Shown: piece after piece, positions 1 through 64,000 of the stretch | Numbering within the stretch: the first letter of the stretch is position 1 | Layout of the letters: every line of letters starts with the position of its first letter | Source of the DNA: Solibacillus merdavium | GTDB taxonomy: Bacteria > Bacillota > Bacilli > Bacillales_A > Planococcaceae | Length of the DNA stretch: 64,000 bases | Assembly: GCF_014836935.1 (NCBI RefSeq) | Contig: NZ_JACSPW010000016.1 | Location: forward strand, 1-64,000 | Direction of reading: 5' to 3' | The notes under the pieces: model-generated | Databases searched by the model: none | The model's input: the letters and a program-made list of their open reading frames with translations, nothing else | Told to the model about the DNA's origin: nothing | Program-made: the position numbers and the translations under genes

Positions 1-40
1 GTTGGGGGCTTCCCCCTGTGAGAGTAGGACGTCGCTTCGC
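1..40 (+). rRNA. rrf: 5S rRNA, 3' end only
   Basis: The first 40 bases match the 3' end of Bacillales 5S rRNA: a G-run and C-run helix, then GTGAGAGTAGGACGTCGC. The 5' part lies outside the window. A terminator follows at once, so this is the end of an rRNA operon. No tRNA gene is seen after it. Confidence 0.9.
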
Positions 41-47
41 ACATGTA

Positions 48-75
48 AAACCACTGAGAAATCAGTGGTTTTTTT
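48..75 (+). terminator. rRNA operon terminator
   Basis: A 10-bp perfect stem (AAACCACTGA/TCAGTGGTTT) with a GAAA loop is followed by a T-run. It directly follows the 5S rRNA. Confidence 0.9.
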
Positions 76-307
76 GTGCACTTATTTCGTTTTATAATTC
101 CCCCTGTTAAGGCTGATGCTCTGAATCTAAAATGGTTTTATGTTATGAACTTGTTTAAGTAGTATGCTTTGTTAATCATGATTACGAGTGGTTAGAGTGG
201 AAATTCAGCCTGTTCTTTTTAGACAGATGGGGAGTCGTGTCGTTGATAGAAGAGGCATTTTAATAGTTGTGCTTAATATAGTGTATACATAACTTTTAAA
301 TACACAT
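76..307. other. Intergenic, no gene seen
   Basis: This AT-rich stretch after the rRNA terminator has no reading frame with a convincing ribosome binding site and no recognisable RNA. Since decayed gene remnants lie just downstream, it may be eroded coding sequence, but I could not identify a parent gene. Confidence 0.5.
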
Positions 308-365
308 AAAAAAATCATAATAGGCTGCTTAGCGACCGTATTGTAACGGTGCTAAGCAGCCTATT
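308..365 (-). terminator. Hairpin, probably terminator of decayed minus-strand gene
   Basis: A 15-bp stem (319-333 with 351-365) continues into a 5-bp inner stem (335-339 with 346-350). On the minus strand it is followed by seven T's (314-308). It lies just past the stop codon of the symporter remnant, so it is probably the surviving terminator of that gene. Confidence 0.7.
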
Positions 366-377
366 TATGTTTGTATA

Positions 378-485
378 CTAACTACACATGCTACACCCGT
401 TCCCGATTAGGTTAGTTACAGCACGTGCCTCAGACATGAAGTGGTCTCCTCCAATAAGTAGAAAAATTATACCATTGGGAATGCC
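378..485 (-). pseudogene. Dicarboxylate/cation symporter (DctA/DctP/GltP-type) C-terminal remnant
   Basis: Read on the minus strand, this encodes a peptide containing FMSEARAVTNLIGNG. That is the signature near the C-terminus of the dicarboxylate/amino acid:cation symporter family (DctA, DctP, GltP), where it is normally followed by VATVVV and more residues. Here it ends early with CSMCS and a stop. Only about 35 residues of a protein normally over 400 long survive; upstream the similarity is lost after GIPNG. An apparent GGAGGA ribosome binding site and an extended -10 (TGGTATAAT on minus) before the internal Met at 437 lie inside the old coding sequence and are probably coincidental. Confidence 0.7.
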
Positions 486-562
486 GCAAGTGGTTTTGCG
501 AATGTAATAGAGTAGTGTTGGGCGCCCGATAAAACAATATTTTATTGGTACTTGCCCAAAAT

Positions 563-715
563 TCATTTGAGCTGTTTACAAAGGAAGCGTTATACACCCA
601 TGTATGACAGCAAGTAGAGTTGGATCAGACACATACTGTAACAGTTCACATAAAAGCATTGCGTGAAAAATTAAAGGACCCTGTGAAGTCTCCTTACTTT
701 ATACAAACTGTTTGG
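563..715 (+). pseudogene. OmpR/PhoB-type response regulator, DNA-binding domain remnant
   Basis: The plus-strand frame through 563-715 reads like the end of an OmpR-family winged helix: ELFTKEALYTHV, an in-frame TGA where the family has Trp, then TVTVHIKALREKLKD and SPYFIQTVW. The family pattern is VDVHIRRLREKI followed by IRTVWGVGYKF; here the sequence breaks right after TVW. No receiver domain or start codon remains. It abuts the symporter remnant on the opposite strand, which suggests the leftovers of a two-component system beside its C4-dicarboxylate transporter. Confidence 0.75.
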
Positions 716-896
716 TGTAACATAGCCTTTTTACTTTTACTCGTCGTATGAGTATTTTACAATGATATTAATTGTCCCGATTTTCGTTTGCATGGGTATG
801 CCCTAAAATCACTTTTCTTTTTAAATCATTTTTTTGAAATTGTGACAAATCGTTCACAAATGGAATTGTTTCCATTAGGAAGGTTTGAAACTTACA

Positions 897-905
897 TGGT
901 ATAGT
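897..905 (+). promoter_or_regulatory. Extended -10 promoter of yebG-like gene
   Basis: TGGTATAGT is an extended -10 (TGn plus TATAGT, 900-905). No good -35 is visible. Transcription would start near 912, which places the ATG at 922 almost at the 5' end and favours the downstream TTG start. Confidence 0.4.
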
Positions 906-939
906 TAGAGCGATATTTAAGATGTGGAAGGTGTACAAT

Positions 940-1128
940 TTGACTAAAAAACAAGTTTGGTATGAAGTAGAAGAAAATGAGACAATCGAGCAATGTCTAG
1001 AAAGAATGAAGAAAGATGGCTATATGGCGTTTGGGCGGAAAGAAGAGCCAGTATTTGAAGAAGTAAATGGAGAACCAATTTACTTACGTCAAAAAATCCG
1101 ATTTAAAGGTATATTAATGGAATCATGA
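940..1128 (+). CDS. yebG: NETI motif-containing protein, YebG-like
   Basis: This small protein (62 aa from TTG at 940) contains VEENETIEQCLERM, the NETI motif of a short Bacillales family whose B. subtilis member is, to my knowledge, YebG, next to purE. Its function is unknown. It is soluble and highly charged, with no membrane segment. An in-frame ATG at 922 would add MWKVYN but has no ribosome binding site. GGAAGGTG at 926-933 lies 6 bases before the TTG, so I chose the TTG. The gene sits just upstream of the PurR boxes of the purine operon and has its own promoter. Confidence 0.8.
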   Translation: MTKKQVWYEVEENETIEQCLERMKKDGYMAFGRKEEPVFEEVNGEPIYLRQKIRFKGILMES

Positions 1129-1143
1129 CAAAGATCCAGTTAA

Positions 1144-1187
1144 AAACACGAACAATTAGTTTTACCTAAAAAATATTGTTCGCATTT
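1144..1187 (+). promoter_or_regulatory. Paired PurR boxes of the purine operon
   Basis: AAACACGAACAAT (1144-1156) and, inverted, ATTGTTCGCATTT (1175-1187; reverse complement AAATGCGAACAAT) match the B. subtilis PurBox pattern with its CGAAC core. The inverted pair is separated by 18 bases and ends just before the -35. This fits PRPP-modulated repression by PurR. The purR gene is not in the window. Confidence 0.75.
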
Positions 1188-1192
1188 TGACG

Positions 1193-1221
1193 TTGATTTT
1201 ATAACCAACCCTTGTTAAAAT
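1193..1221 (+). promoter_or_regulatory. Purine operon promoter
   Basis: TTGATT (1193-1198), a 17-base spacer and TAAAAT (1216-1221), with an upstream TG making the -10 extended. The predicted start near 1228 leaves the whole riboswitch in the leader. Confidence 0.75.
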
Positions 1222-1243
1222 GTGAAAAGGAAAAACATTTAAT

Positions 1244-1312
1244 CCCTCATATATGCTAGAGAATATGGCTCTAGTGTCTCTACCCGGCACCGTAAATACC
1301 GGACTATGTGGG
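1244..1312 (+). promoter_or_regulatory. Purine riboswitch, guanine type
   Basis: The aptamer has P1 (1244-1250 with 1306-1312, one T-T mismatch), P2 (CTAGAG 1256-1261 with CTCTAG 1269-1274) and loop AATATGG. The joining segment TCTCTACC leads to P3 with loop CCGTAAA (1290-1296). P3 carries one C-A mismatch (1288/1298). The specificity base in GGACTAT is C (1304), the guanine/hypoxanthine form; adenine aptamers have T there. GGGAAAGCA just after P1 can pair with TGCTTTCTC in the terminator's 5' arm, a plausible antiterminator. Ligand binding should therefore switch the operon off. Confidence 0.95.
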
Positions 1313-1384
1313 AAAGCAACTTTTGGTATGATTATAAAAAGGGTGTGGATTGCAAATGCATGTATCTACATATTTTATTAACAG

Positions 1385-1440
1385 TCCTCAAGTAAACTGC
1401 TTTCTCATGCGCAGAGAGTAGTTTATTTGAGGATTTTTTT
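1385..1440 (+). terminator. Riboswitch-controlled terminator before purE
   Basis: A 21-bp stem with only G-U interruptions starts at TCCTCAAGTAAACTG (1385) and closes at TTGAGGA (1427-1433). It is followed by seven T's and lies 47 bases before the purE start. It is the expression platform of the guanine riboswitch. Confidence 0.9.
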
Positions 1441-1487
1441 CGTTAATAATTACGCAAGTGGAGAAGATGTTTAAAGGAGCGAAACTC

Positions 1488-1976
1488 ATGGAACCAAAAG
1501 TTGGCGTTATAATGGGAAGTTCAAGTGACTGGGAAACGATGAAACATGCTTGTGACATTTTGGAAGAACTGCAAGTACCTTATGAAAAACAAGTGGTATC
1601 TGCTCACCGTACACCAGATCTAATGTTTGAATATGCAGAAGGTGCACGTAGTCGAGGTATTCAAGTAATTATTGCAGGGGCAGGTGGTGCAGCACATTTA
1701 CCAGGCATGGTAGCTGCGAAAACGACATTACCTGTAATTGGTGTGCCTGTACAATCCCGCGCATTAAATGGTCTTGATTCATTATTATCTATCGTACAAA
1801 TGCCAGGTGGTGTGCCAGTAGCAACGGTTGCAATTGGTAAAGCAGGTGCAACAAATGCAGGATTGCTTGCAGCACAAATATTAGGTGCTTTTGATCACGA
1901 CCTTGCTACAAAGCTTGAAGCGCGACGTGAAGCGACAAAAGCGCAGGTTTTAGAAAGCACAGGTGACTTGACGTGA
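1488..1976 (+). CDS. purE: N5-carboxyaminoimidazole ribonucleotide mutase PurE
   Basis: The class I PurE converts N5-CAIR to CAIR in purine synthesis. At 162 aa it has the usual length. GSSSDW (residues 10-15) binds phosphate, SAHRTP (38-43) carries the catalytic His40, and [12 protein letters not shown] (63-74) completes the active site. I chose ATG 1488, preceded by AAAGGAG; upstream in-frame codons lack a ribosome binding site. First gene of the pur operon, behind the riboswitch terminator; it overlaps purK by 4 bases, consistent with the coupled PurK-PurE route. Confidence 0.97.
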
Positions 1977-3097
1977 CAAAAATGATTTACCCTGGACAAA
2001 CAATTGGTATTATCGGCGGTGGCCAACTTGGTCGCATGATGGCAGTAGCGGCGAAAGAAGCCGGCTATAAAATCGCGGTACTCGAACCTACGATGGATTC
2101 ACCTTGTGGACAAGTGGCAGATATTCGCATTGTTGCCGCCTATGATGATGAGGGAGCATTGGAAGAACTAGCAGAAGTAAGTGATGTAATTACTTATGAA
2201 TTTGAAAATATAGATTACGATGGTTTAAAGCGTCTTACACAAATTGCTTACGTTCCACAAGGCGCGGAACTTGTACGTATTACACAAAACCGTATTACAG
2301 AAAAACAAATGATTGTTGATGCGGGTTGTCCGGTAGCACCGTACATTGTCGCTACTACATATGAACAACTTCAAGAAAGCATTGTAGAAATCGGCTTCCC
2401 ATGTATCGTGAAAACAGCAAGAGGCGGTTATGATGGGAAAGGTCAGCAGTTGTTGAAGTCTGCGGATGATTTACCGCTAGCAAAAGATTTATTTACACAT
2501 TCACAATGTATTGCAGAGGGCTATGTTCCATTTACAAAAGAAATTTCCGTTATTGTTCAGCGCAATGGACATGGTGAAACATACTGCTTGCCAGTAGGTG
2601 AAAACGTACATGTGAACCACATTTTACATGAGACAATTGTGCCTGCAAGGATTGATACTAAAACGGCAGGGTTGGCAGAAAAGGCAGCTATGAATATTGC
2701 GGACCATTTACAATTAGTCGGTACATTGGCAGTAGAAATGTTCGTGCTTGAAGATGGTAGTGTTGTTATTAACGAATGTGCACCGCGCCCTCATAATTCA
2801 GGTCATTACTCAATAGAGGCGTGCAATATATCCCAATTTACACAGCATATCCGTGCTGTATGTGGCTGGCCTTTACGGAAGCCAAAGCTATGGGGACCAT
2901 CGATTATGGTCAACGTGCTTGGTCAGCATGTCGTTTCGTTAACAAACTCTATTTCGAAATATCCTGATTGGTCTATACACCTTTACGGAAAATCAGAAGC
3001 AAAAGTAAACCGCAAAATGGGTCACGTAACAATTATGACAGATGATATAAATACAACAATAAAACAAATTAAGGATTCCGGTATTTGGCCGGAATAG
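1973..3097 (+). CDS. purK: N5-carboxyaminoimidazole ribonucleotide synthase PurK
   Basis: PurK carboxylates AIR to N5-CAIR using ATP and bicarbonate. The 374-aa protein has the N-terminal GGGQLGRM (15-22), an ATP-grasp region with [11 protein letters not shown], and the metal-binding [15 protein letters not shown]. The GTG start overlaps the purE stop codon and is preceded by AGGTGA. An ATG three codons later (1982) is possible but has worse spacing. Cytoplasmic, second gene of the pur operon. Confidence 0.96.
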
Positions 3098-3110
3098 AAG
3101 GAGAAAATTT

Positions 3111-4412
3111 ATGATAGAACGCTATACACGTCCCGAAATGGGTGCCATTTGGACTGAAGAGAACAAGTTTAAGGCATGGTTGGAAGTAGAAATTTTAGCT
3201 TGTGAAGCATGGGCTGAAATCGGTGTAATTCCAAAAGAAGATGTTGTGAAACTACGTGCAAATGCATCATTTGATATGGATCGAATTTATGAAATCGAGC
3301 AGGAGACACGTCATGATGTTGTGGCGTTTACACGTGCAGTTTCAGAAATGCCAGCACTTGGTGATGAAAAGAAATGGGTTCACTACGGATTAACTTCTAC
3401 GGACGTTGTAGATACAGCATTATCATATTTAATCAAACAGGCAAATGAAATTTTACGAAAAGATTTACATAATTTCATTGCTATCCTTACTGAAAAAGCA
3501 AAAGAGCACAAATATACAGTTATGATGGGTCGTACACACGGTGTGCATGCAGAACCAACTACATTTGGTTTAAAGCTTGCATTGTGGTTAGAAGAAATGC
3601 GCCGTAATTTAGTACGTTTTGAAGAAGCGGCAAACGTAATTGAAACAGGTAAAATGAGCGGTGCGGTAGGAACATATGCCAATATCGATCCGCGTGTTGA
3701 AGCTTATGTATGTAAGCATCTAGGCTTAGCTGCTGCACCAATATCTACACAAACATTGCAGCGTGACCGTCATGCACAATATTTTTCTACTTTAGCACTT
3801 ATAGCAACATCAATTGAAAAGTTTGCAACAGAAATTCGAGGCTTACAAAAATCGGAGACTCGTGAAGTTGAAGAAGGCTTTGCAAAGGGACAAAAAGGTT
3901 CTTCGGCAATGCCGCATAAACGTAATCCTATTGGTTCTGAAAATATGACAGGTATGGCACGTCTAATGCGCGGCTATATGTTAACAGCTTTTGAAAACGT
4001 GTCATTATGGCATGAACGTGATATTTCGCACTCATCGGCGGAGCGTGTCATTATTCCTGATGCAACAATCACATTGAATTATATGTTAAATCGTTTCGGT
4101 AACATTCTTAAAAACTTAACAGTATTCCCTGAAAACATGAAACGCAATATGGAACGCACATTCGGTCTTATCTACTCACAACGGATCTTACTAGCTTTAA
4201 TTGATAAAGGCTTATCGCGTGAGGAAGCGTACGATACGGTACAACCATTAACGGCACGTGCTTGGGATGAGCAAACTCAATTCCGTCCGCTTGTAGAGGC
4301 AAGTGAAAAAATCACTTCTTATCTATCAGCATCTGAAATTGAAGATTGCTTTGACTACAGCTACCATATTCAAAATGTTGATATGATTTTCGAACGTTTA
4401 GGTCTTAACTAA
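3111..4412 (+). CDS. purB: Adenylosuccinate lyase PurB
   Basis: PurB releases fumarate twice in purine synthesis: from SAICAR and from adenylosuccinate. This 433-aa member of the fumarase/aspartase superfamily has TSTD (95-98), [10 protein letters not shown] with the catalytic His (140-149) and the signature [11 protein letters not shown] (263-273), whose flexible loop carries the catalytic Ser. GAAGGAGA sits about 8 bases before the ATG. Third pur gene. Confidence 0.97.
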
Positions 4413-4440
4413 TTAATCCATTAATCAGGGGGAATACGTG

Positions 4441-5151
4441 ATGAACAAAGGTCAACTTTTGTACGAAGGAAAAGCAAAACGATTATATGAAACAGAAAAT
4501 CCGGAAGTTCTTTTCGTTGAATATAAAGATAGTGCTACAGCATTTAATGGCGAGAAAAAAGCTAATATTGCTGGTAAGGGAAATTTAAATAATCAAATTA
4601 CGACGCTAATTTTCGAGAAATTACAAGCTAACGGCATTGAGTCACACTTCGTTAAACGTCTTTCGGATAACGAGCAGCTTGTACGTAAAGTAGAAATTAT
4701 TCCAATTGAAGTTGTGACACGAAATATCGCTGCAGGAAGCCTAGCGAAACGCCTGGGGTTTGAAGAGGGTATGGCGCTTAAACGTCCTATCGTTGAATTT
4801 TATTATAAAGACGATACGTTAGGCGACCCCCTTATTACGACGGAGCATATCGATGTGTTAGGCATTGCAACACTGGCGGAAGTAGAAGAATTATATAACG
4901 CAGCTCTGCATGTCAATGAAGTGCTAAGTCCAATCTTCGCTGCAGTTGGTGTAACATTAATCGATTTCAAATTAGAATTCGGTCGTGATAACAACGGCAA
5001 TGTATTATTAGCCGATGAAATTTCACCAGACACTTGTCGTTTATGGGACACTAAGACAAATCAAAAGCTTGATAAAGACGTATTCCGCCGTGATTTAGGG
5101 AGTATTACTGAAGTATATGAAATTATTTTACAAAAACTTGGAGGCATTTAA
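4441..5151 (+). CDS. purC: SAICAR synthase PurC
   Basis: PurC joins CAIR to aspartate with ATP to give SAICAR. At 236 aa it has the usual bacterial length. YEGKAKRLY lies at the N-terminus; the family signatures LIDFKLEFG and DEISPDTCRLWD lie in the C-terminal third. ATG 4441 has a GGGGGA site 8 bases upstream; the GTG one codon earlier is a less likely start. Followed by purS after 3 bases. Confidence 0.97.
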   Translation: MNKGQLLYEGKAKRLYETENPEVLFVEYKDSATAFNGEKKANIAGKGNLNNQITTLIFEKLQANGIESHFVKRLSDNEQLVRKVEIIPIEVVTRNIAAGSLAKRLGFEEGMALKRPIVEFYYKDDTLGDPLITTEHIDVLGIATLAEVEELYNAALHVNEVLSPIFAAVGVTLIDFKLEFGRDNNGNVLLADEISPDTCRLWDTKTNQKLDKDVFRRDLGSITEVYEIILQKLGGI

Positions 5152-5154
5152 CTC

Positions 5155-5400
5155 ATGAAGAAAGTCAAAATATATGTAACATTAAAAGAAAGTATTCTAG
5201 ATCCACAAGGTTCAGCGGTTCAAGGCTCTTTACAAAAAATCGGTTACAACGAAGTATCTGACGTACGTATCGGTAAATATTTAGAAGTAACAATCAGCGA
5301 TACTGACCGTGACGTTGACACAATCGTAAAAGAAATGTGTGAAAAAGTATTAACAAATACGGTTATCGAGAAGTACCGTTACGAAATCGAGGAGGCATAA
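5155..5400 (+). CDS. purS: FGAM synthase subunit PurS
   Basis: PurS is the 81-aa scaffold that brings PurQ and PurL together in the three-part formylglycinamidine ribonucleotide synthase of Gram-positive bacteria. It has the family features: [17 protein letters not shown] at the start, the middle GSLQKIGY, and a short ferredoxin-like fold. It lies between purC and purQ with only 4 bases to purQ. Confidence 0.96.
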
Positions 5401-5404
5401 TACT

Positions 5405-6088
5405 ATGAAATTTGCAGTACTCGTTTTCCCGGGGTCTAACTGTGATATCGACATGTATCATGCGATCAAGGACGAATTAGGTGAAGAAGTAGAATATGTG
5501 TGGCATACAGCTACTAGTTTAGAAGGTTTTGATGGGGTACTCGTTCCTGGTGGCTTCTCATATGGAGACTATTTACGTTGTGGTGCAATGGCAAACCAAT
5601 CAAACATTATGACAGCATTAAAGGAGTTTGCAGGACAAGGCAAACCAGTGTTAGGTGTTTGTAACGGATTTCAGATTTTAACGGAGGCAGGTCTTTTACC
5701 AGGGGCGTTAATTCGAAACAAGAACCTGAAGTTCATGTGCCGTACCGTACAATTAAAAGTTGAAAATAACAACTCATTATTTACGAACCAGTATGAAGCT
5801 GGAGAAGTAATTAATATTCCAATAGCACATGGTGAAGGAAACTATTATTGTGACGAGGAAACTTTGACAGAACTTAAAGCGAATAACCAAATCGCATTCA
5901 CATACGAAGGTGAAAATCCAAATGGTTCTTTAGCGGATATCGCAGGAATTATTAACAAAGAAGGCAACGTATTAGGTATGATGCCGCACCCAGAGCGTGC
6001 AGCAAACGAAATCGTTGGTGGCGCAGACGGTCTGAAATTATTTAAATCAATTGTGAAGCAGTGGAGGGAACAACATGTCAACAACTAA
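5405..6088 (+). CDS. purQ: FGAM synthase glutaminase subunit PurQ
   Basis: PurQ hydrolyses glutamine and passes ammonia to PurL. The 227-aa class I amidotransferase has the oxyanion-loop region [13 protein letters not shown] (48-60), nucleophile Cys86 in GVCNGFQ, and the His and Glu of PHPERA near the end. HGEGNYY is also typical of the family. Its last 14 bases overlap the start of purL, which suggests translational coupling of the two subunits. Confidence 0.97.
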
Positions 6089-8306
6089 ATTTGAGCCATC
6101 ACCAGAGCAGATTAAAGAACAACGTCTATATGCGGACATGGGTATGACAGATGCAGAATTTGACTTAGCAATCGAAAAATTAGGACGCATTCCAAACTGG
6201 ACAGAGACAGGTCTTTTCTCAGTTATGTGGTCTGAACATTGCTCTTATAAAAAATCAAAGCCTGTATTGCGTAAATTCCCAACAAAAGGTCCTCAAGTTT
6301 TACAAGGTCCTGGTGAAGGTGCAGGAATAGTTGATATCGGTGATGAACAAGCTGTTGTATTCAAAATGGAATCACATAACCACCCATCTGCAATTGAACC
6401 ATACCAAGGCGCAGCAACTGGTGTAGGCGGAATTATTCGTGACGTATTCTCTATGGGTGCGCGTCCAATTGCCATGCTGAATTCTCTACGTTTTGGTGAG
6501 TTAAAATCAGCGCGCGGAAAATACTTGTTTGAAGAAGTAGTAGCAGGTATCGCGGGTTATGGTAACTGTATCGGTATCCCGACTGTAGGCGGCGAAATTG
6601 GTTTTGATCCTTGTTATGAAGGAAATCCGCTAGTAAACGCAATGTGTGTAGGGTTAATTGACCATAAGGATATCCAAAAAGGTGTTGCTGCAGGTGTAGG
6701 AAATACTGTAATGTACGTTGGTGCGAAAACAGGTCGTGACGGTATTCACGGTGCAACATTCTCTTCTGAAGAATTGACAGAAGATACTGAAGAAAGTCGT
6801 TCAGCAGTACAAGTTGGGGACCCATTCATGGAAAAATTACTTCTTGAAGCATGTTTGGAAGTTGTTAAATCGGATGCATTAGTAGGTATTCAAGATATGG
6901 GTGCAGCTGGTCTAACTTCATCTTCTGCAGAAATGGCTTCTAAAGCTGGTACTGGTGTAGAAATGAATCTGGACTTAGTTCCTCAACGCGAAACGAACAT
7001 GACAGCTTACGAAATGATGTTATCTGAATCTCAAGAGCGTATGTTAATCGTTGTAAAAGCAGGCCGTGAAGAAGAAATTAAAGCAATTTTTGATAAATAT
7101 GATTTAGATGCAGTAGCAGTAGGTCGTGTAACAGACGATAAAATGCTGCGCCTGATCCACAATGGCGAAGTAGTGGCGGAAGTACTTGCTGATGCACTTG
7201 CTGAAGATGCGCCGGTGTATAATATGCCAGATGCTGAGCCAGCTTATTTTGCTGAATATCAAGCAATGGAAAATGTAGAACCTAAAGTAGTAGATTACAA
7301 GGAAACATTAACTGCTTTATTAAAAGCACCAACAATCGCTTCGAAAGAGTGGGTGTATGATCAATATGACTATCAGGTTCGCACTAATACTGTAGTGGCA
7401 CCTGGATCGGATGCTGCTGTATTACGTGTCCGTGGTACAAACAAAGGGTTAGCGATGACAACTGACTGTAACTCCCGCTACATTTATTTAGATCCAACAA
7501 CAGGTGGTAAAATTGCTGTTGCTGAAGCAGCACGTAATATCGTATGTTCTGGTGGACAACCACTTGCAATTACTGACTGCCTGAACTTTGGTAACCCAGA
7601 AAGACCGGAAATTTTCTGGCAAATTCAAAAATCAGCAGACGGAATCGCAGAAGCTTGTTTAGCACTTGATGCACCGGTTATTGGTGGTAATGTATCGATG
7701 TATAACGAACGTTCAGGTGAAGCAGTTTACCCAACACCGACAATCGGTATGGTCGGTTTAGTAAAGGATTTAGCACATGTAACGACACAGGAAGTGAAAG
7801 CTGCCGGTGATGTTGTGTACTTAATTGGTGAAACGAAAACTGAGTTCGGTGGATCGGAACTACAAAAGTTAGTTGAAGGTGGTATTTCAGGTAAAGCACC
7901 ATCAATTGATTTAACTGTAGAAGCAGCTCGTCAAAAAGCAATTTTAGAAGCGATTCAAGCGGGACTTGTACAATCTGCGCATGACGTTTCTGAAGGCGGA
8001 GTTGCCGTTGCATTAGCCGAAAAAACATTTGCAGCGAATGGTTTAGGTTTAGATATAACGATACCAGGTTCTGCGACGACAGCTTTATTTGCCGAATCAC
8101 AATCCCGTTTTGTTTTAACAGTAAAAGAAGAAAATGCAGCGGCATTTGAAGCCTTTGTAAAAGATGCAACAAAAATTGGGTCAGTAACAGCTGACGCAAC
8201 GATTAAAATTAACGGTGAAACTGGCTTACTTGTTGAAGGTACTGTGGAGGAATTCCGTTCTGCTTGGAAAGGAGCAATCCCATGCTTGCTGAAATCAGAG
8301 GCTTAA
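6075..8306 (+). CDS. purL: FGAM synthase large subunit PurL (small-type)
   Basis: PurL converts FGAR to FGAM with ATP and ammonia from PurQ. At 743 aa it is the small-type PurL that needs PurS and Pur[11 protein letters not shown] lies in the N-terminal domain, [21 protein letters not shown] marks the ATP/metal site, and a second AIR-synthase-like domain covers the C-terminal half. GTGGAGGGAAC precedes the ATG inside purQ. The 3' end overlaps purF by 25 bases. Confidence 0.97.
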
Positions 8307-9700
8307 ACGAAGAATGTGGCGTATTTGGCATTTGGGGCAACCAAGATGCAGCCCACTTAAGTTATTACGGTTTACACGCGTTGCAACATCGTGGACAAGA
8401 GGGAGCTGGTATCGTCACAACAGACGGTACTCAGCTTCAGGCTGTCCGTGGTGAAGGTCTTGTAAATGACGTGTTCAATGAAGATAAGTTACGTAAAGTT
8501 GTAGGGCATGCAGCAATTGCACATGTACGTTACGCAACTGCAGGCGGGAAAGGGCTGGAAAATGTTCAGCCACTATTGTTCCGGTCTTCAACAGGCTCAC
8601 TAGCGATTGCACATAATGGTAACTTGGTGAATGCCACTCATTTAAAGCAATTTTTAGAGCGCTCTGGTAGTATTTTTAATTCTACATCTGATACAGAAGT
8701 AGTTGTTCATTTAATAAAAAAATCAAAGCATTCACCTTTCCGAGCGAAAATAAAGGAAGCTTTATCTTTATTAAAAGGAGCATTTTCAATAATTTTGCTG
8801 ACAAATGATCAGATGATTGTGGCAAGAGACCGTAATGGTTTACGTCCGCTTTCATTAGGCAAGTTGGGCGATGCATACGTTGTTGCTTCTGAAACTTGCG
8901 CATTTGACTTAATTGGTGCGGAATACATTCGTGAAGTAGAGCCGGGAGAATTGTTGATTATTTCTAATAATGGTCTTGAAGTAGATAGCTATGTCGAAAA
9001 AGATAAACGAACTATGTGTGCAATGGAATATGTGTATCTAGCACGTCCCGATTCTAATATTGATGATGTTAATGTTCATATGGCTCGTAAACGTATGGGG
9101 AAAGAGCTTGCAAAAGAATGTGCTCATATTGAAGCCGATGTTATTACAGGGGTACCTGATTCATCCATTTCAGCGGCAATTGGCTTTTCTGAAGAAAGCG
9201 GAATTCCATATGAGCTTGGATTAATTAAGAACAGATATGTTGGACGTACATTTATCCAGCCTACTCAGGAGTTACGTGAGCGCGGTGTAAAGATGAAACT
9301 TTCACCTGTCGTACAAGTTGTTAAAGGAAAGCGTGTCATAATGGTTGACGATTCTATCGTACGCGGTACAACGTCTAAACGTATTGTTCGCATGCTAAAA
9401 GAAGCGGGCGCAGCTGAAGTACATGTCGTAATCTCTTCACCACCGATGACAGATCCATGCTATTACGGTATTGATACATCGACTCATGAGGAGCTCATTG
9501 CATCGAACCATAGTGTCGAGGAAATTCGTGAAGCAATTGAGGCGGATTCACTCACGTTTTTATCATTAGAAGGAATGGTACGTGCAACAAATCGTCCGTT
9601 TGAAGATGAAAATGGGGGTCTTTGCTTAGCGTGCTTTACAGGGAAATATCCGACAGAAATTTTCCCTGATACAGTATTGCCGCATGAAAAAGACTGTTAG
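8282..9700 (+). CDS. purF: Amidophosphoribosyltransferase PurF
   Basis: PurF makes phosphoribosylamine from PRPP and glutamine, the committed step. The 472-aa protein starts [16 protein letters not shown]: the first 11 residues match the propeptide removed in B. subtilis PurF to free the catalytic Cys12. The glutaminase half has [10 protein letters not shown]; the transferase half has the PRPP motif [14 protein letters not shown]. Cysteines at TMCAMEY and GLCLACF fit the Fe-S cluster ligands of the Bacillus enzyme. ATG 8282 lies inside purL and has AAAGGAG upstream. Confidence 0.96.
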
Positions 9701-9723
9701 AAATCAAGGAGGAGCATGGCATT

Positions 9724-10779
9724 ATGTCAAAAGCATATGAGCAAGCAGGCGTTAATATAGAAGCAGGATATGAAGCAGTTAAGCGTATGAAGTCACATGT
9801 AGAGCGTACGAATCGTCTAGGTGTGATGGGGACATTCGGTGGTTTTGGCGGTATGTTTGATTTATCTGCACTGAACTTAAAAGAACCAGTTCTTATTTCA
9901 GGGACAGACGGGGTTGGGACAAAGCTAAAGCTGGCATTCATGGTTGATAAGCACGATACAATCGGTGTTGACTGTGTGGCAATGTGTGTAAATGATATTG
10001 TAGCCCAAGGTGCAGAGCCGCTTTATTTCCTCGACTATGTCGCTGTAGGAAAAGCAGTACCAGAAAAAATTGAGCAAATTGTTAAAGGGGTAGCAGATGG
10101 TTGTGTTCAGTCTGGTGCAGCTTTAATCGGTGGAGAGACTGCTGAAATGCCAGGTCTATATGAAGAGGACGAATATGACTTGGCTGGGTTTGCTGTAGGT
10201 GCCTGTGAGAAAGCAGATATCATTACAGGTGAGAAAATTACAGAAGGTGACGTATTAATTGGTCTAGCTTCTAGTGGTGTGCATTCAAATGGTTATTCAT
10301 TAGTACGCAAAATTGTATTTGCAGATAATAATTTTGCGGTAGACGCTGTTGTTGAAGGTTATGAAGATCTTGGTCCAATCGGAGAAGCACTTTTAGTTCC
10401 TACAAAGCTATATGCAAAGCCTGTATTAGCGGCACTTAAATCTGCAGATGTACATGGCTGTGCACATGTTACAGGTGGAGGCTTCTATGAAAATCTACCA
10501 CGTATGATGCCTGCAGGTTTAGCAACGCAAATTGACTTAGGTACTTGGCCGGTATTACGTATCTTTGATTTCTTGAAAGAAAAAGGTGCATTAGCGGACA
10601 AAGATTTATATAACGTGTTTAATATGGGGATTGGTTTTGTCATTGCCGTACCAGCAAGTGAAGCAGAAAAAGTAATCGCTGCAGTAGAGGCAGAAGGTGA
10701 AAAAGCTTACAAAATCGGTCATGTTGTAAAAGGGGAAGGCGTTATTTTCAACGGTGAGCATGACGGGAGTTTAGTGTAA
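9724..10779 (+). CDS. purM: AIR synthase PurM
   Basis: PurM closes FGAM to AIR using ATP. The 351-aa protein has [13 protein letters not shown] near residue 60, GGETAEMPG, and [11 protein letters not shown] towards the end, all conserved in the PurM/PurL superfamily. AGGAGG lies upstream of the ATG. Its stop codon overlaps the purN start by one base. Confidence 0.96.
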
Positions 10780-11345
10780 TGACAACGAAAATTGCCGTTT
10801 TTGCATCAGGAAGTGGCAGTAATTTTCAAGCGCTTGCTGAAAGTATTGCTAACGGAAAGCTTAATGCCGAAATCGGGCTTGTTGTAACAGACAAGCCTGG
10901 TGCCTACGTTGTCAAACGTGCACAAAGTTTAAATATTCCAGTAGCAGAGTTAGCACCAAAAAGCTTTGAAGATAAAGCTGCCTATGAAGCAAAAATTGTT
11001 AAATTACTAAAAGAAAAAAAGATTGAATGGGTCATTTTAGCGGGGTATATGCGCCTGATCGGTGAAACGCTTTTATCGGCTTATGAAAATCGTATTATTA
11101 ATATCCATCCATCCTTACTGCCATCATTTCCAGGAAAAGATGCTATAGGTCAAGCGATGGAGCACGGTGTGAAAATTACAGGCGTTACCGTACACTACGT
11201 AGATGCGGGAATGGATACAGGCAAAATTATTGCACAGGGTGCCGTTGATGTTGTAGAGGGTGACCGTGAAGCAACAGAAAATCGTATCCATAAATTAGAA
11301 CATTTACTTTATACAAAAACATTACAACAGTTATTTGAATCGTAA
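10779..11345 (+). CDS. purN: GAR transformylase PurN
   Basis: PurN transfers a formyl group from 10-formyl-THF to GAR. The 188-aa protein has the N-terminal [10 protein letters not shown] phosphate loop and the catalytic Asn-His in [14 protein letters not shown]; the Asp lies in [12 protein letters not shown]. It starts in the last base of purM (TAATG). GGGAG lies upstream, within purM. Confidence 0.96.
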
Positions 11346-11412
11346 TTTCGCCTGGGCTGCTCCTGTGAGGGCACTGCTCACCGAAAAAAATGAAAAATTG
11401 GAGGACCTAATC

Positions 11413-12948
11413 GTGACGAAACGTGCACTTATTAGTGTTTCAGATAAAAATGGTATTTTAGAATTTGCAAAAGAATTAGTAGCACTTGGCTATGAAGTAC
11501 TTTCAACTGGAGGTACAAAAAATTTACTACAAGAAAACAATGTACCAGTTACAGCAGTTGATGAAGTAACAAAGTTTCCAGAGATTTTGGATGGACGTGT
11601 AAAAACGTTAAACCCTATGATTCACGGCGGTCTTCTTGGTAAATTTGATGAGCCAAGTCATGTTGCACAAATGGAAGAACACGGCATTGAGCCAATCGAA
11701 ATTGTTTGTGTAAACCTTTATCCTTTCGTAGAAACGATTTCAAAGCCGAATGTTACTTGGGATGATGCGATAGAAAATATCGATATCGGAGGTCCAACAA
11801 TGCTGCGTTCAGCAGCAAAAAATCATGATTATGTAACAGTAATCGTAGATAGCAACGACTATACTGCAGTACTTGAAGAATTAAAGGCAGATGGCAAAAC
11901 AACATTAGAAACACGTCGTCGTTTAGCAGCAAAAGTTTTCCGTCATACTGCTGCATATGATTCGTATATTTCAAATCATTTAACAACAGCAATCGGGGAA
12001 GAGTTCCCTGAAAACTTAACGCTAACTTATGAACTAAAGCAAACATTGCGCTATGGTGAAAACCCTCACCAAAAGGCTGCTTTCTATGCAAAACGCCTAG
12101 GTTCGGATTTCTCGATTGCCTACGCGACACAATTGCATGGAAAAGAATTGTCATACAACAATATTCAGGACGCAAATGCTGCACTTCAAATTGTAAAAGA
12201 GTTTGAGATGCCGGCTGCTGTAGCTGTGAAGCATATGAATCCATGTGGTGTTGGTACAGGTGAAACAATCGAAGAAGCATTTAATAAAGCATATGAGGCA
12301 GATTCAACTTCAATTTTCGGTGGCATTATTGCATTAAATAAAGAAGTGGACGAAGCAACTGCTGAAAAATTATCTCGTATTTTCCTGGAAATCATTATTG
12401 CACCTTCATTCTCTAAAGAAGCACTACATATTTTAACGCAAAAGAAAAATATTCGCTTAGTAACAATTGATTTTGCACAAGAGAAGCAGGACCAATTCAA
12501 TGTTGTAGCGGTTGAAGGTGGTTTACTCGTTCAGGAACCAGACCGTTTCGGCTTTGAAGAAGCAGATATTAAAGTCGTAACAGATCGTGAACCGACAGAG
12601 GAAGAATGGGAAGCATTAAAGCTTGGATGGTCAGTAGTAAAGCATGTAAAATCCAATGCGATTGTTGTTACGGACAAGCAAATGACGTTAGGTGTGGGCG
12701 CGGGGCAAATGAACCGTGTTGGAGCAGCTAAAATTGCATTTGAACAAGCTGGTGAAAAAGCACAAGGCGCGGCATTGGCATCGGATGCATTTTTCCCAAT
12801 GGGAGATACAGTAGAAGCAGCAGCAAAAGCTGGCATCAAGGCAATCATTCAACCAGGCGGCTCGATTAAAGACCAAGAATCCATCGATGCTGCAAACAAA
12901 TATGGTATCGCAATGGTATTTACAGGTGTACGTCATTTCAAACACTAA
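11413..12948 (+). CDS. purH: Bifunctional AICAR transformylase/IMP cyclohydrolase PurH
   Basis: PurH does the last two steps to IMP. The N-terminal MGS-fold cyclohydrolase domain starts [11 protein letters not shown] and includes [11 protein letters not shown]; the transformylase domain has [12 protein letters not shown] with the catalytic Lys-His. I chose GTG 11413, with GGAGG 8 bases upstream, giving 511 aa, the usual size. A reading frame open from inside purN would add 26 residues that do not look like PurH. Confidence 0.95.
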
Positions 12949-12992
12949 TTTGTAACTTTATGTTTAAAACATTATATTCCATTTAATTTTAG

Positions 12993-13021
12993 TAGAGAAA
13001 ATTGCGGATTTTCGTTATAAT
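12993..13021 (+). promoter_or_regulatory. Promoter of the purH-purD hairpin RNA
   Basis: A perfect -10, TATAAT (13016-13021), lies 17 bases after TAGAGA (12993-12998; 4 of 6 match TTGACA). The predicted start near 13028 falls 7 bases before the first hairpin. Confidence 0.55.
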
Positions 13022-13027
13022 AGAATA

Positions 13028-13315
13028 AAGTTTCGCTAATGTTCTGGCCGGACGTTAGCAGAAGCGTTTGCAAATGCTTTATTCATTCTTCTTTCTGGCT
13101 GGGAGAGGGATGAATAAGACGATTGAGCGATTCTTGGCCGGGTCCTCATCGTAAAATAATTTATTAATAATGCATCGACTTTGGTCGGGAGATGCATTGT
13201 TAATAATAAAATGATCATTAATTGTAACAAGCACAGCACTACTTTTGGTCGGGTATCGCAGTGCGAATGACCATTAATGAAAAACGCTCGCCTAAAATTT
13301 GGCGGGCGTTTTTTT
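13028..13315 (+). ncRNA. Candidate noncoding RNA with five tandem hairpins
   Basis: Five successive hairpins lie between purH and purD: 13035-13059 (8-bp stem), 13079-13117 (8 bp), 13119-13152 (8 bp with bulge), 13161-13206 (16 bp with one G-T pair) and 13210-13275 (long, imperfect). Stem sequences differ, but all five apical loops hold the same motif: TCTGGCCGG, TTCTGGCTGGG, TTCTTGGCCGGG, CTTTGGTCGGG and TTTTGGTCGGG, i.e. TGGYYGG. A promoter precedes and a strong terminator follows. No reading frame with a ribosome binding site lies inside. Different stems holding one fixed loop suggest a repeated protein- or RNA-binding site. I cannot assign it to a known family; it could also be a leader of purD. 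Confidence 0.65.
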
Positions 13316-13316
13316 A
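13283..13316 (+). terminator. Terminator after the hairpin RNA, before purD
   Basis: A 10-bp GC-rich stem (AACGCTCGCC/GGCGGGCGTT) with an 8-base loop is followed by a T-run. It should separate purD from the rest of the purine operon. Confidence 0.9.
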
Positions 13317-13336
13317 TATAATTTTTTAACTTCAAG

Positions 13337-13423
13337 CCCATTGATTTCCGTTTCGGTGGACGCTTTCTGCGGGCAGGGTCTAAGCCTGTAGTCTCAGGAG
13401 TCGCCGCCTGCACTACAATCAAC
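13337..13423 (-). repeat. Interspersed Bacillales repeat element
   Basis: The minus strand reads GGCGGCGACTCCTG, then AGAAAGCGTCCACCG, then GAAACGGAAATCAA. From memory, this is the layout of a non-coding imperfect-palindrome repeat common between genes in Bacillus and Planococcaceae. Short inverted ends (TTGATT at 13341 and AATCAA at 13417) border it. It sits between the hairpin-RNA terminator and purD. It looks like a short or internally deleted copy. Confidence 0.6.
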
Positions 13424-13471
13424 TAGTTATACCTAATAAACTAAACTATTCATTTTAAAGGAGAGCTCATC

Positions 13472-14722
13472 ATGAACATTCTTGTAATTGGTAGTGGCGG
13501 TCGTGAACATGCAATCGCTAAACAATTTAACAACGCACCATCTGTAGAAAAGGTTTTCGTAGCACCAGGTAATGATGGAATGAGGCAGGACGCAGAAGTC
13601 GTAGCAATCGATGCATTAGATTTTGCGGCACTTGCACTATTCGCCAAAGAAAATGATATCGCTCTAACTTTTGTAGGACCGGAACAGCCATTGGCAGAAG
13701 GAATTGTCGATTACTTCAATGAGCAAGGCTTAGTTATTTTTGGTCCAACTAAGGCCGCAGCAAAAATTGAAGGCTCTAAGTCTTATGCAAAAGATATTAT
13801 GAACAAATATCAAATTCCGACAGCTGCACACGAAACGTTTACAGAAGCAGATAAAGCAGTTGCCTACATTAAAAAGCAAGGCGCCCCAATTGTTATTAAA
13901 GCAGATGGTTTAGCAGCTGGTAAAGGTGTTATTGTAGCGATGGAAGAACAGGAAGCAATTGAAGCAGTTGAGGATATGATCGGCAACCAGCGCTTTGGTG
14001 ATTCATCGTCGCGCGTAGTAATTGAAGAGTACCTGGATGGCGAAGAATTCAGCTTTATGAGCTTCGTACATAAAGGGCAAATTTATCCAATGGTTATTGC
14101 ACAAGATCATAAACGTGCATATGATGGCGACCGAGGTCCGAATACCGGAGGAATGGGTGCTTATTCGCCGGTCCCACAAATATCTGAGGATGTAGTAAAG
14201 GTTGCTTATGACACAATCGTTCAACCGACTGTACAAGCAATGGAGACAGAAGGTGTATCGTTTACAGGTATTTTGTATGCAGGATTAATTTTAACAGCAA
14301 AAGGTCCAAAGGTTATCGAATTTAATGCACGCTTTGGCGACCCGGAAACACAAGTTGTTCTTCCACGTATGGCATCTGACTTTGGTGAATTTATGATTAG
14401 CTTAATGAATGAAAAGCCGTTTGAGTTAAAGTGGAAAGATGAAGTGACGTTAGGGGTTGTAATAGCTGCTGAAGGCTATCCAGGCGATGTAGAAAAAGGA
14501 AATGCATTACCAGAGCTGTCCGATATTGACTTGCCAGTGTTCTATGCAGGCACAAAATTTGAAGATGGTCAATTTGTTGGTAATGGAGGGCGAGTGCTTT
14601 TAGTTGCCGCTGAAGCCGCAACATTAAAAGAAGCACAGGAAAAGGTCTATACAGAGCTCGCGAAAAAGCAATGGTCAAACTTCTTCTTCCGTCAGGATAT
14701 TGGTTGGAGAACATTTAAATAA
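13472..14722 (+). CDS. purD: GAR synthetase PurD
   Basis: PurD joins phosphoribosylamine to glycine with ATP. The 416-aa ATP-grasp enzyme starts MNILVIGSGGREHAIA, carries KADGLAAGKGV in the ATP site and FNARFGDPETQVVLP as the metal-binding signature. AAAGGAG lies upstream of the ATG. Unlike the other pur genes it is separated from purH by 523 bases holding a terminator and a repeat. I see no convincing promoter between 13316 and 13471, so it may depend on read-through. Confidence 0.96.
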   Translation: MNILVIGSGGREHAIAKQFNNAPSVEKVFVAPGNDGMRQDAEVVAIDALDFAALALFAKENDIALTFVGPEQPLAEGIVDYFNEQGLVIFGPTKAAAKIEGSKSYAKDIMNKYQIPTAAHETFTEADKAVAYIKKQGAPIVIKADGLAAGKGVIVAMEEQEAIEAVEDMIGNQRFGDSSSRVVIEEYLDGEEFSFMSFVHKGQIYPMVIAQDHKRAYDGDRGPNTGGMGAYSPVPQISEDVVKVAYDTIVQPTVQAMETEGVSFTGILYAGLILTAKGPKVIEFNARFGDPETQVVLPRMASDFGEFMISLMNEKPFELKWKDEVTLGVVIAAEGYPGDVEKGNALPELSDIDLPVFYAGTKFEDGQFVGNGGRVLLVAAEAATLKEAQEKVYTELAKKQWSNFFFRQDIGWRTFK

Positions 14723-14728
14723 TAATGG

Positions 14729-14771
14729 AGCTGTGCTAATGGTCAAATTGACTTTTAACACAGCTTTTTTT
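14729..14771 (+). terminator. Terminator after purD
   Basis: An 11-bp stem with one C-A mismatch (AGCTGTGCTAA/TTAACACAGCT) is followed by a T-run, six bases after the purD stop. Confidence 0.85.
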
Positions 14772-14788
14772 CGGGATTATTTTAAGGA

Positions 14789-15019
14789 TTAATCATTAAC
14801 TGGCATCATTTCATTCATTTGTTCGGAATTGGCCATTGCAACTACAGGACAATATTGATAATAACCTTCCGCGACCTTCATTGAACCGGCGAGAATCATC
14901 ATACGTCCAACTGTACATTGAGGTTTACGGGCAATTCTACCGACACCGAATGCAGTCATAGCTACACCACACATCATACGTACAAAAGCATTTGTTTCAG
15001 AAATATTAGGGTTTAACAT
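14789..15019 (-). CDS. YgaP-like/DUF2892 small membrane protein
   Basis: This 76-aa protein starts MLNPNISETNAFVRM, as in the DUF2892 (YgaP-like transmembrane) family, where an N-terminal NxxxxDRxxR-like stretch precedes a hydrophobic hairpin. Two hydrophobic segments are visible (about residues 15-27 and 38-50), with CTVGRM between them and YYQYCPVV after. Two cysteines at positions 35 and 57 are of interest but not a known site. AAAGGAGGAG precedes the ATG on the minus strand. It is a single gene convergent with purD; function unknown. Confidence 0.7.
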   Translation of the reverse strand: MLNPNISETNAFVRMMCGVAMTAFGVGRIARKPQCTVGRMMILAGSMKVAEGYYQYCPVVAMANSEQMNEMMPVND

Positions 15020-15084
15020 TAATAGCTCCTCCTTTTATTAGAAAATTTAAAAAATTATTCTGGAAACACTTTGCTTTATAAAAG

Positions 15085-15093
15085 TGCTATGAT
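15085..15093 (+). promoter_or_regulatory. Extended -10 promoter upstream of yerA
   Basis: TGCTATGAT gives an extended -10 with TATGAT at 15088-15093; the -35 is poor. It leaves a leader of about 110 bases that contains a terminator-like hairpin. Confidence 0.45.
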
Positions 15094-15153
15094 ACGATTA
15101 ATTCACAAAAGGAATATTGTAGCAAAAGCCTACATAAAGCAAAATATAATAGA

Positions 15154-15193
15154 TTTAGTATGGTTTTTCCAAATGAAAAGATACTAAATTTTT
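15154..15193 (+). terminator. Terminator-like leader hairpin before yerA
   Basis: TTTAGTAT (15154-15161) pairs with ATACTAAA (15181-15188), and inner TTTTTC pairs with GAAAAG. Five T's follow, then the yerA ribosome binding site. Its place between promoter and gene suggests attenuation rather than the end of another unit. Confidence 0.55.
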
Positions 15194-15209
15194 GGGGGGA
15201 GTGTTTAAA

Positions 15210-16940
15210 ATGCCAGAAATAAACTGGAAGTTAAATAATATTCGAAAGCATGTAGGTATCATTGATGGGCATGACGCTCCAAACCTGGTTTTAAGGAATG
15301 CAAAATATTTGCATAGTATACTTAAAACCTGGGTTTCCGGTAATATTTGGATTAGCGATGACCGTATTGTTTATGTAGGAAATCAAATGCCCATAAATCT
15401 TAATGGAACGGAAATTTTAGATTTATCAGGAAAGATTGTTGTACCGGGGTATATTGAGCCCCATGTGCACCCATTTCAATTATATAATCCTCATAGTTTT
15501 GCAGAGTTTTGTGCTCAATCAGGAACGACAGCATTTATTTCCGATAATATGACATTTGTCTCTTTATTTGAAAACAAGAAAGCGTTTTCTTTGATGGACG
15601 AGCTTGCAAAATTGCCATTCTCCTTTTATTGGTGGAGTCGCTTTGATTCACAGACAGAGCTTGAGAACGAAGGGGAGCTTTATTCGAATGCCTCGGTAAT
15701 GGAATGGCTGGAACGTCATGACGTATTGCTTGGTGGAGAACTTACAGGATGGCCACGGGTAATGCACGGGGATAATCAAATGCTGTACTGGATTCAGAAT
15801 GCCAAACATAAAGGGAAAAAGATTGAAGGACATTTACCAGGTGCTTCAGAAAAAACATTAGCAAAAATGAGATTATTCGGTGTAGATGGTGATCACGAAT
15901 CAATGACAATAGAAGATATTGAAGCACGTTTACTTCATGGATATGCAGTTACACTTCGCTATTCGTCAATTCGCCCGGATTTACCTCAACTTTTAAAAGC
16001 AGTCGTTGATAAAGGCTATGAAATATTTGATCATTTAATGATGACAACAGATGGTTCTACACCAAGCTTCCATGAAGACGGTGTGATAGATAAATGTATT
16101 CGTGCAGCACTCGAAGCAGGAGTACGTCCGGTAGACGCGTATAATATGGCAAGTTATAACGTAGCCCGTTATTATAATATGACCAATTTACATGGACTCA
16201 TTGCTACAGGACGCTATGCGAATTTAAATGTTCTAACAGATGAGTATTCACCAACACCTGAAGCAGTACTTTCAAAAGGTGTATGGTTAAAGCGTAATCA
16301 TCAAGATACTAAGGTATTTCCATCCGTGGATTTGTCCGTTTTTGAGAGTTTGCAAATAGATTTTGATTTACATGAATCTGATTTTCAGTTTTCAATGCCT
16401 ATAGGAATTGAAATGGTAAATGATGTGATAACAAAGCCATATAGTATAAAAAATCACGGATATAATATCTCATTATTTACTGAACATGACGAAAGCTATT
16501 TAATACTCGTAGACCGTAAAGGGAAATGGCGTATTAATACAATGATTAAAGGCTTTGCTACACATGTAAAAGGTTTTGCCTCCTCGTATTCAAATACGGG
16601 TGATATTATATTAATCGGAAAATCGATGCATGATATGCAGCATGCATTTAATGAATTAAAGAAAATGAATGGCGGTATTGTGCTTGTTGAAGATGGACAA
16701 GTTGTCACAAGCATACCGTTAAAGTTATCAGGTGCTGTGTATGATGGGGCAGTGGGAGATTTAATTCCGCTTGAACTAGCATTAAAAAGTGCATTAAAAA
16801 AACGTGGTTATAGTCATTCAGATGCGATTTATACATTACTATTTTTACAATCAACGCATTTGCCATATATTCGAATTACACCACGAGGCATTTTTGATGT
16901 CATGAAAAATACGGTCATGTTACCAGCTGTGATGCGATAG
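15210..16940 (+). CDS. yerA: YerA, adenine deaminase-like amidohydrolase
   Basis: This is a 576-aa metal-dependent amidohydrolase of the adenine deaminase family. VVPGYIEPHVHPF carries the metal-binding His-x-His; EGHLPGA and DGDHES give further ligands; the C-terminal part (GGIVLVEDGQVV, KLSGAVYDG) matches the adenine-deaminase C-terminal domain. Its neighbours yerB, yerC, pcrB and pcrA are those of B. subtilis yerA. The substrate is unproven; adenine is a reasonable guess near the pur operon. ATG 15210 has GGGGGGAG 8 bases upstream; a TTG at 15192 lies before that site and is not the start. Confidence 0.85.
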   Translation: MPEINWKLNNIRKHVGIIDGHDAPNLVLRNAKYLHSILKTWVSGNIWISDDRIVYVGNQMPINLNGTEILDLSGKIVVPGYIEPHVHPFQLYNPHSFAEFCAQSGTTAFISDNMTFVSLFENKKAFSLMDELAKLPFSFYWWSRFDSQTELENEGELYSNASVMEWLERHDVLLGGELTGWPRVMHGDNQMLYWIQNAKHKGKKIEGHLPGASEKTLAKMRLFGVDGDHESMTIEDIEARLLHGYAVTLRYSSIRPDLPQLLKAVVDKGYEIFDHLMMTTDGSTPSFHEDGVIDKCIRAALEAGVRPVDAYNMASYNVARYYNMTNLHGLIATGRYANLNVLTDEYSPTPEAVLSKGVWLKRNHQDTKVFPSVDLSVFESLQIDFDLHESDFQFSMPIGIEMVNDVITKPYSIKNHGYNISLFTEHDESYLILVDRKGKWRINTMIKGFATHVKGFASSYSNTGDIILIGKSMHDMQHAFNELKKMNGGIVLVEDGQVVTSIPLKLSGAVYDGAVGDLIPLELALKSALKKRGYSHSDAIYTLLFLQSTHLPYIRITPRGIFDVMKNTVMLPAVMR

Positions 16941-16960
16941 ATGAAATGAGAGGAGTTAGC

Positions 16961-18028
16961 ATGATGAAACGCAGTATATTGATATTAGCAATGTTAAGTA
17001 TGGCCGTGATTACAGGATGTTCCAATAAAGAACAGGCAGAGGAAGGGCCAGTAGTTGAAATAGAAGAGCAGCAAGTGGAAGACCAGGAAAATATTATTGT
17101 GGCCGGTGCAGAAGTATTGCCTTTTATTACACCGTTTACAGGGGAGAGAGTAGCAGAAGAAGTTACAATGCGCCCAATTCTTGCAACGATTAACAACCAT
17201 CCACAAGCACGCCCACAATCGGGTTTAGCACAGGCAGATGTTGTGTACGAGATGTTGGCAGAAGGGGATGTGACACGTTTTTTAGCGCTTTATCAATCCG
17301 AAATTCCTGAATCGATCGGACCGATCCGTAGTGCCCGTTCGTACTTCATTGATATTGCCAATGGATTAGATGCCTTTTATATTGCGCATGGTTATAGTCC
17401 AGAAGCAAAATCAATGCTTGAACGTAAGGTTGTAGAAAATATTAACGGAATGCATTATGACGGGACTTATTTTAAACGTTCTTCTGCACGCAAAGCACCT
17501 CACAACTCTTATATATCCGGTGACAACGTTCGTGCAGGAGCAGAAAAAGTAGGTGCTTCATTACTTTATCAGAAAAAAGTATCATATCCATTCTATGAAG
17601 CTGAAGATAATGTTAAAATAGGGACAACGGCTAATGAAGTATCGATGAAATATAATAATAGTGGTTCATTTAATAGTCAGTATGTATATAATGCAGACAC
17701 AAATCGGTATACGAGATATTCAGCAAATACTGAAACAATCGATTATGAAACAAATGAATCTATCGAGTTAGCTAATATATTATTTTTTGAAATGCCGCAC
17801 CGCATTATTGATAATGCAGGAAGACGTGATATTACAATTACTGGCGGAGGCAACGCCTACGTAGCCCAAGCGGGAATGGTACGGGAAGTTAAGTGGAAAA
17901 ATGCAGATGGTTTGTTAATTGCTATTGAGGAAGATGGCTCTGAAGTAAAGTTAGTACAAGGGAAGACTTGGGTACATTTCGTACCATCATCTCCAGGTTT
18001 AGCAACATCTGTTATATATTCAGAGTAG
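16961..18028 (+). CDS. yerB: YerB, DUF3048 lipoprotein
   Basis: This is a predicted lipoprotein: a short basic start, a hydrophobic stretch and the lipobox VITGC, then an acidic, glutamate-rich linker. The rest (MRPILATINNHPQARPQSGL, IGPIRSARSYFIDIANG, SSARKAPHNSYIS, ending WVHFVPSS) is the YerB/DUF3048 family. Its role is unknown; the location is the outer face of the membrane. AGGAG lies 5 bases before ATG 16961 and 8 before ATG 16964, so the start may be one codon later. Part of yerA-B-C. Confidence 0.85.
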   Translation: MMKRSILILAMLSMAVITGCSNKEQAEEGPVVEIEEQQVEDQENIIVAGAEVLPFITPFTGERVAEEVTMRPILATINNHPQARPQSGLAQADVVYEMLAEGDVTRFLALYQSEIPESIGPIRSARSYFIDIANGLDAFYIAHGYSPEAKSMLERKVVENINGMHYDGTYFKRSSARKAPHNSYISGDNVRAGAEKVGASLLYQKKVSYPFYEAEDNVKIGTTANEVSMKYNNSGSFNSQYVYNADTNRYTRYSANTETIDYETNESIELANILFFEMPHRIIDNAGRRDITITGGGNAYVAQAGMVREVKWKNADGLLIAIEEDGSEVKLVQGKTWVHFVPSSPGLATSVIYSE

Positions 18029-18047
18029 AAAGGAAATGATGGGCTAA

Positions 18048-18362
18048 ATGCAAATTGAAAAAATTCGCGGTCATCAAACGGAACAGCTATTTAAAGCGGT
18101 CCTGGAATTAAAAGATATCGAGGAATGCTATAAGTTTTTTGATGATTTATGCACGATCAGTGAAATCCAATCATTAGCACAGCGTTTCGAGGTTGCGCAT
18201 TTATTACGTTTAAAGAAGACGTATGAAACAATTAAAAAGGAAACAGGTGCTTCGACAGCAACGATCTCCCGTGTACGCCGTTGCTTTGACTATGGAAATG
18301 ACACTTATGATGAGATGTTGGGACGTCTTTATCCTGATGAAAAGCCATTTACACCAAAGTGA
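18048..18362 (+). CDS. yerC: YerC/TrpR-like DNA-binding protein
   Basis: This 104-aa protein belongs to the YerC/YecD group of the TrpR superfamily. The helix-turn-helix region is LRLKKTYETIKKETGASTATISRVRRCFDYG (about 62-92). Length and place after yerB match B. subtilis yerC. It is probably a small transcription regulator; its targets are unknown. AAAGGAAATGATGGG precedes the start. Confidence 0.85.
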   Translation: MQIEKIRGHQTEQLFKAVLELKDIEECYKFFDDLCTISEIQSLAQRFEVAHLLRLKKTYETIKKETGASTATISRVRRCFDYGNDTYDEMLGRLYPDEKPFTPK

Positions 18363-18432
18363 TAAAGCTAACCAACAACTTCTTTCATAGTATGCGATTA
18401 TGCTAAGATGAATGTTTAAATATGAGTAGCTT

Positions 18433-18475
18433 AAAGACTGAGTAGATTTTCTCGCTCAGTCTTTTATTATTTTTT
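18433..18475 (+). terminator. Terminator after yerC
   Basis: AAAGACTGAG pairs with CTCAGTCTTT (10 bp) around a 12-base loop and is followed by a T-rich tract. It separates yerABC from the pcrB group. Confidence 0.85.
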
Positions 18476-18564
18476 ATACATTCGTTATACTATTAGATAG
18501 TCGTAAATAATGAACTGACTTAAAATATAATTAGAAGAATTTAAAAGAATAGGTGGAAGAGAGA

Positions 18565-19257
18565 ATGGATTACTTAAATTGGCGTCACGTGTTTAAATTA
18601 GACCCTGCGAAAGAAATTTCAGATGAAGCATTAGAGCTAATTTGCGAATCAGGTACAGATGTTATTTTGGTTGGCGGTACAGATGAGGTGACACTTGATG
18701 GTGTGCTGGACTTATTAGTACGTGTCCGTCGTTTTTCCGTGCCGGTTGCGCTTGAAATTTCAAATGTAGATAGTATTACTCCAGGTTATGACTATTATTT
18801 CATCCCATCTGTTTTAAATAGTCGTGATACAAAATGGGTGAAGGATTTACATCATGAAGCCATTAAAGAATACGGGGATGTTTTAATTTGGGAAGAGCTT
18901 GTTGCAGAGGGCTATTGTATATTAAATCCGGATTGTAAAGTAGCACAAGTGACAAATGCCAAAACGGATTTAACGGTAGAAGATGTAGTAGCATATGCTC
19001 GAATGGCAGAAAACTACTTTAAATTACCTATTTTCTATTTAGAATATAGTGGAGCATATGGCGATATTGAAATGGTAAAAGCTACAGCTGAAGTATTAGA
19101 TAAAACAAAGCTATTTTATGGTGGTGGTATTACTTCTGTCGAGCAGGCGAAGGAAATGGCTGCACATGCTCATACAGTTGTTGTAGGCAACATTATTTAT
19201 GACGACTTAAAAGCTGCATTAAAAACTGTACAAGCAGTGAAAAGCATCGTGAAGTAA
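18565..19257 (+). CDS. pcrB: Heptaprenylglyceryl phosphate synthase PcrB
   Basis: PcrB joins heptaprenyl diphosphate to glycerol-1-phosphate in Bacillales. The 230-aa TIM-barrel protein has HVFKLDP near the N-terminus, [35 protein letters not shown] and LFYGGGI, all conserved with B. subtilis PcrB (about 228 aa). ATG 18565 is chosen because the protein then begins where the family does; the GTG at 18553 would add MEER. It comes just before pcrA, as in B. subtilis. Confidence 0.93.
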
Positions 19258-19299
19258 TATATAATAGGAACAAATGTTCTTTAGATAGGAAGGTGCAAC

Positions 19300-23569
<4,270 letters not shown>

Positions 23570-23587
23570 TAAAGGGGACTTGTTCTC

Positions 23588-24763
23588 ATGAAACGATATC
23601 GCTGGATACCTGCGATAATTGCAACTGTTCTGTTATCAGCGTGTGCGCCAAACATTACACCTGAAACAGAGTTGACACAAGAATCAGACACGGATCAAGC
23701 TGTTGAAACAACGATTATCCCGAATATGCAAATTAACGATAAATTTTATCGTATATTAATTCCTTATAAGGAAAGTGCAAGTCGAGGATTGGTCGTTTCC
23801 AATATTTTTACGAAATACGACATGAAAGAAGTCGAAACAGGTTTAATGCGTATTTCACAAAATCACTTTGATACGGAAAATTACTATTTTCAAGAAGGTC
23901 AATACTTAGATGAAACAACGTTGAAATACTGGTTGGCACGACCAAACCAAACGGAGGATAAAGGGCCTGAATACCAAGGGTTAAATCCTTCAAGTATTGA
24001 TGAAGAAACTGGTGAGGAGATGGATCCTACCGTTAAAGCGACAGAAGCACCGGTGTATTTAGCACATATTATCGAACAGAATTATTTAACAAAAACAGAT
24101 GACAATAAAGTGAAATTGGGCGGTGTATCGATTGGCTTAGCGCTAAATTCAATTTACTATTATCAAAAAGAACAGTACGGTGAGTTTTTCGAGCAGAAGA
24201 TTCCGGATGATAAGTTGGAAGCAGAAGGCAAAAAAATTGCACAGGAAGTAATCAATCGTTTGCGTGCACGTTCAGAACTAGCCGATGTTCCTATCGTAAT
24301 TGCTTTATTTAAACAGGCAGAGCGAAATGCGATTATACCAGGAACTTACACAGATTATAATTTTGTTGATAAAGGTACGACTGCCCTAGGTGATTGGGAA
24401 GGAATCGATGAAAGATATGTAACATTCCCAATGAGTTCACCAGATGATATTTATCGTGAACTTAATACAAACTTCCAAAACTTTAAGCAGGATGTCGACA
24501 AATACTTCTCAAATTTCACAAGTGTTTTCGCAACAGGTTTTTATCAAAATAAAAAAATCCAGAAGCTAGACATTGAAATTCCGATTCAGTTTTACGGTAC
24601 AGCGGAAATTACCGGTTTTACACAATATCTGACGGCTCTCTTACTCAATCATTTACCGCTTGATCTGTATATTTCGGTAAGTATTACTTCGGTAAACGGT
24701 CCAGAAGTATTGATTATTAAAGAACCAAATGATGATAAACCATTTGTTCATATTTATGAGTAA
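23588..24763 (+). CDS. camS: CamS-family lipoprotein (YerH)
   Basis: This 391-aa lipoprotein has the signal MKRYRWIPAIIATVLLSAC with the lipid-modified Cys19, then the CamS domain (sex pheromone cAM373 precursor family; YerH in B. subtilis). It includes LNPSSIDEETGEE, GVSIGLALNSIYYYQ and DKGTTALGDW. In enterococci and staphylococci the signal peptide of this family yields a pheromone; here that is not established. It follows ligA by 18 bases. Confidence 0.88.
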   Translation: MKRYRWIPAIIATVLLSACAPNITPETELTQESDTDQAVETTIIPNMQINDKFYRILIPYKESASRGLVVSNIFTKYDMKEVETGLMRISQNHFDTENYYFQEGQYLDETTLKYWLARPNQTEDKGPEYQGLNPSSIDEETGEEMDPTVKATEAPVYLAHIIEQNYLTKTDDNKVKLGGVSIGLALNSIYYYQKEQYGEFFEQKIPDDKLEAEGKKIAQEVINRLRARSELADVPIVIALFKQAERNAIIPGTYTDYNFVDKGTTALGDWEGIDERYVTFPMSSPDDIYRELNTNFQNFKQDVDKYFSNFTSVFATGFYQNKKIQKLDIEIPIQFYGTAEITGFTQYLTALLLNHLPLDLYISVSITSVNGPEVLIIKEPNDDKPFVHIYE

Positions 24764-24776
24764 AATTCAACGAAGA

Positions 24777-24808
24777 ATACCATACTTTTAAAAGTGTGGT
24801 ATTTTCAT
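24777..24808 (+). terminator. Terminator after camS
   Basis: AATACCATACTT pairs with AAGTGTGGTATT (one G-T pair) around TTAA, followed by T-rich sequence. Confidence 0.85.
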
Positions 24809-24904
24809 TTTTGTATAAAAAATCCACTTTATCACTTTAATGCGTTAATTTGGCGAAAAAACGTCCAAGGTTAGGGATTGTTTGCTCGATTTTTTCGCAA
24901 AGCT

Positions 24905-24933
24905 GTGATTTTTATTAGGAAAAATGGTATCAT
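24905..24933 (+). promoter_or_regulatory. Possible gatCAB promoter
   Basis: TGGTATCAT gives an extended -10 (TATCAT 24928-24933), 17 bases after GTGATT. The leader to gatC is about 155 bases long and holds a perfect small hairpin (ATATGCC/GGCATAT near 25054-25070). I see no T-box or other known riboswitch in it. The rest of 24809-25096 shows nothing else. Confidence 0.4.
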
Positions 24934-25096
24934 TATGGGCATGGTTTATGTAGAATCAGCGGGTGTCCGAAACAATCACTGACTCCACATATGGCCCCGG
25001 CAGATAATCCAGATTTTTTTAGTTTTTCGAATGTATTCAAAAATTCTGACACATATGCCGAGGCATATTTGATTCGATACTTTGGAGGTGTAATAA

Positions 25097-25387
25097 ATGG
25101 CAAAAATATCAAAAGAAGAAGTAAAACACGTAGCGCACTTAGCTCGCCTTGCAATCACAGAAGAGGAAGCAGAGAAATTTGCTGAACAACTTGGAAAAAT
25201 TACTGATTTTGCAGAGCAGTTAAATGAATTAGATACAACGAATGTAGAGCCGACTTCACATGTTTTACCTTTAGTGAACGTACTTCGTGAGGACGTAGCA
25301 AAAGAAGGCTTACCTCTTGAAAAAGTAATGCTAAACGTAAAAGAACAAGAAGAAGGTCAAATTAAAGTACCATCAATTATGGAGTAA
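25097..25387 (+). CDS. gatC: Glu/Asp-tRNA amidotransferase subunit C
   Basis: GatC is the small subunit that stabilises GatA in the enzyme that turns mischarged Glu-tRNA(Gln) (and Asp-tRNA(Asn)) into Gln- or Asn-tRNA. The 96-aa protein has [15 protein letters not shown] at the start and [18 protein letters not shown] in the middle, as the family does. TTTGGAGGTG precedes the ATG. Confidence 0.96.
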
Positions 25388-25404
25388 TAGGAGGAACCAC
25401 TCGC

Positions 25405-26868
25405 ATGACAGTATTTGAGCGCACATCAGCACAATTACAAGAGAGCTTAAAGTCGGGCGAACTTACAATTGCGGAATTAACAAAAGAAGCATTTGACCGC
25501 ATTGAAAAGTTAGACGGCGATGTACAAGCATTCTTAGCATTAAATAAAGAACAAGCAACTGCTAAAGCGGCAGAATTAGATAAAGTTCCTTTTGAGGAGC
25601 GCGGTCCATTATTCGGTATGCCGATCGGGGTTAAGGATAATATCGTGACAGAAGGTTTAGAAACAACGTGTGCTTCTAAAATCTTGGAAGGCTTTATGCC
25701 AATTTACGATGCAACAATCGTTAAGAAATTACGCGATGCAGGTATGGTAACAGTTGGTAAATTAAATATGGACGAATTCGCAATGGGTTCTTCTAACGAA
25801 AACTCGGCTTATAAAACAACCAAAAACCCGTGGAATCTTTCACACGTGCCAGGTGGTTCTTCAGGCGCATCTGCAGCAGCAGTAGCAGCAGGCGAAGTAC
25901 CATTCTCACTTGGTTCTGATACAGGTGGATCAATCCGTCAACCGGCAGCTTACTGTGGTGTTGTAGGAATGAAACCTACATATGGTCGTGTATCTCGCTT
26001 TGGTTTAGTTGCATTTGCATCTTCTTTAGATCAAATTGGACCAATTACACGTAATGTAACGGACAACGCATTATTACTTGAAGCAATCTCAGGTGTAGAT
26101 GAAATGGATTCTACTTCTGCAGATGTGCCAGTACCGAATTATGCAGCTGCTTTAGACGGCAATATTAAAGGTTTAAAAATTGCTGTACCAAAAGAATTCC
26201 TTGGGGAAGGCGTTGGCGAAGCAGCAAAACAGTCAGTGCTTGATGCACTAGAAGTATTAAAAGGCTTAGGCGCAACAGTAGAAGAGGTATCTTTACCACA
26301 TTCTAAATATGCGTTGGCAGCATACTACATTCTTTCATCATCTGAAGCTTCTTCTAACCTTTCACGTTTTGACGGTATTCGTTACGGTTACCGTTCAGAA
26401 AACGCTAAAAACTTATTGGAGCTATACAAACAATCTCGTGCTGAAGGTTTCGGCGATGAAGTAAAACGTCGTATCATGCTTGGTACTTATTCATTATCAG
26501 CAGGTACGTATGATGCATACTACAAAAAAGCACAACAAGCACGTACATTAATTAAAGCAGATTACGACAAAGTATTCGAAAACTATGACGTAATTATTGG
26601 ACCTACAGCGCCAACACCTGCATTCGCAATCGGTGCTAACATTGATGATCCAATGACAATGTACGCAAACGATATTTTAACAATTCCAATTAACTTAGCT
26701 GGTGTACCAGCAATTTCAATTCCATGTGGTTTTGAAAATGACTTACCACTAGGATTACAAATTATCGGTAAACACTTCGATGAAGAAACACTTTACCGCG
26801 TAGCATATGCTTACGAGCAAAACACAGATTTCAATACAAAAACTCCAGCACTATGGGAGGTAAAATAA
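25405..26868 (+). CDS. gatA: Glu/Asp-tRNA amidotransferase subunit A
   Basis: GatA is the amidase that frees ammonia from glutamine for GatB. The 487-aa protein has the amidase-signature triad: Lys77 in PIGVKDNI, the cis-Ser of [10 protein letters not shown] (152-153) and Ser176 in [25 protein letters not shown] lies before the ATG, 17 bases after gatC. GatA precedes gatB by one base. Confidence 0.97.
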
Positions 26869-26869
26869 G

Positions 26870-28315
26870 ATGAACTTTGAAACAGTCATTGGTTTAGAAA
26901 TTCACGTTGAATTAAAAACGAATTCTAAAATCTTCTCGGCTTCCCCAAACCATTTCGGTGCAGAGCCAAATACAAATACGTCGGTAATTGATCTTGGATA
27001 CCCAGGTGTTTTACCAGTATTAAATAAACAAGTAGTAGACTATGCAATCCGTGCTTCTTTAGCATTAAACATGGAAATCGAACAAGAAACTAAATTCGAC
27101 CGCAAAAACTACTTCTATCCGGACAATCCGAAAGCTTACCAAATTTCACAATTTGATAAGCCAATCGGTAAAAACGGATGGGTTGAAATCGAAATTCCTG
27201 CTAAAGGCGACACACCAGGCTACAAAAAGAAAATCGGTATTACACGTCTTCATATGGAAGAAGATGCAGGTAAATTAACACACGCTGATGGTTATTCTTT
27301 AGTGGACTTAAACCGTCAAGGAACACCTCTTGTTGAGATTGTTTCTGAGCCGGATATCCGTACTCCGGATGAAGCATATGCATACCTTGAAAAAGTGAAG
27401 TCAATTATTCAATATTCAGGTGTATCAGATGTACGTATGGAAGAAGGTTCATTACGTTGTGATGCGAACATTTCGATTCGTCCATACGGCCAAGAAGAGT
27501 TCGGTACAAAAACAGAGCTGAAAAACTTAAACTCATTTAACTTCGTACGTCGTGGTTTAGAGCATGAGGAAGTTCGTCAGGAAGAAGTACTAATGTCAGG
27601 TGGCATTATTGAGCAAGAAACTCGCCGTTTCGATGAAAAGACAGGTAAAACTATTTTAATGCGTGTAAAAGAAGGAACAGATGATTACCGTTACTTCCCA
27701 GAGCCAGATTTAGTACGTCTTTCTATTTCTGATGAATGGGTAGAGCGTATCCGCCAGTCAATTCCTGAATTACCAGATGCACGTAAAGCACGTTACGTTT
27801 CTGAACTAGGCTTAACAGATTATGATGCAAACGTACTTGTGGTAAACAAAGAGATTTCAGATTTCTTTGATGCAACTGTAACGGCTGGTGCAGATGCAAA
27901 ATTAACGGCAAACTGGTTAATGGGTGACGTATCTGCATACTTGAATTCAGAGCAAAAAGAGCTAAAAGATACAGCTTTAACACCAGAAAACTTAGCTGGT
28001 ATGGTGAAATTAATTACAGACGGCACAATTTCTTCTAAAATCGCGAAAAAAGTATTCACTGAATTAGTTACTAACGGTGGCGATGCAGCGAAAATCGTGA
28101 AGGAAAAAGGGTTAGTTCAAATTTCTGATCCAGAAGTAATTCGAGGCTTCGTAACAACTGTTCTTGATAACGATGCAAAATCGGTAGCTGATTTCTTAGG
28201 CGGCAACGAACGTGCGATTAAAGCACTTTTAGGTCAAATTATGAAAGCTTCTAAAGGTCAGGCAAACCCACAATTAACAAATCAAATTTTAATGGAAGAA
28301 ATTAATAAACGCTAA
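26870..28315 (+). CDS. gatB: Glu/Asp-tRNA amidotransferase subunit B
   Basis: GatB activates the carboxyl group of the mischarged amino acid with ATP and binds the tRNA. The 481-aa protein starts with [12 protein letters not shown], has [17 protein letters not shown] and [10 protein letters not shown] in the catalytic domain, and ends in the helical and YqeY-like tail ([14 protein letters not shown]). GGGAGG lies before the ATG. Last gene of gatCAB. Confidence 0.97.
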
Positions 28316-28326
28316 TTTCTTCGTGT

Positions 28327-28362
28327 GAACGGCAGTCTATCTATAATAGACTGTCGTTTTTT
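28327..28362 (+). terminator. Terminator after gatB
   Basis: A 12-bp stem with one G-T pair (ACGGCAGTCTAT/ATAGACTGTCGT) is followed by a long T-run. Confidence 0.9.
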
Positions 28363-28443
28363 TTATAGGAATTCACTTGATAAATTATAATCATAAGCTA
28401 ATAATTGGAAATATAAAAAGTGAGGAAGAGGGAGGGATTTATT

Positions 28444-29619
28444 TTGGAAAAGACCTGGTGTGTGGGACCAATTCAAATTGTACGAGAACAACAAATAAAC
28501 AAAGACCATTATGCGGTTATTGAAGGTAAAAAAATTGTCCAGTTTTGTGAAAAAGCCGGCTTACCTGAACAGATTGATTTTGTGGAAACAAAGGCTACCT
28601 ATAAATTAATGCCAGGGATGATTGACCAGCATATCCACGGAATGTCAGGTGCAGATGTAATGGACGGAATGGAAAGTAGTCTTAATACCATTAGTAAAGC
28701 ACTTGCCAAACATGGTGTGACCAGCTTTTTGGCAACAACGATGACAGCCGCAGTAAACCAAATTGAACATGTCGTACAAACGGTAGCTGATAACAAAAAC
28801 TCAGTACAGGGTGCCAAAATCGTTGGTATTCATTTAGAAGGTCCATTCATTAATCCAGTTCAAAAGGGTGCACAGTCTGATCAATATATTATAAAGCCCT
28901 CTGCTGAAATTTTTGAAAAGCTTAATACATCCTCACAAAAACAAATAAAGCTCATAACATTTGCAGCGGAACTGGATGAAGGGGAAAAGCTTGCATCATA
29001 CTTGAAAAATAATGACATTGTAGCATCCATCGGACATTCTAATGCGAAGTATGCCGAAACAAAGATTTTATTGGAGCAACAGCTAATTCAAAATGCTACT
29101 CACTTTTGCAATGGGATGAGGTCAATCCATCATCGTGAGCCAGGTCTGCAAGTAGCTTTATTGCAAAGTGACAGTAAGCTGGAGATTATTGCGGATGGAA
29201 TACATATTCATCCAGACATGATTCGTTTTATATTTGATTCAATTGGTGAAGACCGAATGATATTAATTTCAGACAGTATGAGGGCGACTGAATTGGCGGA
29301 TGGTATTTATGATTTAGGGGGACAGCAAGTTCGTGTAGAGAATGGGTTGTGTAAACTGGTAGAAAGTGATGCGCTTGCAGGAAGCACACTTAATTTAAAT
29401 AAGGCAAGAAAAAACATGAAAGAATGGCTTCAACTATCAGACATGACACTGGCTAAGCTGACGGCAACAAATAGTGCAAAACTGTTAGGGTTATATGAAC
29501 ATAAAGGTTCAATTGAAATTGGTAAAGATGCTGATTTTTATATAGTAAATGAACAAGAGGATGTTGTAATGACTGTTTCAGAAGGAAAAGTAATTTTTGA
29601 GAACCTAAAGGGGGAGTAA
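28444..29619 (+). CDS. nagA: N-acetylglucosamine-6-phosphate deacetylase
   Basis: NagA removes acetate from GlcNAc-6-P. The 391-aa amidohydrolase has MPGMIDQHIHG (metal His pair), HLEGPFINP with a metal-binding Glu, GHSNAKY, ATHFCNGMRS, ADGIHIHPDMI, and the catalytic-Asp region ISDSMRATELADG. I chose TTG 28444 because GGAGGG lies 7 bases upstream; the GTG at 28420 precedes that site. The usual partners nagB and a NagR-type regulator are absent here. It is followed by an acetyltransferase gene after 2 bases. Confidence 0.9.
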   Translation: MEKTWCVGPIQIVREQQINKDHYAVIEGKKIVQFCEKAGLPEQIDFVETKATYKLMPGMIDQHIHGMSGADVMDGMESSLNTISKALAKHGVTSFLATTMTAAVNQIEHVVQTVADNKNSVQGAKIVGIHLEGPFINPVQKGAQSDQYIIKPSAEIFEKLNTSSQKQIKLITFAAELDEGEKLASYLKNNDIVASIGHSNAKYAETKILLEQQLIQNATHFCNGMRSIHHREPGLQVALLQSDSKLEIIADGIHIHPDMIRFIFDSIGEDRMILISDSMRATELADGIYDLGGQQVRVENGLCKLVESDALAGSTLNLNKARKNMKEWLQLSDMTLAKLTATNSAKLLGLYEHKGSIEIGKDADFYIVNEQEDVVMTVSEGKVIFENLKGE

Positions 29620-29621
29620 AG

Positions 29622-30494
29622 GTGAATTTCATTAAAGGGGATGCTTTACACAATGACTTACAGCTAAAAAGGAGCTTTTTCAATTTGGCTGATGAAACGT
29701 TTAATCTAAAATTTGAACAATGGGATGAGCTTGGATATTGGAACGATACATATTGCCCCTATGCCTTTGAAGTGGATGGTGAAATAGCTTCAAATGTATC
29801 AACAAGTACGGGAATGATGGTTTTAGATGGCAAACAGTATGAGGCTGTTCAAATAGGGACTGTCATGACAAATCCAAAATTCCAAGGGAAAGGATTATCA
29901 CGGCGGCTAATGGAAAAAGTAATGGAAGATCATGTGAATGCCAATATAATTTATTTATTTGCAAATAAATCAGTATTAGGTTTTTATCCGAAGTTTGGAT
30001 TTGAAATGCGAACACAATCTACTTTTACATTGGATAAAAAAGATCTTGTATCCAATGAAACGGAAATAAACAAAATTAACATGGATGATAATATCGAAAG
30101 AAAGCTATTTTACAATACAACGATGAACCGTGTACCAATTAGCCGAAAAATGAGTATGGTTCAAAATGAAAGTATTGTTATGTTCCATGCATTGACGCAA
30201 TATCGGGATTGTATCTACTATGTTCCAAAGTTCCGGGTATTTGTCATTTTAAAAGAATCAGCGCAGCATGTTGAGGTAATTGATGTAATTTCTAAAGAGC
30301 CTTTTGATTTGTTGGAAGTGTTGGGAAGCCTGCCAATTCAAACCTCGAAAATTAAACTGTGCTTTACGCCGGATGATTTAAAAATTCCTATTGTACAGGA
30401 AATGTTCATAGATGAGGGTGCCATGTTTGTGAAAAATCAAATAGATATCGACTATCCGAATAATTTACTGTATCCATATAGTGGTTTAGCATAA
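29622..30494 (+). CDS. GNAT-family N-acetyltransferase
   Basis: This 290-aa protein has an N-terminal GNAT domain: VQIGTVMTNPKFQGKGLSRRLM (about 88-107) is the acetyl-CoA binding A motif, with the family's Q/RxxGxG/A as QGKGLS, followed by FYPKFGFE as motif B. The C-terminal 140 residues resemble the tail of two-domain acetyltransferases of unknown substrate. It starts with GTG 29622, GGGGGAG upstream, and probably shares a transcript with nagA, which hints at an amino-sugar substrate (inference). Confidence 0.75.
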   Translation: MNFIKGDALHNDLQLKRSFFNLADETFNLKFEQWDELGYWNDTYCPYAFEVDGEIASNVSTSTGMMVLDGKQYEAVQIGTVMTNPKFQGKGLSRRLMEKVMEDHVNANIIYLFANKSVLGFYPKFGFEMRTQSTFTLDKKDLVSNETEINKINMDDNIERKLFYNTTMNRVPISRKMSMVQNESIVMFHALTQYRDCIYYVPKFRVFVILKESAQHVEVIDVISKEPFDLLEVLGSLPIQTSKIKLCFTPDDLKIPIVQEMFIDEGAMFVKNQIDIDYPNNLLYPYSGLA

Positions 30495-30495
30495 T

Positions 30496-30535
30496 AAATG
30501 GAGGTCCGGAAAATGTTCCCCGGACCTCCATTTTG
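30496..30535. terminator. Bidirectional terminator
   Basis: A perfect 14-bp stem (AAATGGAGGTCCGG/CCGGACCTCCATTT) lies between the convergent acetyltransferase and esterase genes, with T's after one arm and A's before the other. Confidence 0.9.
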
Positions 30536-30552
30536 CGGTCAATTTAAGAAGT

Positions 30553-31476
30553 TTAGTCGGGCAAGTCGCCAAAACCAGTATGACCGTTTAATAATTTTGC
30601 GGTGACGTATAGAAGGCGCTTTTTTGCTTCACGGGCTATTGGTATTTCCTCTAAATCAAATCCGTGAATGCAGCCTTTGTAAATATCAAATTGAACGTCT
30701 ATATGCGCCTGACGTAATTTATTAACAAACTCATAAACTTCCTCGTAAAAAAGATCATGGGTGCCGATGAAAGTATAGATTGGTGGAAGTCTTTCCACAT
30801 TAGCGTATAAAGGTGATGCGTACGGAGGAATGATTTTCATATTGCCTAAATAAGCATCCCAACTGTGTCTGTTTTTTTCATTATTCCAAATAGCAGGTGA
30901 AGCAAACTTTTCATGAAATGGCCTCTCTTTTGCATCGAGCATCGGATACAATGGCAAAATCCCCGCTATTTGAGGTCCTTTTTCATCTCGTGCCTTTAAT
31001 GCTACTGCCAATGCCAAGTTACCCCCAGCACTACCTCCGCTTACTATTATTTTGTTTGGATCAATATTTAGAGCGTTTGCATGTCTATAAATCCATGTTA
31101 GAGTTTCATAACTATCCTCCAATGCAGCAGGATAAGGATGCTCCGGGGCCAGACGATATTGTGGGATGAATACAACCGCTTGAAAGTTATGGACAAAGTC
31201 GATGACATAGGGAATACTGTCATCCGGATTGCCGAAAACCATTCCACCACCATGAAACCAAACAAAACATGGCATATTTTGTGCCGCTTGCTTCGGTTTT
31301 AAACAAATAACGCGTACATTATTAATCATCATTTCTTGCACTAAGCAATTTTCAGTCCGAAAATTTTGCTCGGAAAAATGGGTGAATGTACGATTCGCTA
31401 TGAGTTCATGGAATGTACGTGCATTTTTTAAGCTTCGGTTAAATATTTCAGCCAGTTCAGGGTGTAGCCCTTTCAT
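30553..31476 (-). CDS. Alpha/beta hydrolase, HSL-type esterase
   Basis: This 307-aa protein is of the hormone-sensitive-lipase esterase family. The oxyanion motif HGGG is at 75-78, the nucleophile Ser149 lies in SGGSAGGN, and the likely Asp and His are in GTHDLFYEE and CIHGFDLEE. It has no signal peptide. It overlaps the DUF624 gene upstream by 4 bases, so the two are co-translated. Substrate unknown; carboxylic esters are typical. Confidence 0.88.
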   Translation of the reverse strand: MKGLHPELAEIFNRSLKNARTFHELIANRTFTHFSEQNFRTENCLVQEMMINNVRVICLKPKQAAQNMPCFVWFHGGGMVFGNPDDSIPYVIDFVHNFQAVVFIPQYRLAPEHPYPAALEDSYETLTWIYRHANALNIDPNKIIVSGGSAGGNLALAVALKARDEKGPQIAGILPLYPMLDAKERPFHEKFASPAIWNNEKNRHSWDAYLGNMKIIPPYASPLYANVERLPPIYTFIGTHDLFYEEVYEFVNKLRQAHIDVQFDIYKGCIHGFDLEEIPIAREAKKRLLYVTAKLLNGHTGFGDLPD

Positions 31477-32093
31477 ACTGATACCGCCTTCGACAACTTC
31501 CTTTTTTCGATTTTTGTAAATGAACGAAGCGAGAACTTCATTATTATTAAACTAAGAACACTGCCGACAAATAAAGGGATCGCACCTGGCATAATATTAA
31601 AAACAAAATATATAAAAATAATACTTATAGAATTCAAAACAACGGTGAAAGGCGAGGTAATGGTGAATAGAAACGCCTGTTTAATCATCGCAAAAAATGC
31701 TAAATCAAAATGTACATACACTGGAAAGAAGAAAAATAAAGTGCCAAAAATAATAAATGCCACAATAAAAGTTGGTATAAGGAGAATAGATAAAGATTCA
31801 AATGTATAAATGGCATAAAAGTCGATAGCTAAAATGAATAGAATACTATAGCTAATGATTGCATAGCCATTTCCTTTTAGCCATTCACTTTTATATACTT
31901 CCCAAAAAGTGTGCGTCATCGGTTTATCAATATCGAGCAGCAATTGTCTTGTAATCGTAAATAATGCAATCGTTGCTGGAAACAATCCAAAAATAAATAG
32001 TCCAATCGCGGAAAAAAACAACCATAAAAAGTTTAAGTATATTATTTTTAATAGTTTTACACCAAAACTATAAAAGCCGTCCCAAATTGACAT
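31473..32093 (-). CDS. DUF624/YesL-like membrane protein
   Basis: This 206-aa protein has five or six hydrophobic segments, with FFSAIGLFIFGLFPATIALF near the N-terminus. FGLFPAT and the layout WEVYKSEW are typical of the YesL/DUF624 family, often found near carbohydrate ABC transporters. Here it is divergent from the sugar-binding protein gene. Function unknown. The ATG is at 32093 on the minus strand, with a GGGGG stretch upstream. Confidence 0.75.
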   Translation of the reverse strand: MSIWDGFYSFGVKLLKIIYLNFLWLFFSAIGLFIFGLFPATIALFTITRQLLLDIDKPMTHTFWEVYKSEWLKGNGYAIISYSILFILAIDFYAIYTFESLSILLIPTFIVAFIIFGTLFFFFPVYVHFDLAFFAMIKQAFLFTITSPFTVVLNSISIIFIYFVFNIMPGAIPLFVGSVLSLIIMKFSLRSFTKIEKRKLSKAVSV

Positions 32094-32204
32094 AAAAATA
32101 CCCCCTTATCCTTATTATAAGATAAAAAGTCAGAAAAATCGTTCAATTTAAATTAAGGACTTTTAATGGACTTGAGTTAATTCGATTTTTTTTGTAGTCT
32201 GAAA

Positions 32205-32226
32205 AAAATAGCGAATTTGCTATTTT
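32205..32226. promoter_or_regulatory. Inverted repeat upstream of the sugar importer
   Basis: AAAATAGC and GCTATTTT form an 8-bp inverted repeat around GAATTT, 34 bases before the binding-protein start. It may be an operator of the divergent region or a weak hairpin. No clear -35/-10 pair is visible beside it. Confidence 0.35.
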
Positions 32227-32259
32227 ATACAAATGAGAAAGAAAAAAGGGGGATGGGGT

Positions 32260-33567
32260 ATGAGTATTTCAATTTTCAAAAAGTTTGGACTATTATTTCT
32301 AGTATTGGTACTTTCTGCTGTAATGGTTGCTTGTAGTGATGATGAAACTAATTCAACTGATACTAACACGACTACGGATAATGGAAGCGCTAACAGTGAG
32401 ACAGAGGAATCTACAGGATTATCTGGAGAAATAACAGTGTGGGCACATCCATATACAGACGGTACGACAGGTGAAGGTGACATGTGGAAGACTTTCGCAG
32501 CTGACTTTGAGAGTGAAACAGGGGTAAAAGTAAACTTCGAACAAATTCCATGGGCTAACCGTGACCAAAAAATCCTGACAGCTTTAGCAGCAGGTCAAGG
32601 TCCGGACGTATTCTATGTAATCCCTGACCAAATGCCTCAATATGCAGAGCAACAATTAATTTTAGATATTTCACAATATGTGACAGATGAAGAATTAAGC
32701 GGATTTGTACCAACAGCGATCGAAGCAACAAGCTGGAAGGGCAAACAGTATGGTATGCCAATTCTTCAAACGGCTGAGTCTTTAGTTTATAATAAAGAAA
32801 TTTTAACTGAGTTGGGCGTTGATGAAAACAGCCTTCCAACAACTTGGGATGAATTCAAAGCTTTAGCAGAAAAAGCAAAAGCAGCGGGCTACTATGCATT
32901 CTCATATGCAGGTGGCGGTTCGTTAAATAACACACTTTATCCATTCTTATGGCAAGCTGGCGGTAACGTAATTGATGAGAGTAATAATATTTTAATTAAC
33001 AAGCCGGAAGCAGTTAAGTCATTTGAATTAATTAATGAAATGTATACAAAGGGCTGGATCCCTCAAGATTCAATTACAGCACTAGATCATGACTCCTTAT
33101 ACTTCGGTGGTAAGTTATTAGCTGTAAATGGCTCAGGTATTTCTGTAAACCGTTTATTAGCTGAAAAGCCATTTGATTTTGTCATTGCTCCACCATTAAA
33201 AGATGCTGAGCAGTTAACTTACGGTACTGTTGGAATGTTCGTAGGTTCTGCAATTTCCAAAAACCCGGAAGCGGCAGCAGAATTCATGAAATATGTAACA
33301 AACACTGAGAATCAACGTACGTTTAACAATATTACACAATATATTCCAACACGCGACGATGCGAAGGATATTTTTGACTCACAACCATACATGGCTCAAT
33401 TAGCAGGCTACACTCAATATGCTAAGCCGGGTATTATTCACCCGGAAGGCCGTAACATAATGCCTGTAGTTCAAGCGGAAATTCAAGCAATGCTGGAAGG
33501 GAAACAATCTCCTCAAGAAGCTGCGGATAAGTCAGCGGAAGCAATTGATAAATTGATTAACAAATAG
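32260..33567 (+). CDS. ABC transporter sugar-binding lipoprotein
   Basis: This 435-aa binding protein of the family 1 (MalE-like) type has a lipoprotein signal ending MVAC (Cys25), a Ser/Thr/Asn/Glu-rich linker, then EITVWAHPYTDG, and FEQIPWANRDQKILTALAAGQGPDV, typical of oligosaccharide or polyol importers. ATG 32260 has a purine-rich AAGGGGGATGGGG upstream; the ATG at 32233 precedes it and would spoil the signal peptide. It starts the sugar-catabolism cluster and is followed by a hairpin and two permeases. Ligand unknown. Confidence 0.9.
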   Translation: MSISIFKKFGLLFLVLVLSAVMVACSDDETNSTDTNTTTDNGSANSETEESTGLSGEITVWAHPYTDGTTGEGDMWKTFAADFESETGVKVNFEQIPWANRDQKILTALAAGQGPDVFYVIPDQMPQYAEQQLILDISQYVTDEELSGFVPTAIEATSWKGKQYGMPILQTAESLVYNKEILTELGVDENSLPTTWDEFKALAEKAKAAGYYAFSYAGGGSLNNTLYPFLWQAGGNVIDESNNILINKPEAVKSFELINEMYTKGWIPQDSITALDHDSLYFGGKLLAVNGSGISVNRLLAEKPFDFVIAPPLKDAEQLTYGTVGMFVGSAISKNPEAAAEFMKYVTNTENQRTFNNITQYIPTRDDAKDIFDSQPYMAQLAGYTQYAKPGIIHPEGRNIMPVVQAEIQAMLEGKQSPQEAADKSAEAIDKLINK

Positions 33568-33573
33568 TTTAAA

Positions 33574-33606
33574 GGAGAGTTTGGTCTTAATGATCAAACT
33601 CTCTCA
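33574..33606 (+). repeat. Intercistronic hairpin after the binding-protein gene
   Basis: GAGAGTTTGGTC pairs with GATCAAACTCTC (12 bp, one G-T) without a T-run. Such hairpins after binding-protein genes commonly protect the upstream mRNA, giving more binding protein than permease. Confidence 0.7.
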
Positions 33607-33635
33607 TTACTTCAAGTACAGAAAGGGTGAGGCAT

Positions 33636-34553
33636 GTGACCTCTACAACTTCTAAACAATCACTTAGTGCACGAATAAAGAGAGAATTAAATAAAAATTT
33701 ATTAGTCTATATCGTACTCATTCCAGTTATCATTCACTTCATCATATTTCAAGTTTATCCATTTGCTCTTAGCTTCTATTTAACTTTTCATGATTGGAAA
33801 ATAATTGGCGACCCTGAATTTGTTGGATTAAAGCATTGGAAAAATCTATTTGATGATGAAATCGCATGGAAAGCAATATGGAATACTGTTAAGTTTTCCG
33901 TCTACTATATACTGCCGACAATGGCACTTGGCCTAATTTTGGCACTAATTATTAATTCGGGCATTAAGTTTTCAGGCTTCTTTAAAGGGTTATTTTTCTT
34001 GCCGGTTGTTACATCATTCGTAATTATTGCAGGTATTTGGGGATGGTTATTCCGTGGTACTGAAGATGGCTTTATTAACTATTTAATTGGTTTTGTCGGC
34101 ATTGATCCACAGCTGTTTTTATCAAGTTCGTCCCAGGCACTCCTTGTTTTGGCAGGTTTAAGTATTTTTAAAGTGGCTGGTACGACAATGATTTATTACT
34201 ATGCGGGCTTACAATCGATCGACCGTCAATTGTATGAGGCAGCACGAATCGATGGTGCAAACTCGTGGAAAATGTTTTGGAGTGTTACGTTCCCAATGCT
34301 AAAGCCGATACACTTTTACGTTGCAATTACAACAACAATTGGTTCATTTCAAATTTTCGATTCGGCGTTCCTATTGACGAATGGTGGACCAAACTATTCA
34401 ACGACTACAATTGTGTATTACTTATACCACCAAGGATTTACAAGCTTAAATTTGAGCTATGCTGCTGTTTTATCGTATGTATTGTTCTTTATCATTTTAA
34501 TTATCTCGTTAATTCAACGTAAATACATTGGGAAAGACCCAAATTATTATTAA
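33636..34553 (+). CDS. Sugar ABC transporter permease, MalF-like
   Basis: This 305-aa membrane protein has six hydrophobic segments and the EAA loop EAARIDGANSWKMFWSVTFPMLKP, which contacts the ATPase. GTG 33636 is chosen with AAAGGG 8 bases upstream; GTG 33627 is too close to that site. Pairs with the next gene as permease heterodimer. No ATPase gene lies in this operon. Confidence 0.92.
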   Translation: MTSTTSKQSLSARIKRELNKNLLVYIVLIPVIIHFIIFQVYPFALSFYLTFHDWKIIGDPEFVGLKHWKNLFDDEIAWKAIWNTVKFSVYYILPTMALGLILALIINSGIKFSGFFKGLFFLPVVTSFVIIAGIWGWLFRGTEDGFINYLIGFVGIDPQLFLSSSSQALLVLAGLSIFKVAGTTMIYYYAGLQSIDRQLYEAARIDGANSWKMFWSVTFPMLKPIHFYVAITTTIGSFQIFDSAFLLTNGGPNYSTTTIVYYLYHQGFTSLNLSYAAVLSYVLFFIILIISLIQRKYIGKDPNYY

Positions 34554-34577
34554 GCTGGTGCGGGGAGGAGCAGACAA

Positions 34578-35381
34578 ATGAAAAAAGTAATCTCTTATAC
34601 AGCATTAGCAATATTAGCAATCGTTTTTATTATGCCATTTATTATTATGGTTTTCGGATCATTAAAAGAAGTCAAGCAGGCACAAATTGATCCGCTGTTT
34701 TGGCTACCTACCAATCCATCGATTCAAAACTATATTACGATTTTTTCAAATGGAATTTTTTTACGATGGATTTGGAACTCTATCGTTATTACCGTAATTC
34801 CCGTTATGACTCAAATGATTTTTGCAGCCCTATTAGGTTATATATTTGCGAAAAAGCAATTTTGGGGAAAAGAAGCGATTTTTTGGACTTTTATGGCGGT
34901 TATCATGATTCCTCAACAGCTATTTATAATTCCCAAATATATTATGTTCGCTGATTTCGGTTGGATAAATACATATTGGGCATTAATTGTACCTGAATTA
35001 TGGGCAATTATGGGTGTATTTTTAGTACGACAATTTTTACAGGGAATACCGAAGGATTTGGAGGAGGCTGCCTATATTGATGGGGCAAATGACTGGCAGA
35101 TTTTCTTCAAGATTATTTTGCCACTATCATTTCCGGTTGTTGCGACAGTCGGTACCTTTGCCTTTATTTCAAATTGGAATGACTTATTCCAACCATTGAT
35201 TTATTTAACTAATGAGAAGATGTTCCCGGTGACAGTCGGTCTTGCTTCAATGCTCGGAAAAGAAGGGAACTTCGGTGTAGAAATGGCAGGAGCAACAATT
35301 TCATTTATACCGACGTTTTTAATATTTATCTTTTTCCAGCGTTATTTTACAGAAGGAATTACGATGTCAGGTATTAAGTAG
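34578..35381 (+). CDS. Sugar ABC transporter permease, MalG-like
   Basis: This 267-aa permease has six hydrophobic segments and the EAA loop EAAYIDGANDWQIFFKIILP. The C-terminal QRYFTEGITMSGIK is typical of MalG-like carbohydrate permeases. GGGGAGGAG precedes the ATG. Followed after 9 bases by an oxidoreductase gene, so sugar import and oxidation are probably co-transcribed. Confidence 0.92.
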   Translation: MKKVISYTALAILAIVFIMPFIIMVFGSLKEVKQAQIDPLFWLPTNPSIQNYITIFSNGIFLRWIWNSIVITVIPVMTQMIFAALLGYIFAKKQFWGKEAIFWTFMAVIMIPQQLFIIPKYIMFADFGWINTYWALIVPELWAIMGVFLVRQFLQGIPKDLEEAAYIDGANDWQIFFKIILPLSFPVVATVGTFAFISNWNDLFQPLIYLTNEKMFPVTVGLASMLGKEGNFGVEMAGATISFIPTFLIFIFFQRYFTEGITMSGIK

Positions 35382-35390
35382 GGGGCTGCC

Positions 35391-36230
35391 ATGAAGATAG
35401 GAATTATTGGAACAGACTCATCTCATGCTATTGCCTTTAGTAAACGACTAATAAATAAAGGTCATGAAATATTTGCTTATCGAGGTGGTTCTTTAATTGA
35501 GTTAAGCAGTACAAGGATTGAAAGAATCTCGGGACAATTATGTGAAAACGGTATTCTATTTATCGATTCATTACAAGAACTGTCACAGATTTGTGATGCA
35601 TTTATCATTACATCAGTTGATGCATCACAGCACTTTGAACAATTTAAAGAGTTGTCAGATACAAAAAAGCCTGTTTTCATAGATAAACCATTGGCAAAAA
35701 ATTATGAGCAGGCTGTTGCAATAATAGAGCATGCCAACAAACAGGGCATTCCTATAATGAGCTGTTCAGCCTTAAGGTTTGCAGAAGAAATTCAACAGGC
35801 AAAATCTAAAAGTAATATTGAGGCAGTGGATATAATCGCACCACTGCCGATGCCAAGGGATTTAGATTATTTCTACTATGGCATACATGCAGTCGAAATG
35901 ATTAGTGCCTTAAAGGAAACCGGAATAGAAGACATAACTGTTACAGTATGTGAACAGTGGCACTTTATCACTCTTACATTTAAAGATGGTACAGTGTCTA
36001 CGATTCGCGGTTACTTACAGCATCGTAATAGTTTTCAATTTGTGACACACACCCATCAACAAAGTGAATGGTATGAAATTAGTGAAGGTAATGTTCAATT
36101 TTACGATTACCTGATTGATGCAATTGAACAGTTTTTTATATTGCGGGAAAGTCCAATTAATCCGGAAGAGACTTTGCAAATTATTAGGGTACTGGAACAG
36201 ATGACAAAGACGGCTGGAAAGGGTTATTGA
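35391..36230 (+). CDS. Gfo/Idh/MocA-like oxidoreductase (first of three)
   Basis: This 279-aa protein is shorter than the usual 320-370. MKIGIIGTDSSHAIAFS replaces the normal GxGxxG Rossmann loop, and FIDKPLAKN stands where EKP is conserved (Asp for Glu). The C-terminal half is reduced. It may be an NAD(P)-dependent sugar dehydrogenase or a non-catalytic relative; the loop GTDSSH is typical of a subgroup of small Gfo-like proteins. Its 3' end overlaps the convergent regulator gene by 7 bases. Confidence 0.75.
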   Translation: MKIGIIGTDSSHAIAFSKRLINKGHEIFAYRGGSLIELSSTRIERISGQLCENGILFIDSLQELSQICDAFIITSVDASQHFEQFKELSDTKKPVFIDKPLAKNYEQAVAIIEHANKQGIPIMSCSALRFAEEIQQAKSKSNIEAVDIIAPLPMPRDLDYFYYGIHAVEMISALKETGIEDITVTVCEQWHFITLTFKDGTVSTIRGYLQHRNSFQFVTHTHQQSEWYEISEGNVQFYDYLIDAIEQFFILRESPINPEETLQIIRVLEQMTKTAGKGY

Positions 36231-37516
36231 TTTTTTAGATCCTCCAAAAACTGAATGTAATAGATGCGCCTAGGACGACCGCGGTGGGCTACTTTTTCCT
36301 CGCCGATAATATCAACTAGTCCAGCATCCAACCATTTAAGTAATATCCGGTTGGCACTGCGCAGAGTTATATTCAACGTTTGCGCAAGTTCATCGGCAGT
36401 ATAAACAAGTTTTTGATGCTTCATTATACGACCCATTAATTTGGAGATATAAGAAGCTGACATCCCGGCTTTTTCTGCACGCTCCAGTAATTTCAAATCT
36501 GTAATTACTAGAGGATACTGTTCGTAGTTAATGAAAACTGTCGTGTCTATTGGTCCGATTACACTATTATCTTCGCGCACAATATAGCAGAGATTTGGTC
36601 CATTTTCATTTGCCTGGTATAGTGCCTGTTTTGCGTGACGACCGGAGTCATAGGCGTTAATACCAAATCCAATTCCGATTGTGCAATTGATTTGCAGCTC
36701 TTCTTTAAATCGAGAAAGTAATGGCAGGTGCTTGTAGCCGAGTGTTTCACGCTCAAGCTGTCCCCTAGTTGTAATAAAGCTATATTGCAATGGGTTGAGC
36801 ATGATTAAATGTCCATCCAACTGCTGTGTAAAATAGTGCAATATTTGTTCTACTTTGGATTGCACTTGTTTAGTAAACGGTTCAAATTGAATAATGCCAT
36901 ATACAATCTGACTTTCTTTATTTTGTCGTCCTTTGGAGGCTAAAAGCACGCGTTCAAAAGCAACGATCATCTCTTGTTTTGTCGGGATTAAATAGCGGCA
37001 CTCTATATTACGTTCACATAAGGATATATAGACGGAGGCAATGGTAGTAATAGGGAACGCACCTTGCTCAGCATGTTTTGTATGTGCATCCACTATTTCA
37101 TCAATCGTTTCGCCTGTTGAGTAAACAAAATCAATTTCTTGCTGTAATTGATGTGTAATCGATAAAATGTCACTTTGCTGCATTAAGTCGAAACAATATT
37201 GCTTTTGTACATTTTGTAATTGATGGGTTAATAGTAATTCGTATAGGCGAATTGCTCTACTATTAATTTGATAAAGAGGCAGTGATGAGTCATAAAGCTT
37301 TAGCTGTTGAAAAATATAAGGATCGGCGACGACCAGCATTTCATATTCATAAATAAATCGCTGTAGTTCGTCCGTCATTGAAAAATCATGAATTATAAAA
37401 TAATGTGGTTGGATATTTGGGAATCCACGTAATGTTTCTCTAATTGTGTCCTGCAAAATTTTGGGAACAATAATTCCTATTAAACTTTGTGAGGTATACG
37501 GTGTGTGATTATTCAT
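36224..37516 (-). CDS. Transcription regulator, GGDEF-like middle region and C-terminal winged helix
   Basis: This 430-aa protein is probably the cluster regulator. The N-terminal 120 residues (SLIGIIVPKILQDTIRE, YEMLVVADPYIF) resemble a receiver or PurR-like sensory fold. The middle (about 215-340) has a degenerate GGDEF-like look with QLDGHLIMLNPLQYSFITT and IGIGFGINAYDSGRHAKQAL, without a GGDEF active site. The C-terminal 65 residues (YTADELAQTLNITLRSANRIL, VAHRGRPRRIYYI) form a winged helix. ATG 37516 has GGAGG upstream; an in-frame start at 37579 lacks one. It points into the importer operon and diverges from the enzyme operon. Confidence 0.65.
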   Translation of the reverse strand: MNNHTPYTSQSLIGIIVPKILQDTIRETLRGFPNIQPHYFIIHDFSMTDELQRFIYEYEMLVVADPYIFQQLKLYDSSLPLYQINSRAIRLYELLLTHQLQNVQKQYCFDLMQQSDILSITHQLQQEIDFVYSTGETIDEIVDAHTKHAEQGAFPITTIASVYISLCERNIECRYLIPTKQEMIVAFERVLLASKGRQNKESQIVYGIIQFEPFTKQVQSKVEQILHYFTQQLDGHLIMLNPLQYSFITTRGQLERETLGYKHLPLLSRFKEELQINCTIGIGFGINAYDSGRHAKQALYQANENGPNLCYIVREDNSVIGPIDTTVFINYEQYPLVITDLKLLERAEKAGMSASYISKLMGRIMKHQKLVYTADELAQTLNITLRSANRILLKWLDAGLVDIIGEEKVAHRGRPRRIYYIQFLEDLKNQ

Positions 37517-37550
37517 TATGTCTTGGCCTCCAAAAATCCATAGTATAATA

Positions 37551-37580
37551 ATTTTACAGAAATTTGTTAGAATATTCAAA
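37551..37580. promoter_or_regulatory. Overlapping divergent promoters, regulator and enzyme operon
   Basis: On the plus strand TGTTAGAAT (37566-37574) is an extended -10 for the enzyme operon. On the minus strand TTGAAT (37575-37580) and TAAAAT (37551-37556), with an 18-base spacer, face the regulator gene. The two overlap, so one bound regulator could control both directions. Confidence 0.5.
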
Positions 37581-37599
37581 TTAAAAAGAGGTGATCACT

Positions 37600-38616
37600 A
37601 TGCAAACGGTTCAACAATTAGAAGAATTTATGACAAAACCATCTGCAGCATTGGTAGAGGATATTAAAAAAATTGATGGAGATATATTGATTCTGGGAAT
37701 AGCAGGAAAGATGGGTCCTACTTTAGCTAGAATGGCTAAGCGCGCGGCCGATGAAGCAGGTATTGAGAAGCGAATTATCGGCGTAGCTAGATTTTCAAAT
37801 AAAGAGATGAAAGAGGAACTGGAAAGAGCAGGGATAGAGACGATTACTTGCGACTTATTGGATGAAGAGCAACTGGCTCAGCTTCCGAATATTCCTAATG
37901 TTATTTTCATGGCAGGTAATAAATTTGGAACAGTAAATAATGAACACTTCACATGGGCGATGAATACTTACGTACCAGGTCGTGTTGCAGATAAATATAA
38001 AGACTCTAATATTGTTGTATTTTCTTCTGGTAACATCTATCCATTTACTCCTGTTGCAGCAGGTAACTGTGGAGAGGATGTTACGCCCATTCCTGTTGGT
38101 GAATATGCAATGTCTACATTAGGGAGAGAGCGTATCTTTTCAAACTTTTCCAACCGATTTCAGACAAAAATGCTCATGTTCCGGCTAAATTATGCCATTG
38201 ATCTACGATACGGGGTTCTATTGGAAATTGCAAAATCGGTTTACAATAATGAGCCAGTCGATGTCACGATGGGCAGTGTCAATGTAATTTGGCAGGGAGA
38301 TGCCAACGAATACGCTATTCGTTCTTTATTGCACTGTGAATCCCCTGTGAAAATACTGAATGTTACAGGACCGGAAACATTATCTGTCCGCTGGTTAGCG
38401 AAAGAATTTGCAGCACGTTTTAATAAGGAAGCTAAAATAATCGGGGTTGAACAGGATACGGCTCTGTTAAACACTGCTGCCCATGCACATAGATTATTTG
38501 GTTATCCAAGAGTATCTATAGAGCAAATGTTGGACTTAGTTGCGAATTGGGTAAATTTAGATGGAACAACACTAAATAAACCAACGCACTTCCAAGAGAG
38601 AAAAGGGGCGTTTTAA
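37600..38616 (+). CDS. NAD-dependent epimerase/dehydratase-like SDR protein
   Basis: This 338-aa extended-SDR-like protein has a dinucleotide loop GIAGKMG (33-39) and FSSGNIYPF with the family's Ser at 142-143. The expected YxxxK is Y169-AMS-T173: the catalytic Lys is replaced by Thr. It may therefore use another base or not be an oxidoreductase. The rest (MFRLNYAIDLRYGVL, NVIWQGDANEYAIRS, LNVTGPETLSVRWLA) resembles nucleoside-diphosphate-sugar epimerases. AGAGGTGATC precedes ATG 37600. First gene of the enzyme operon; next gene starts immediately after its stop. Confidence 0.75.
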   Translation: MQTVQQLEEFMTKPSAALVEDIKKIDGDILILGIAGKMGPTLARMAKRAADEAGIEKRIIGVARFSNKEMKEELERAGIETITCDLLDEEQLAQLPNIPNVIFMAGNKFGTVNNEHFTWAMNTYVPGRVADKYKDSNIVVFSSGNIYPFTPVAAGNCGEDVTPIPVGEYAMSTLGRERIFSNFSNRFQTKMLMFRLNYAIDLRYGVLLEIAKSVYNNEPVDVTMGSVNVIWQGDANEYAIRSLLHCESPVKILNVTGPETLSVRWLAKEFAARFNKEAKIIGVEQDTALLNTAAHAHRLFGYPRVSIEQMLDLVANWVNLDGTTLNKPTHFQERKGAF

Positions 38617-39696
38617 ATGAATGAGGCTGCAAAAAAAGCATTATTTGATGGTGCCTTTATTCCAGCGCACCCATTGGCATTAAATGAGGATAAATCATTG
38701 GATGAAGTAAGTCAGCGTGCTTTGACGAAATATTATATTGCAGCAGGAGTGGGAGGCTTAGCTGTTGGAGTGCATACGACACAGTTTGAGATTCGCGATC
38801 CGCAATTCAATTTGTATGAGCGCGTACTTTCCTTAGCGATAGATGAGATGAGAAAAGCGAATGTACCTGAATCTTTTATTAAGATAGGTGGTGTTTGCGG
38901 TCCTGTAGAGCAGGCTGTGAATGAAGCAGGCATCCTAAAGAAGCTTGGCTATGATTTAGCATTGTTAAGTATGGGAGGCTTGCAGGCGCAGTCGGAAGCA
39001 CAACTGCTGGAGCGAACGAGAGAAGTGGCCAAAATTATACCTGTAGTGGGCTTCTATTTACAACAATCAGTTGGTGGACGTGTATTAACGTATGATTTTT
39101 GGCGGGAACTAGCAAATATTGAAAATGTCTATGCAATTAAGATGGCACCTTTTAATCGTTATCAAACGCTCGATGTTGTTCGCGCAGTATGCAATAGTAG
39201 TCGTCGAAATGAAATCGCACTCTATACAGGTAATGATGATAATATCATCGTCGATTTGTTAACAGAATACGAATTTAATATAAATGGTGCAAGCGTTAAA
39301 AAACGAATTGTTGGTGGTCTATTAGGGCATTGGTCGGTATGGGCAAAAACAGCTGTCCAATATTTTGAAGACATAAAAGCAATTAGGGATAACGTACAAA
39401 TAGATACAATCTGGTTTACAAAGGCAATTGAGGTAACGGATGCAAATGCCGCTTTCTTTGACCCAGCTCATGCCTTTAAAGGAAGCATAGCAGGAATAAA
39501 TGAAGTATTGACTAGACAAGGTTTGTTGAAAGGCAATTGGTGTTTGGCGGATCATGAAGTGCTAAGTGCAGGACAGGCAGAAGAAATTACGCGTGTTTAT
39601 GAAATGTACCCACATTTACATGACGATGCATTTGTTAAACAAAATTTAGCAGAGTGGAAATCAGGTGAGGAATGTGAAAGCTTTACAAGCCCATGA
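38617..39696 (+). CDS. Dihydrodipicolinate synthase-family aldolase/lyase
   Basis: This 359-aa protein has the DapA/NanA (class I aldolase) TIM-barrel pattern: the N-terminal PAHPLAL, GVGGLAVGVHTTQF, PVVGFYLQQSVGG with the family Tyr, and VYAIKMAPFNRY whose Lys fits the Schiff-base residue. Family members cleave or form 2-keto sugar acids. It is about 60 residues longer than DapA and is not lysine-synthetic by context. The ATG follows the previous stop directly. Confidence 0.8.
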   Translation: MNEAAKKALFDGAFIPAHPLALNEDKSLDEVSQRALTKYYIAAGVGGLAVGVHTTQFEIRDPQFNLYERVLSLAIDEMRKANVPESFIKIGGVCGPVEQAVNEAGILKKLGYDLALLSMGGLQAQSEAQLLERTREVAKIIPVVGFYLQQSVGGRVLTYDFWRELANIENVYAIKMAPFNRYQTLDVVRAVCNSSRRNEIALYTGNDDNIIVDLLTEYEFNINGASVKKRIVGGLLGHWSVWAKTAVQYFEDIKAIRDNVQIDTIWFTKAIEVTDANAAFFDPAHAFKGSIAGINEVLTRQGLLKGNWCLADHEVLSAGQAEEITRVYEMYPHLHDDAFVKQNLAEWKSGEECESFTSP

Positions 39697-40678
39697 TGGA
39701 GTTGCGAAATTAGTAGAAATACAATCTCCCGAGCTTTTTGCTACAGGAGTATTAGTTGAAACTATCTATACTGCTGTTTCTCCAGGAACGGAGCGGCTAT
39801 TGATAGAAGGAAGCAAGGGTGGCGTACGTCAACTTGGCTATAGCGCGGTTGGTAAGGTGAAGGATATTGGCCAAAGCGTTAAGGCTATACAAGTAGGAGA
39901 TATTGTTGCATGCTACGGTGCACCTTATGTTGGGCATATGGAACAACTTGTAGTACCGGAAACATTGGTTGTTAAGTGCTCTGCAGATGTATTACCGCAG
40001 CATGCAGCGTTTGCAGCACACGGGACGATTGCCATACACGCTATAAGACAAGGGCAGTTGCAGTTTGGTGAATCAGTTGTAGTTATTGGATTAGGTGTAC
40101 TTGGACAAATGATTGCAAAAATTTGTGCAGCGGCAAGCTATGATGTAATTTGCTATGAGCCAAATGAAAAACGGGCAGAAATGCTAAAGTATACACCTGG
40201 CATTGAGGTTTTTTCAGATTTAATGGAGATGGATCAGCATATCACAACCTTTACAAACGGGCATGGCGTAGATGCTGTACTCTTATGTGCTGGCGACAAG
40301 CATTCCGAAACAACTCCACGTAGTTTGGAGTGGGTTCGAAAGCAGGGAAGAATTGTTATTGTCGGGGATGTGGAACCGCAATTCAATCGAGAACAGTTGT
40401 TTATAAAAGAAGCAATAGTAACCATCTCACGGGCTGGTGGACCTGGTCGTTATGATGCTCGATACGAAAAAGAGGCAATTGACTATCCATATCATTATGT
40501 TCGTTGGACAGAAGGACGTAATTTAGCAGCCTATATTCGTTTATTAGAACGAAAGTCGATAGATGTTTCTGACTTTGTACAAATGCAAATCCCTTTTAAA
40601 AATTCAGCGGATGTATATGACATGTTGGAAAATAGTGAGGCATTAACAGCCATTATTGAATATTTAGGAGGGAATTAA
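39674..40678 (+). CDS. Zinc-type alcohol/sugar dehydrogenase, MDR family
   Basis: This 334-aa medium-chain dehydrogenase has a GroES-like N-terminal domain (YTAVSPGTERLLIEG), and VVVIGLGVLGQMIAKI as the NAD(P) Rossmann loop. The usual catalytic Cys of zinc enzymes (CGTD) is replaced by PGTERL, as in the bacteriochlorophyllide/threonine-like subgroup that lacks structural zinc. GTG 39674 lies inside the end of the aldolase gene (23-base overlap), with AGGTGAGG upstream. Probably oxidises or reduces a sugar alcohol; substrate unknown. Confidence 0.82.
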   Translation: MKALQAHDGVAKLVEIQSPELFATGVLVETIYTAVSPGTERLLIEGSKGGVRQLGYSAVGKVKDIGQSVKAIQVGDIVACYGAPYVGHMEQLVVPETLVVKCSADVLPQHAAFAAHGTIAIHAIRQGQLQFGESVVVIGLGVLGQMIAKICAAASYDVICYEPNEKRAEMLKYTPGIEVFSDLMEMDQHITTFTNGHGVDAVLLCAGDKHSETTPRSLEWVRKQGRIVIVGDVEPQFNREQLFIKEAIVTISRAGGPGRYDARYEKEAIDYPYHYVRWTEGRNLAAYIRLLERKSIDVSDFVQMQIPFKNSADVYDMLENSEALTAIIEYLGGN

Positions 40679-40679
40679 A

Positions 40680-41732
40680 ATGTTAAAGGTTGGTGTAATT
40701 GGCGGGGGCTCGATTTCGGAGTTTCATTTAAGACCTTACTTTGAGCATCCCAATGTAGAGATTATTGCAATCTGTGATACGAATGAAGTAAGACTGCAGG
40801 GCTTAGGAAAAAAATATTTAGTAAAAAATTTATATACAGAAGTAGGCGAATTTCTAGCGAATGAGCAAATTGATGCAGTGAGTATTTGCACTTGGAATAA
40901 TTCACATGCAGATATTGCCATACAGGCGCTTCAAAAAAACAAGCATGTGCTTCTTGAAAAACCAATGAGTCTCAATCTAGAAGAGGCTTATGCAGTGGAA
41001 GCTGCAGTAAAAGAATCGAAAAAGATTCTACAAGTCGGCAATGTACGCCGCTTTGGAACGAATGTAAAAGTACTAAAAAAATTTATCGATGCGGGCGAAC
41101 TAGGAGAAATCTATTATGCAAAAGCTTCATGCCTGCGTCGTTTAGGAAATCCGGGTGGTTGGTTCAGTGATATATCCAAGTCAGGTGGCGGACCTTTAAT
41201 AGATTTAGGAACGCATATGATAGACCTTTGCTGGTATTTAATGGGGAAACCAAAGCCGGTGTCGGTTTCGGGTAATACGTACAGGAAACTGGGTAATCGC
41301 GCACATATTGAAAATTTGTCCTTTTATAAGGCGGCTGATTATAATGCCGAGCACAATGATGTTGAAGATTTAGCCAATGGACTTATTCGCTTTGAAAATG
41401 GAGCCTCTCTATTTGTGGATGTTAGTTTTACATTGCACTCAAAACAGGATGAAATATCGGTAAAGCTGTACGGTGAAAATGGTGGTGCAGAAGTAGAGCC
41501 TGAGTTGACGATTATAAAGGAGCAGCATGAAACAATTTTAAATATTACACCACAAATCGATTTACTGAGTTTCGATTTTGCTGGCTCATTTGTAAATGAA
41601 ATCAACCATTTTATTGATTGTTGTATTAATAACGTCCAGCCAATTTCGCCAGTAAGTGATGGAGTTGAAGTAACGAAAATGTTGCTGGCTATTTATGAAT
41701 CAGCAGCGACAAACCGAGAAATCAAATTGTAG
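40680..41732 (+). CDS. Gfo/Idh/MocA oxidoreductase (second of three)
   Basis: This 350-aa protein is a full-length family member. The Rossmann loop is VIGGGSISEFH, the catalytic Lys lies in LEKPMSLN, and GGGPLIDLGTHMIDLCWYLMG gives the His and Asp of the active site. It should oxidise a sugar or cyclitol hydroxyl with NAD(P). AGGAGGG precedes the ATG, with 1 base after the dehydrogenase stop. Confidence 0.9.
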   Translation: MLKVGVIGGGSISEFHLRPYFEHPNVEIIAICDTNEVRLQGLGKKYLVKNLYTEVGEFLANEQIDAVSICTWNNSHADIAIQALQKNKHVLLEKPMSLNLEEAYAVEAAVKESKKILQVGNVRRFGTNVKVLKKFIDAGELGEIYYAKASCLRRLGNPGGWFSDISKSGGGPLIDLGTHMIDLCWYLMGKPKPVSVSGNTYRKLGNRAHIENLSFYKAADYNAEHNDVEDLANGLIRFENGASLFVDVSFTLHSKQDEISVKLYGENGGAEVEPELTIIKEQHETILNITPQIDLLSFDFAGSFVNEINHFIDCCINNVQPISPVSDGVEVTKMLLAIYESAATNREIKL

Positions 41733-41740
41733 GTGATAAC

Positions 41741-42370
41741 ATGGTGAAAATAGTATTGGAAAAAGATCAGCAGCTACTAACACATTCTCCGCTGTATCGC
41801 TTTACAACCGAGAATAGTGAAGAACCAAATGTCGTAACAATTTTGCAGCAGCCTTCAGCAGAAGCATATCAACCGTTCTCAATATCGAAAAAACAAGGGA
41901 ACATCTATTTTGATTTATGGTCTTATTCATTTGCCATTCAACTAAAGCAAGTACTGCAAGCGCACGATACTGTAAAAGGTGTACTTCGATTGCGGAGAAC
42001 GACTAATAAGTTCTCATATATAAAAGAAGATATCCTTGCCTTGTCAGAATGGTTTGGGGATGTTCGAAATGTGACAGTTCGTTCGAATAAAGGCGGCGAA
42101 ATGCATTATACAATCGTTCTATGTGAATTTGGGGATTCCATTATGGCTCATTTGGAATATAAATCAGGTAATGCCCGTATTGAATTTGAGTGGAGCAGTC
42201 ATCTGCATATTGTAGAGTTTGATAGTTTGCAAATGAGCAGTGACAAGGATAATAATCGAAACCTATTTAAAAATATTGATGCAATTGTTCAGTTTGCTAT
42301 TATGTGGAATGAATATTATGACGAAAAGCTTAGCACGATACAGCAGCTCCTGCAAAGAGGTGAACAATAA
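41741..42370 (+). CDS. Unrecognised protein in sugar cluster
   Basis: I do not recognise this 209-aa protein. It has no signal, membrane segment or known motif. The middle (HYTIVLCEFGDSIMAHLEY, then RIEFEWSSHLHIVEF) alternates as beta strands, loosely like the C-terminal sheet domain of Gfo proteins. It lies between two Gfo genes: 8 bases after one, with its stop overlapping the start of the next. AGGTGATA precedes the ATG. Context suggests a helper or subunit of these oxidoreductases (inference only). Confidence 0.7.
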   Translation: MVKIVLEKDQQLLTHSPLYRFTTENSEEPNVVTILQQPSAEAYQPFSISKKQGNIYFDLWSYSFAIQLKQVLQAHDTVKGVLRLRRTTNKFSYIKEDILALSEWFGDVRNVTVRSNKGGEMHYTIVLCEFGDSIMAHLEYKSGNARIEFEWSSHLHIVEFDSLQMSSDKDNNRNLFKNIDAIVQFAIMWNEYYDEKLSTIQQLLQRGEQ

Positions 42371-43344
42371 TGAACATTGGCATTATGAGTTTTGCACATA
42401 TCCATGCAACGAGCTATGCATCGGCAATTCAACGTATTCCGGATACGAAGTTAACAGCTATTTACGATACTGATACAAAAAGAGGCAAAGAAGCAAGCGC
42501 GGAGTATGATGTACCTTTTTTTGCTGATATGGACTTGTTTTTGGCAGAGAACATAGACGTAGTTCTTATCTGCAGTGAAAATGTGCTCCATAAAGAAATG
42601 GTAATTGCTGCTGCAAAGTCAAAAAAGCATATTTTATGTGAGAAGCCAATTGCAACAAATGTTGAAGATGCAAAAGAGATGATTGAAGTTAGCAAGGAAA
42701 ACGGTGTGCATCTTTCAATAGCCTATCCAGTTCGTTACAGTGCACCGATTTGTGACCTGAAAGTAGCAATAGATGCAGGTGAGCTTGGTGAAATTGTAGC
42801 AATAAGGTCTACTAACAGGGGGCAAAATCCTGGTGGCTGGTTTGTTGATGAGCAGTTGGCAGGTGGTGGCGCAGTATTGGATCATACTGTGCACATGGTT
42901 GATATTATGCGCTGGTATATGAATAGTGAAGCAAAAGAAATAACGGCATTTGCGAATAATTATTTTACCGAGCTTAAAACAGATGATGCAGGGATTATGA
43001 CAATTATATTCGATAATGGTGTGATTGCTTCACACGATGCAAGCTGGTCACGGTTCCCGCAATTTCCGACATGGGGTGACGTGATGATTGAAGTCATCGG
43101 TACGAAAGCAACACGTAAAGTGGATGTATTTAGTGAAAATCTTCACCTTTATGGCAAGGGTAATAAGTCGCTTACACATCTATATAGCGGAAATGATACC
43201 GATTTTGACTTGATCGTCGATTTCCTAAAAGCAATTCGGCATGGAGAAAAGCCGCTTATCTCCGGTTACGATGGCTTGAAATCTTTAGAAATCGCATTAG
43301 CTGCCTACGAATCTAATACTAGAAAGCAAGCGGTGAAACTATAA
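42370..43344 (+). CDS. Gfo/Idh/MocA oxidoreductase (third of three)
   Basis: This 324-aa protein has LCEKPIATN with the catalytic Lys and GGGAVLDHTVHMVDIMRWYM in the active site. The N-terminal loop IMSFAHIHATSYASA departs from GxGxxG, a variant seen in a subgroup of this family. The C-terminal domain holds VMIEVIGTKATRKVDVF. The start overlaps the previous stop by one base. A terminator-like hairpin follows. Confidence 0.88.
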   Translation: MNIGIMSFAHIHATSYASAIQRIPDTKLTAIYDTDTKRGKEASAEYDVPFFADMDLFLAENIDVVLICSENVLHKEMVIAAAKSKKHILCEKPIATNVEDAKEMIEVSKENGVHLSIAYPVRYSAPICDLKVAIDAGELGEIVAIRSTNRGQNPGGWFVDEQLAGGGAVLDHTVHMVDIMRWYMNSEAKEITAFANNYFTELKTDDAGIMTIIFDNGVIASHDASWSRFPQFPTWGDVMIEVIGTKATRKVDVFSENLHLYGKGNKSLTHLYSGNDTDFDLIVDFLKAIRHGEKPLISGYDGLKSLEIALAAYESNTRKQAVKL

Positions 43345-43351
43345 AAAATGC

Positions 43352-43383
43352 AAAGGGTACTCACAATGAGTATCCTTTTTATT
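43352..43383 (+). terminator. Terminator-like hairpin within the cluster
   Basis: AAAGGGTACTCA pairs with TGAGTATCCTTT (one G-T pair) around CAA, followed by T's. It ends the first enzyme block or reduces read-through into the following genes. Confidence 0.75.
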
Positions 43384-43413
43384 CAACCGGTAAGCAACCG
43401 ATGAAAGGAATCG

Positions 43414-44940
43414 ATGCAGATGAACTACCAACAGTTTGAAAATGAAATTGAACAATTTGCATTTGAGGAACTAAAATGCTTCTATACAGGTGAAACTCCT
43501 GTCCTTTTTGAATATTTCGATACGCCGAAAAGCGGTGTTGAATTTGAAATTATTCAGACAGAAGAAAGTTATGTGATTCGTGGAAATACAAGCCGATCCT
43601 TATTGTATGGAGTGTATAAACTAATCGAAAAAATAGAGGGCATTGTATTTTTTGATTTATATCTACCTAAAAAAATTGTTGCTCAAGGGATTACGGGTAC
43701 TTATGAAGGAAATCCGAAGTTTGCTCGTCGTGGAAATGTATTCGAAACAATTGATGATATTCCGTTTCTCAAAAGTATGCTGGATGTGGGAACTAAAAAT
43801 GGTCTGAATGAGGCATTCTTTACATTTTTCCTATGGGATGAGGTTAAGGAAGTGCTATTGCCGGAAATAAGAAAACGCGGAATTGATGTTACGTTAGGCG
43901 GGCACAGTTTACGCTATCTAGTAGCTAAGGCGAATGGTGCGACTGTTTCAGGAAAGTCAGCGGCAGATGGAGCGGTAAATGATTTAATCGGTGAGGAAAC
44001 TGAATTTACAGCAGCAAATGCGATTAAAAACCACGACTTTCTACAAGATGAAAAAGCACAGCAGGCAGTCATTCAAATCATTGTGTCTTATTGCAAGGCT
44101 GAGCCTGTTATTCGAAGAATTTCATTGTGGCCGGAAGATGTAGGCGCAAAAGGTGAAGATGCAAAACTATTTTTAACACAATATATTGCATTTACTGAAA
44201 AGCTTCAGGAAGCATTGGTGATGGCGAATTTACAGGTTGAGGTAGAGCATATTGTTTATAATGCTGGTCTGAGTTGGGAAATGCTTGAGCGCAAAGGACA
44301 TCAAGTGAGTTCTGCAAATGTGCTATATGCGTATTGGGGACGGGACTATTCGCAAAACTTTACTTCACAGATAGATCAGCGTGCATGGGATAGTCTGCTG
44401 GACTGGCGGAGTGCAACAGACAAACAAGTAACGGTTTTTGAATATTACAGTGACCATTTTATGTTAAGTGAGCTATTTCCGTTATTATTCAACCGATTAG
44501 CAATGGACACAGAACGTTATAAGGAAATCGGCTGTAATGGGATGGTTAATTTAGTCGTTCCATTGCATAAAGTAGCAAAGGCACAACCACATATGGAACA
44601 TTACGATTACCAGCAGTATCAGCAATTGAATAATATCGTATTTGCACGCTCGCTATGGGAAGGGGTGGAAACGGTTTTCTATTTGATGTCGCCATCAATG
44701 CAGCAGCTTTCCGGGAAAATTGAAGGGCTCTTTGCACAAATTAGTCAGTATAATGCCACCTTCTTTCCTAATCGTGTCGTTGAGGCAAAAAATTCAAAGT
44801 GCAAATCCGAAGTTTTGGAATTACTGAATGCAATGGAGCAATTGCTGCAACAGGAACAAATTGAAGAACCGCTTCAGCAATATGTTGAAGCATTACAGCA
44901 AGTGGTGAATGCTACGAAGTTACGTTGGGAGGCTTTATAG
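43414..44940 (+). CDS. Glycoside-hydrolase-like protein (GH67/GH20 N-domain, DUF4838-like)
   Basis: This 508-aa protein has no signal peptide. Residues about 35-75 (GVEFEIIQTEESYVIRG, TSRSLLYGVYKLIEK) match the GH67/GH20-type N-terminal domain that precedes a catalytic barrel. The following part (GNPKFARRGNVFETIDDIPF, ISLWPEDVGA, NVLYAYWGRDYS) resembles DUF4838-type barrels. A catalytic pair is not identified with confidence. AAAGGA lies 4 bases before ATG 43414 and 10 before ATG 43420; either may be the start. Intracellular hydrolysis of an imported glycoside is a reasonable guess. Confidence 0.65.
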   Translation: MQMNYQQFENEIEQFAFEELKCFYTGETPVLFEYFDTPKSGVEFEIIQTEESYVIRGNTSRSLLYGVYKLIEKIEGIVFFDLYLPKKIVAQGITGTYEGNPKFARRGNVFETIDDIPFLKSMLDVGTKNGLNEAFFTFFLWDEVKEVLLPEIRKRGIDVTLGGHSLRYLVAKANGATVSGKSAADGAVNDLIGEETEFTAANAIKNHDFLQDEKAQQAVIQIIVSYCKAEPVIRRISLWPEDVGAKGEDAKLFLTQYIAFTEKLQEALVMANLQVEVEHIVYNAGLSWEMLERKGHQVSSANVLYAYWGRDYSQNFTSQIDQRAWDSLLDWRSATDKQVTVFEYYSDHFMLSELFPLLFNRLAMDTERYKEIGCNGMVNLVVPLHKVAKAQPHMEHYDYQQYQQLNNIVFARSLWEGVETVFYLMSPSMQQLSGKIEGLFAQISQYNATFFPNRVVEAKNSKCKSEVLELLNAMEQLLQQEQIEEPLQQYVEALQQVVNATKLRWEAL

Positions 44941-46515
44941 ATGTGGGAATCGGTTTACTATTACCGTAAGAAAGAAAAGAGACAACAGCACTATAAGCAG
45001 GACGTGTTAATTTACGGAGCTACACCAGCAGGCATTACAGCGGCAATTACATTAAAAAAGAATGGCCATAGTGTGCGTATTGCCGAGTGCAGCCGCTTTA
45101 TCGGAGGTATGACGACTAGTGGACTGGGAGCGACTGATTTAGGGGCAGAACAGGCGCTTGGTGGTTTAGCAAAGCAATTTTATGATGAGATAGCACAGCA
45201 CTATGGAATGGAAAAATGCGTCCGTTTTGAACCACATGTGGCTGAGCGTATTTTTAAAACATGGCTACAAGAGCAGGAGATTAATGTTCAAACCGAACAA
45301 TTTATTGAGTCGGCTGTATTGGAAAATCAAAGTATTCAGCAAGTCCGAATGACAGATGGAGCTACCTATGAAGCAAAGCAGTTTATTGATGCAAGCTATG
45401 AAGGGGATTTGTTGGCACACGCAGGTGTTGAATACATTGTCGGAAGAGAAGCAAGCACAGTGTATAAGGAGATTTACAATGGTGTTCAATTTGGTACACA
45501 ACACCATAAATTTGAAAGTTTTATTGATCCATATATAGAAGAGGGGAATCCAGCAAGCGGGCTATTATCTGGTATTTCAGAAGAATATGTGACAGAGCAT
45601 AACGGTGCAGGTGATCATCGTATTCAAGCCTATAATTTCCGAATGTGTTTAACGAAGGAAGAAAAAGTACCTTTCCCTAAACCTCATGGATATGAGCGCG
45701 ATTATTATGCTTTGCTGCTACGCTATATAAAGGCAGGACATTGGGATGCAATGAAGTTACATACACCTTTGATGAATGGAAAGACGGATTTAAACAACCA
45801 CGGGGCATTTTCAACGGATTTTATCGGGATGAATTATGCATTCCCTGATGCGGATTATGAATCAAGGGAAGAAATATACCAGCAGCATGTTACGTATGTC
45901 GCAGGATTATTGTATTTCCTTGCCAATGATGAGGAGGTACCGTCCGTTATTCAAGAAGAAGTAAGGCAGTGGGGATTGGCGGCAGATGAATTCACCGATA
46001 CAGACAACTGGCCGCGGCAACTTTATATTCGTGAAGCACGGCGAATGATAGGCGAATATGTAATGACTGAACACCATGCGCTACAGCGGGAAATTTGCGA
46101 ACAACCGATTGCTGTCGCATCATTTCATATGGATTCACATAATTGTCGTCGTGTTGTTGTCAATGGGCGAGTAATGAATGAAGGCGATATTCAAGTGCCG
46201 GTTAAACCATTTATGATTGATCTGCGGGCACTTTTGCCGAAAAAAGAGCACTGTACTAATTTAATTGTTCCTGTGTGCTTAAGTGCCTCTCATATTGCAT
46301 ATGGCTCCATCCGTATGGAACCAATCTTTATGATGCTCGGACAAGTAGCAGGTGCTGCAACAGCTTCGGCGATAGTGGAAAGTAAGGCTGTGCAGGACAT
46401 TTCGTATGAACAATTAAAACAGCAGCTAATCGAGCAAGGGCACGTTGTGGAATGGGACGAAAGCTATGTTGATGACCCGTTACGTCGAATGGAAGAAACA
46501 TTTGGGGGGAAGTAA
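44941..46515 (+). CDS. FAD-dependent oxidoreductase
   Basis: This 524-aa protein belongs to the FAD-dependent oxidoreductase group (FAD_oxidored type). VLIYGATPAGITAAITLKKNG is the dinucleotide fold, with GATPAG replacing GxGxxG, and FIGGMTTSGLGATDLG follows, as in this group. Near the end LIVPVCLSASHIAYGSIRMEPIFMMLGQVAGAAT closes the FAD site. No signal peptide. GGGAGG lies before the ATG, which follows the preceding stop directly. It probably oxidises a sugar or glycoside (inference). Confidence 0.85.
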   Translation: MWESVYYYRKKEKRQQHYKQDVLIYGATPAGITAAITLKKNGHSVRIAECSRFIGGMTTSGLGATDLGAEQALGGLAKQFYDEIAQHYGMEKCVRFEPHVAERIFKTWLQEQEINVQTEQFIESAVLENQSIQQVRMTDGATYEAKQFIDASYEGDLLAHAGVEYIVGREASTVYKEIYNGVQFGTQHHKFESFIDPYIEEGNPASGLLSGISEEYVTEHNGAGDHRIQAYNFRMCLTKEEKVPFPKPHGYERDYYALLLRYIKAGHWDAMKLHTPLMNGKTDLNNHGAFSTDFIGMNYAFPDADYESREEIYQQHVTYVAGLLYFLANDEEVPSVIQEEVRQWGLAADEFTDTDNWPRQLYIREARRMIGEYVMTEHHALQREICEQPIAVASFHMDSHNCRRVVVNGRVMNEGDIQVPVKPFMIDLRALLPKKEHCTNLIVPVCLSASHIAYGSIRMEPIFMMLGQVAGAATASAIVESKAVQDISYEQLKQQLIEQGHVVEWDESYVDDPLRRMEETFGGK

Positions 46516-46516
46516 A

Positions 46517-47455
46517 ATGCTAAAGTCAGTAACAAAGGAATATCACAAGGAAATCCTGGATTTATGGAATACGTGTTTACCTGATTTTAGGCTGACAGAT
46601 CGCTTGCTTGAACAGAATACGTGGCAATCGCCATATGTTTTACACGAAGGAAGCGCACTAAAGGAAGTGGACGGTAAAGTTGTTGGTGTGGTCATTGCAA
46701 AAATGTGGCATGAAACACATGGTATTTCTTTAAATATGGAACATGGCTGGATTCAAATGTTGCTTGTGCACCCGGATTACCGTCAGCAGGAAATTGGAAC
46801 GGAGCTTTATAAATTTGCAGAACAGGCACTTTTGAAAAATGGTGTGAAAAAAATACAAATCGGTGGGGATTTAGGGCACTTATTATGTGGAGTCCCGCTT
46901 GCACATCAGGCAGGTGTGGCGTTTGCAGAAATGTTTGGCTTTAAACAAGTTGTTGAAAGTGTAGATTTCACAAAATCGATTACTGAACCACTATCCCTTC
47001 CAGAAAAAGACAATGTCGAATTTGTTCTATTAGAGAAGGATGAGCAACAGCAGTTATTGGAGTTTATGGAACAATCGTTTCCAGGGCGTTGGACATTTGA
47101 GGCATATGATTATTTTGCCCAAGGTGGTACCGGGAGAGATTATGTCGTTGTGAAATGGGAAGGCAAGATTGTTGGCTTCTGTCGAATAAATGATGAACTC
47201 AGCGCCTGGAAAGGACCGAATTACAACTGGGCAGAGCAGTTTGACCAATTAGGCGGTATTGGTCCATTAGGGGTAAATGAGGATTACAGAAAGTATGGAT
47301 TAGGAAGAGCCGTAATCGAAGCAGCAGAATTTTATTTACAACAGCGCGGTAAAAAGACATTCTTTATTGACTGGACAGATTTAATCGCCTTTTATGAAAA
47401 ACTAGGCTATACGGTTTGGAAAAACTACGGAATTTTTGTAAAGCAGGTGGACTGA
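46517..47455 (+). CDS. Double GNAT-domain acetyltransferase
   Basis: This 312-aa protein has two GNAT domains: the first with MLLVHPDYRQQEIGTELYKFAE (about 77-98), the second with GGIGPLGVNEDYRKYGLGRAVIEAAE (about 250-275) and FYEKLGYTVWKNY at the end. Two-domain GNATs are common near sugar and antibiotic genes; the substrate is unknown. GGGGGGAAG precedes ATG 46517, one base after the FAD gene's stop. Confidence 0.82.
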   Translation: MLKSVTKEYHKEILDLWNTCLPDFRLTDRLLEQNTWQSPYVLHEGSALKEVDGKVVGVVIAKMWHETHGISLNMEHGWIQMLLVHPDYRQQEIGTELYKFAEQALLKNGVKKIQIGGDLGHLLCGVPLAHQAGVAFAEMFGFKQVVESVDFTKSITEPLSLPEKDNVEFVLLEKDEQQQLLEFMEQSFPGRWTFEAYDYFAQGGTGRDYVVVKWEGKIVGFCRINDELSAWKGPNYNWAEQFDQLGGIGPLGVNEDYRKYGLGRAVIEAAEFYLQQRGKKTFFIDWTDLIAFYEKLGYTVWKNYGIFVKQVD

Positions 47456-48316
47456 ATGTGGATTTTAAGTGCTGATATCGGTGGAACAAAATTAGCACTT
47501 GCTTTATCGAAGCAAGAACAGCCGGAGCAATTAGTAAAACAAATGGAAGTAAAGAGCCCCCAGCAATCTGAACCTTTATTTGATGCGATTATTTCAGGTT
47601 TTAATGAGCTTCTTGCAGGAGAAGATGGGCATATTGTAAAAGTTGCGGTTGGATTACCAGGTATATTGGATTTACATCAGGGACTTGTAGTACATCAGCA
47701 AAATTTACCTTGGCGTAACTTTCCGCTCGTTCAAAAACTTCAAGAGGTGTATCCACAAGCTCATATTATTATGGAAACGGACATGATGACTGCAGCTAAC
47801 GGTGAATATAAAATCCGCCGTTTTGAAAAAGAAACATTTATTTACGTAACAGTGAGTACAGGAATTGCCTGCTGTATGATACATGATGGACAATTTATGA
47901 GAGGTGCCGGAGTTCCAGGCGAAATCGGCTTTTCGCTATCAAGCTCGGGGGACTTTTTTGAAGATGTATGTGCTGGACCAGGATTATTAAAGATTTTACA
48001 GCACCATACTAAAGAAGAGAGGACATTGCCTGAGTTTTTTGCCCGTTATTACAAGCAGGATGAACTTATCGTGCCACTTATTCATGAATGGCAACGGGAA
48101 ATTGCTCAAAAGATTCATAGTTTCATCCTTTTAGTAGATCCCCATGTCATTGTACTCGGTGGTGGAATTATGAATCATCAACCGCAAATTGTGGAGGAAA
48201 TTTCTCATTTGGTCGATCAGTATTTTAGTTTGCCATTTTTTGAACATAAAAAAGGTCGAGTACAAGCGAGCTTAAATAAAGGCAATGCGGGTTTGATTGG
48301 TGCAGCATTGCTTTAA
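47456..48316 (+). CDS. ROK-family sugar kinase-like protein
   Basis: This 286-aa protein has the N-terminal phosphate motif ADIGGTKLALAL, VAVGLPGILD, and GAGVPGEIGF, plus VLGGGIMNHQP, all typical of ROK kinases. The Cys-rich zinc motif (CxCGxxGCxE) of most ROK kinases is missing: where it is expected the sequence reads SLSSSGDFFEDVCAGPG. It may phosphorylate the imported or released sugar. No helix-turn-helix, so it is not a ROK repressor. It starts directly after the acetyltransferase stop. End of the cluster. Confidence 0.85.
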   Translation: MWILSADIGGTKLALALSKQEQPEQLVKQMEVKSPQQSEPLFDAIISGFNELLAGEDGHIVKVAVGLPGILDLHQGLVVHQQNLPWRNFPLVQKLQEVYPQAHIIMETDMMTAANGEYKIRRFEKETFIYVTVSTGIACCMIHDGQFMRGAGVPGEIGFSLSSSGDFFEDVCAGPGLLKILQHHTKEERTLPEFFARYYKQDELIVPLIHEWQREIAQKIHSFILLVDPHVIVLGGGIMNHQPQIVEEISHLVDQYFSLPFFEHKKGRVQASLNKGNAGLIGAALL

Positions 48317-48322
48317 ACTATA

Positions 48323-48357
48323 GAAGAAGCATTCAGAAAATCCGAATGCTTCTTTTT
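48323..48357. terminator. Bidirectional terminator
   Basis: AGAAGCATTC pairs with GAATGCTTCT, with T's after and A's before, between the convergent ROK and MsmX-type genes. Confidence 0.85.
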
Positions 48358-48370
48358 ATAGTTGTATTAC

Positions 48371-49453
48371 TTAACGAATACGGATTTCTGTCGCTGGATC
48401 GAAGAAGTGGGCCTTTGCCAAGTTGAAGTTAAGTGGAAGCTCCTGCCCCATAGCAACATCCGCATCCGCATGAATTTTACCGACAAATTGCTGATCGGCG
48501 ATTGTTGCATAAACAATCATTTCCGCACCGGTTAATTCACTAACTTGTACTTTAGTTGTTACAAGGGTACTTGAATCCTGTTTATTGCCATCGTTAATAT
48601 CCTCTGGACGAATTCCTAGTATAATTTCGCGGTTTACATAGTTTTGATCTTTCAATATTTTCAGCTTTTCGTCCGGAATTCGGACTTTCTCATTAGCAAT
48701 TTCGAAATAGTCACCTACTACATTACCACGGAGGAAATTCATAGCTGGAGAACCAATAAATCCACCGACAAATACGTTTTCAGGTGTATCATATACTTCA
48801 CGTGGAATACCGATTTGCTGAATAATGCCATCCTTCATTACGACAATACGTGAGGCCATAGTCATCGCTTCTGTTTGGTCATGGGTTACATAAATAGTTG
48901 TTGTGTTTAAACGATAGTGGAGCTTCGTAATTTCAGAACGCATTTGGACACGAAGTTTTGCATCCAGGTTCGATAAAGGCTCATCCATTAAAAACAGCTT
49001 TGCATCACGAACAATTGCACGCCCTAATGCAACACGCTGACGTTGCCCTCCAGAAAGGGATTTTGGCTTTTTATCCAATAAGTCCGTTAACCCTAAAATG
49101 GCAGCAGCTTCACGTACTTTAACATCGATTTGCTCTTTTGAAAATTTACGCAGCTTTAAGCCAAACGCCATATTGTCGTAAACATTCATATGGGGGTATA
49201 GCGCATAGTTTTGGAAAACCATTGCAATATCGCGGTCTTTCGGTTCTACTTCATTGACTCGTTTGCCGTCTATACGTAACTCACCATCTGATATCGATTC
49301 AAGACCAGCAACCATCCGCAATGTTGTAGATTTCCCGCATCCTGATGGACCGACAAGAACTAAAAATTCACCGGGTTCAACCTTTAAATGAAAATTTTCA
49401 ACGGCTACATAGCCATCTGGATAACGTTTTACAAGATGATCAAAATCTAACAT
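48371..49453 (-). CDS. msmX: MsmX/UgpC-type sugar ABC transporter ATPase
   Basis: This 360-aa ATPase has Walker A GPSGCGKST, the signature LSGGQRQRVALGRAIVR, Walker B LFLMDEPLSNLD, H-loop VTHDQTEAMTM and a C-terminal TOBE domain. It is of the MsmX/UgpC group, which in Bacillus serves several sugar importers. The importer at 32-35 kb has no ATPase, so this one probably energises it. It stands alone, convergent with the sugar cluster. Confidence 0.9.
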   Translation of the reverse strand: MLDFDHLVKRYPDGYVAVENFHLKVEPGEFLVLVGPSGCGKSTTLRMVAGLESISDGELRIDGKRVNEVEPKDRDIAMVFQNYALYPHMNVYDNMAFGLKLRKFSKEQIDVKVREAAAILGLTDLLDKKPKSLSGGQRQRVALGRAIVRDAKLFLMDEPLSNLDAKLRVQMRSEITKLHYRLNTTTIYVTHDQTEAMTMASRIVVMKDGIIQQIGIPREVYDTPENVFVGGFIGSPAMNFLRGNVVGDYFEIANEKVRIPDEKLKILKDQNYVNREIILGIRPEDINDGNKQDSSTLVTTKVQVSELTGAEMIVYATIADQQFVGKIHADADVAMGQELPLNFNLAKAHFFDPATEIRIR

Positions 49454-49528
49454 AAAAACCAGTCCCCCCTTTTTTCATATTATAAAAGATTAGAAGTGAA
49501 CTGCCTTTGTGCAATGTGCTTAATATTT

Positions 49529-50380
49529 TCATGAATATTTCGTCAATTTTTGCAATTGGGCCGCTAAATAGGCTAATAGCAAGTCTTCATTGCGCCTTAA
49601 ATCCAAAGCTGTCTCTTCTGAATAACGCTGTACTCGATATAATAATGTATTGCGATGGATATGTAATTCTTTCGCGGCCGAGGACATGTTTCCATTATGG
49701 ATGAATAATGTTGTAATGGTAGTGATCATCTCTTCATTTAAATCAGTGAGCAATGTAAGTTTTAAGTACTGCTGTATCGGCGTGTTCAGATAAAGTGGCA
49801 GTAAGCTTTGAAAGCTTTCCGTAAATGTATAAATCGTTTGGTATTGCAGATTTTGAATGGATTGGAATATTTTTTGTTCTGACTTAAAGGATGTATGGAG
49901 CATTTCAGTAACCGGAAGTATTTGCCCTATAAAAAGTTGTCCATGCAAATAAAAATCATTTTCCAGTATTGCTAGAAATCCTTCTAGTTCTTCCAAAGAA
50001 TAGTCTTTAAATAAAATAATCCAAAATGTATCAGAAGAAACTTCAAGTAAATAAGCATCGTGCATAAAGAACAGCTCAACCGCATCTCTTAATTGATGCG
50101 CATCTTTCTTTGCGTGATATTGTAAAATGCGAACGGAAGAATAGGGGGTCTCCTTAGGAACTATCCCTTGCGTCAATAAAAGTAGCCAAGGGTCAACTTG
50201 CTCAGTACATTCAGTGTAAAAATGTTTCAGGTATAGGGAATCTCGTACTGTTATTTCACTTTTAGCGATTTCATACCAACATGTATTAGTAGAATCATAA
50301 AAAATAGACGTTGCAAAATTTTGGCGTGTCGGATATATGTGATGTATTTTTAGGGAAGGAAATAGTTGTGCAAGTTGCAT
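49529..50380 (-). CDS. PucR/CdaR-type transcription regulator
   Basis: This 283-aa protein ends with the PucR-type helix-turn-helix NMSSAAKELHIHRNTLLYRVQR (about 230-251), with the family's HxHRNTLxYR. The N-terminal 200 residues are not recognised as a known sensor. AGGAGG lies before the start on the minus strand. It lies between msmX and ybjQ; in B. subtilis a PucR-type protein (PutR) activates proline use, but this one is not directly beside the put genes, so that role is a guess. Confidence 0.75.
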   Translation of the reverse strand: MQLAQLFPSLKIHHIYPTRQNFATSIFYDSTNTCWYEIAKSEITVRDSLYLKHFYTECTEQVDPWLLLLTQGIVPKETPYSSVRILQYHAKKDAHQLRDAVELFFMHDAYLLEVSSDTFWIILFKDYSLEELEGFLAILENDFYLHGQLFIGQILPVTEMLHTSFKSEQKIFQSIQNLQYQTIYTFTESFQSLLPLYLNTPIQQYLKLTLLTDLNEEMITTITTLFIHNGNMSSAAKELHIHRNTLLYRVQRYSEETALDLRRNEDLLLAYLAAQLQKLTKYS

Positions 50381-50414
50381 AGTAAAGCCTCCTTTTATAC
50401 AAAATTAAGCATAG

Positions 50415-50455
50415 AAAAAGCGAATTTAGTAGAGAATATAACTAAATACGCTTTT
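50415..50455 (-). terminator. Terminator of ybjQ-like gene
   Basis: On the minus strand AAAAGCG plus ATTTAGT pairs with ACTAAAT plus CGCTTTT, with one unpaired base per arm, followed by T's. Confidence 0.75.
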
Positions 50456-50479
50456 ATTGTATCATTTTATTATCAATAA

Positions 50480-50794
50480 TTATCGAATTGTTACCGCTGT
50501 ACCTGTAGCGACACACATCATCATGCCTTCACGCAGTGTTTCAAAGTCAAGATCTACAGCGATAATGGCATTTGCACCCATACTACGTGCACGATCAGTC
50601 ATTTCCTGAATGGCAATTTTACGACCTTCCGCCAATTTATCTTCATATGAGGCACTTCGACCACCGACAATATCCGTAACAGATGCGAAAATATCCCGTA
50701 CGATATTAGCTCCCATTATTGCTTCACCGGATACAATGCCATGATACGTTTCGATTGATTTACCTTCAATCGTATTTGTTGTAACAACTAACAT
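50480..50794 (-). CDS. YbjQ family protein (UPF0145)
   Basis: This 104-aa protein belongs to the YbjQ/UPF0145 family of small pentamer-forming proteins of unknown function (TTNTIEGKSIETYHGIVSGEAIMGANIVRD at the N-terminus, ARSMGANAIIAVDLDFE in the middle). No signal or membrane segment. AAAGGAG precedes the ATG. It is a single gene with its own terminator. Confidence 0.92.
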   Translation of the reverse strand: MLVVTTNTIEGKSIETYHGIVSGEAIMGANIVRDIFASVTDIVGGRSASYEDKLAEGRKIAIQEMTDRARSMGANAIIAVDLDFETLREGMMMCVATGTAVTIR

Positions 50795-50867
50795 AAAAGC
50801 ACTCCTTTAATTGTAATGGTTACTTATACGAGGAAGAATCATAAAAGGTTTCGTTGATCGTAGAAAA

Positions 50868-50904
50868 TTAAAAACGGCATGCATCTTTCAAAATGCATAC
50901 CGTT
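50868..50904 (-). terminator. Terminator after putP
   Basis: On the minus strand AACGGTATGCAT pairs with ATGCATGCCGTT (one mismatch), followed by a T-run. Confidence 0.85.
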
Positions 50905-50910
50905 CTGCTA

Positions 50911-52398
50911 CTATTTGTGTTCTTCTTTTAAAATACGTTGAGTTTCATTGAATTCTTCTTCAATTTCTGAATTTGGCTTATAAGTTAGTAAACTTACAAC
51001 AACTGCTACTACAAGACACGCAATAAATCCTGGAACGATTTCATAGAGCATGCTCTTTAAGCTTTCTGTACGCCCCCAAACAAATACAACAGCCGCACCA
51101 GCAACCATACCAGCAAGTGCACCATAATTTGTAAGCCTGCGCCAGAATAATGAAAGTAAAATGATCGGACCGAATGCAGCACCGAAGCCTGCCCATGCAA
51201 ATGAAACTAAGTCTAAAATTGTGCGTTCTGGATTCCATGCTACAATTGCAGCAAAAATCGATACGAAAAGTACAGCAACACGTCCTAAAAATACGTAATG
51301 TTTATCTGTCGCAGTTTTGTTAAATAGAGCTTTATAAATATCCTCAATAAGTGCTGAAGAAGTTACGATCAGTTGCGAAGAAATTGTACTCATAACTGCT
51401 GCTAAAATTGCCGCAAGAACAATACCGGCAATGAACGGGTGGAATAAAATTTGCCCTAATACGATAAATACCGTTTCAGCATCTTTTAATTCTGTACCTT
51501 GTTGCTGGAAGTAGGCAACACCGACTAATGCTGTTGCAAGCGCGCCTAGTAAACTGAAAATCATCCAGCCAATTCCGATACGTCGGGCGCTTTTCGTCTC
51601 TTTTACAGATGTAATCGCCATAAAGCGCACAATAATATGTGGCTGACCGAAATAACCAAGTCCCCAGGCAAGTGAAGAAATTATGGCCGCTGCCGTTGCA
51701 GTAGAAGGAAGAAGGCTCAACATCTCCGGGTCTACCGCTTTAATTGATTCAATTGTTTCACCTAGACCACCTGTTAAGAAAATACCGAATGCAGGAACGG
51801 CGATTAATGTAATAACCATAATAATTCCTTGGATAACATCTGTATAACTAACAGCTAAAAAACCGCCAAATAAAGTATAGGCAACTACTACAGCCGAGAC
51901 GAAAATAAGTCCTGTATGATAATCCATTCCGAATGAACTTTCAAAAAACTTACCACCAGAAACCATCCCTGATGATACGTAAAATGTAAAGAATACTAAA
52001 ATAATAATACCTGAAGCAATACGCAATAGTTTTGTATTATCACGTAAACGATTATCAAGATAACTTGGTATTGTAATCGAATCCTTAGTTACTTGTGTAT
52101 AAACACGTAAGCGAGGTGCTACGAGTAACCAGTTTAAATAAGCACCGATTGTTAAACCGATAGCAATCCAGGCCTCTACTAATCCTGATAAATAAATTGC
52201 ACCAGGTAGCCCCATTAATAGCCAGGCGGACATATCAGCCGCACCAGCACTTAATGCAGTTACAGCCGCACCAAGTCCACGACCACCTAACATATAATCC
52301 GTTAAGTTGCTCGTTTTACGGAACGCATACCATCCAATTCCGAGCATGGCTACCATGTAAATAATAATGGCTAATAATTGATAACTGTAATCAGACAT
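50911..52398 (-). CDS. putP: Sodium/proline symporter PutP
   Basis: PutP takes up proline with sodium. The 495-aa membrane protein has about 13 hydrophobic segments, the SSS-family N-terminus (NLTDYMLGGRGLGAAVTALSAGAADMSAWLLMGLPG) with the GASDMSAW-like motif, and a hydrophilic C-terminal tail. AAAGGAGCTG precedes the ATG. It lies downstream of the proline dehydrogenase gene on the same strand, with its own promoter in between. Confidence 0.93.
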   Translation of the reverse strand: MSDYSYQLLAIIIYMVAMLGIGWYAFRKTSNLTDYMLGGRGLGAAVTALSAGAADMSAWLLMGLPGAIYLSGLVEAWIAIGLTIGAYLNWLLVAPRLRVYTQVTKDSITIPSYLDNRLRDNTKLLRIASGIIILVFFTFYVSSGMVSGGKFFESSFGMDYHTGLIFVSAVVVAYTLFGGFLAVSYTDVIQGIIMVITLIAVPAFGIFLTGGLGETIESIKAVDPEMLSLLPSTATAAAIISSLAWGLGYFGQPHIIVRFMAITSVKETKSARRIGIGWMIFSLLGALATALVGVAYFQQQGTELKDAETVFIVLGQILFHPFIAGIVLAAILAAVMSTISSQLIVTSSALIEDIYKALFNKTATDKHYVFLGRVAVLFVSIFAAIVAWNPERTILDLVSFAWAGFGAAFGPIILLSLFWRRLTNYGALAGMVAGAAVVFVWGRTESLKSMLYEIVPGFIACLVVAVVVSLLTYKPNSEIEEEFNETQRILKEEHK

Positions 52399-52436
52399 AA
52401 AAGCAGCTCCTTTATAGATAAATTTTTAATAATTTC

Positions 52437-52464
52437 AGCATACAACACTAGGAAATACCGTCAA
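52437..52464 (-). promoter_or_regulatory. putP promoter
   Basis: On the minus strand TTGACG (52464-52459), a 16-base spacer and TATGCT (52442-52437). It lets putP be expressed apart from proline dehydrogenase. Confidence 0.55.
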
Positions 52465-52491
52465 TGCATTATAATTTGGCGTCTCCGCTAA

Positions 52492-53466
52492 CTATTTCTT
52501 CCTTTTTGTTAAGCGACCTGCTAAAAAAGCACCAGTAGCGACTGCTAAAATAGTATTCGTCTTTTTAGTGAATACTTGCTTTGTAACTAGTGAAAGATTT
52601 TGAGGGCGCTCAGCTAAACGGCGCATAAAATAGCCGTACCAGTCATTACCAAAAGGAACGTATGTACAGAAGTTATACCCTTCTTTAGCTAGACTTAGTT
52701 GCATTTCTTTGCGGAAACCGTACAGCATTTGGAATTCAAACTTTTCATAAGGTATATTATGTTGTGCAACAAATTGTCTGACGTGATTAATAACATTATG
52801 ATCATGTGTTGCAATAGAAGTAAATTTGCCATGTAGTAAATGATATTCAATTTGCTCGATAAATTTGCGGTCAATATCGGTTTTATTTTGGTATGCGACC
52901 GACTCATCTTCTTTGTAGGCCCCTTTTACAAGACGTAAACGGTAATCCTTATAGCGTTCTACATTTTCATCCGATTCAAAGAAGTATGCCTGAATAACTG
53001 TTCCTACATTGTCATATTGTGCATGAATTTTCTCCAAAAGTTCAAATGATGGATGTAAGCGTGCATAGTTCTCCATATCGAAGTTAACAAATATTTGATA
53101 TTCGTTTGCCAGTGAAACAATTTCCATTAAGTTTTCATAGCAGAATTCATAATCAATATCCAATCCGAGCTGTGATGGTTTTAACGAAATATGTGCATCT
53201 AGATTTTCACTATGGATACGCTCTATTACAGCTAAAATTTGTTCTTTAGCAGCTAATGCAGCCGATCTTTCAAAAACAAATTCTCCAAGATTATCCACTG
53301 TGCAGGAAATTCCTTGCGCATTTAACTGCTTAATACTCGCAACTACCTCATCGATATTTGTACCTGCAACGACACTTTGCGCCCCGAACTTAAAACCATA
53401 CTTTTGGGCTGCGGAATTTAATGTCTGATTCTCGGAAAGTGCGATAAAAAAGTCCTTTAATGACAT
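52492..53466 (-). CDS. putB: Proline dehydrogenase
   Basis: This is an FAD-dependent proline dehydrogenase (B. subtilis PutB/FadM type, single-domain) that oxidises proline to pyrroline-5-carboxylate. The 324-aa protein has LKPSQLGLDIDYE, MENYARL, VIQAYFFESDENV and RLVKGAYKEDESV, then YVPFGNDWYGYFMRRLAERPQN. The hydrophobic C-terminal stretch with TKRKK may bring it to the membrane. AGGAGGATT precedes the ATG. Partner enzyme: P5C dehydrogenase at 55.2 kb. Confidence 0.93.
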   Translation of the reverse strand: MSLKDFFIALSENQTLNSAAQKYGFKFGAQSVVAGTNIDEVVASIKQLNAQGISCTVDNLGEFVFERSAALAAKEQILAVIERIHSENLDAHISLKPSQLGLDIDYEFCYENLMEIVSLANEYQIFVNFDMENYARLHPSFELLEKIHAQYDNVGTVIQAYFFESDENVERYKDYRLRLVKGAYKEDESVAYQNKTDIDRKFIEQIEYHLLHGKFTSIATHDHNVINHVRQFVAQHNIPYEKFEFQMLYGFRKEMQLSLAKEGYNFCTYVPFGNDWYGYFMRRLAERPQNLSLVTKQVFTKKTNTILAVATGAFLAGRLTKRKK

Positions 53467-53702
53467 TTTGATTAATCCTCCTAAGTGAAAAAATTATTTT
53501 ATTGTTATTGAGGAGAGTATAAAACAAAATATTCAAAAAAGGAAATGGAATTTGAGTAAATAAATGTTTGTAAGAAGAAAAAGTGAGGAATATCAAGGAG
53601 TTTTATACAAAAAAACTTTCGTGGTATATCTTTATTAGACGTAATTATGCTATAAAATACATGAATTTAATTTGGTGCATTATAATATTGCATCCTCGAA
53701 CC
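53467..53702 (-). other. Upstream region of proline dehydrogenase
   Basis: This AT-rich region precedes the proline dehydrogenase gene. A TATACT (minus strand, about 40-50 bases before the ATG) could be a -10 but no good -35 pairs with it. I see no -24/-12 promoter of the sigma-54 type: one TGGTGC/TTGCA pair near 53677 has wrong spacing. No gene is seen here. Confidence 0.4.
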
Positions 53703-53734
53703 AAAAAAGAAAGACCTAGTAAATAAGGTCTTTC
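53703..53734 (-). terminator. Terminator of the PAS-AAA-Fis regulator
   Basis: On the minus strand GAAAGACCT pairs with AGGTCTTTC around TATTTACT, then six T's. It lies 39 bases past the regulator's stop codon. Confidence 0.9.
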
Positions 53735-53772
53735 GATTGGTAAAAAATATAAAATTTTTCCATGTATATTAA

Positions 53773-55068
53773 CTACTTGCGCTTCAGCCGATACTGAAGA
53801 CCTTGTCGGTGTATGCCCAACGCTTTTGCTGTTTGTGATATATTGCCATTATTTAGCTGTAATGCATGGGCAATATAATGGTCTTCTACTTTGCGCATAT
53901 ATTCATCAAGTGGCTGTATATTTTTTTGGGAAAAATCGAACAATGTTTGCTGCTCTGATATAACAGGCTCGGCTTGTTTAAGTTTCCACTTGAAATATGC
54001 CGGAATATGTATAAGCTCAACATATTCCTCCGTTGTGAGTAATGCGCTAATATCATCAAGCAATACTTCAAGCTCTTTTAAATTTCCTGGCCAATCATAA
54101 TTCAGGAAAATTTCCTCAACATCAGGGGCTAACCCTTTCACCGAAATCCCGTATGCAATCCGTCGACGAGCAAAATAATCATCAACGAACGGCTTAATAT
54201 CTTCACGACGATCACGCAATGCTGGCACTTGAATCGTTAAATTAGAAAATAAATAATATAAATTTTTGGAGAGGCTCCCTTGGTGAATTAAATCAATCGG
54301 GTCTTCTCCGATGCTCGCAATAAAAACATGATTACGATCGGTATGTTGTTCAAGAAGCTCCACAATACGGTTTTGTGCTTCGTCCGATAAAAATTCAATT
54401 CGTTCAGCAAAAAAAGTATAATTTTTTTCTAACGCAATATATTTTTCGATTTGCGCCAACAATGTATCTTCATTGCGTCGGCAAATAAGTGTTATGAAAC
54501 GTTCATTTTTTTCGGAAAGTTCATGGTGAATGCCTTCTGCAATCATATCCTTACCTGTCCCGGATTCCCCGACAAGCATGACTGGAATGCGACCGTAAGC
54601 GGCAATTTTAGCCTGCTGAATTACTTGCTTCATCGATTTTGAAACGGCAGTAATGATATCGAAAGTTAAAGGAGCCCCATAACGGCTTAATGGACGATCC
54701 ATTAAAAACTCCTGTTGTGTAATGTCATGGGAAAATTGAATGGCGATTTTTGTACCATCATTTAGGGTATAGGGATAATAGTCATTCATCATCGTGACTT
54801 CTTCACCGCGAGCATTCCAGAATGTTTGCTTAACATGTTTATATCCCTGACCCGAGGCTAACACTTTTTGCAGCATATTTTCCTCTAGATTAAAGTCGAG
54901 TGATTGGGATAAAAAGCGTTGTGTAATTTGGTCAAGTGATTCTCCAGTGAGTTCGCGCATCTTTTTGTTATAAACGATGACACGTCCACTTTCATCAATG
55001 GCACAAAGGCCGGTTTCTATTTTTTCAATCATAAATTCAAAGACACTAGTAAGGTCTACCTGATTCAT
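53773..55068 (-). CDS. PAS-AAA-Fis regulator, degenerate sigma-54 activator type
   Basis: This 431-aa regulator has a PAS domain (about 10-115), an AAA+ domain with Walker A GESGTGKD (167-174) and a C-terminal Fis-type helix-turn-helix (NNGNISQTAKALGIHRQGLQYRLKRK). The AAA+ domain is shortened: the GAFTGA loop needed to contact sigma-54 is missing, and Walker B reads YTFFAERIEFL (217-227) instead of the usual TLFLDEI. The arginine-finger region RDRRED (285-290) and WPGNLKELE remain. It probably acts without sigma-54, like TyrR. It is divergent from P5C dehydrogenase and likely controls proline use. Confidence 0.8.
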   Translation of the reverse strand: MNQVDLTSVFEFMIEKIETGLCAIDESGRVIVYNKKMRELTGESLDQITQRFLSQSLDFNLEENMLQKVLASGQGYKHVKQTFWNARGEEVTMMNDYYPYTLNDGTKIAIQFSHDITQQEFLMDRPLSRYGAPLTFDIITAVSKSMKQVIQQAKIAAYGRIPVMLVGESGTGKDMIAEGIHHELSEKNERFITLICRRNEDTLLAQIEKYIALEKNYTFFAERIEFLSDEAQNRIVELLEQHTDRNHVFIASIGEDPIDLIHQGSLSKNLYYLFSNLTIQVPALRDRREDIKPFVDDYFARRRIAYGISVKGLAPDVEEIFLNYDWPGNLKELEVLLDDISALLTTEEYVELIHIPAYFKWKLKQAEPVISEQQTLFDFSQKNIQPLDEYMRKVEDHYIAHALQLNNGNISQTAKALGIHRQGLQYRLKRK

Positions 55069-55144
55069 ACGTTGTAACCCCCTTCATTTTATTTTAACAT
55101 GAGTCTGTTATTGTGAGATAATTTGTGTAATTCCGAAAAAATAA

Positions 55145-55173
55145 TTGATTTAAGCATTATTATATTGCATAAT
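55145..55173 (+). promoter_or_regulatory. P5C dehydrogenase promoter
   Basis: TTGATT (55145-55150), 17-base spacer, CATAAT (55168-55173): a sigma-A promoter with start near 55180. Confidence 0.6.
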
Positions 55174-55196
55174 TCAAATTAAGTAACACAATATGA

Positions 55197-55213
55197 TGCA
55201 AAATAATTTTGCA
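55197..55213. promoter_or_regulatory. Palindrome before P5C dehydrogenase
   Basis: TGCAAAATAATTTTGCA is a 7-bp inverted repeat around TAA, just after the predicted start site. It could be the operator of the divergent Fis-type regulator. It is not a cre site, as it lacks the central CG. Confidence 0.45.
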
Positions 55214-55236
55214 CTTAATATCGGAGGTAATGATAA

Positions 55237-56781
55237 ATGATTAAATACAAACATGAACCATTTACAGATTTCTCGGTAGAAGAAAACAAGCAGGCGTATT
55301 TAGAAGCTTTAAATAAAGTAGAGTCACAACTTGGTGCAGACTATCCACTAATTATTGGTGGTGAACGCATTACTACAGAAGATAAAATTGTCTCATATAA
55401 CCCAGCAAAGAAAACGGAAGTCATTGGATCGGTTTCAAAAGCGTCCAAGGATCTAGCGGAAAAAGCTATGCAGGAAGCAGATAAGGCTTTCAAATCGTGG
55501 AAAAAAGTAAAACCAGAAATCCGCGCAGACGTATTATTTAAAGCGGCAACAATTATTCGACGACGCAAGCACGAGTTTTCGGCATGGTTAACGAAAGAAG
55601 CGGGTAAGCCTTGGAATGAAGCGGATGCAGATACTGCAGAAGCAATCGATTTCCTAGAATACTATGGTCGCCAAATGCTAGAAATGAAAGATGGTCGAAA
55701 AGTAGAAAGCCGTCCTAATGAATACAACCGTTACGACTATATTCCACTAGGTATCGGAATTGTCATCTCACCATGGAATTTCCCATTCGCAATTATGGCG
55801 GGTACAACGGTAGCTGCTGTTGTAACAGGAAATACAGTATTATTAAAACCAGCATCAACTACTCCGGTCGTTGCGTATAAATTTATTGAAGTGCTGGAAG
55901 AAGCAGGCTTGCCAAAAGGTGTCGTAAACTTCGTACCTGGCAGCGGCGCAGAAGTAGGCGACTATTTAGTGGACCATCCGAAAACACGCTTCATTAGTTT
56001 TACAGGTTCACGTGATGTCGGCTTACGCATTAACGAGCGCGCATCAAAATTAAGCCCAGGTCAAATTTGGATTAAACGTGTTATCGCTGAAATGGGCGGT
56101 AAAGATACGATTGTTGTAGACAAAGATGCAGATTTGGAATTGGCAGCGCAATCAATCGTTAAATCAGCATTCGGCTTCTCAGGCCAAAAATGTTCTGCAT
56201 GTTCACGTGTAGTCATTGTAAAGGATGTATATGATCAAGTTGTAAACCGTGTCGAAGAATTAACAAATGCTTTAACAATCGGTGATCCGACAGACAATGC
56301 AAACTTTATGGCAACAGTAATTGATGCAGCAGCATTTAAGAAAATCAGCGAATATATTGAAATTGGGAAAACAGAAGGCCGTTTAGTAGCTGGTGGTACG
56401 GCAGATGATTCAGTAGGTTATTTCGTTCATCCAACAGTATTTGCCGATGTGAATCCAGAAGCACGAATTATGAAAGAAGAAATTTTTGGACCAGTTGTAG
56501 CAATTACAAAAGCAGATACGTTTGAAGAAGCAATTGACATTGCAAACAATACGGAATACGGCCTGACAGGTGCTGTTATAACAAATGACCGCATGAATTT
56601 AGAGTATGCTCGTGAAGAATTCCATGTTGGAAACCTTTACTTTAACCGTGGCTGTACAGGTGCTATCGTTGGGTATCAACCATTTGGTGGGTTCAACATG
56701 TCAGGTACAGACTCAAAAGCAGGCGGCCCGGATTATTTAACATTGCACATGCAAGCAAAAACAACGTCAGAAACATTCTAA
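55237..56781 (+). CDS. rocA: L-glutamate gamma-semialdehyde (P5C) dehydrogenase
   Basis: This 514-aa NAD-dependent aldehyde dehydrogenase turns pyrroline-5-carboxylate/glutamate semialdehyde into glutamate. It has the PutC/RocA features: [32 protein letters not shown] with the catalytic Glu, [13 protein letters not shown] with the catalytic Cys, and [14 protein letters not shown] at the end. CGGAGGTAATG precedes the ATG. It completes proline breakdown with PutB and PutP; whether it is RocA- or PutC-specific cannot be told from sequence. Confidence 0.94.
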
Positions 56782-56825
56782 TTAATTTGGTTAGTCATTG
56801 GAAATTTCCTTTATATTATAGAAAG

Positions 56826-56860
56826 AACTCCTTCACATTGCCTCGTGAAGGAGTTTTTAT
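56826..56860. terminator. Bidirectional terminator
   Basis: AACTCCTTCAC pairs with GTGAAGGAGTT, followed by T's, between convergent P5C dehydrogenase and oppF genes. Confidence 0.88.
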
Positions 56861-56867
56861 TTTTGTT

Positions 56868-57782
56868 CTATTTACATTTAGCCCATTCTTTTACTTGTAT
56901 ATCTGTACCAAAGACGAAATGACCAGGGCGGGCTTCGATTACTTTAGCCTCCGGATCATGATCAACATGTTTGTAAGGGATCCGTGTACGGTTGCGTTCA
57001 TAAGCTGGGTCTGGCTGAGGAACAGCAGATAATAGAGACTTCGTATAAGGATGAATTGGGTTGTTGTATATCTCATCCGCACTTCCAAGTTCTAATATTT
57101 TTCCGCGATACATAACCGCGATACGGTCTGATATATACTTTACCATTGATAAATCATGGGCGATAAATAAATAAGTTAACCCACGTTCTTTTTGCAATTG
57201 CTTTAGTAAGTTTACTACCTGTGCCTGGATTGATACATCAAGCGCAGAAATCGGCTCATCTGCAATGATGAAGCTTGGGTCTAAACTAAGTGCACGGGCA
57301 ATACCAATACGTTGACGTTGACCACCAGAAAACTCGTGGGCATAACGGTTAGCATGCTCGCGTGTCAGTCCAACTGCTTCTAGCAACTCACCAATACGAG
57401 CTTGGCGTTCTTTTTTATTTTTATATAGTCCATGGATGTCAAAGCCTTCTGCAATTAATTCACCGGCTGTCATACGTGGATTTAAACTCGCATAAGGATC
57501 CTGGAAAATCATTTGCATTTCACGGTTGAATTGCATCAATTCTTTTCGTGACTTTAGCTCGGAAATGTTTTTCCCCTTAAATGTAATTTGGCCTTCTGTA
57601 ATATCGTAAAGGCGGATAATCGAGCGTCCAGTTGTTGATTTACCACAGCCTGATTCCCCAACTAGACCTAATGTTTCGCCTTCATAGACATCAAAGGAGA
57701 TGCCATCGATCGCTTTAATCGGTTGTTTAGCAGTGCCAAAATATTGTTTTAAGCCTTGTACTTCTAATATTTTATTTGCCAT
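56868..57782 (-). CDS. oppF: Peptide ABC transporter ATPase OppF
   Basis: OppF is one of the two ATPases of the oligopeptide importer. The 304-aa protein has Walker A GESGCGKST, signature FSGGQRQRIGIARALSL, Walker B FIIADEPISALD and H-loop IAHDLSMVKYIS. The C-terminal region with IHPYTKSLLSAVP is the peptide-importer tail. Last gene of oppABCDF, 2 bases after oppD. Confidence 0.95.
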   Translation of the reverse strand: MANKILEVQGLKQYFGTAKQPIKAIDGISFDVYEGETLGLVGESGCGKSTTGRSIIRLYDITEGQITFKGKNISELKSRKELMQFNREMQMIFQDPYASLNPRMTAGELIAEGFDIHGLYKNKKERQARIGELLEAVGLTREHANRYAHEFSGGQRQRIGIARALSLDPSFIIADEPISALDVSIQAQVVNLLKQLQKERGLTYLFIAHDLSMVKYISDRIAVMYRGKILELGSADEIYNNPIHPYTKSLLSAVPQPDPAYERNRTRIPYKHVDHDPEAKVIEARPGHFVFGTDIQVKEWAKCK

Positions 57783-57784
57783 GA

Positions 57785-58831
57785 TTACATGCCCTCCTGT
57801 TGATAGCCTTTAATACGGCGTGCTACCGCATCAGGTACAGGCATTTTTGGTGCATCAGGATGCAGGAGCCAAGTTTTTGCGTAGTGTGTATCCGATACTT
57901 TAAACATTGGCGGTTCCATCTCAAAATCGATTTTCATTGCAAACTCATTACGAGGGGCAAATGCATCGCCTTTAGGTGGATCGATTAAGTTTGGCGGTGA
58001 ACCTGGTATCGCCATTAACAGCTCATCTGTAGACTTGTTTAAGTCCGGCATAGAGCCAAGTAGTCCCCAAGTATATGGGTGCTGAGGATTGTAGAAAATA
58101 TCTTCTACTGTACCGTACTCGACGATTTGACCGGCATACATTACTGCAACACGGTCTGCTACATTTGCAACTACACCTAAGTCATGGGTAATGAAAATAA
58201 TCGACGTATTTGATTTCTTTTGCAGCTCTTTCATCAACTCTAAAATTTGTGCCTGAATTGTTACATCAAGTGCTGTTGTTGGCTCATCGGCAATTAAAAG
58301 TTTCGGATCTGCTGCAAGAGCGATGGCGATAACAACACGTTGACGCATCCCCCCTGATAGTTCGTGAGGGTAAGCTTTATAACGTTTTTCAGGGAAAGGG
58401 ATTCCTACTTGATCAAGTAACTCAATCGCTCGTTTTTTTGCGTCATCCCTGTTCGTAACCTTATTATGCTTGAGAAGCACTTCAGTTATTTGCTTCCCAA
58501 TTCGCATTGTCGGGTTTAATGCAGTCATTGGATCTTGGAAGATCATTGAAATATCATTTCCGCGAACTTGCATCATTTCCTTTTCAGTTAAAGGGATAAT
58601 ATTGCGACCGTTGAAGTTAATCTCTCCACCGGCATAAATACCTGGTGGCTGTGGAATTAACTTCATTAGGGCATTACTTGTAACGGATTTTCCGGAACCG
58701 GATTCCCCGACGATTGCTAATGTCTCGCCCTCGAATAATTCAAAGCTTACTCCGCGTACGGCTTGTACGACACCAGCGTACGTTTTGAAATTAATACGTA
58801 AGTCGTTTACTTCTAATACTTTTTTCTTCAT
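57785..58831 (-). CDS. oppD: Peptide ABC transporter ATPase OppD
   Basis: The second ATPase, 348 aa, has Walker A GESGSGKSV, signature LSGGMRQRVVIAIALAADP, Walker B LLIADEPTTALD and H-loop ITHDLGVVANVAD. The tail HPYTWGLLGSMPDL lies in the oligopeptide/dipeptide domain; the iron-sulphur Cys cluster reported in some OppD tails is absent. ATG 58831 has AAGGAGAG upstream; a GTG 3 codons earlier lies too close. Confidence 0.94.
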   Translation of the reverse strand: MKKKVLEVNDLRINFKTYAGVVQAVRGVSFELFEGETLAIVGESGSGKSVTSNALMKLIPQPPGIYAGGEINFNGRNIIPLTEKEMMQVRGNDISMIFQDPMTALNPTMRIGKQITEVLLKHNKVTNRDDAKKRAIELLDQVGIPFPEKRYKAYPHELSGGMRQRVVIAIALAADPKLLIADEPTTALDVTIQAQILELMKELQKKSNTSIIFITHDLGVVANVADRVAVMYAGQIVEYGTVEDIFYNPQHPYTWGLLGSMPDLNKSTDELLMAIPGSPPNLIDPPKGDAFAPRNEFAMKIDFEMEPPMFKVSDTHYAKTWLLHPDAPKMPVPDAVARRIKGYQQEGM

Positions 58832-58845
58832 TGCGTACACTCTCC

Positions 58846-59778
58846 TTATTTTCGTAATTTCGGATCAAGTGCGTCACGTAAGCCGTCCCCAACTGCGTTA
58901 AATGCGAATATTGTAATCGAGATTAAAGCTGCAGGGAACAATAATCGCCATGGTGCAGATTGAAGTGCTTTGAAACCTTCAGAGGCCATCGTACCCCAGC
59001 TGGCTAAAGGAGCCTGAACTCCTAAACCTAAGTAGCTTAAGAAACTCTCTGTGAAAATTGCACTTGGAATAGTCATTGTCATTGTTACTAAAATAGCACC
59101 CATCGCATTTGGGATTAAGTGACGTTTAATGATGTGCCATTGATTTGCGCCTAATGTACGAGCGGCAAGTACATACTCCTGATTTTTAATTTTCAGTACT
59201 TCACTTCGTACGATTCGCGCCATATTTACCCAACCTGTAATGGAAAGGGCAATAATCATAGGAATTAAACCAGGTTCCATAATTACCAATAAAATAATTA
59301 CTACTAATAAATAAGGAATTGCTGTTAAAACGTCTGCGATACGCATCATAATATTATCAACACGACCGCCTGCCAAACCTGCAATACTACCCCATAAAAC
59401 ACCGATTATTAAATCAATTACAGCGGCAGTAATACCGATGAATAATGAAATTCTAGCACCTTCCCACGCACGGACAAAAATATCACGCGCTAGGTCATCT
59501 GTACCGAACCAATGTGTTGCGGAAGGAGCGGTATTGTATAAACCGACATTCTGTTCATATGTATAAGAAGAGAAGATCGGTGCAAAAATCGCAAATCCTG
59601 CAATGATGATAAGAAGGATTAAACCTACTACAGCTAACTTGTTATGAGAGAAGCGATAAAATACTTCTTTCCAATAAGATACTTGCTTTTTAGAAAGGGC
59701 ATCAGTATTTTCTGAACGACCGACAACTTCGAACATGTCAGCTGATACTTTTGGTATTTGCTGTTCGTTTTGAGCCAT
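58846..59778 (-). CDS. oppC: Peptide ABC transporter permease OppC
   Basis: OppC is a 310-aa membrane permease. It has a cytoplasmic N-terminus, the first membrane segment at about 50-70, and the EAA-type loop LAARTLGANQWHIIKRHLIPN. It overlaps the oppB stop by one base and has AAGGAGCG upstream. Cooperates with OppB. Confidence 0.95.
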   Translation of the reverse strand: MAQNEQQIPKVSADMFEVVGRSENTDALSKKQVSYWKEVFYRFSHNKLAVVGLILLIIIAGFAIFAPIFSSYTYEQNVGLYNTAPSATHWFGTDDLARDIFVRAWEGARISLFIGITAAVIDLIIGVLWGSIAGLAGGRVDNIMMRIADVLTAIPYLLVVIILLVIMEPGLIPMIIALSITGWVNMARIVRSEVLKIKNQEYVLAARTLGANQWHIIKRHLIPNAMGAILVTMTMTIPSAIFTESFLSYLGLGVQAPLASWGTMASEGFKALQSAPWRLLFPAALISITIFAFNAVGDGLRDALDPKLRK

Positions 59779-60707
59779 TATTTTTTCGCTCCTTTCAATT
59801 TAATACGTGGATCGATGACACTATATAAAATATCTACGATTAATACAGCCAGTAATAAAATTAATGAATAGAACACTGTAGTACCCATAATTACCGTATA
59901 GTCACGGTTTGTAATACTTGTTACGAAATGGCGGCCAAGTCCTGGTACCGCAAAAATTTGTTCAATGACGAACGAACCTGTAATAACACCGGCAAATAGT
60001 GGACCTAAATACGTTACAACCGGCAATAATGCATTACGTAAAGAGTGCTTGAACACGATCGTCCATTTTCCTAGACCTTTTGCACGTGCAAGCTTTACAT
60101 ACTCACTATTATTTTGCTCTAACATACTAGAACGAGTAAGTTTAGCAATAAATCCGGCATGGGTAACGGCGATTGCCAGTGAAGGTAAAATCGTATAAGC
60201 AAAACCTTTCCAGCCACTTACCGGGAACCAACCAGCTTCAAATGCCAGATAATACTGCAAGAGTCCAGCTAAAATGAAGGAAGGAACTGAAATCCCTAAA
60301 ATTGCAAAAATTGTTGCGGCATAATCTCCAAAGCGATTATGATACAGTGCAGAAATAACCCCAAGCAATACACCAAGTCCGATTGCTAAAACCATCGCCT
60401 GAAGGCCTAAAGCAAGAGATACAGGGAAGCTTTCTGCGATAATGTCATTTGTGGAACGGCCTTTGTATTTCATCGACTCCCCAAAATCAAATGTCATTGT
60501 GTCTACTAAATAGTCTTTATACTGGATATACCAAGGATTATCCAACCCATATTTTGCGTTTAACTGTTCTTCGATAGCAGGCGGCAATTCACGTTCGCTC
60601 GTGAACGGGCTACCGGGAGCAAGCTGCATTAAGAAGAACGTCGCTGTAATAATTAAGTACATTGCAAGTACGATGTAGAGTAATCGTTTAATAATAAATT
60701 TAAGCAA
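59778..60707 (-). CDS. oppB: Peptide ABC transporter permease OppB
   Basis: OppB is a 309-aa permease starting MLKFIIKRLLYIV, with GLDNPWYIQYKDYL in the external loop and the EAA-type loop LARAKGLGKWTIVFKHSLRNAL. The start codon is TTG, with AAAGGAGGT 8 bases upstream. A hairpin lies between oppA and this gene. Confidence 0.94.
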   Translation of the reverse strand: MLKFIIKRLLYIVLAMYLIITATFFLMQLAPGSPFTSERELPPAIEEQLNAKYGLDNPWYIQYKDYLVDTMTFDFGESMKYKGRSTNDIIAESFPVSLALGLQAMVLAIGLGVLLGVISALYHNRFGDYAATIFAILGISVPSFILAGLLQYYLAFEAGWFPVSGWKGFAYTILPSLAIAVTHAGFIAKLTRSSMLEQNNSEYVKLARAKGLGKWTIVFKHSLRNALLPVVTYLGPLFAGVITGSFVIEQIFAVPGLGRHFVTSITNRDYTVIMGTTVFYSLILLLAVLIVDILYSVIDPRIKLKGAKK

Positions 60708-60757
60708 TGTCCGTACCTCCTTTTTATACTATTTTGAAAATTCCTTAGAACTATGAA

Positions 60758-60793
60758 AGGGAGTGCCCGAAAATTGAATTCGAGGCACTCCCT
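60758..60793 (-). terminator. Hairpin between oppA and oppB
   Basis: AGGGAGTGCC pairs with GGCACTCCCT, with a further 4-bp inner stem. The T-run on the minus strand is short (TTTC). It is probably a partial terminator or an mRNA-stability element that keeps oppA mRNA in excess. Confidence 0.65.
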
Positions 60794-60853
60794 ATTTACG
60801 ATGATTTTGCAATTAAGTTGATCATCGCAGGAGTTAATAATAAATAGTTAAAA

Positions 60854-62464
60854 TTACTTCACTTTAACGTATTTAAGGTTAATGTTACCTAAAGCATCCG
60901 GAACCATATTCTCTACTTCATCAGATACAACATTTAAATTTGTATTGTAGTAAATTGGTGCTACCGGCATTTCTTCCATAATCACTGCTTCAGCAGCCAA
61001 TAATTTTTCTGTACGTTTTGCTGCATCAGTTTCAGTGATTGACTCATTTAATAATGCAGTGTACTCATCGTTTGACCAGCCAGTTTGGTTATTACCGTTC
61101 TCAGCAGAGTTATACATTTCAAGGAACGTATACGCATCATTATAGTCAGCGCCCCAACCTAGACGACCAATTTGGAAGTCGCCGTTTGACAGTTTATCTA
61201 AGTATACTTGCCACTCCGAGTTATCAAGTTTAACAGTAATACCTAAATTCGATGACCAGCCTTGTTGAATGAATTGTGCAATTGAAGAGTGCGCTTCAGA
61301 TGTGTTGTAGGAAACTTTTACTTCTAAATCTGCAGGATTTGCTAAGCCTAATTCTTTCAGCCCAGCTTCTAAATATTTTTTTGCTTCTTCAAAATTAGCA
61401 TCTTTGAAGTAACCTTCATCATCGCCGAAGCCTTCTACAGAGTTAGGCACGATTCCTAATGCAGGTTCTTGTTCACCTTTTACAACATTTTTGATTAGGC
61501 CTTCACGGTCGATTGCCAATGCTAATGCTTTACGAATGTTTTCGTTTTGCATTACTGGGTCTTCAGTGTTGAACTTGTACCAGTAAATAGATGACATATC
61601 AGAAACGTTTAATTTATCTTCTGATTTTAAGCGGTCGATTGCATCAAGAGAAATTGTCCCGTAAGGAGCTCCTAGGAAATCAATTTCGCCAGCGTCAAAC
61701 ATTGTCATTTGAGTTGTTTCAGACTCAACCATTGCAATGTTGACTGTATCGATATCTACATTTTCTGTATCCCAGTAAGTTTCACTCTTCTCTAATACGA
61801 TATCGCCTGAATGGTTCCAAGTAGTCAAGTTGAATGCACCGTTAGATACATAGTTATCAGCTTCTGTGTACCATTTTGGATCCGCTTCAGCAGTAGCTTT
61901 ATGAATTGGGTAGAACGTTTTAAATGCTGTTAATTCCAAGAAATATGGAGTAGGAGCGTTTAACGTTACTTCTAATGTTTTTTCATCGATTACGTTAATT
62001 GCCACATCTTCAGCAGTACCAACTCCGTTATTGTATTCTTCTGCTCCTTTAATAGGGTAAAGGATTGTAGAATATTCAGACGCATTTTCCGGATTCAATG
62101 CCCATTTCCAAGCATAGGCAAAATCTTCTGCTGTTACTTTTTCACCATTTGACCATTGTGCGTCACGTAAAGTGAATGTGTAAGTTAAAAGATCATTCGA
62201 AACTTTATAATCTTCAGCGGCAGCTAGAACTGGCTCACCTTCGACCATAGTTGTTAAACCTTCAAATGTGCTTTCTAAAATTGCTCCAGAAGTGGTATCT
62301 GAAGCTAATTGAGGATGCAATGAAGGTGGCTCAGAAGTGATTAGTAAATCTAATTCTTTTTCGCCGTCTCCAGATGATGTTGTTTCTTCTCCTCCACATG
62401 CTGCTAATAATGCAGATAATGAAAGTGCTGTAGCAGTCAATGCGACCTTTTTATTACGTTTCAT
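60854..62464 (-). CDS. oppA: Peptide ABC transporter substrate-binding lipoprotein OppA
   Basis: OppA binds peptides outside the membrane. The 536-aa protein has a lipoprotein signal (MKRNKKVALTATALSLSALLAAC, lipid Cys23) and family 5 binding-protein features: SEPPSLHPQLASDT, FTLRDAQWSNGEKVTAEDFAYAWK, and IRKALALAIDREGLI. AGGAGG lies upstream of the ATG. First gene of oppABCDF. Confidence 0.95.
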   Translation of the reverse strand: MKRNKKVALTATALSLSALLAACGGEETTSSGDGEKELDLLITSEPPSLHPQLASDTTSGAILESTFEGLTTMVEGEPVLAAAEDYKVSNDLLTYTFTLRDAQWSNGEKVTAEDFAYAWKWALNPENASEYSTILYPIKGAEEYNNGVGTAEDVAINVIDEKTLEVTLNAPTPYFLELTAFKTFYPIHKATAEADPKWYTEADNYVSNGAFNLTTWNHSGDIVLEKSETYWDTENVDIDTVNIAMVESETTQMTMFDAGEIDFLGAPYGTISLDAIDRLKSEDKLNVSDMSSIYWYKFNTEDPVMQNENIRKALALAIDREGLIKNVVKGEQEPALGIVPNSVEGFGDDEGYFKDANFEEAKKYLEAGLKELGLANPADLEVKVSYNTSEAHSSIAQFIQQGWSSNLGITVKLDNSEWQVYLDKLSNGDFQIGRLGWGADYNDAYTFLEMYNSAENGNNQTGWSNDEYTALLNESITETDAAKRTEKLLAAEAVIMEEMPVAPIYYNTNLNVVSDEVENMVPDALGNINLKYVKVK

Positions 62465-62779
62465 AAATAAACCTCCTAGAAAATCATGTAAATTAAATTT
62501 TCTGATAATTTTTTGATGCGTTATTTTAATATATCAGAATATTAATAAGAAATATATACTAGATTTAAAATATTAAATAGATACTAATAAATCAAATAAT
62601 TAAGAAAATTTGTAATCATTTCACTATAATAAAATATTATTCAAGTAAAATATTTATGTGGTTTAAAATTCTTAAAAGTATTAAAAATTTGCTGTTTTAT
62701 GTAACTTGTTTTGAAAATTCTAAATTGTGTTATTATGTAACAATTTTGACACATAAAACTTTCCTTTTCTCTTTAAAAA
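62465..62779. other. AT-rich divergent region, oppA and thioredoxin-like gene
   Basis: This is the most AT-rich stretch noticed in the window. On the minus strand TTGATT (62595-62590), a 17-base spacer and TATTTT (62572-62567) could be the oppA promoter, giving a leader of roughly 95 bases. For the thioredoxin-like gene, TATTAT near 62730-62740 may be a -10. No gene or structured RNA is seen. Confidence 0.4.
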
Positions 62780-62818
62780 GTGCAAAATAGAAGAGAGAAT
62801 TTGAAAGGTGAGATATAT

Positions 62819-63376
62819 ATGAAAAGAGAACAACAATATTTTGAAGAGAGCACATCGATGAAAGAATATATGGATGCAATGTCTCAGCTGAAAGAACAAA
62901 GCTTTGCTATTTATGAGCGCTTTGAACTGCCGGAAGATGCAGCTTTCATTGAAAAGTTGCATAATGCCAATGTCCATATTTTAGCGATTACGGAAGACTG
63001 GTGCGGTGATGCAATGATTAACAACCCTATCATTCGCAAAGTAGCGGAAGCAGCAGATGTAGAAATTCGTACGGCATTACGTGATGCGGATACAGATTTG
63101 ATCGACCGTTATTTAACAAATGGTGGGCGTGCTATTCCAATGTATTTAATTTTAAATGAATCCGGGGAAGTCATTACAACTTGGGGACCGCGCGCACCAC
63201 AATTACAACAGCTTGTAACGGATATGCGTGCAACTTTGCCGGTGAAGGAAGATCCAACATTTGAAGATGCACAAAAAGAATTATACGAAAACATGCGCAA
63301 ACAATATGTAGAAAACGCACAGCTTTGGAGCTACGTATACGAAGATTTCAAGAAGAAAGTAAATGCAGTTTTATAA
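62819..63376 (+). CDS. Thioredoxin-family protein with single active-site Cys
   Basis: This 185-aa protein has a thioredoxin-like domain. At the redox site it reads TEDWCGDAMINNPII: the first Cys is kept, but the second of CxxC is Ala, so it is not a normal disulphide reductase. GGRAIPMYLIL supplies the cis-Pro region. It resembles the Thioredoxin_9 group. ATG 62819 has GAAAGGTGAG upstream; a start at 62780 lacks a site. Confidence 0.82.
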   Translation: MKREQQYFEESTSMKEYMDAMSQLKEQSFAIYERFELPEDAAFIEKLHNANVHILAITEDWCGDAMINNPIIRKVAEAADVEIRTALRDADTDLIDRYLTNGGRAIPMYLILNESGEVITTWGPRAPQLQQLVTDMRATLPVKEDPTFEDAQKELYENMRKQYVENAQLWSYVYEDFKKKVNAVL

Positions 63377-63391
63377 TATTTCTGTGTTAAA

Positions 63392-63432
63392 AGGGAGTTC
63401 TTACTATATAATTATAGTAGGAACTTTTTTCT
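63392..63432 (+). terminator. Terminator after thioredoxin-like gene
   Basis: AGTTCTTACTATA pairs with TATAGTAGGAACT (one T-G pair), followed by a T-run. Confidence 0.88.
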
Positions 63433-63473
63433 ATTTTAAACGTATTATTGAAGAGATAAGCGAATAACTATGG

Positions 63474-63503
63474 TTGCTTTTGTAAAACATTGAGAAGTAT
63501 ACT
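63474..63503 (+). promoter_or_regulatory. dgkB promoter
   Basis: TTGCTT (63474-63479), an 18-base spacer and TATACT (63498-63503), 42 bases before the dgkB start. Confidence 0.55.
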
Positions 63504-63544
63504 TTGAACAGAATGAAAATTAAACTAATCAGGATGAGATCAAA

Positions 63545-64000
63545 ATGAGAAGAGCAAGAATTATATATAACCCAACTTCTGGTAGAGAGGCATTTAAAAA
63601 GCACCTCCCTGAAGTATTAGAAAAATTAGAGAGAGCGGGCTACGAAACTTCCTGTCATGCGACAACTTGTGAAGGGGATGCCAGAGAAGCTGCATTAGAG
63701 GCAGTACGCCGTGAATTTGACGTAGTGATTGCAGTTGGTGGAGACGGAACATTAAATGAGGTAGTGGCAGGTATTAGCCAATGCGAAAAACGTCCAAAGC
63801 TCGGGTTAATACCGATGGGGACGACCAATGACTTTGCACGTGCGGTACATATACCGCGAAATGTAGAAGATGCGCTTGATATTATAATTGCCGGGGATAC
63901 TATACCAGTTGATGTCGGTATTTTAAATGAGGACCGCTATTTCATTAATATTGCTGCAGGTGGTCGTATTACCGAGCTGACTTATGAAGTACCGAGTAAA
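63545..64000 (+). CDS. dgkB: Diacylglycerol kinase DgkB, 5' part
   Basis: Only the first 152 codons are in the window. The protein starts MRRARIIYNPTSGREAFK and has the catalytic-domain motifs GGDGTLNEVV (about 67-76) and MGTTNDFARA. It is the soluble lipid kinase DgkB (YerQ in B. subtilis), which recycles diacylglycerol to phosphatidic acid. AGGATGA lies 7 bases before ATG 63545. In B. subtilis it lies close to gatB. Confidence 0.93.
   Translation, partial: MRRARIIYNPTSGREAFKKHLPEVLEKLERAGYETSCHATTCEGDAREAALEAVRREFDVVIAVGGDGTLNEVVAGISQCEKRPKLGLIPMGTTNDFARAVHIPRNVEDALDIIIAGDTIPVDVGILNEDRYFINIAAGGRITELTYEVPSK

Follow-up and report, generated by a model that had tools for sequence, protein, structure and literature searches.

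RNAs of the CsrB/RsmZ type act as sponges for CsrA/RsmA, and consist of numerous hairpins, each showing the same motif at its tip, with a number of sites that varies between species. In Firmicutes it is the protein FliW that controls CsrA, and to our knowledge no CsrB-like RNA is known there. Hairpins sharing a loop sequence also occur in the orphan candidate RNAs TwoAYGGAY and Bacillaceae-1, and known kissing loops have a 9-nt loop with a central self-complementary stretch of 6 nt, a layout matched by the loops described here. Another RNA of repeated hairpins, mini-ykkC, is now known as a guanidine riboswitch. A passage of PMC2864571, which also lists TwoAYGGAY and Bacillaceae-1 as table entries, had taken its small repetitive hairpin architecture as suggestive of protein binding. 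This precedent calls for caution when protein binding is inferred from repeated hairpins.

The locus described here lies between purH (11335..12948, + strand, open reading frame as listed) and purD (13472..14722, + strand) in the window, the 64 kb stretch of DNA that was analysed. Five TGGYYGG sites were found in this gap on the + strand (13045, 13096, 13135, 13182 and 13246), each at the tip of one predicted hairpin. The initial annotation of five hairpins with a shared TGGYYGG loop was confirmed: among 20,000 dinucleotide shuffles of 12993-13316, 18,474 had no site, 1,465 had one, 60 had two and one had three, the maximum, so that none reached five, and the MFE of the same stretch was -116.1 kcal/mol vs. 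-76.5 +/- 5.0 kcal/mol in shuffles (z -7.9, 0/100 as good). All parts were mapped on the + strand. A weak -35-like hexamer, TAGAGA (12993..12998), precedes by 17 nt the -10 box TATAAT (13016..13021), located by promoter scan, from which the RNA 5' end is likely at ~13028. Close to this end lies the 5' strand of the closing stem P1, GTTTC (13030..13034, from folds and alignments), followed by hairpin H1 (13035..13059, motif at 13042-13052, from predicted fold and alignment) and by the conserved AGAAGCGTTT (13060..13069), which contains the P1 3' strand (13061-13065) as well as AGCGTTT, complementary to the terminator 5' arm AAACGCT. The remaining hairpins, all from the predicted fold, are H2 (13078..13118, motif at 13093-13103, a GGCT variant), H3 (13119..13152, motif at 13132-13142), H4 (13161..13206, motif at 13179-13189, with an internal loop beneath the motif) and H5 (13215..13280, motif at 13243-13253, of GGUC type, with internal loops), and the terminator scan placed an intrinsic terminator, AACGCTCGCC...GGCGGGCGTTTTTTT, at 13279..13314. 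Between terminator and purD, a GC-rich palindromic insert was observed at 13338-13420; inserts of this kind, also seen at L007, L011 and L162, vary in length, and are present in some species and absent from close relatives.

For distribution, a DNA search matched 21 of 61 genomes, including 16/16 of the genus (own genome included), with one family match (G016) at another place, without adjoining purH or purD. A covariance model of the 5' domain (R2; -10 box, closing stem and first hairpin) gave one strong match per genome in 28 of 261 family genomes (E <=5.6e-8), which fall into five genera (g1, 16; g15, 1; g16, 3; g18, 5; g19, 3). Six further R2 matches within the family (E 0.005-0.09) were to stretches without the loop motif. 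The order-level search covered the same 261 genomes, and 398 genomes drawn from the class gave two R2 matches, both within the family. Weak 5'-model matches of Lysinibacillus type (L157-L159) were set aside, as they were without the loop; at these loci (~540-590), which come from three family genomes without the RNA, a stem-loop TATAATARARTAATGCTTC...GAAGCG that resembles the 5' end of the purH-purD RNA stands before a small gene (MTNNDILIRLRYALDIKN...). A three-loop DNA pattern also matched 28/261 family genomes, namely 22 carriers and six others, where the matches seem to fall on repeats of a short unit or on dispersed sites.

In all 28 carriers the RNA was flanked by both genes, with the purH end upstream and the purD start downstream. 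Among 80 named purH loci, five carried the RNA (L024, Lysinibacillus sp. MAG; L025, Caryophanon sp. MAG; L026, Metasolibacillus meyeri; L027, Bacillus ndiopicus; L039, Lysinibacillus odysseyi), and the other 75 had no TGGYYGG in the gap. Degenerate tandem units, e.g. CGCAGATAA, CGCACATAA or CGCACGTAA, were seen to fill the purH-purD gaps of L026, L027, L031, L036, L037 and L038. A FastTree of PurH and PurD was built from 75 loci with 28 carriers, in which G067 and 4/5 g18 genomes are present via named loci only, or absent. The smallest clade holding all carriers had a support of 0.999, and an RNA-less clade (support 1.0; L028, L031, L036, L037 and L038, named Ureibacillus or Lysinibacillus) was nested among them, joining one carrier group (join 0.958, that group 0.946; other carrier group 0.855). 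The simplest reading of this tree would be one gain and one loss of the RNA, and the 28 carrier genomes, being close relatives, count as one origin. Taken together, comparison shows what appears to be a conserved structured RNA gene, present as a single strong copy in each carrier genome, within one clade of bacteria that are Planococcaceae-like, a label that rests, for genera g1-g19, on named PurH relatives. The small size of the clade and the constant purH-purD synteny limit stronger claims.

The 28 RNAs were extracted using a pattern requiring TATAATA, the P1 core and AGCGTT; since the fixed terminator pattern missed G008, the extracted G008 RNA extends over a set length instead. Comparison of these RNAs shows a predicted layout of -10 box, 5' closing stem, three to five hairpins tipped YYY-UGGYC-GGR, and intrinsic terminator before purD. 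Five motifs were present in 20 RNAs, four in six and three in two, giving 130 loops, which were collected with TGGYYGG and so have a pyrimidine at motif positions 4 and 5 by construction, and which leave out lost sites and the degenerate H2 sites of G008 and G029. The constant tip proved longer than TGGYYGG, spanning 11 nt: the three bases preceding TGG were pyrimidines in 389/390 cells and the base following the second GG was a purine in 130/130 loops, which defines the tip as YYY-UGGYC-GGR, and bases further out were mixed. The three Y:R positions were able to pair in 129, 130 and 121 of the 130 loops, and the predicted loop may be a UGGYC pentaloop closed by Y:R pairs or an open loop of 9 nt. 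Conservation (mean sum of squared base frequencies, 15 full RNAs) was 0.956 in loop columns and 0.596 in the rest of the body. The last hairpin loop had the GGUC form in 27/28 RNAs vs. mostly GGCC in H1-H3, and the loops may therefore not be fully equivalent. The second hairpin of G067 bears a different loop, and no clean closed hairpin fold was obtained for 3/130 loops (H5 of G033, G110 and G111).

Covariation was assessed on two alignments, with a shuffle control that keeps no relatedness, so that a shuffle count is not a probability. For single hairpins (A1; 40 of 119 listed hairpins, aligned by their loops and compared over 8 stem pairs, hand-chosen, with structure supplied by the analyst, and leaving out H4 hairpins with an internal loop and H3 hairpins with a 10-nt loop), cells changed on both sides numbered 118 vs. 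49 in shuffles (0/500 as high), and the covariation score of 0.749 fell to <=0.371 when the partner strand was slid. For the 5' domains (A3; 15 rows, 12 distinct), such cells numbered 21 vs. 7.3 in shuffles (0/500 as high), and 94.7% of cells were paired vs. <=46.4% with the partner strand slid. Counts of covarying pairs and of pair types did not stand out: in A1, 8 pairs vs. 7.9 in shuffles and 33 further types vs. 29.7 (27/500 as high), and in A3, 7 pairs vs. 5.1 (47/500 as high) and 14 types vs. 14.7. RNAalifold on the full RNAs (A4; 15 of the 28 RNAs, none from g18) drew H1, H2, inner H4 and the terminator, with double changes in 22/60 pairs; unconstrained, it gave no hairpin for H3 or H5. 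The expectation of variable, covarying stems beneath a fixed loop in relatives was thus borne out by the changes on both sides, and the purH-purD element is almost certainly a real, conserved, structured RNA. That it is instead a DNA repeat, a mobile element or a coding region is hardly credible: other kinds of repeat do occur in purH-purD gaps, but this element is found as one copy at one place, with unrelated stems, covariation and a conserved -10 box, searches of the phage and plasmid collections gave no match to it, and the longest stop-free stretches vary in both frame and length from one to another of the 28 RNAs, with no frame common to all.

The scan counts for promoter and terminator were close to expectation (four promoter-like sites vs. 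2.5 expected; one terminator vs. 0.9 expected), and the scan alone proves neither signal. TATAATA was present in 28/28 RNAs, but was required by the extraction pattern; TATAATAGAATA was invariant across the 15 full-length aligned RNAs (g18 left out), while the best -35 in relatives had 2-5 of 6 matches and was not conserved. The terminator was found in 28/28 RNAs when one base was left free, its arm being AACGCT in 27/28 and, in G008, AGCGCT, which still pairs via G-U. With the -10 box invariant in the alignments, the framing by TATAAT and a terminator that the initial annotation described holds for the relatives as well, and the RNA would be transcribed on its own, at a length of ~288 nt.

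The same terminator allows another reading, in which the RNA is a cis-acting purD leader: a factor or metabolite would be sensed by the hairpins, switching would take place at the terminator ahead of purD, and AGCGTTT would be an antiterminator pairing with the terminator 5' arm. The purD start lies 30-265 nt past the terminator in all 28 carriers, and the spacing of 30 or 34 nt in 10/28 leaves little room for a further promoter; AGCGTT is present in every RNA, although the extraction pattern required it, together with a pairable terminator arm in 28/28, and the constant position ahead of purD makes a cis role compatible with synteny. When transcript prefixes that stop at the terminator arm were folded, the antiterminator was favoured in 18/28, but P1 won in 10/28, including all five g18 genomes. 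Because the AGCGTTT and terminator strands are nearly invariant, covariation cannot test their pairing. The terminator is kept between purH and purD in 3/5 nested RNA-less loci (L038 keeps the stem without a T run, and no terminator was found in the L031 gap), so the RNA can be lost with purD still behind a terminator, and a leader would leave the RNA's own conserved -10 box unexplained. We consider a purD leader unlikely, placing it first among the readings that rank behind docking, ahead of self-assembly and then of antisense pairing. A search of the 64 kb window against Rfam 15 at the gathering threshold returned only a purine riboswitch (RF00167, 82.5 bits) at 1227-1326, upstream of purine genes, and the locus therefore has a known purine sensor besides the purH-purD RNA; the purine riboswitch model had no match in the purH-purD region.

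Loop-loop kissing, which had also been suggested, was evaluated by duplex energies. The GGCC-type loop UCUGGCCGGA formed a self-duplex of -16.7 kcal/mol, with 67/5,000 shuffles as good, the mixed GGCC/GGUC duplex had -10.9 kcal/mol, and the GGUC-type self-duplex had -2.4 kcal/mol, with 2,785/5,000 shuffles as good. The suggestion thus stood for the GGCC loops, which are unusually self-complementary, but not for the GGUC loops, which are no better than shuffles. On the reading that the quasi-palindromic UGGYCG loops kiss within or between RNAs, giving a compact fold or a multivalent network, these GGCC-type and mixed duplexes fit, as does the unconstrained RNAalifold result, in which the loop strands of H3 and H5 were paired together of the program's own accord. 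The loop that is not unusually self-complementary is, however, the one retained as the last loop in nearly all RNAs, and no other palindrome was found in the 130 loops, though a TGGYYGG search would miss most such. We hold self-assembly to be quite improbable. In a more specific version, three to five near-identical loops would kiss between molecules, and an assembly formed by this RNA of the pur locus would recruit or store a factor; such a multivalent scaffold is still more doubtful, and if true, the loop repeats would serve RNA-RNA valency rather than one protein.

For partners and targets, both proteins and nucleic acids were considered. CsrA genes were found in 18/18 genomes tested (nine with the RNA, nine without), and Hfq genes in 18/18 of the same composition, so that neither tracks the RNA. 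As a trans antisense RNA, it would use its identical loops to seed pairing with C-rich CCGRCCA in mRNAs or another RNA. The loops are exposed, G-rich, identical and repeated, and seed loops of Gram-positive regulatory RNAs are often exposed and G-rich. Against this, CCGRCCARA, the loop complement and the one 9-nt form covered, gave 35 matches in the own genome, regardless of start-codon position, vs. 55 for a reversed-pattern control; three of the 35 were the RNA's own antisense strand, and with no enrichment and no target found in this search, antisense pairing was judged the least probable of the three ranked alternatives.

A hairpin model was searched in the own genome and in the family genomes. 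Matches at E <=0.01 were obtained in 24 carriers, every one at the purH-purD locus, and four carriers had no match at this threshold. In the own genome, with E up to 10, two of ten matches were at the locus (H1 and H2), and the eight elsewhere were rejected, seven lying in long open frames and one, L153, being intergenic with no fold around the motif. RNA-less family genomes gave 41 matches at E <=0.01 in 26 genomes; 14 of these were inspected, and nine were in long open frames, four in a transposase-adjoining repeat, and one was L199. The repeat (L201, L202, L203 and L210) is transposon-end-like, stands beside a transposase-like frame, contains TTCTTTGGTCGGAA and matches the hairpin model. 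L199 (G164:C2:1635-1667, - strand) is a solitary, well-formed hairpin tipped TTTTTGGTCGG in an RNA-less genome, near a contig end, with no convincing gene there and no second motif on its strand, and may be either a chance match or a stray single site.

Our preferred reading, to which we give a probability of about 0.4, is that several similar sites on the RNA dock one and the same factor and so titrate it. The repeated tips would serve as equivalent sites for a single trans-acting factor, with an RNA-binding protein as the likeliest candidate, and the RNA would titrate this factor as CsrB does CsrA, with a capacity set by the copy number of tips and not by stem sequence. The variation of motif number by whole units (5/4/3) is as expected for independent sites; the difference between last and first loops in most RNAs means that the sites may not be equal. 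The earlier proposal of a loop-binding factor or of sequestration would fit these sequences best, and the searches for CsrA and Hfq supplied no partner. The clean layout and the natural loss within the clade make a partner directly testable by pull-down, with a very short hairpin as bait. A bound protein would make this a titrating RNA in Firmicutes; binding of a metabolite, or of the loops to one another, would instead mean a riboswitch of new layout or an RNA that assembles with itself.

The RNA is an orphan family, with identical 11-nt tips on freely changing stems, that is absent from Rfam at the gathering threshold; the initial annotation, too, could match it to no known Rfam family. With E up to 10, 19 Rfam 15 matches were obtained in 12940-13480, all below cut-off, the best by bits being Thr_leader (29.9 of 55), and among the papers listed in literature searches, none described the purH-purD RNA. 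With kissing loops of the HIV-1 DIS type it shares a 9-nt loop and a central self-complementary hexamer, but its loops are wobble-rich and one loop type is hardly self-complementary. Like TwoAYGGAY and Bacillaceae-1, it is an orphan RNA with a shared hairpin loop sequence, but the loops differ, and neither family was among the Rfam matches (gathering threshold or E up to 10). With mini-ykkC/guanidine-II it has in common small repeated hairpins with a fixed loop and varied stems, whereas the loop is ACGR there, as given in PMC2864571, and UGGYC here, on three to five hairpins before purD. Membership of guanidine-II was rejected, since ACGR loops were absent from the 130 loops, which have UGGYC, and there was no Rfam match to that family. 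Compared with CsrB/RsmZ, the loop differs, GGA there and UGGYC-GGR here; the motif reads GGA in 48/130 loops and GGG in 82/130, and with 82 loops lacking GGA, the purH-purD RNA is not a CsrB member, and a role as a CsrA sponge was rejected on this ground. What it shares with these RNAs is the architecture, which is predicted here: a stand-alone multi-hairpin RNA with a repeated tip and a varying number of sites.
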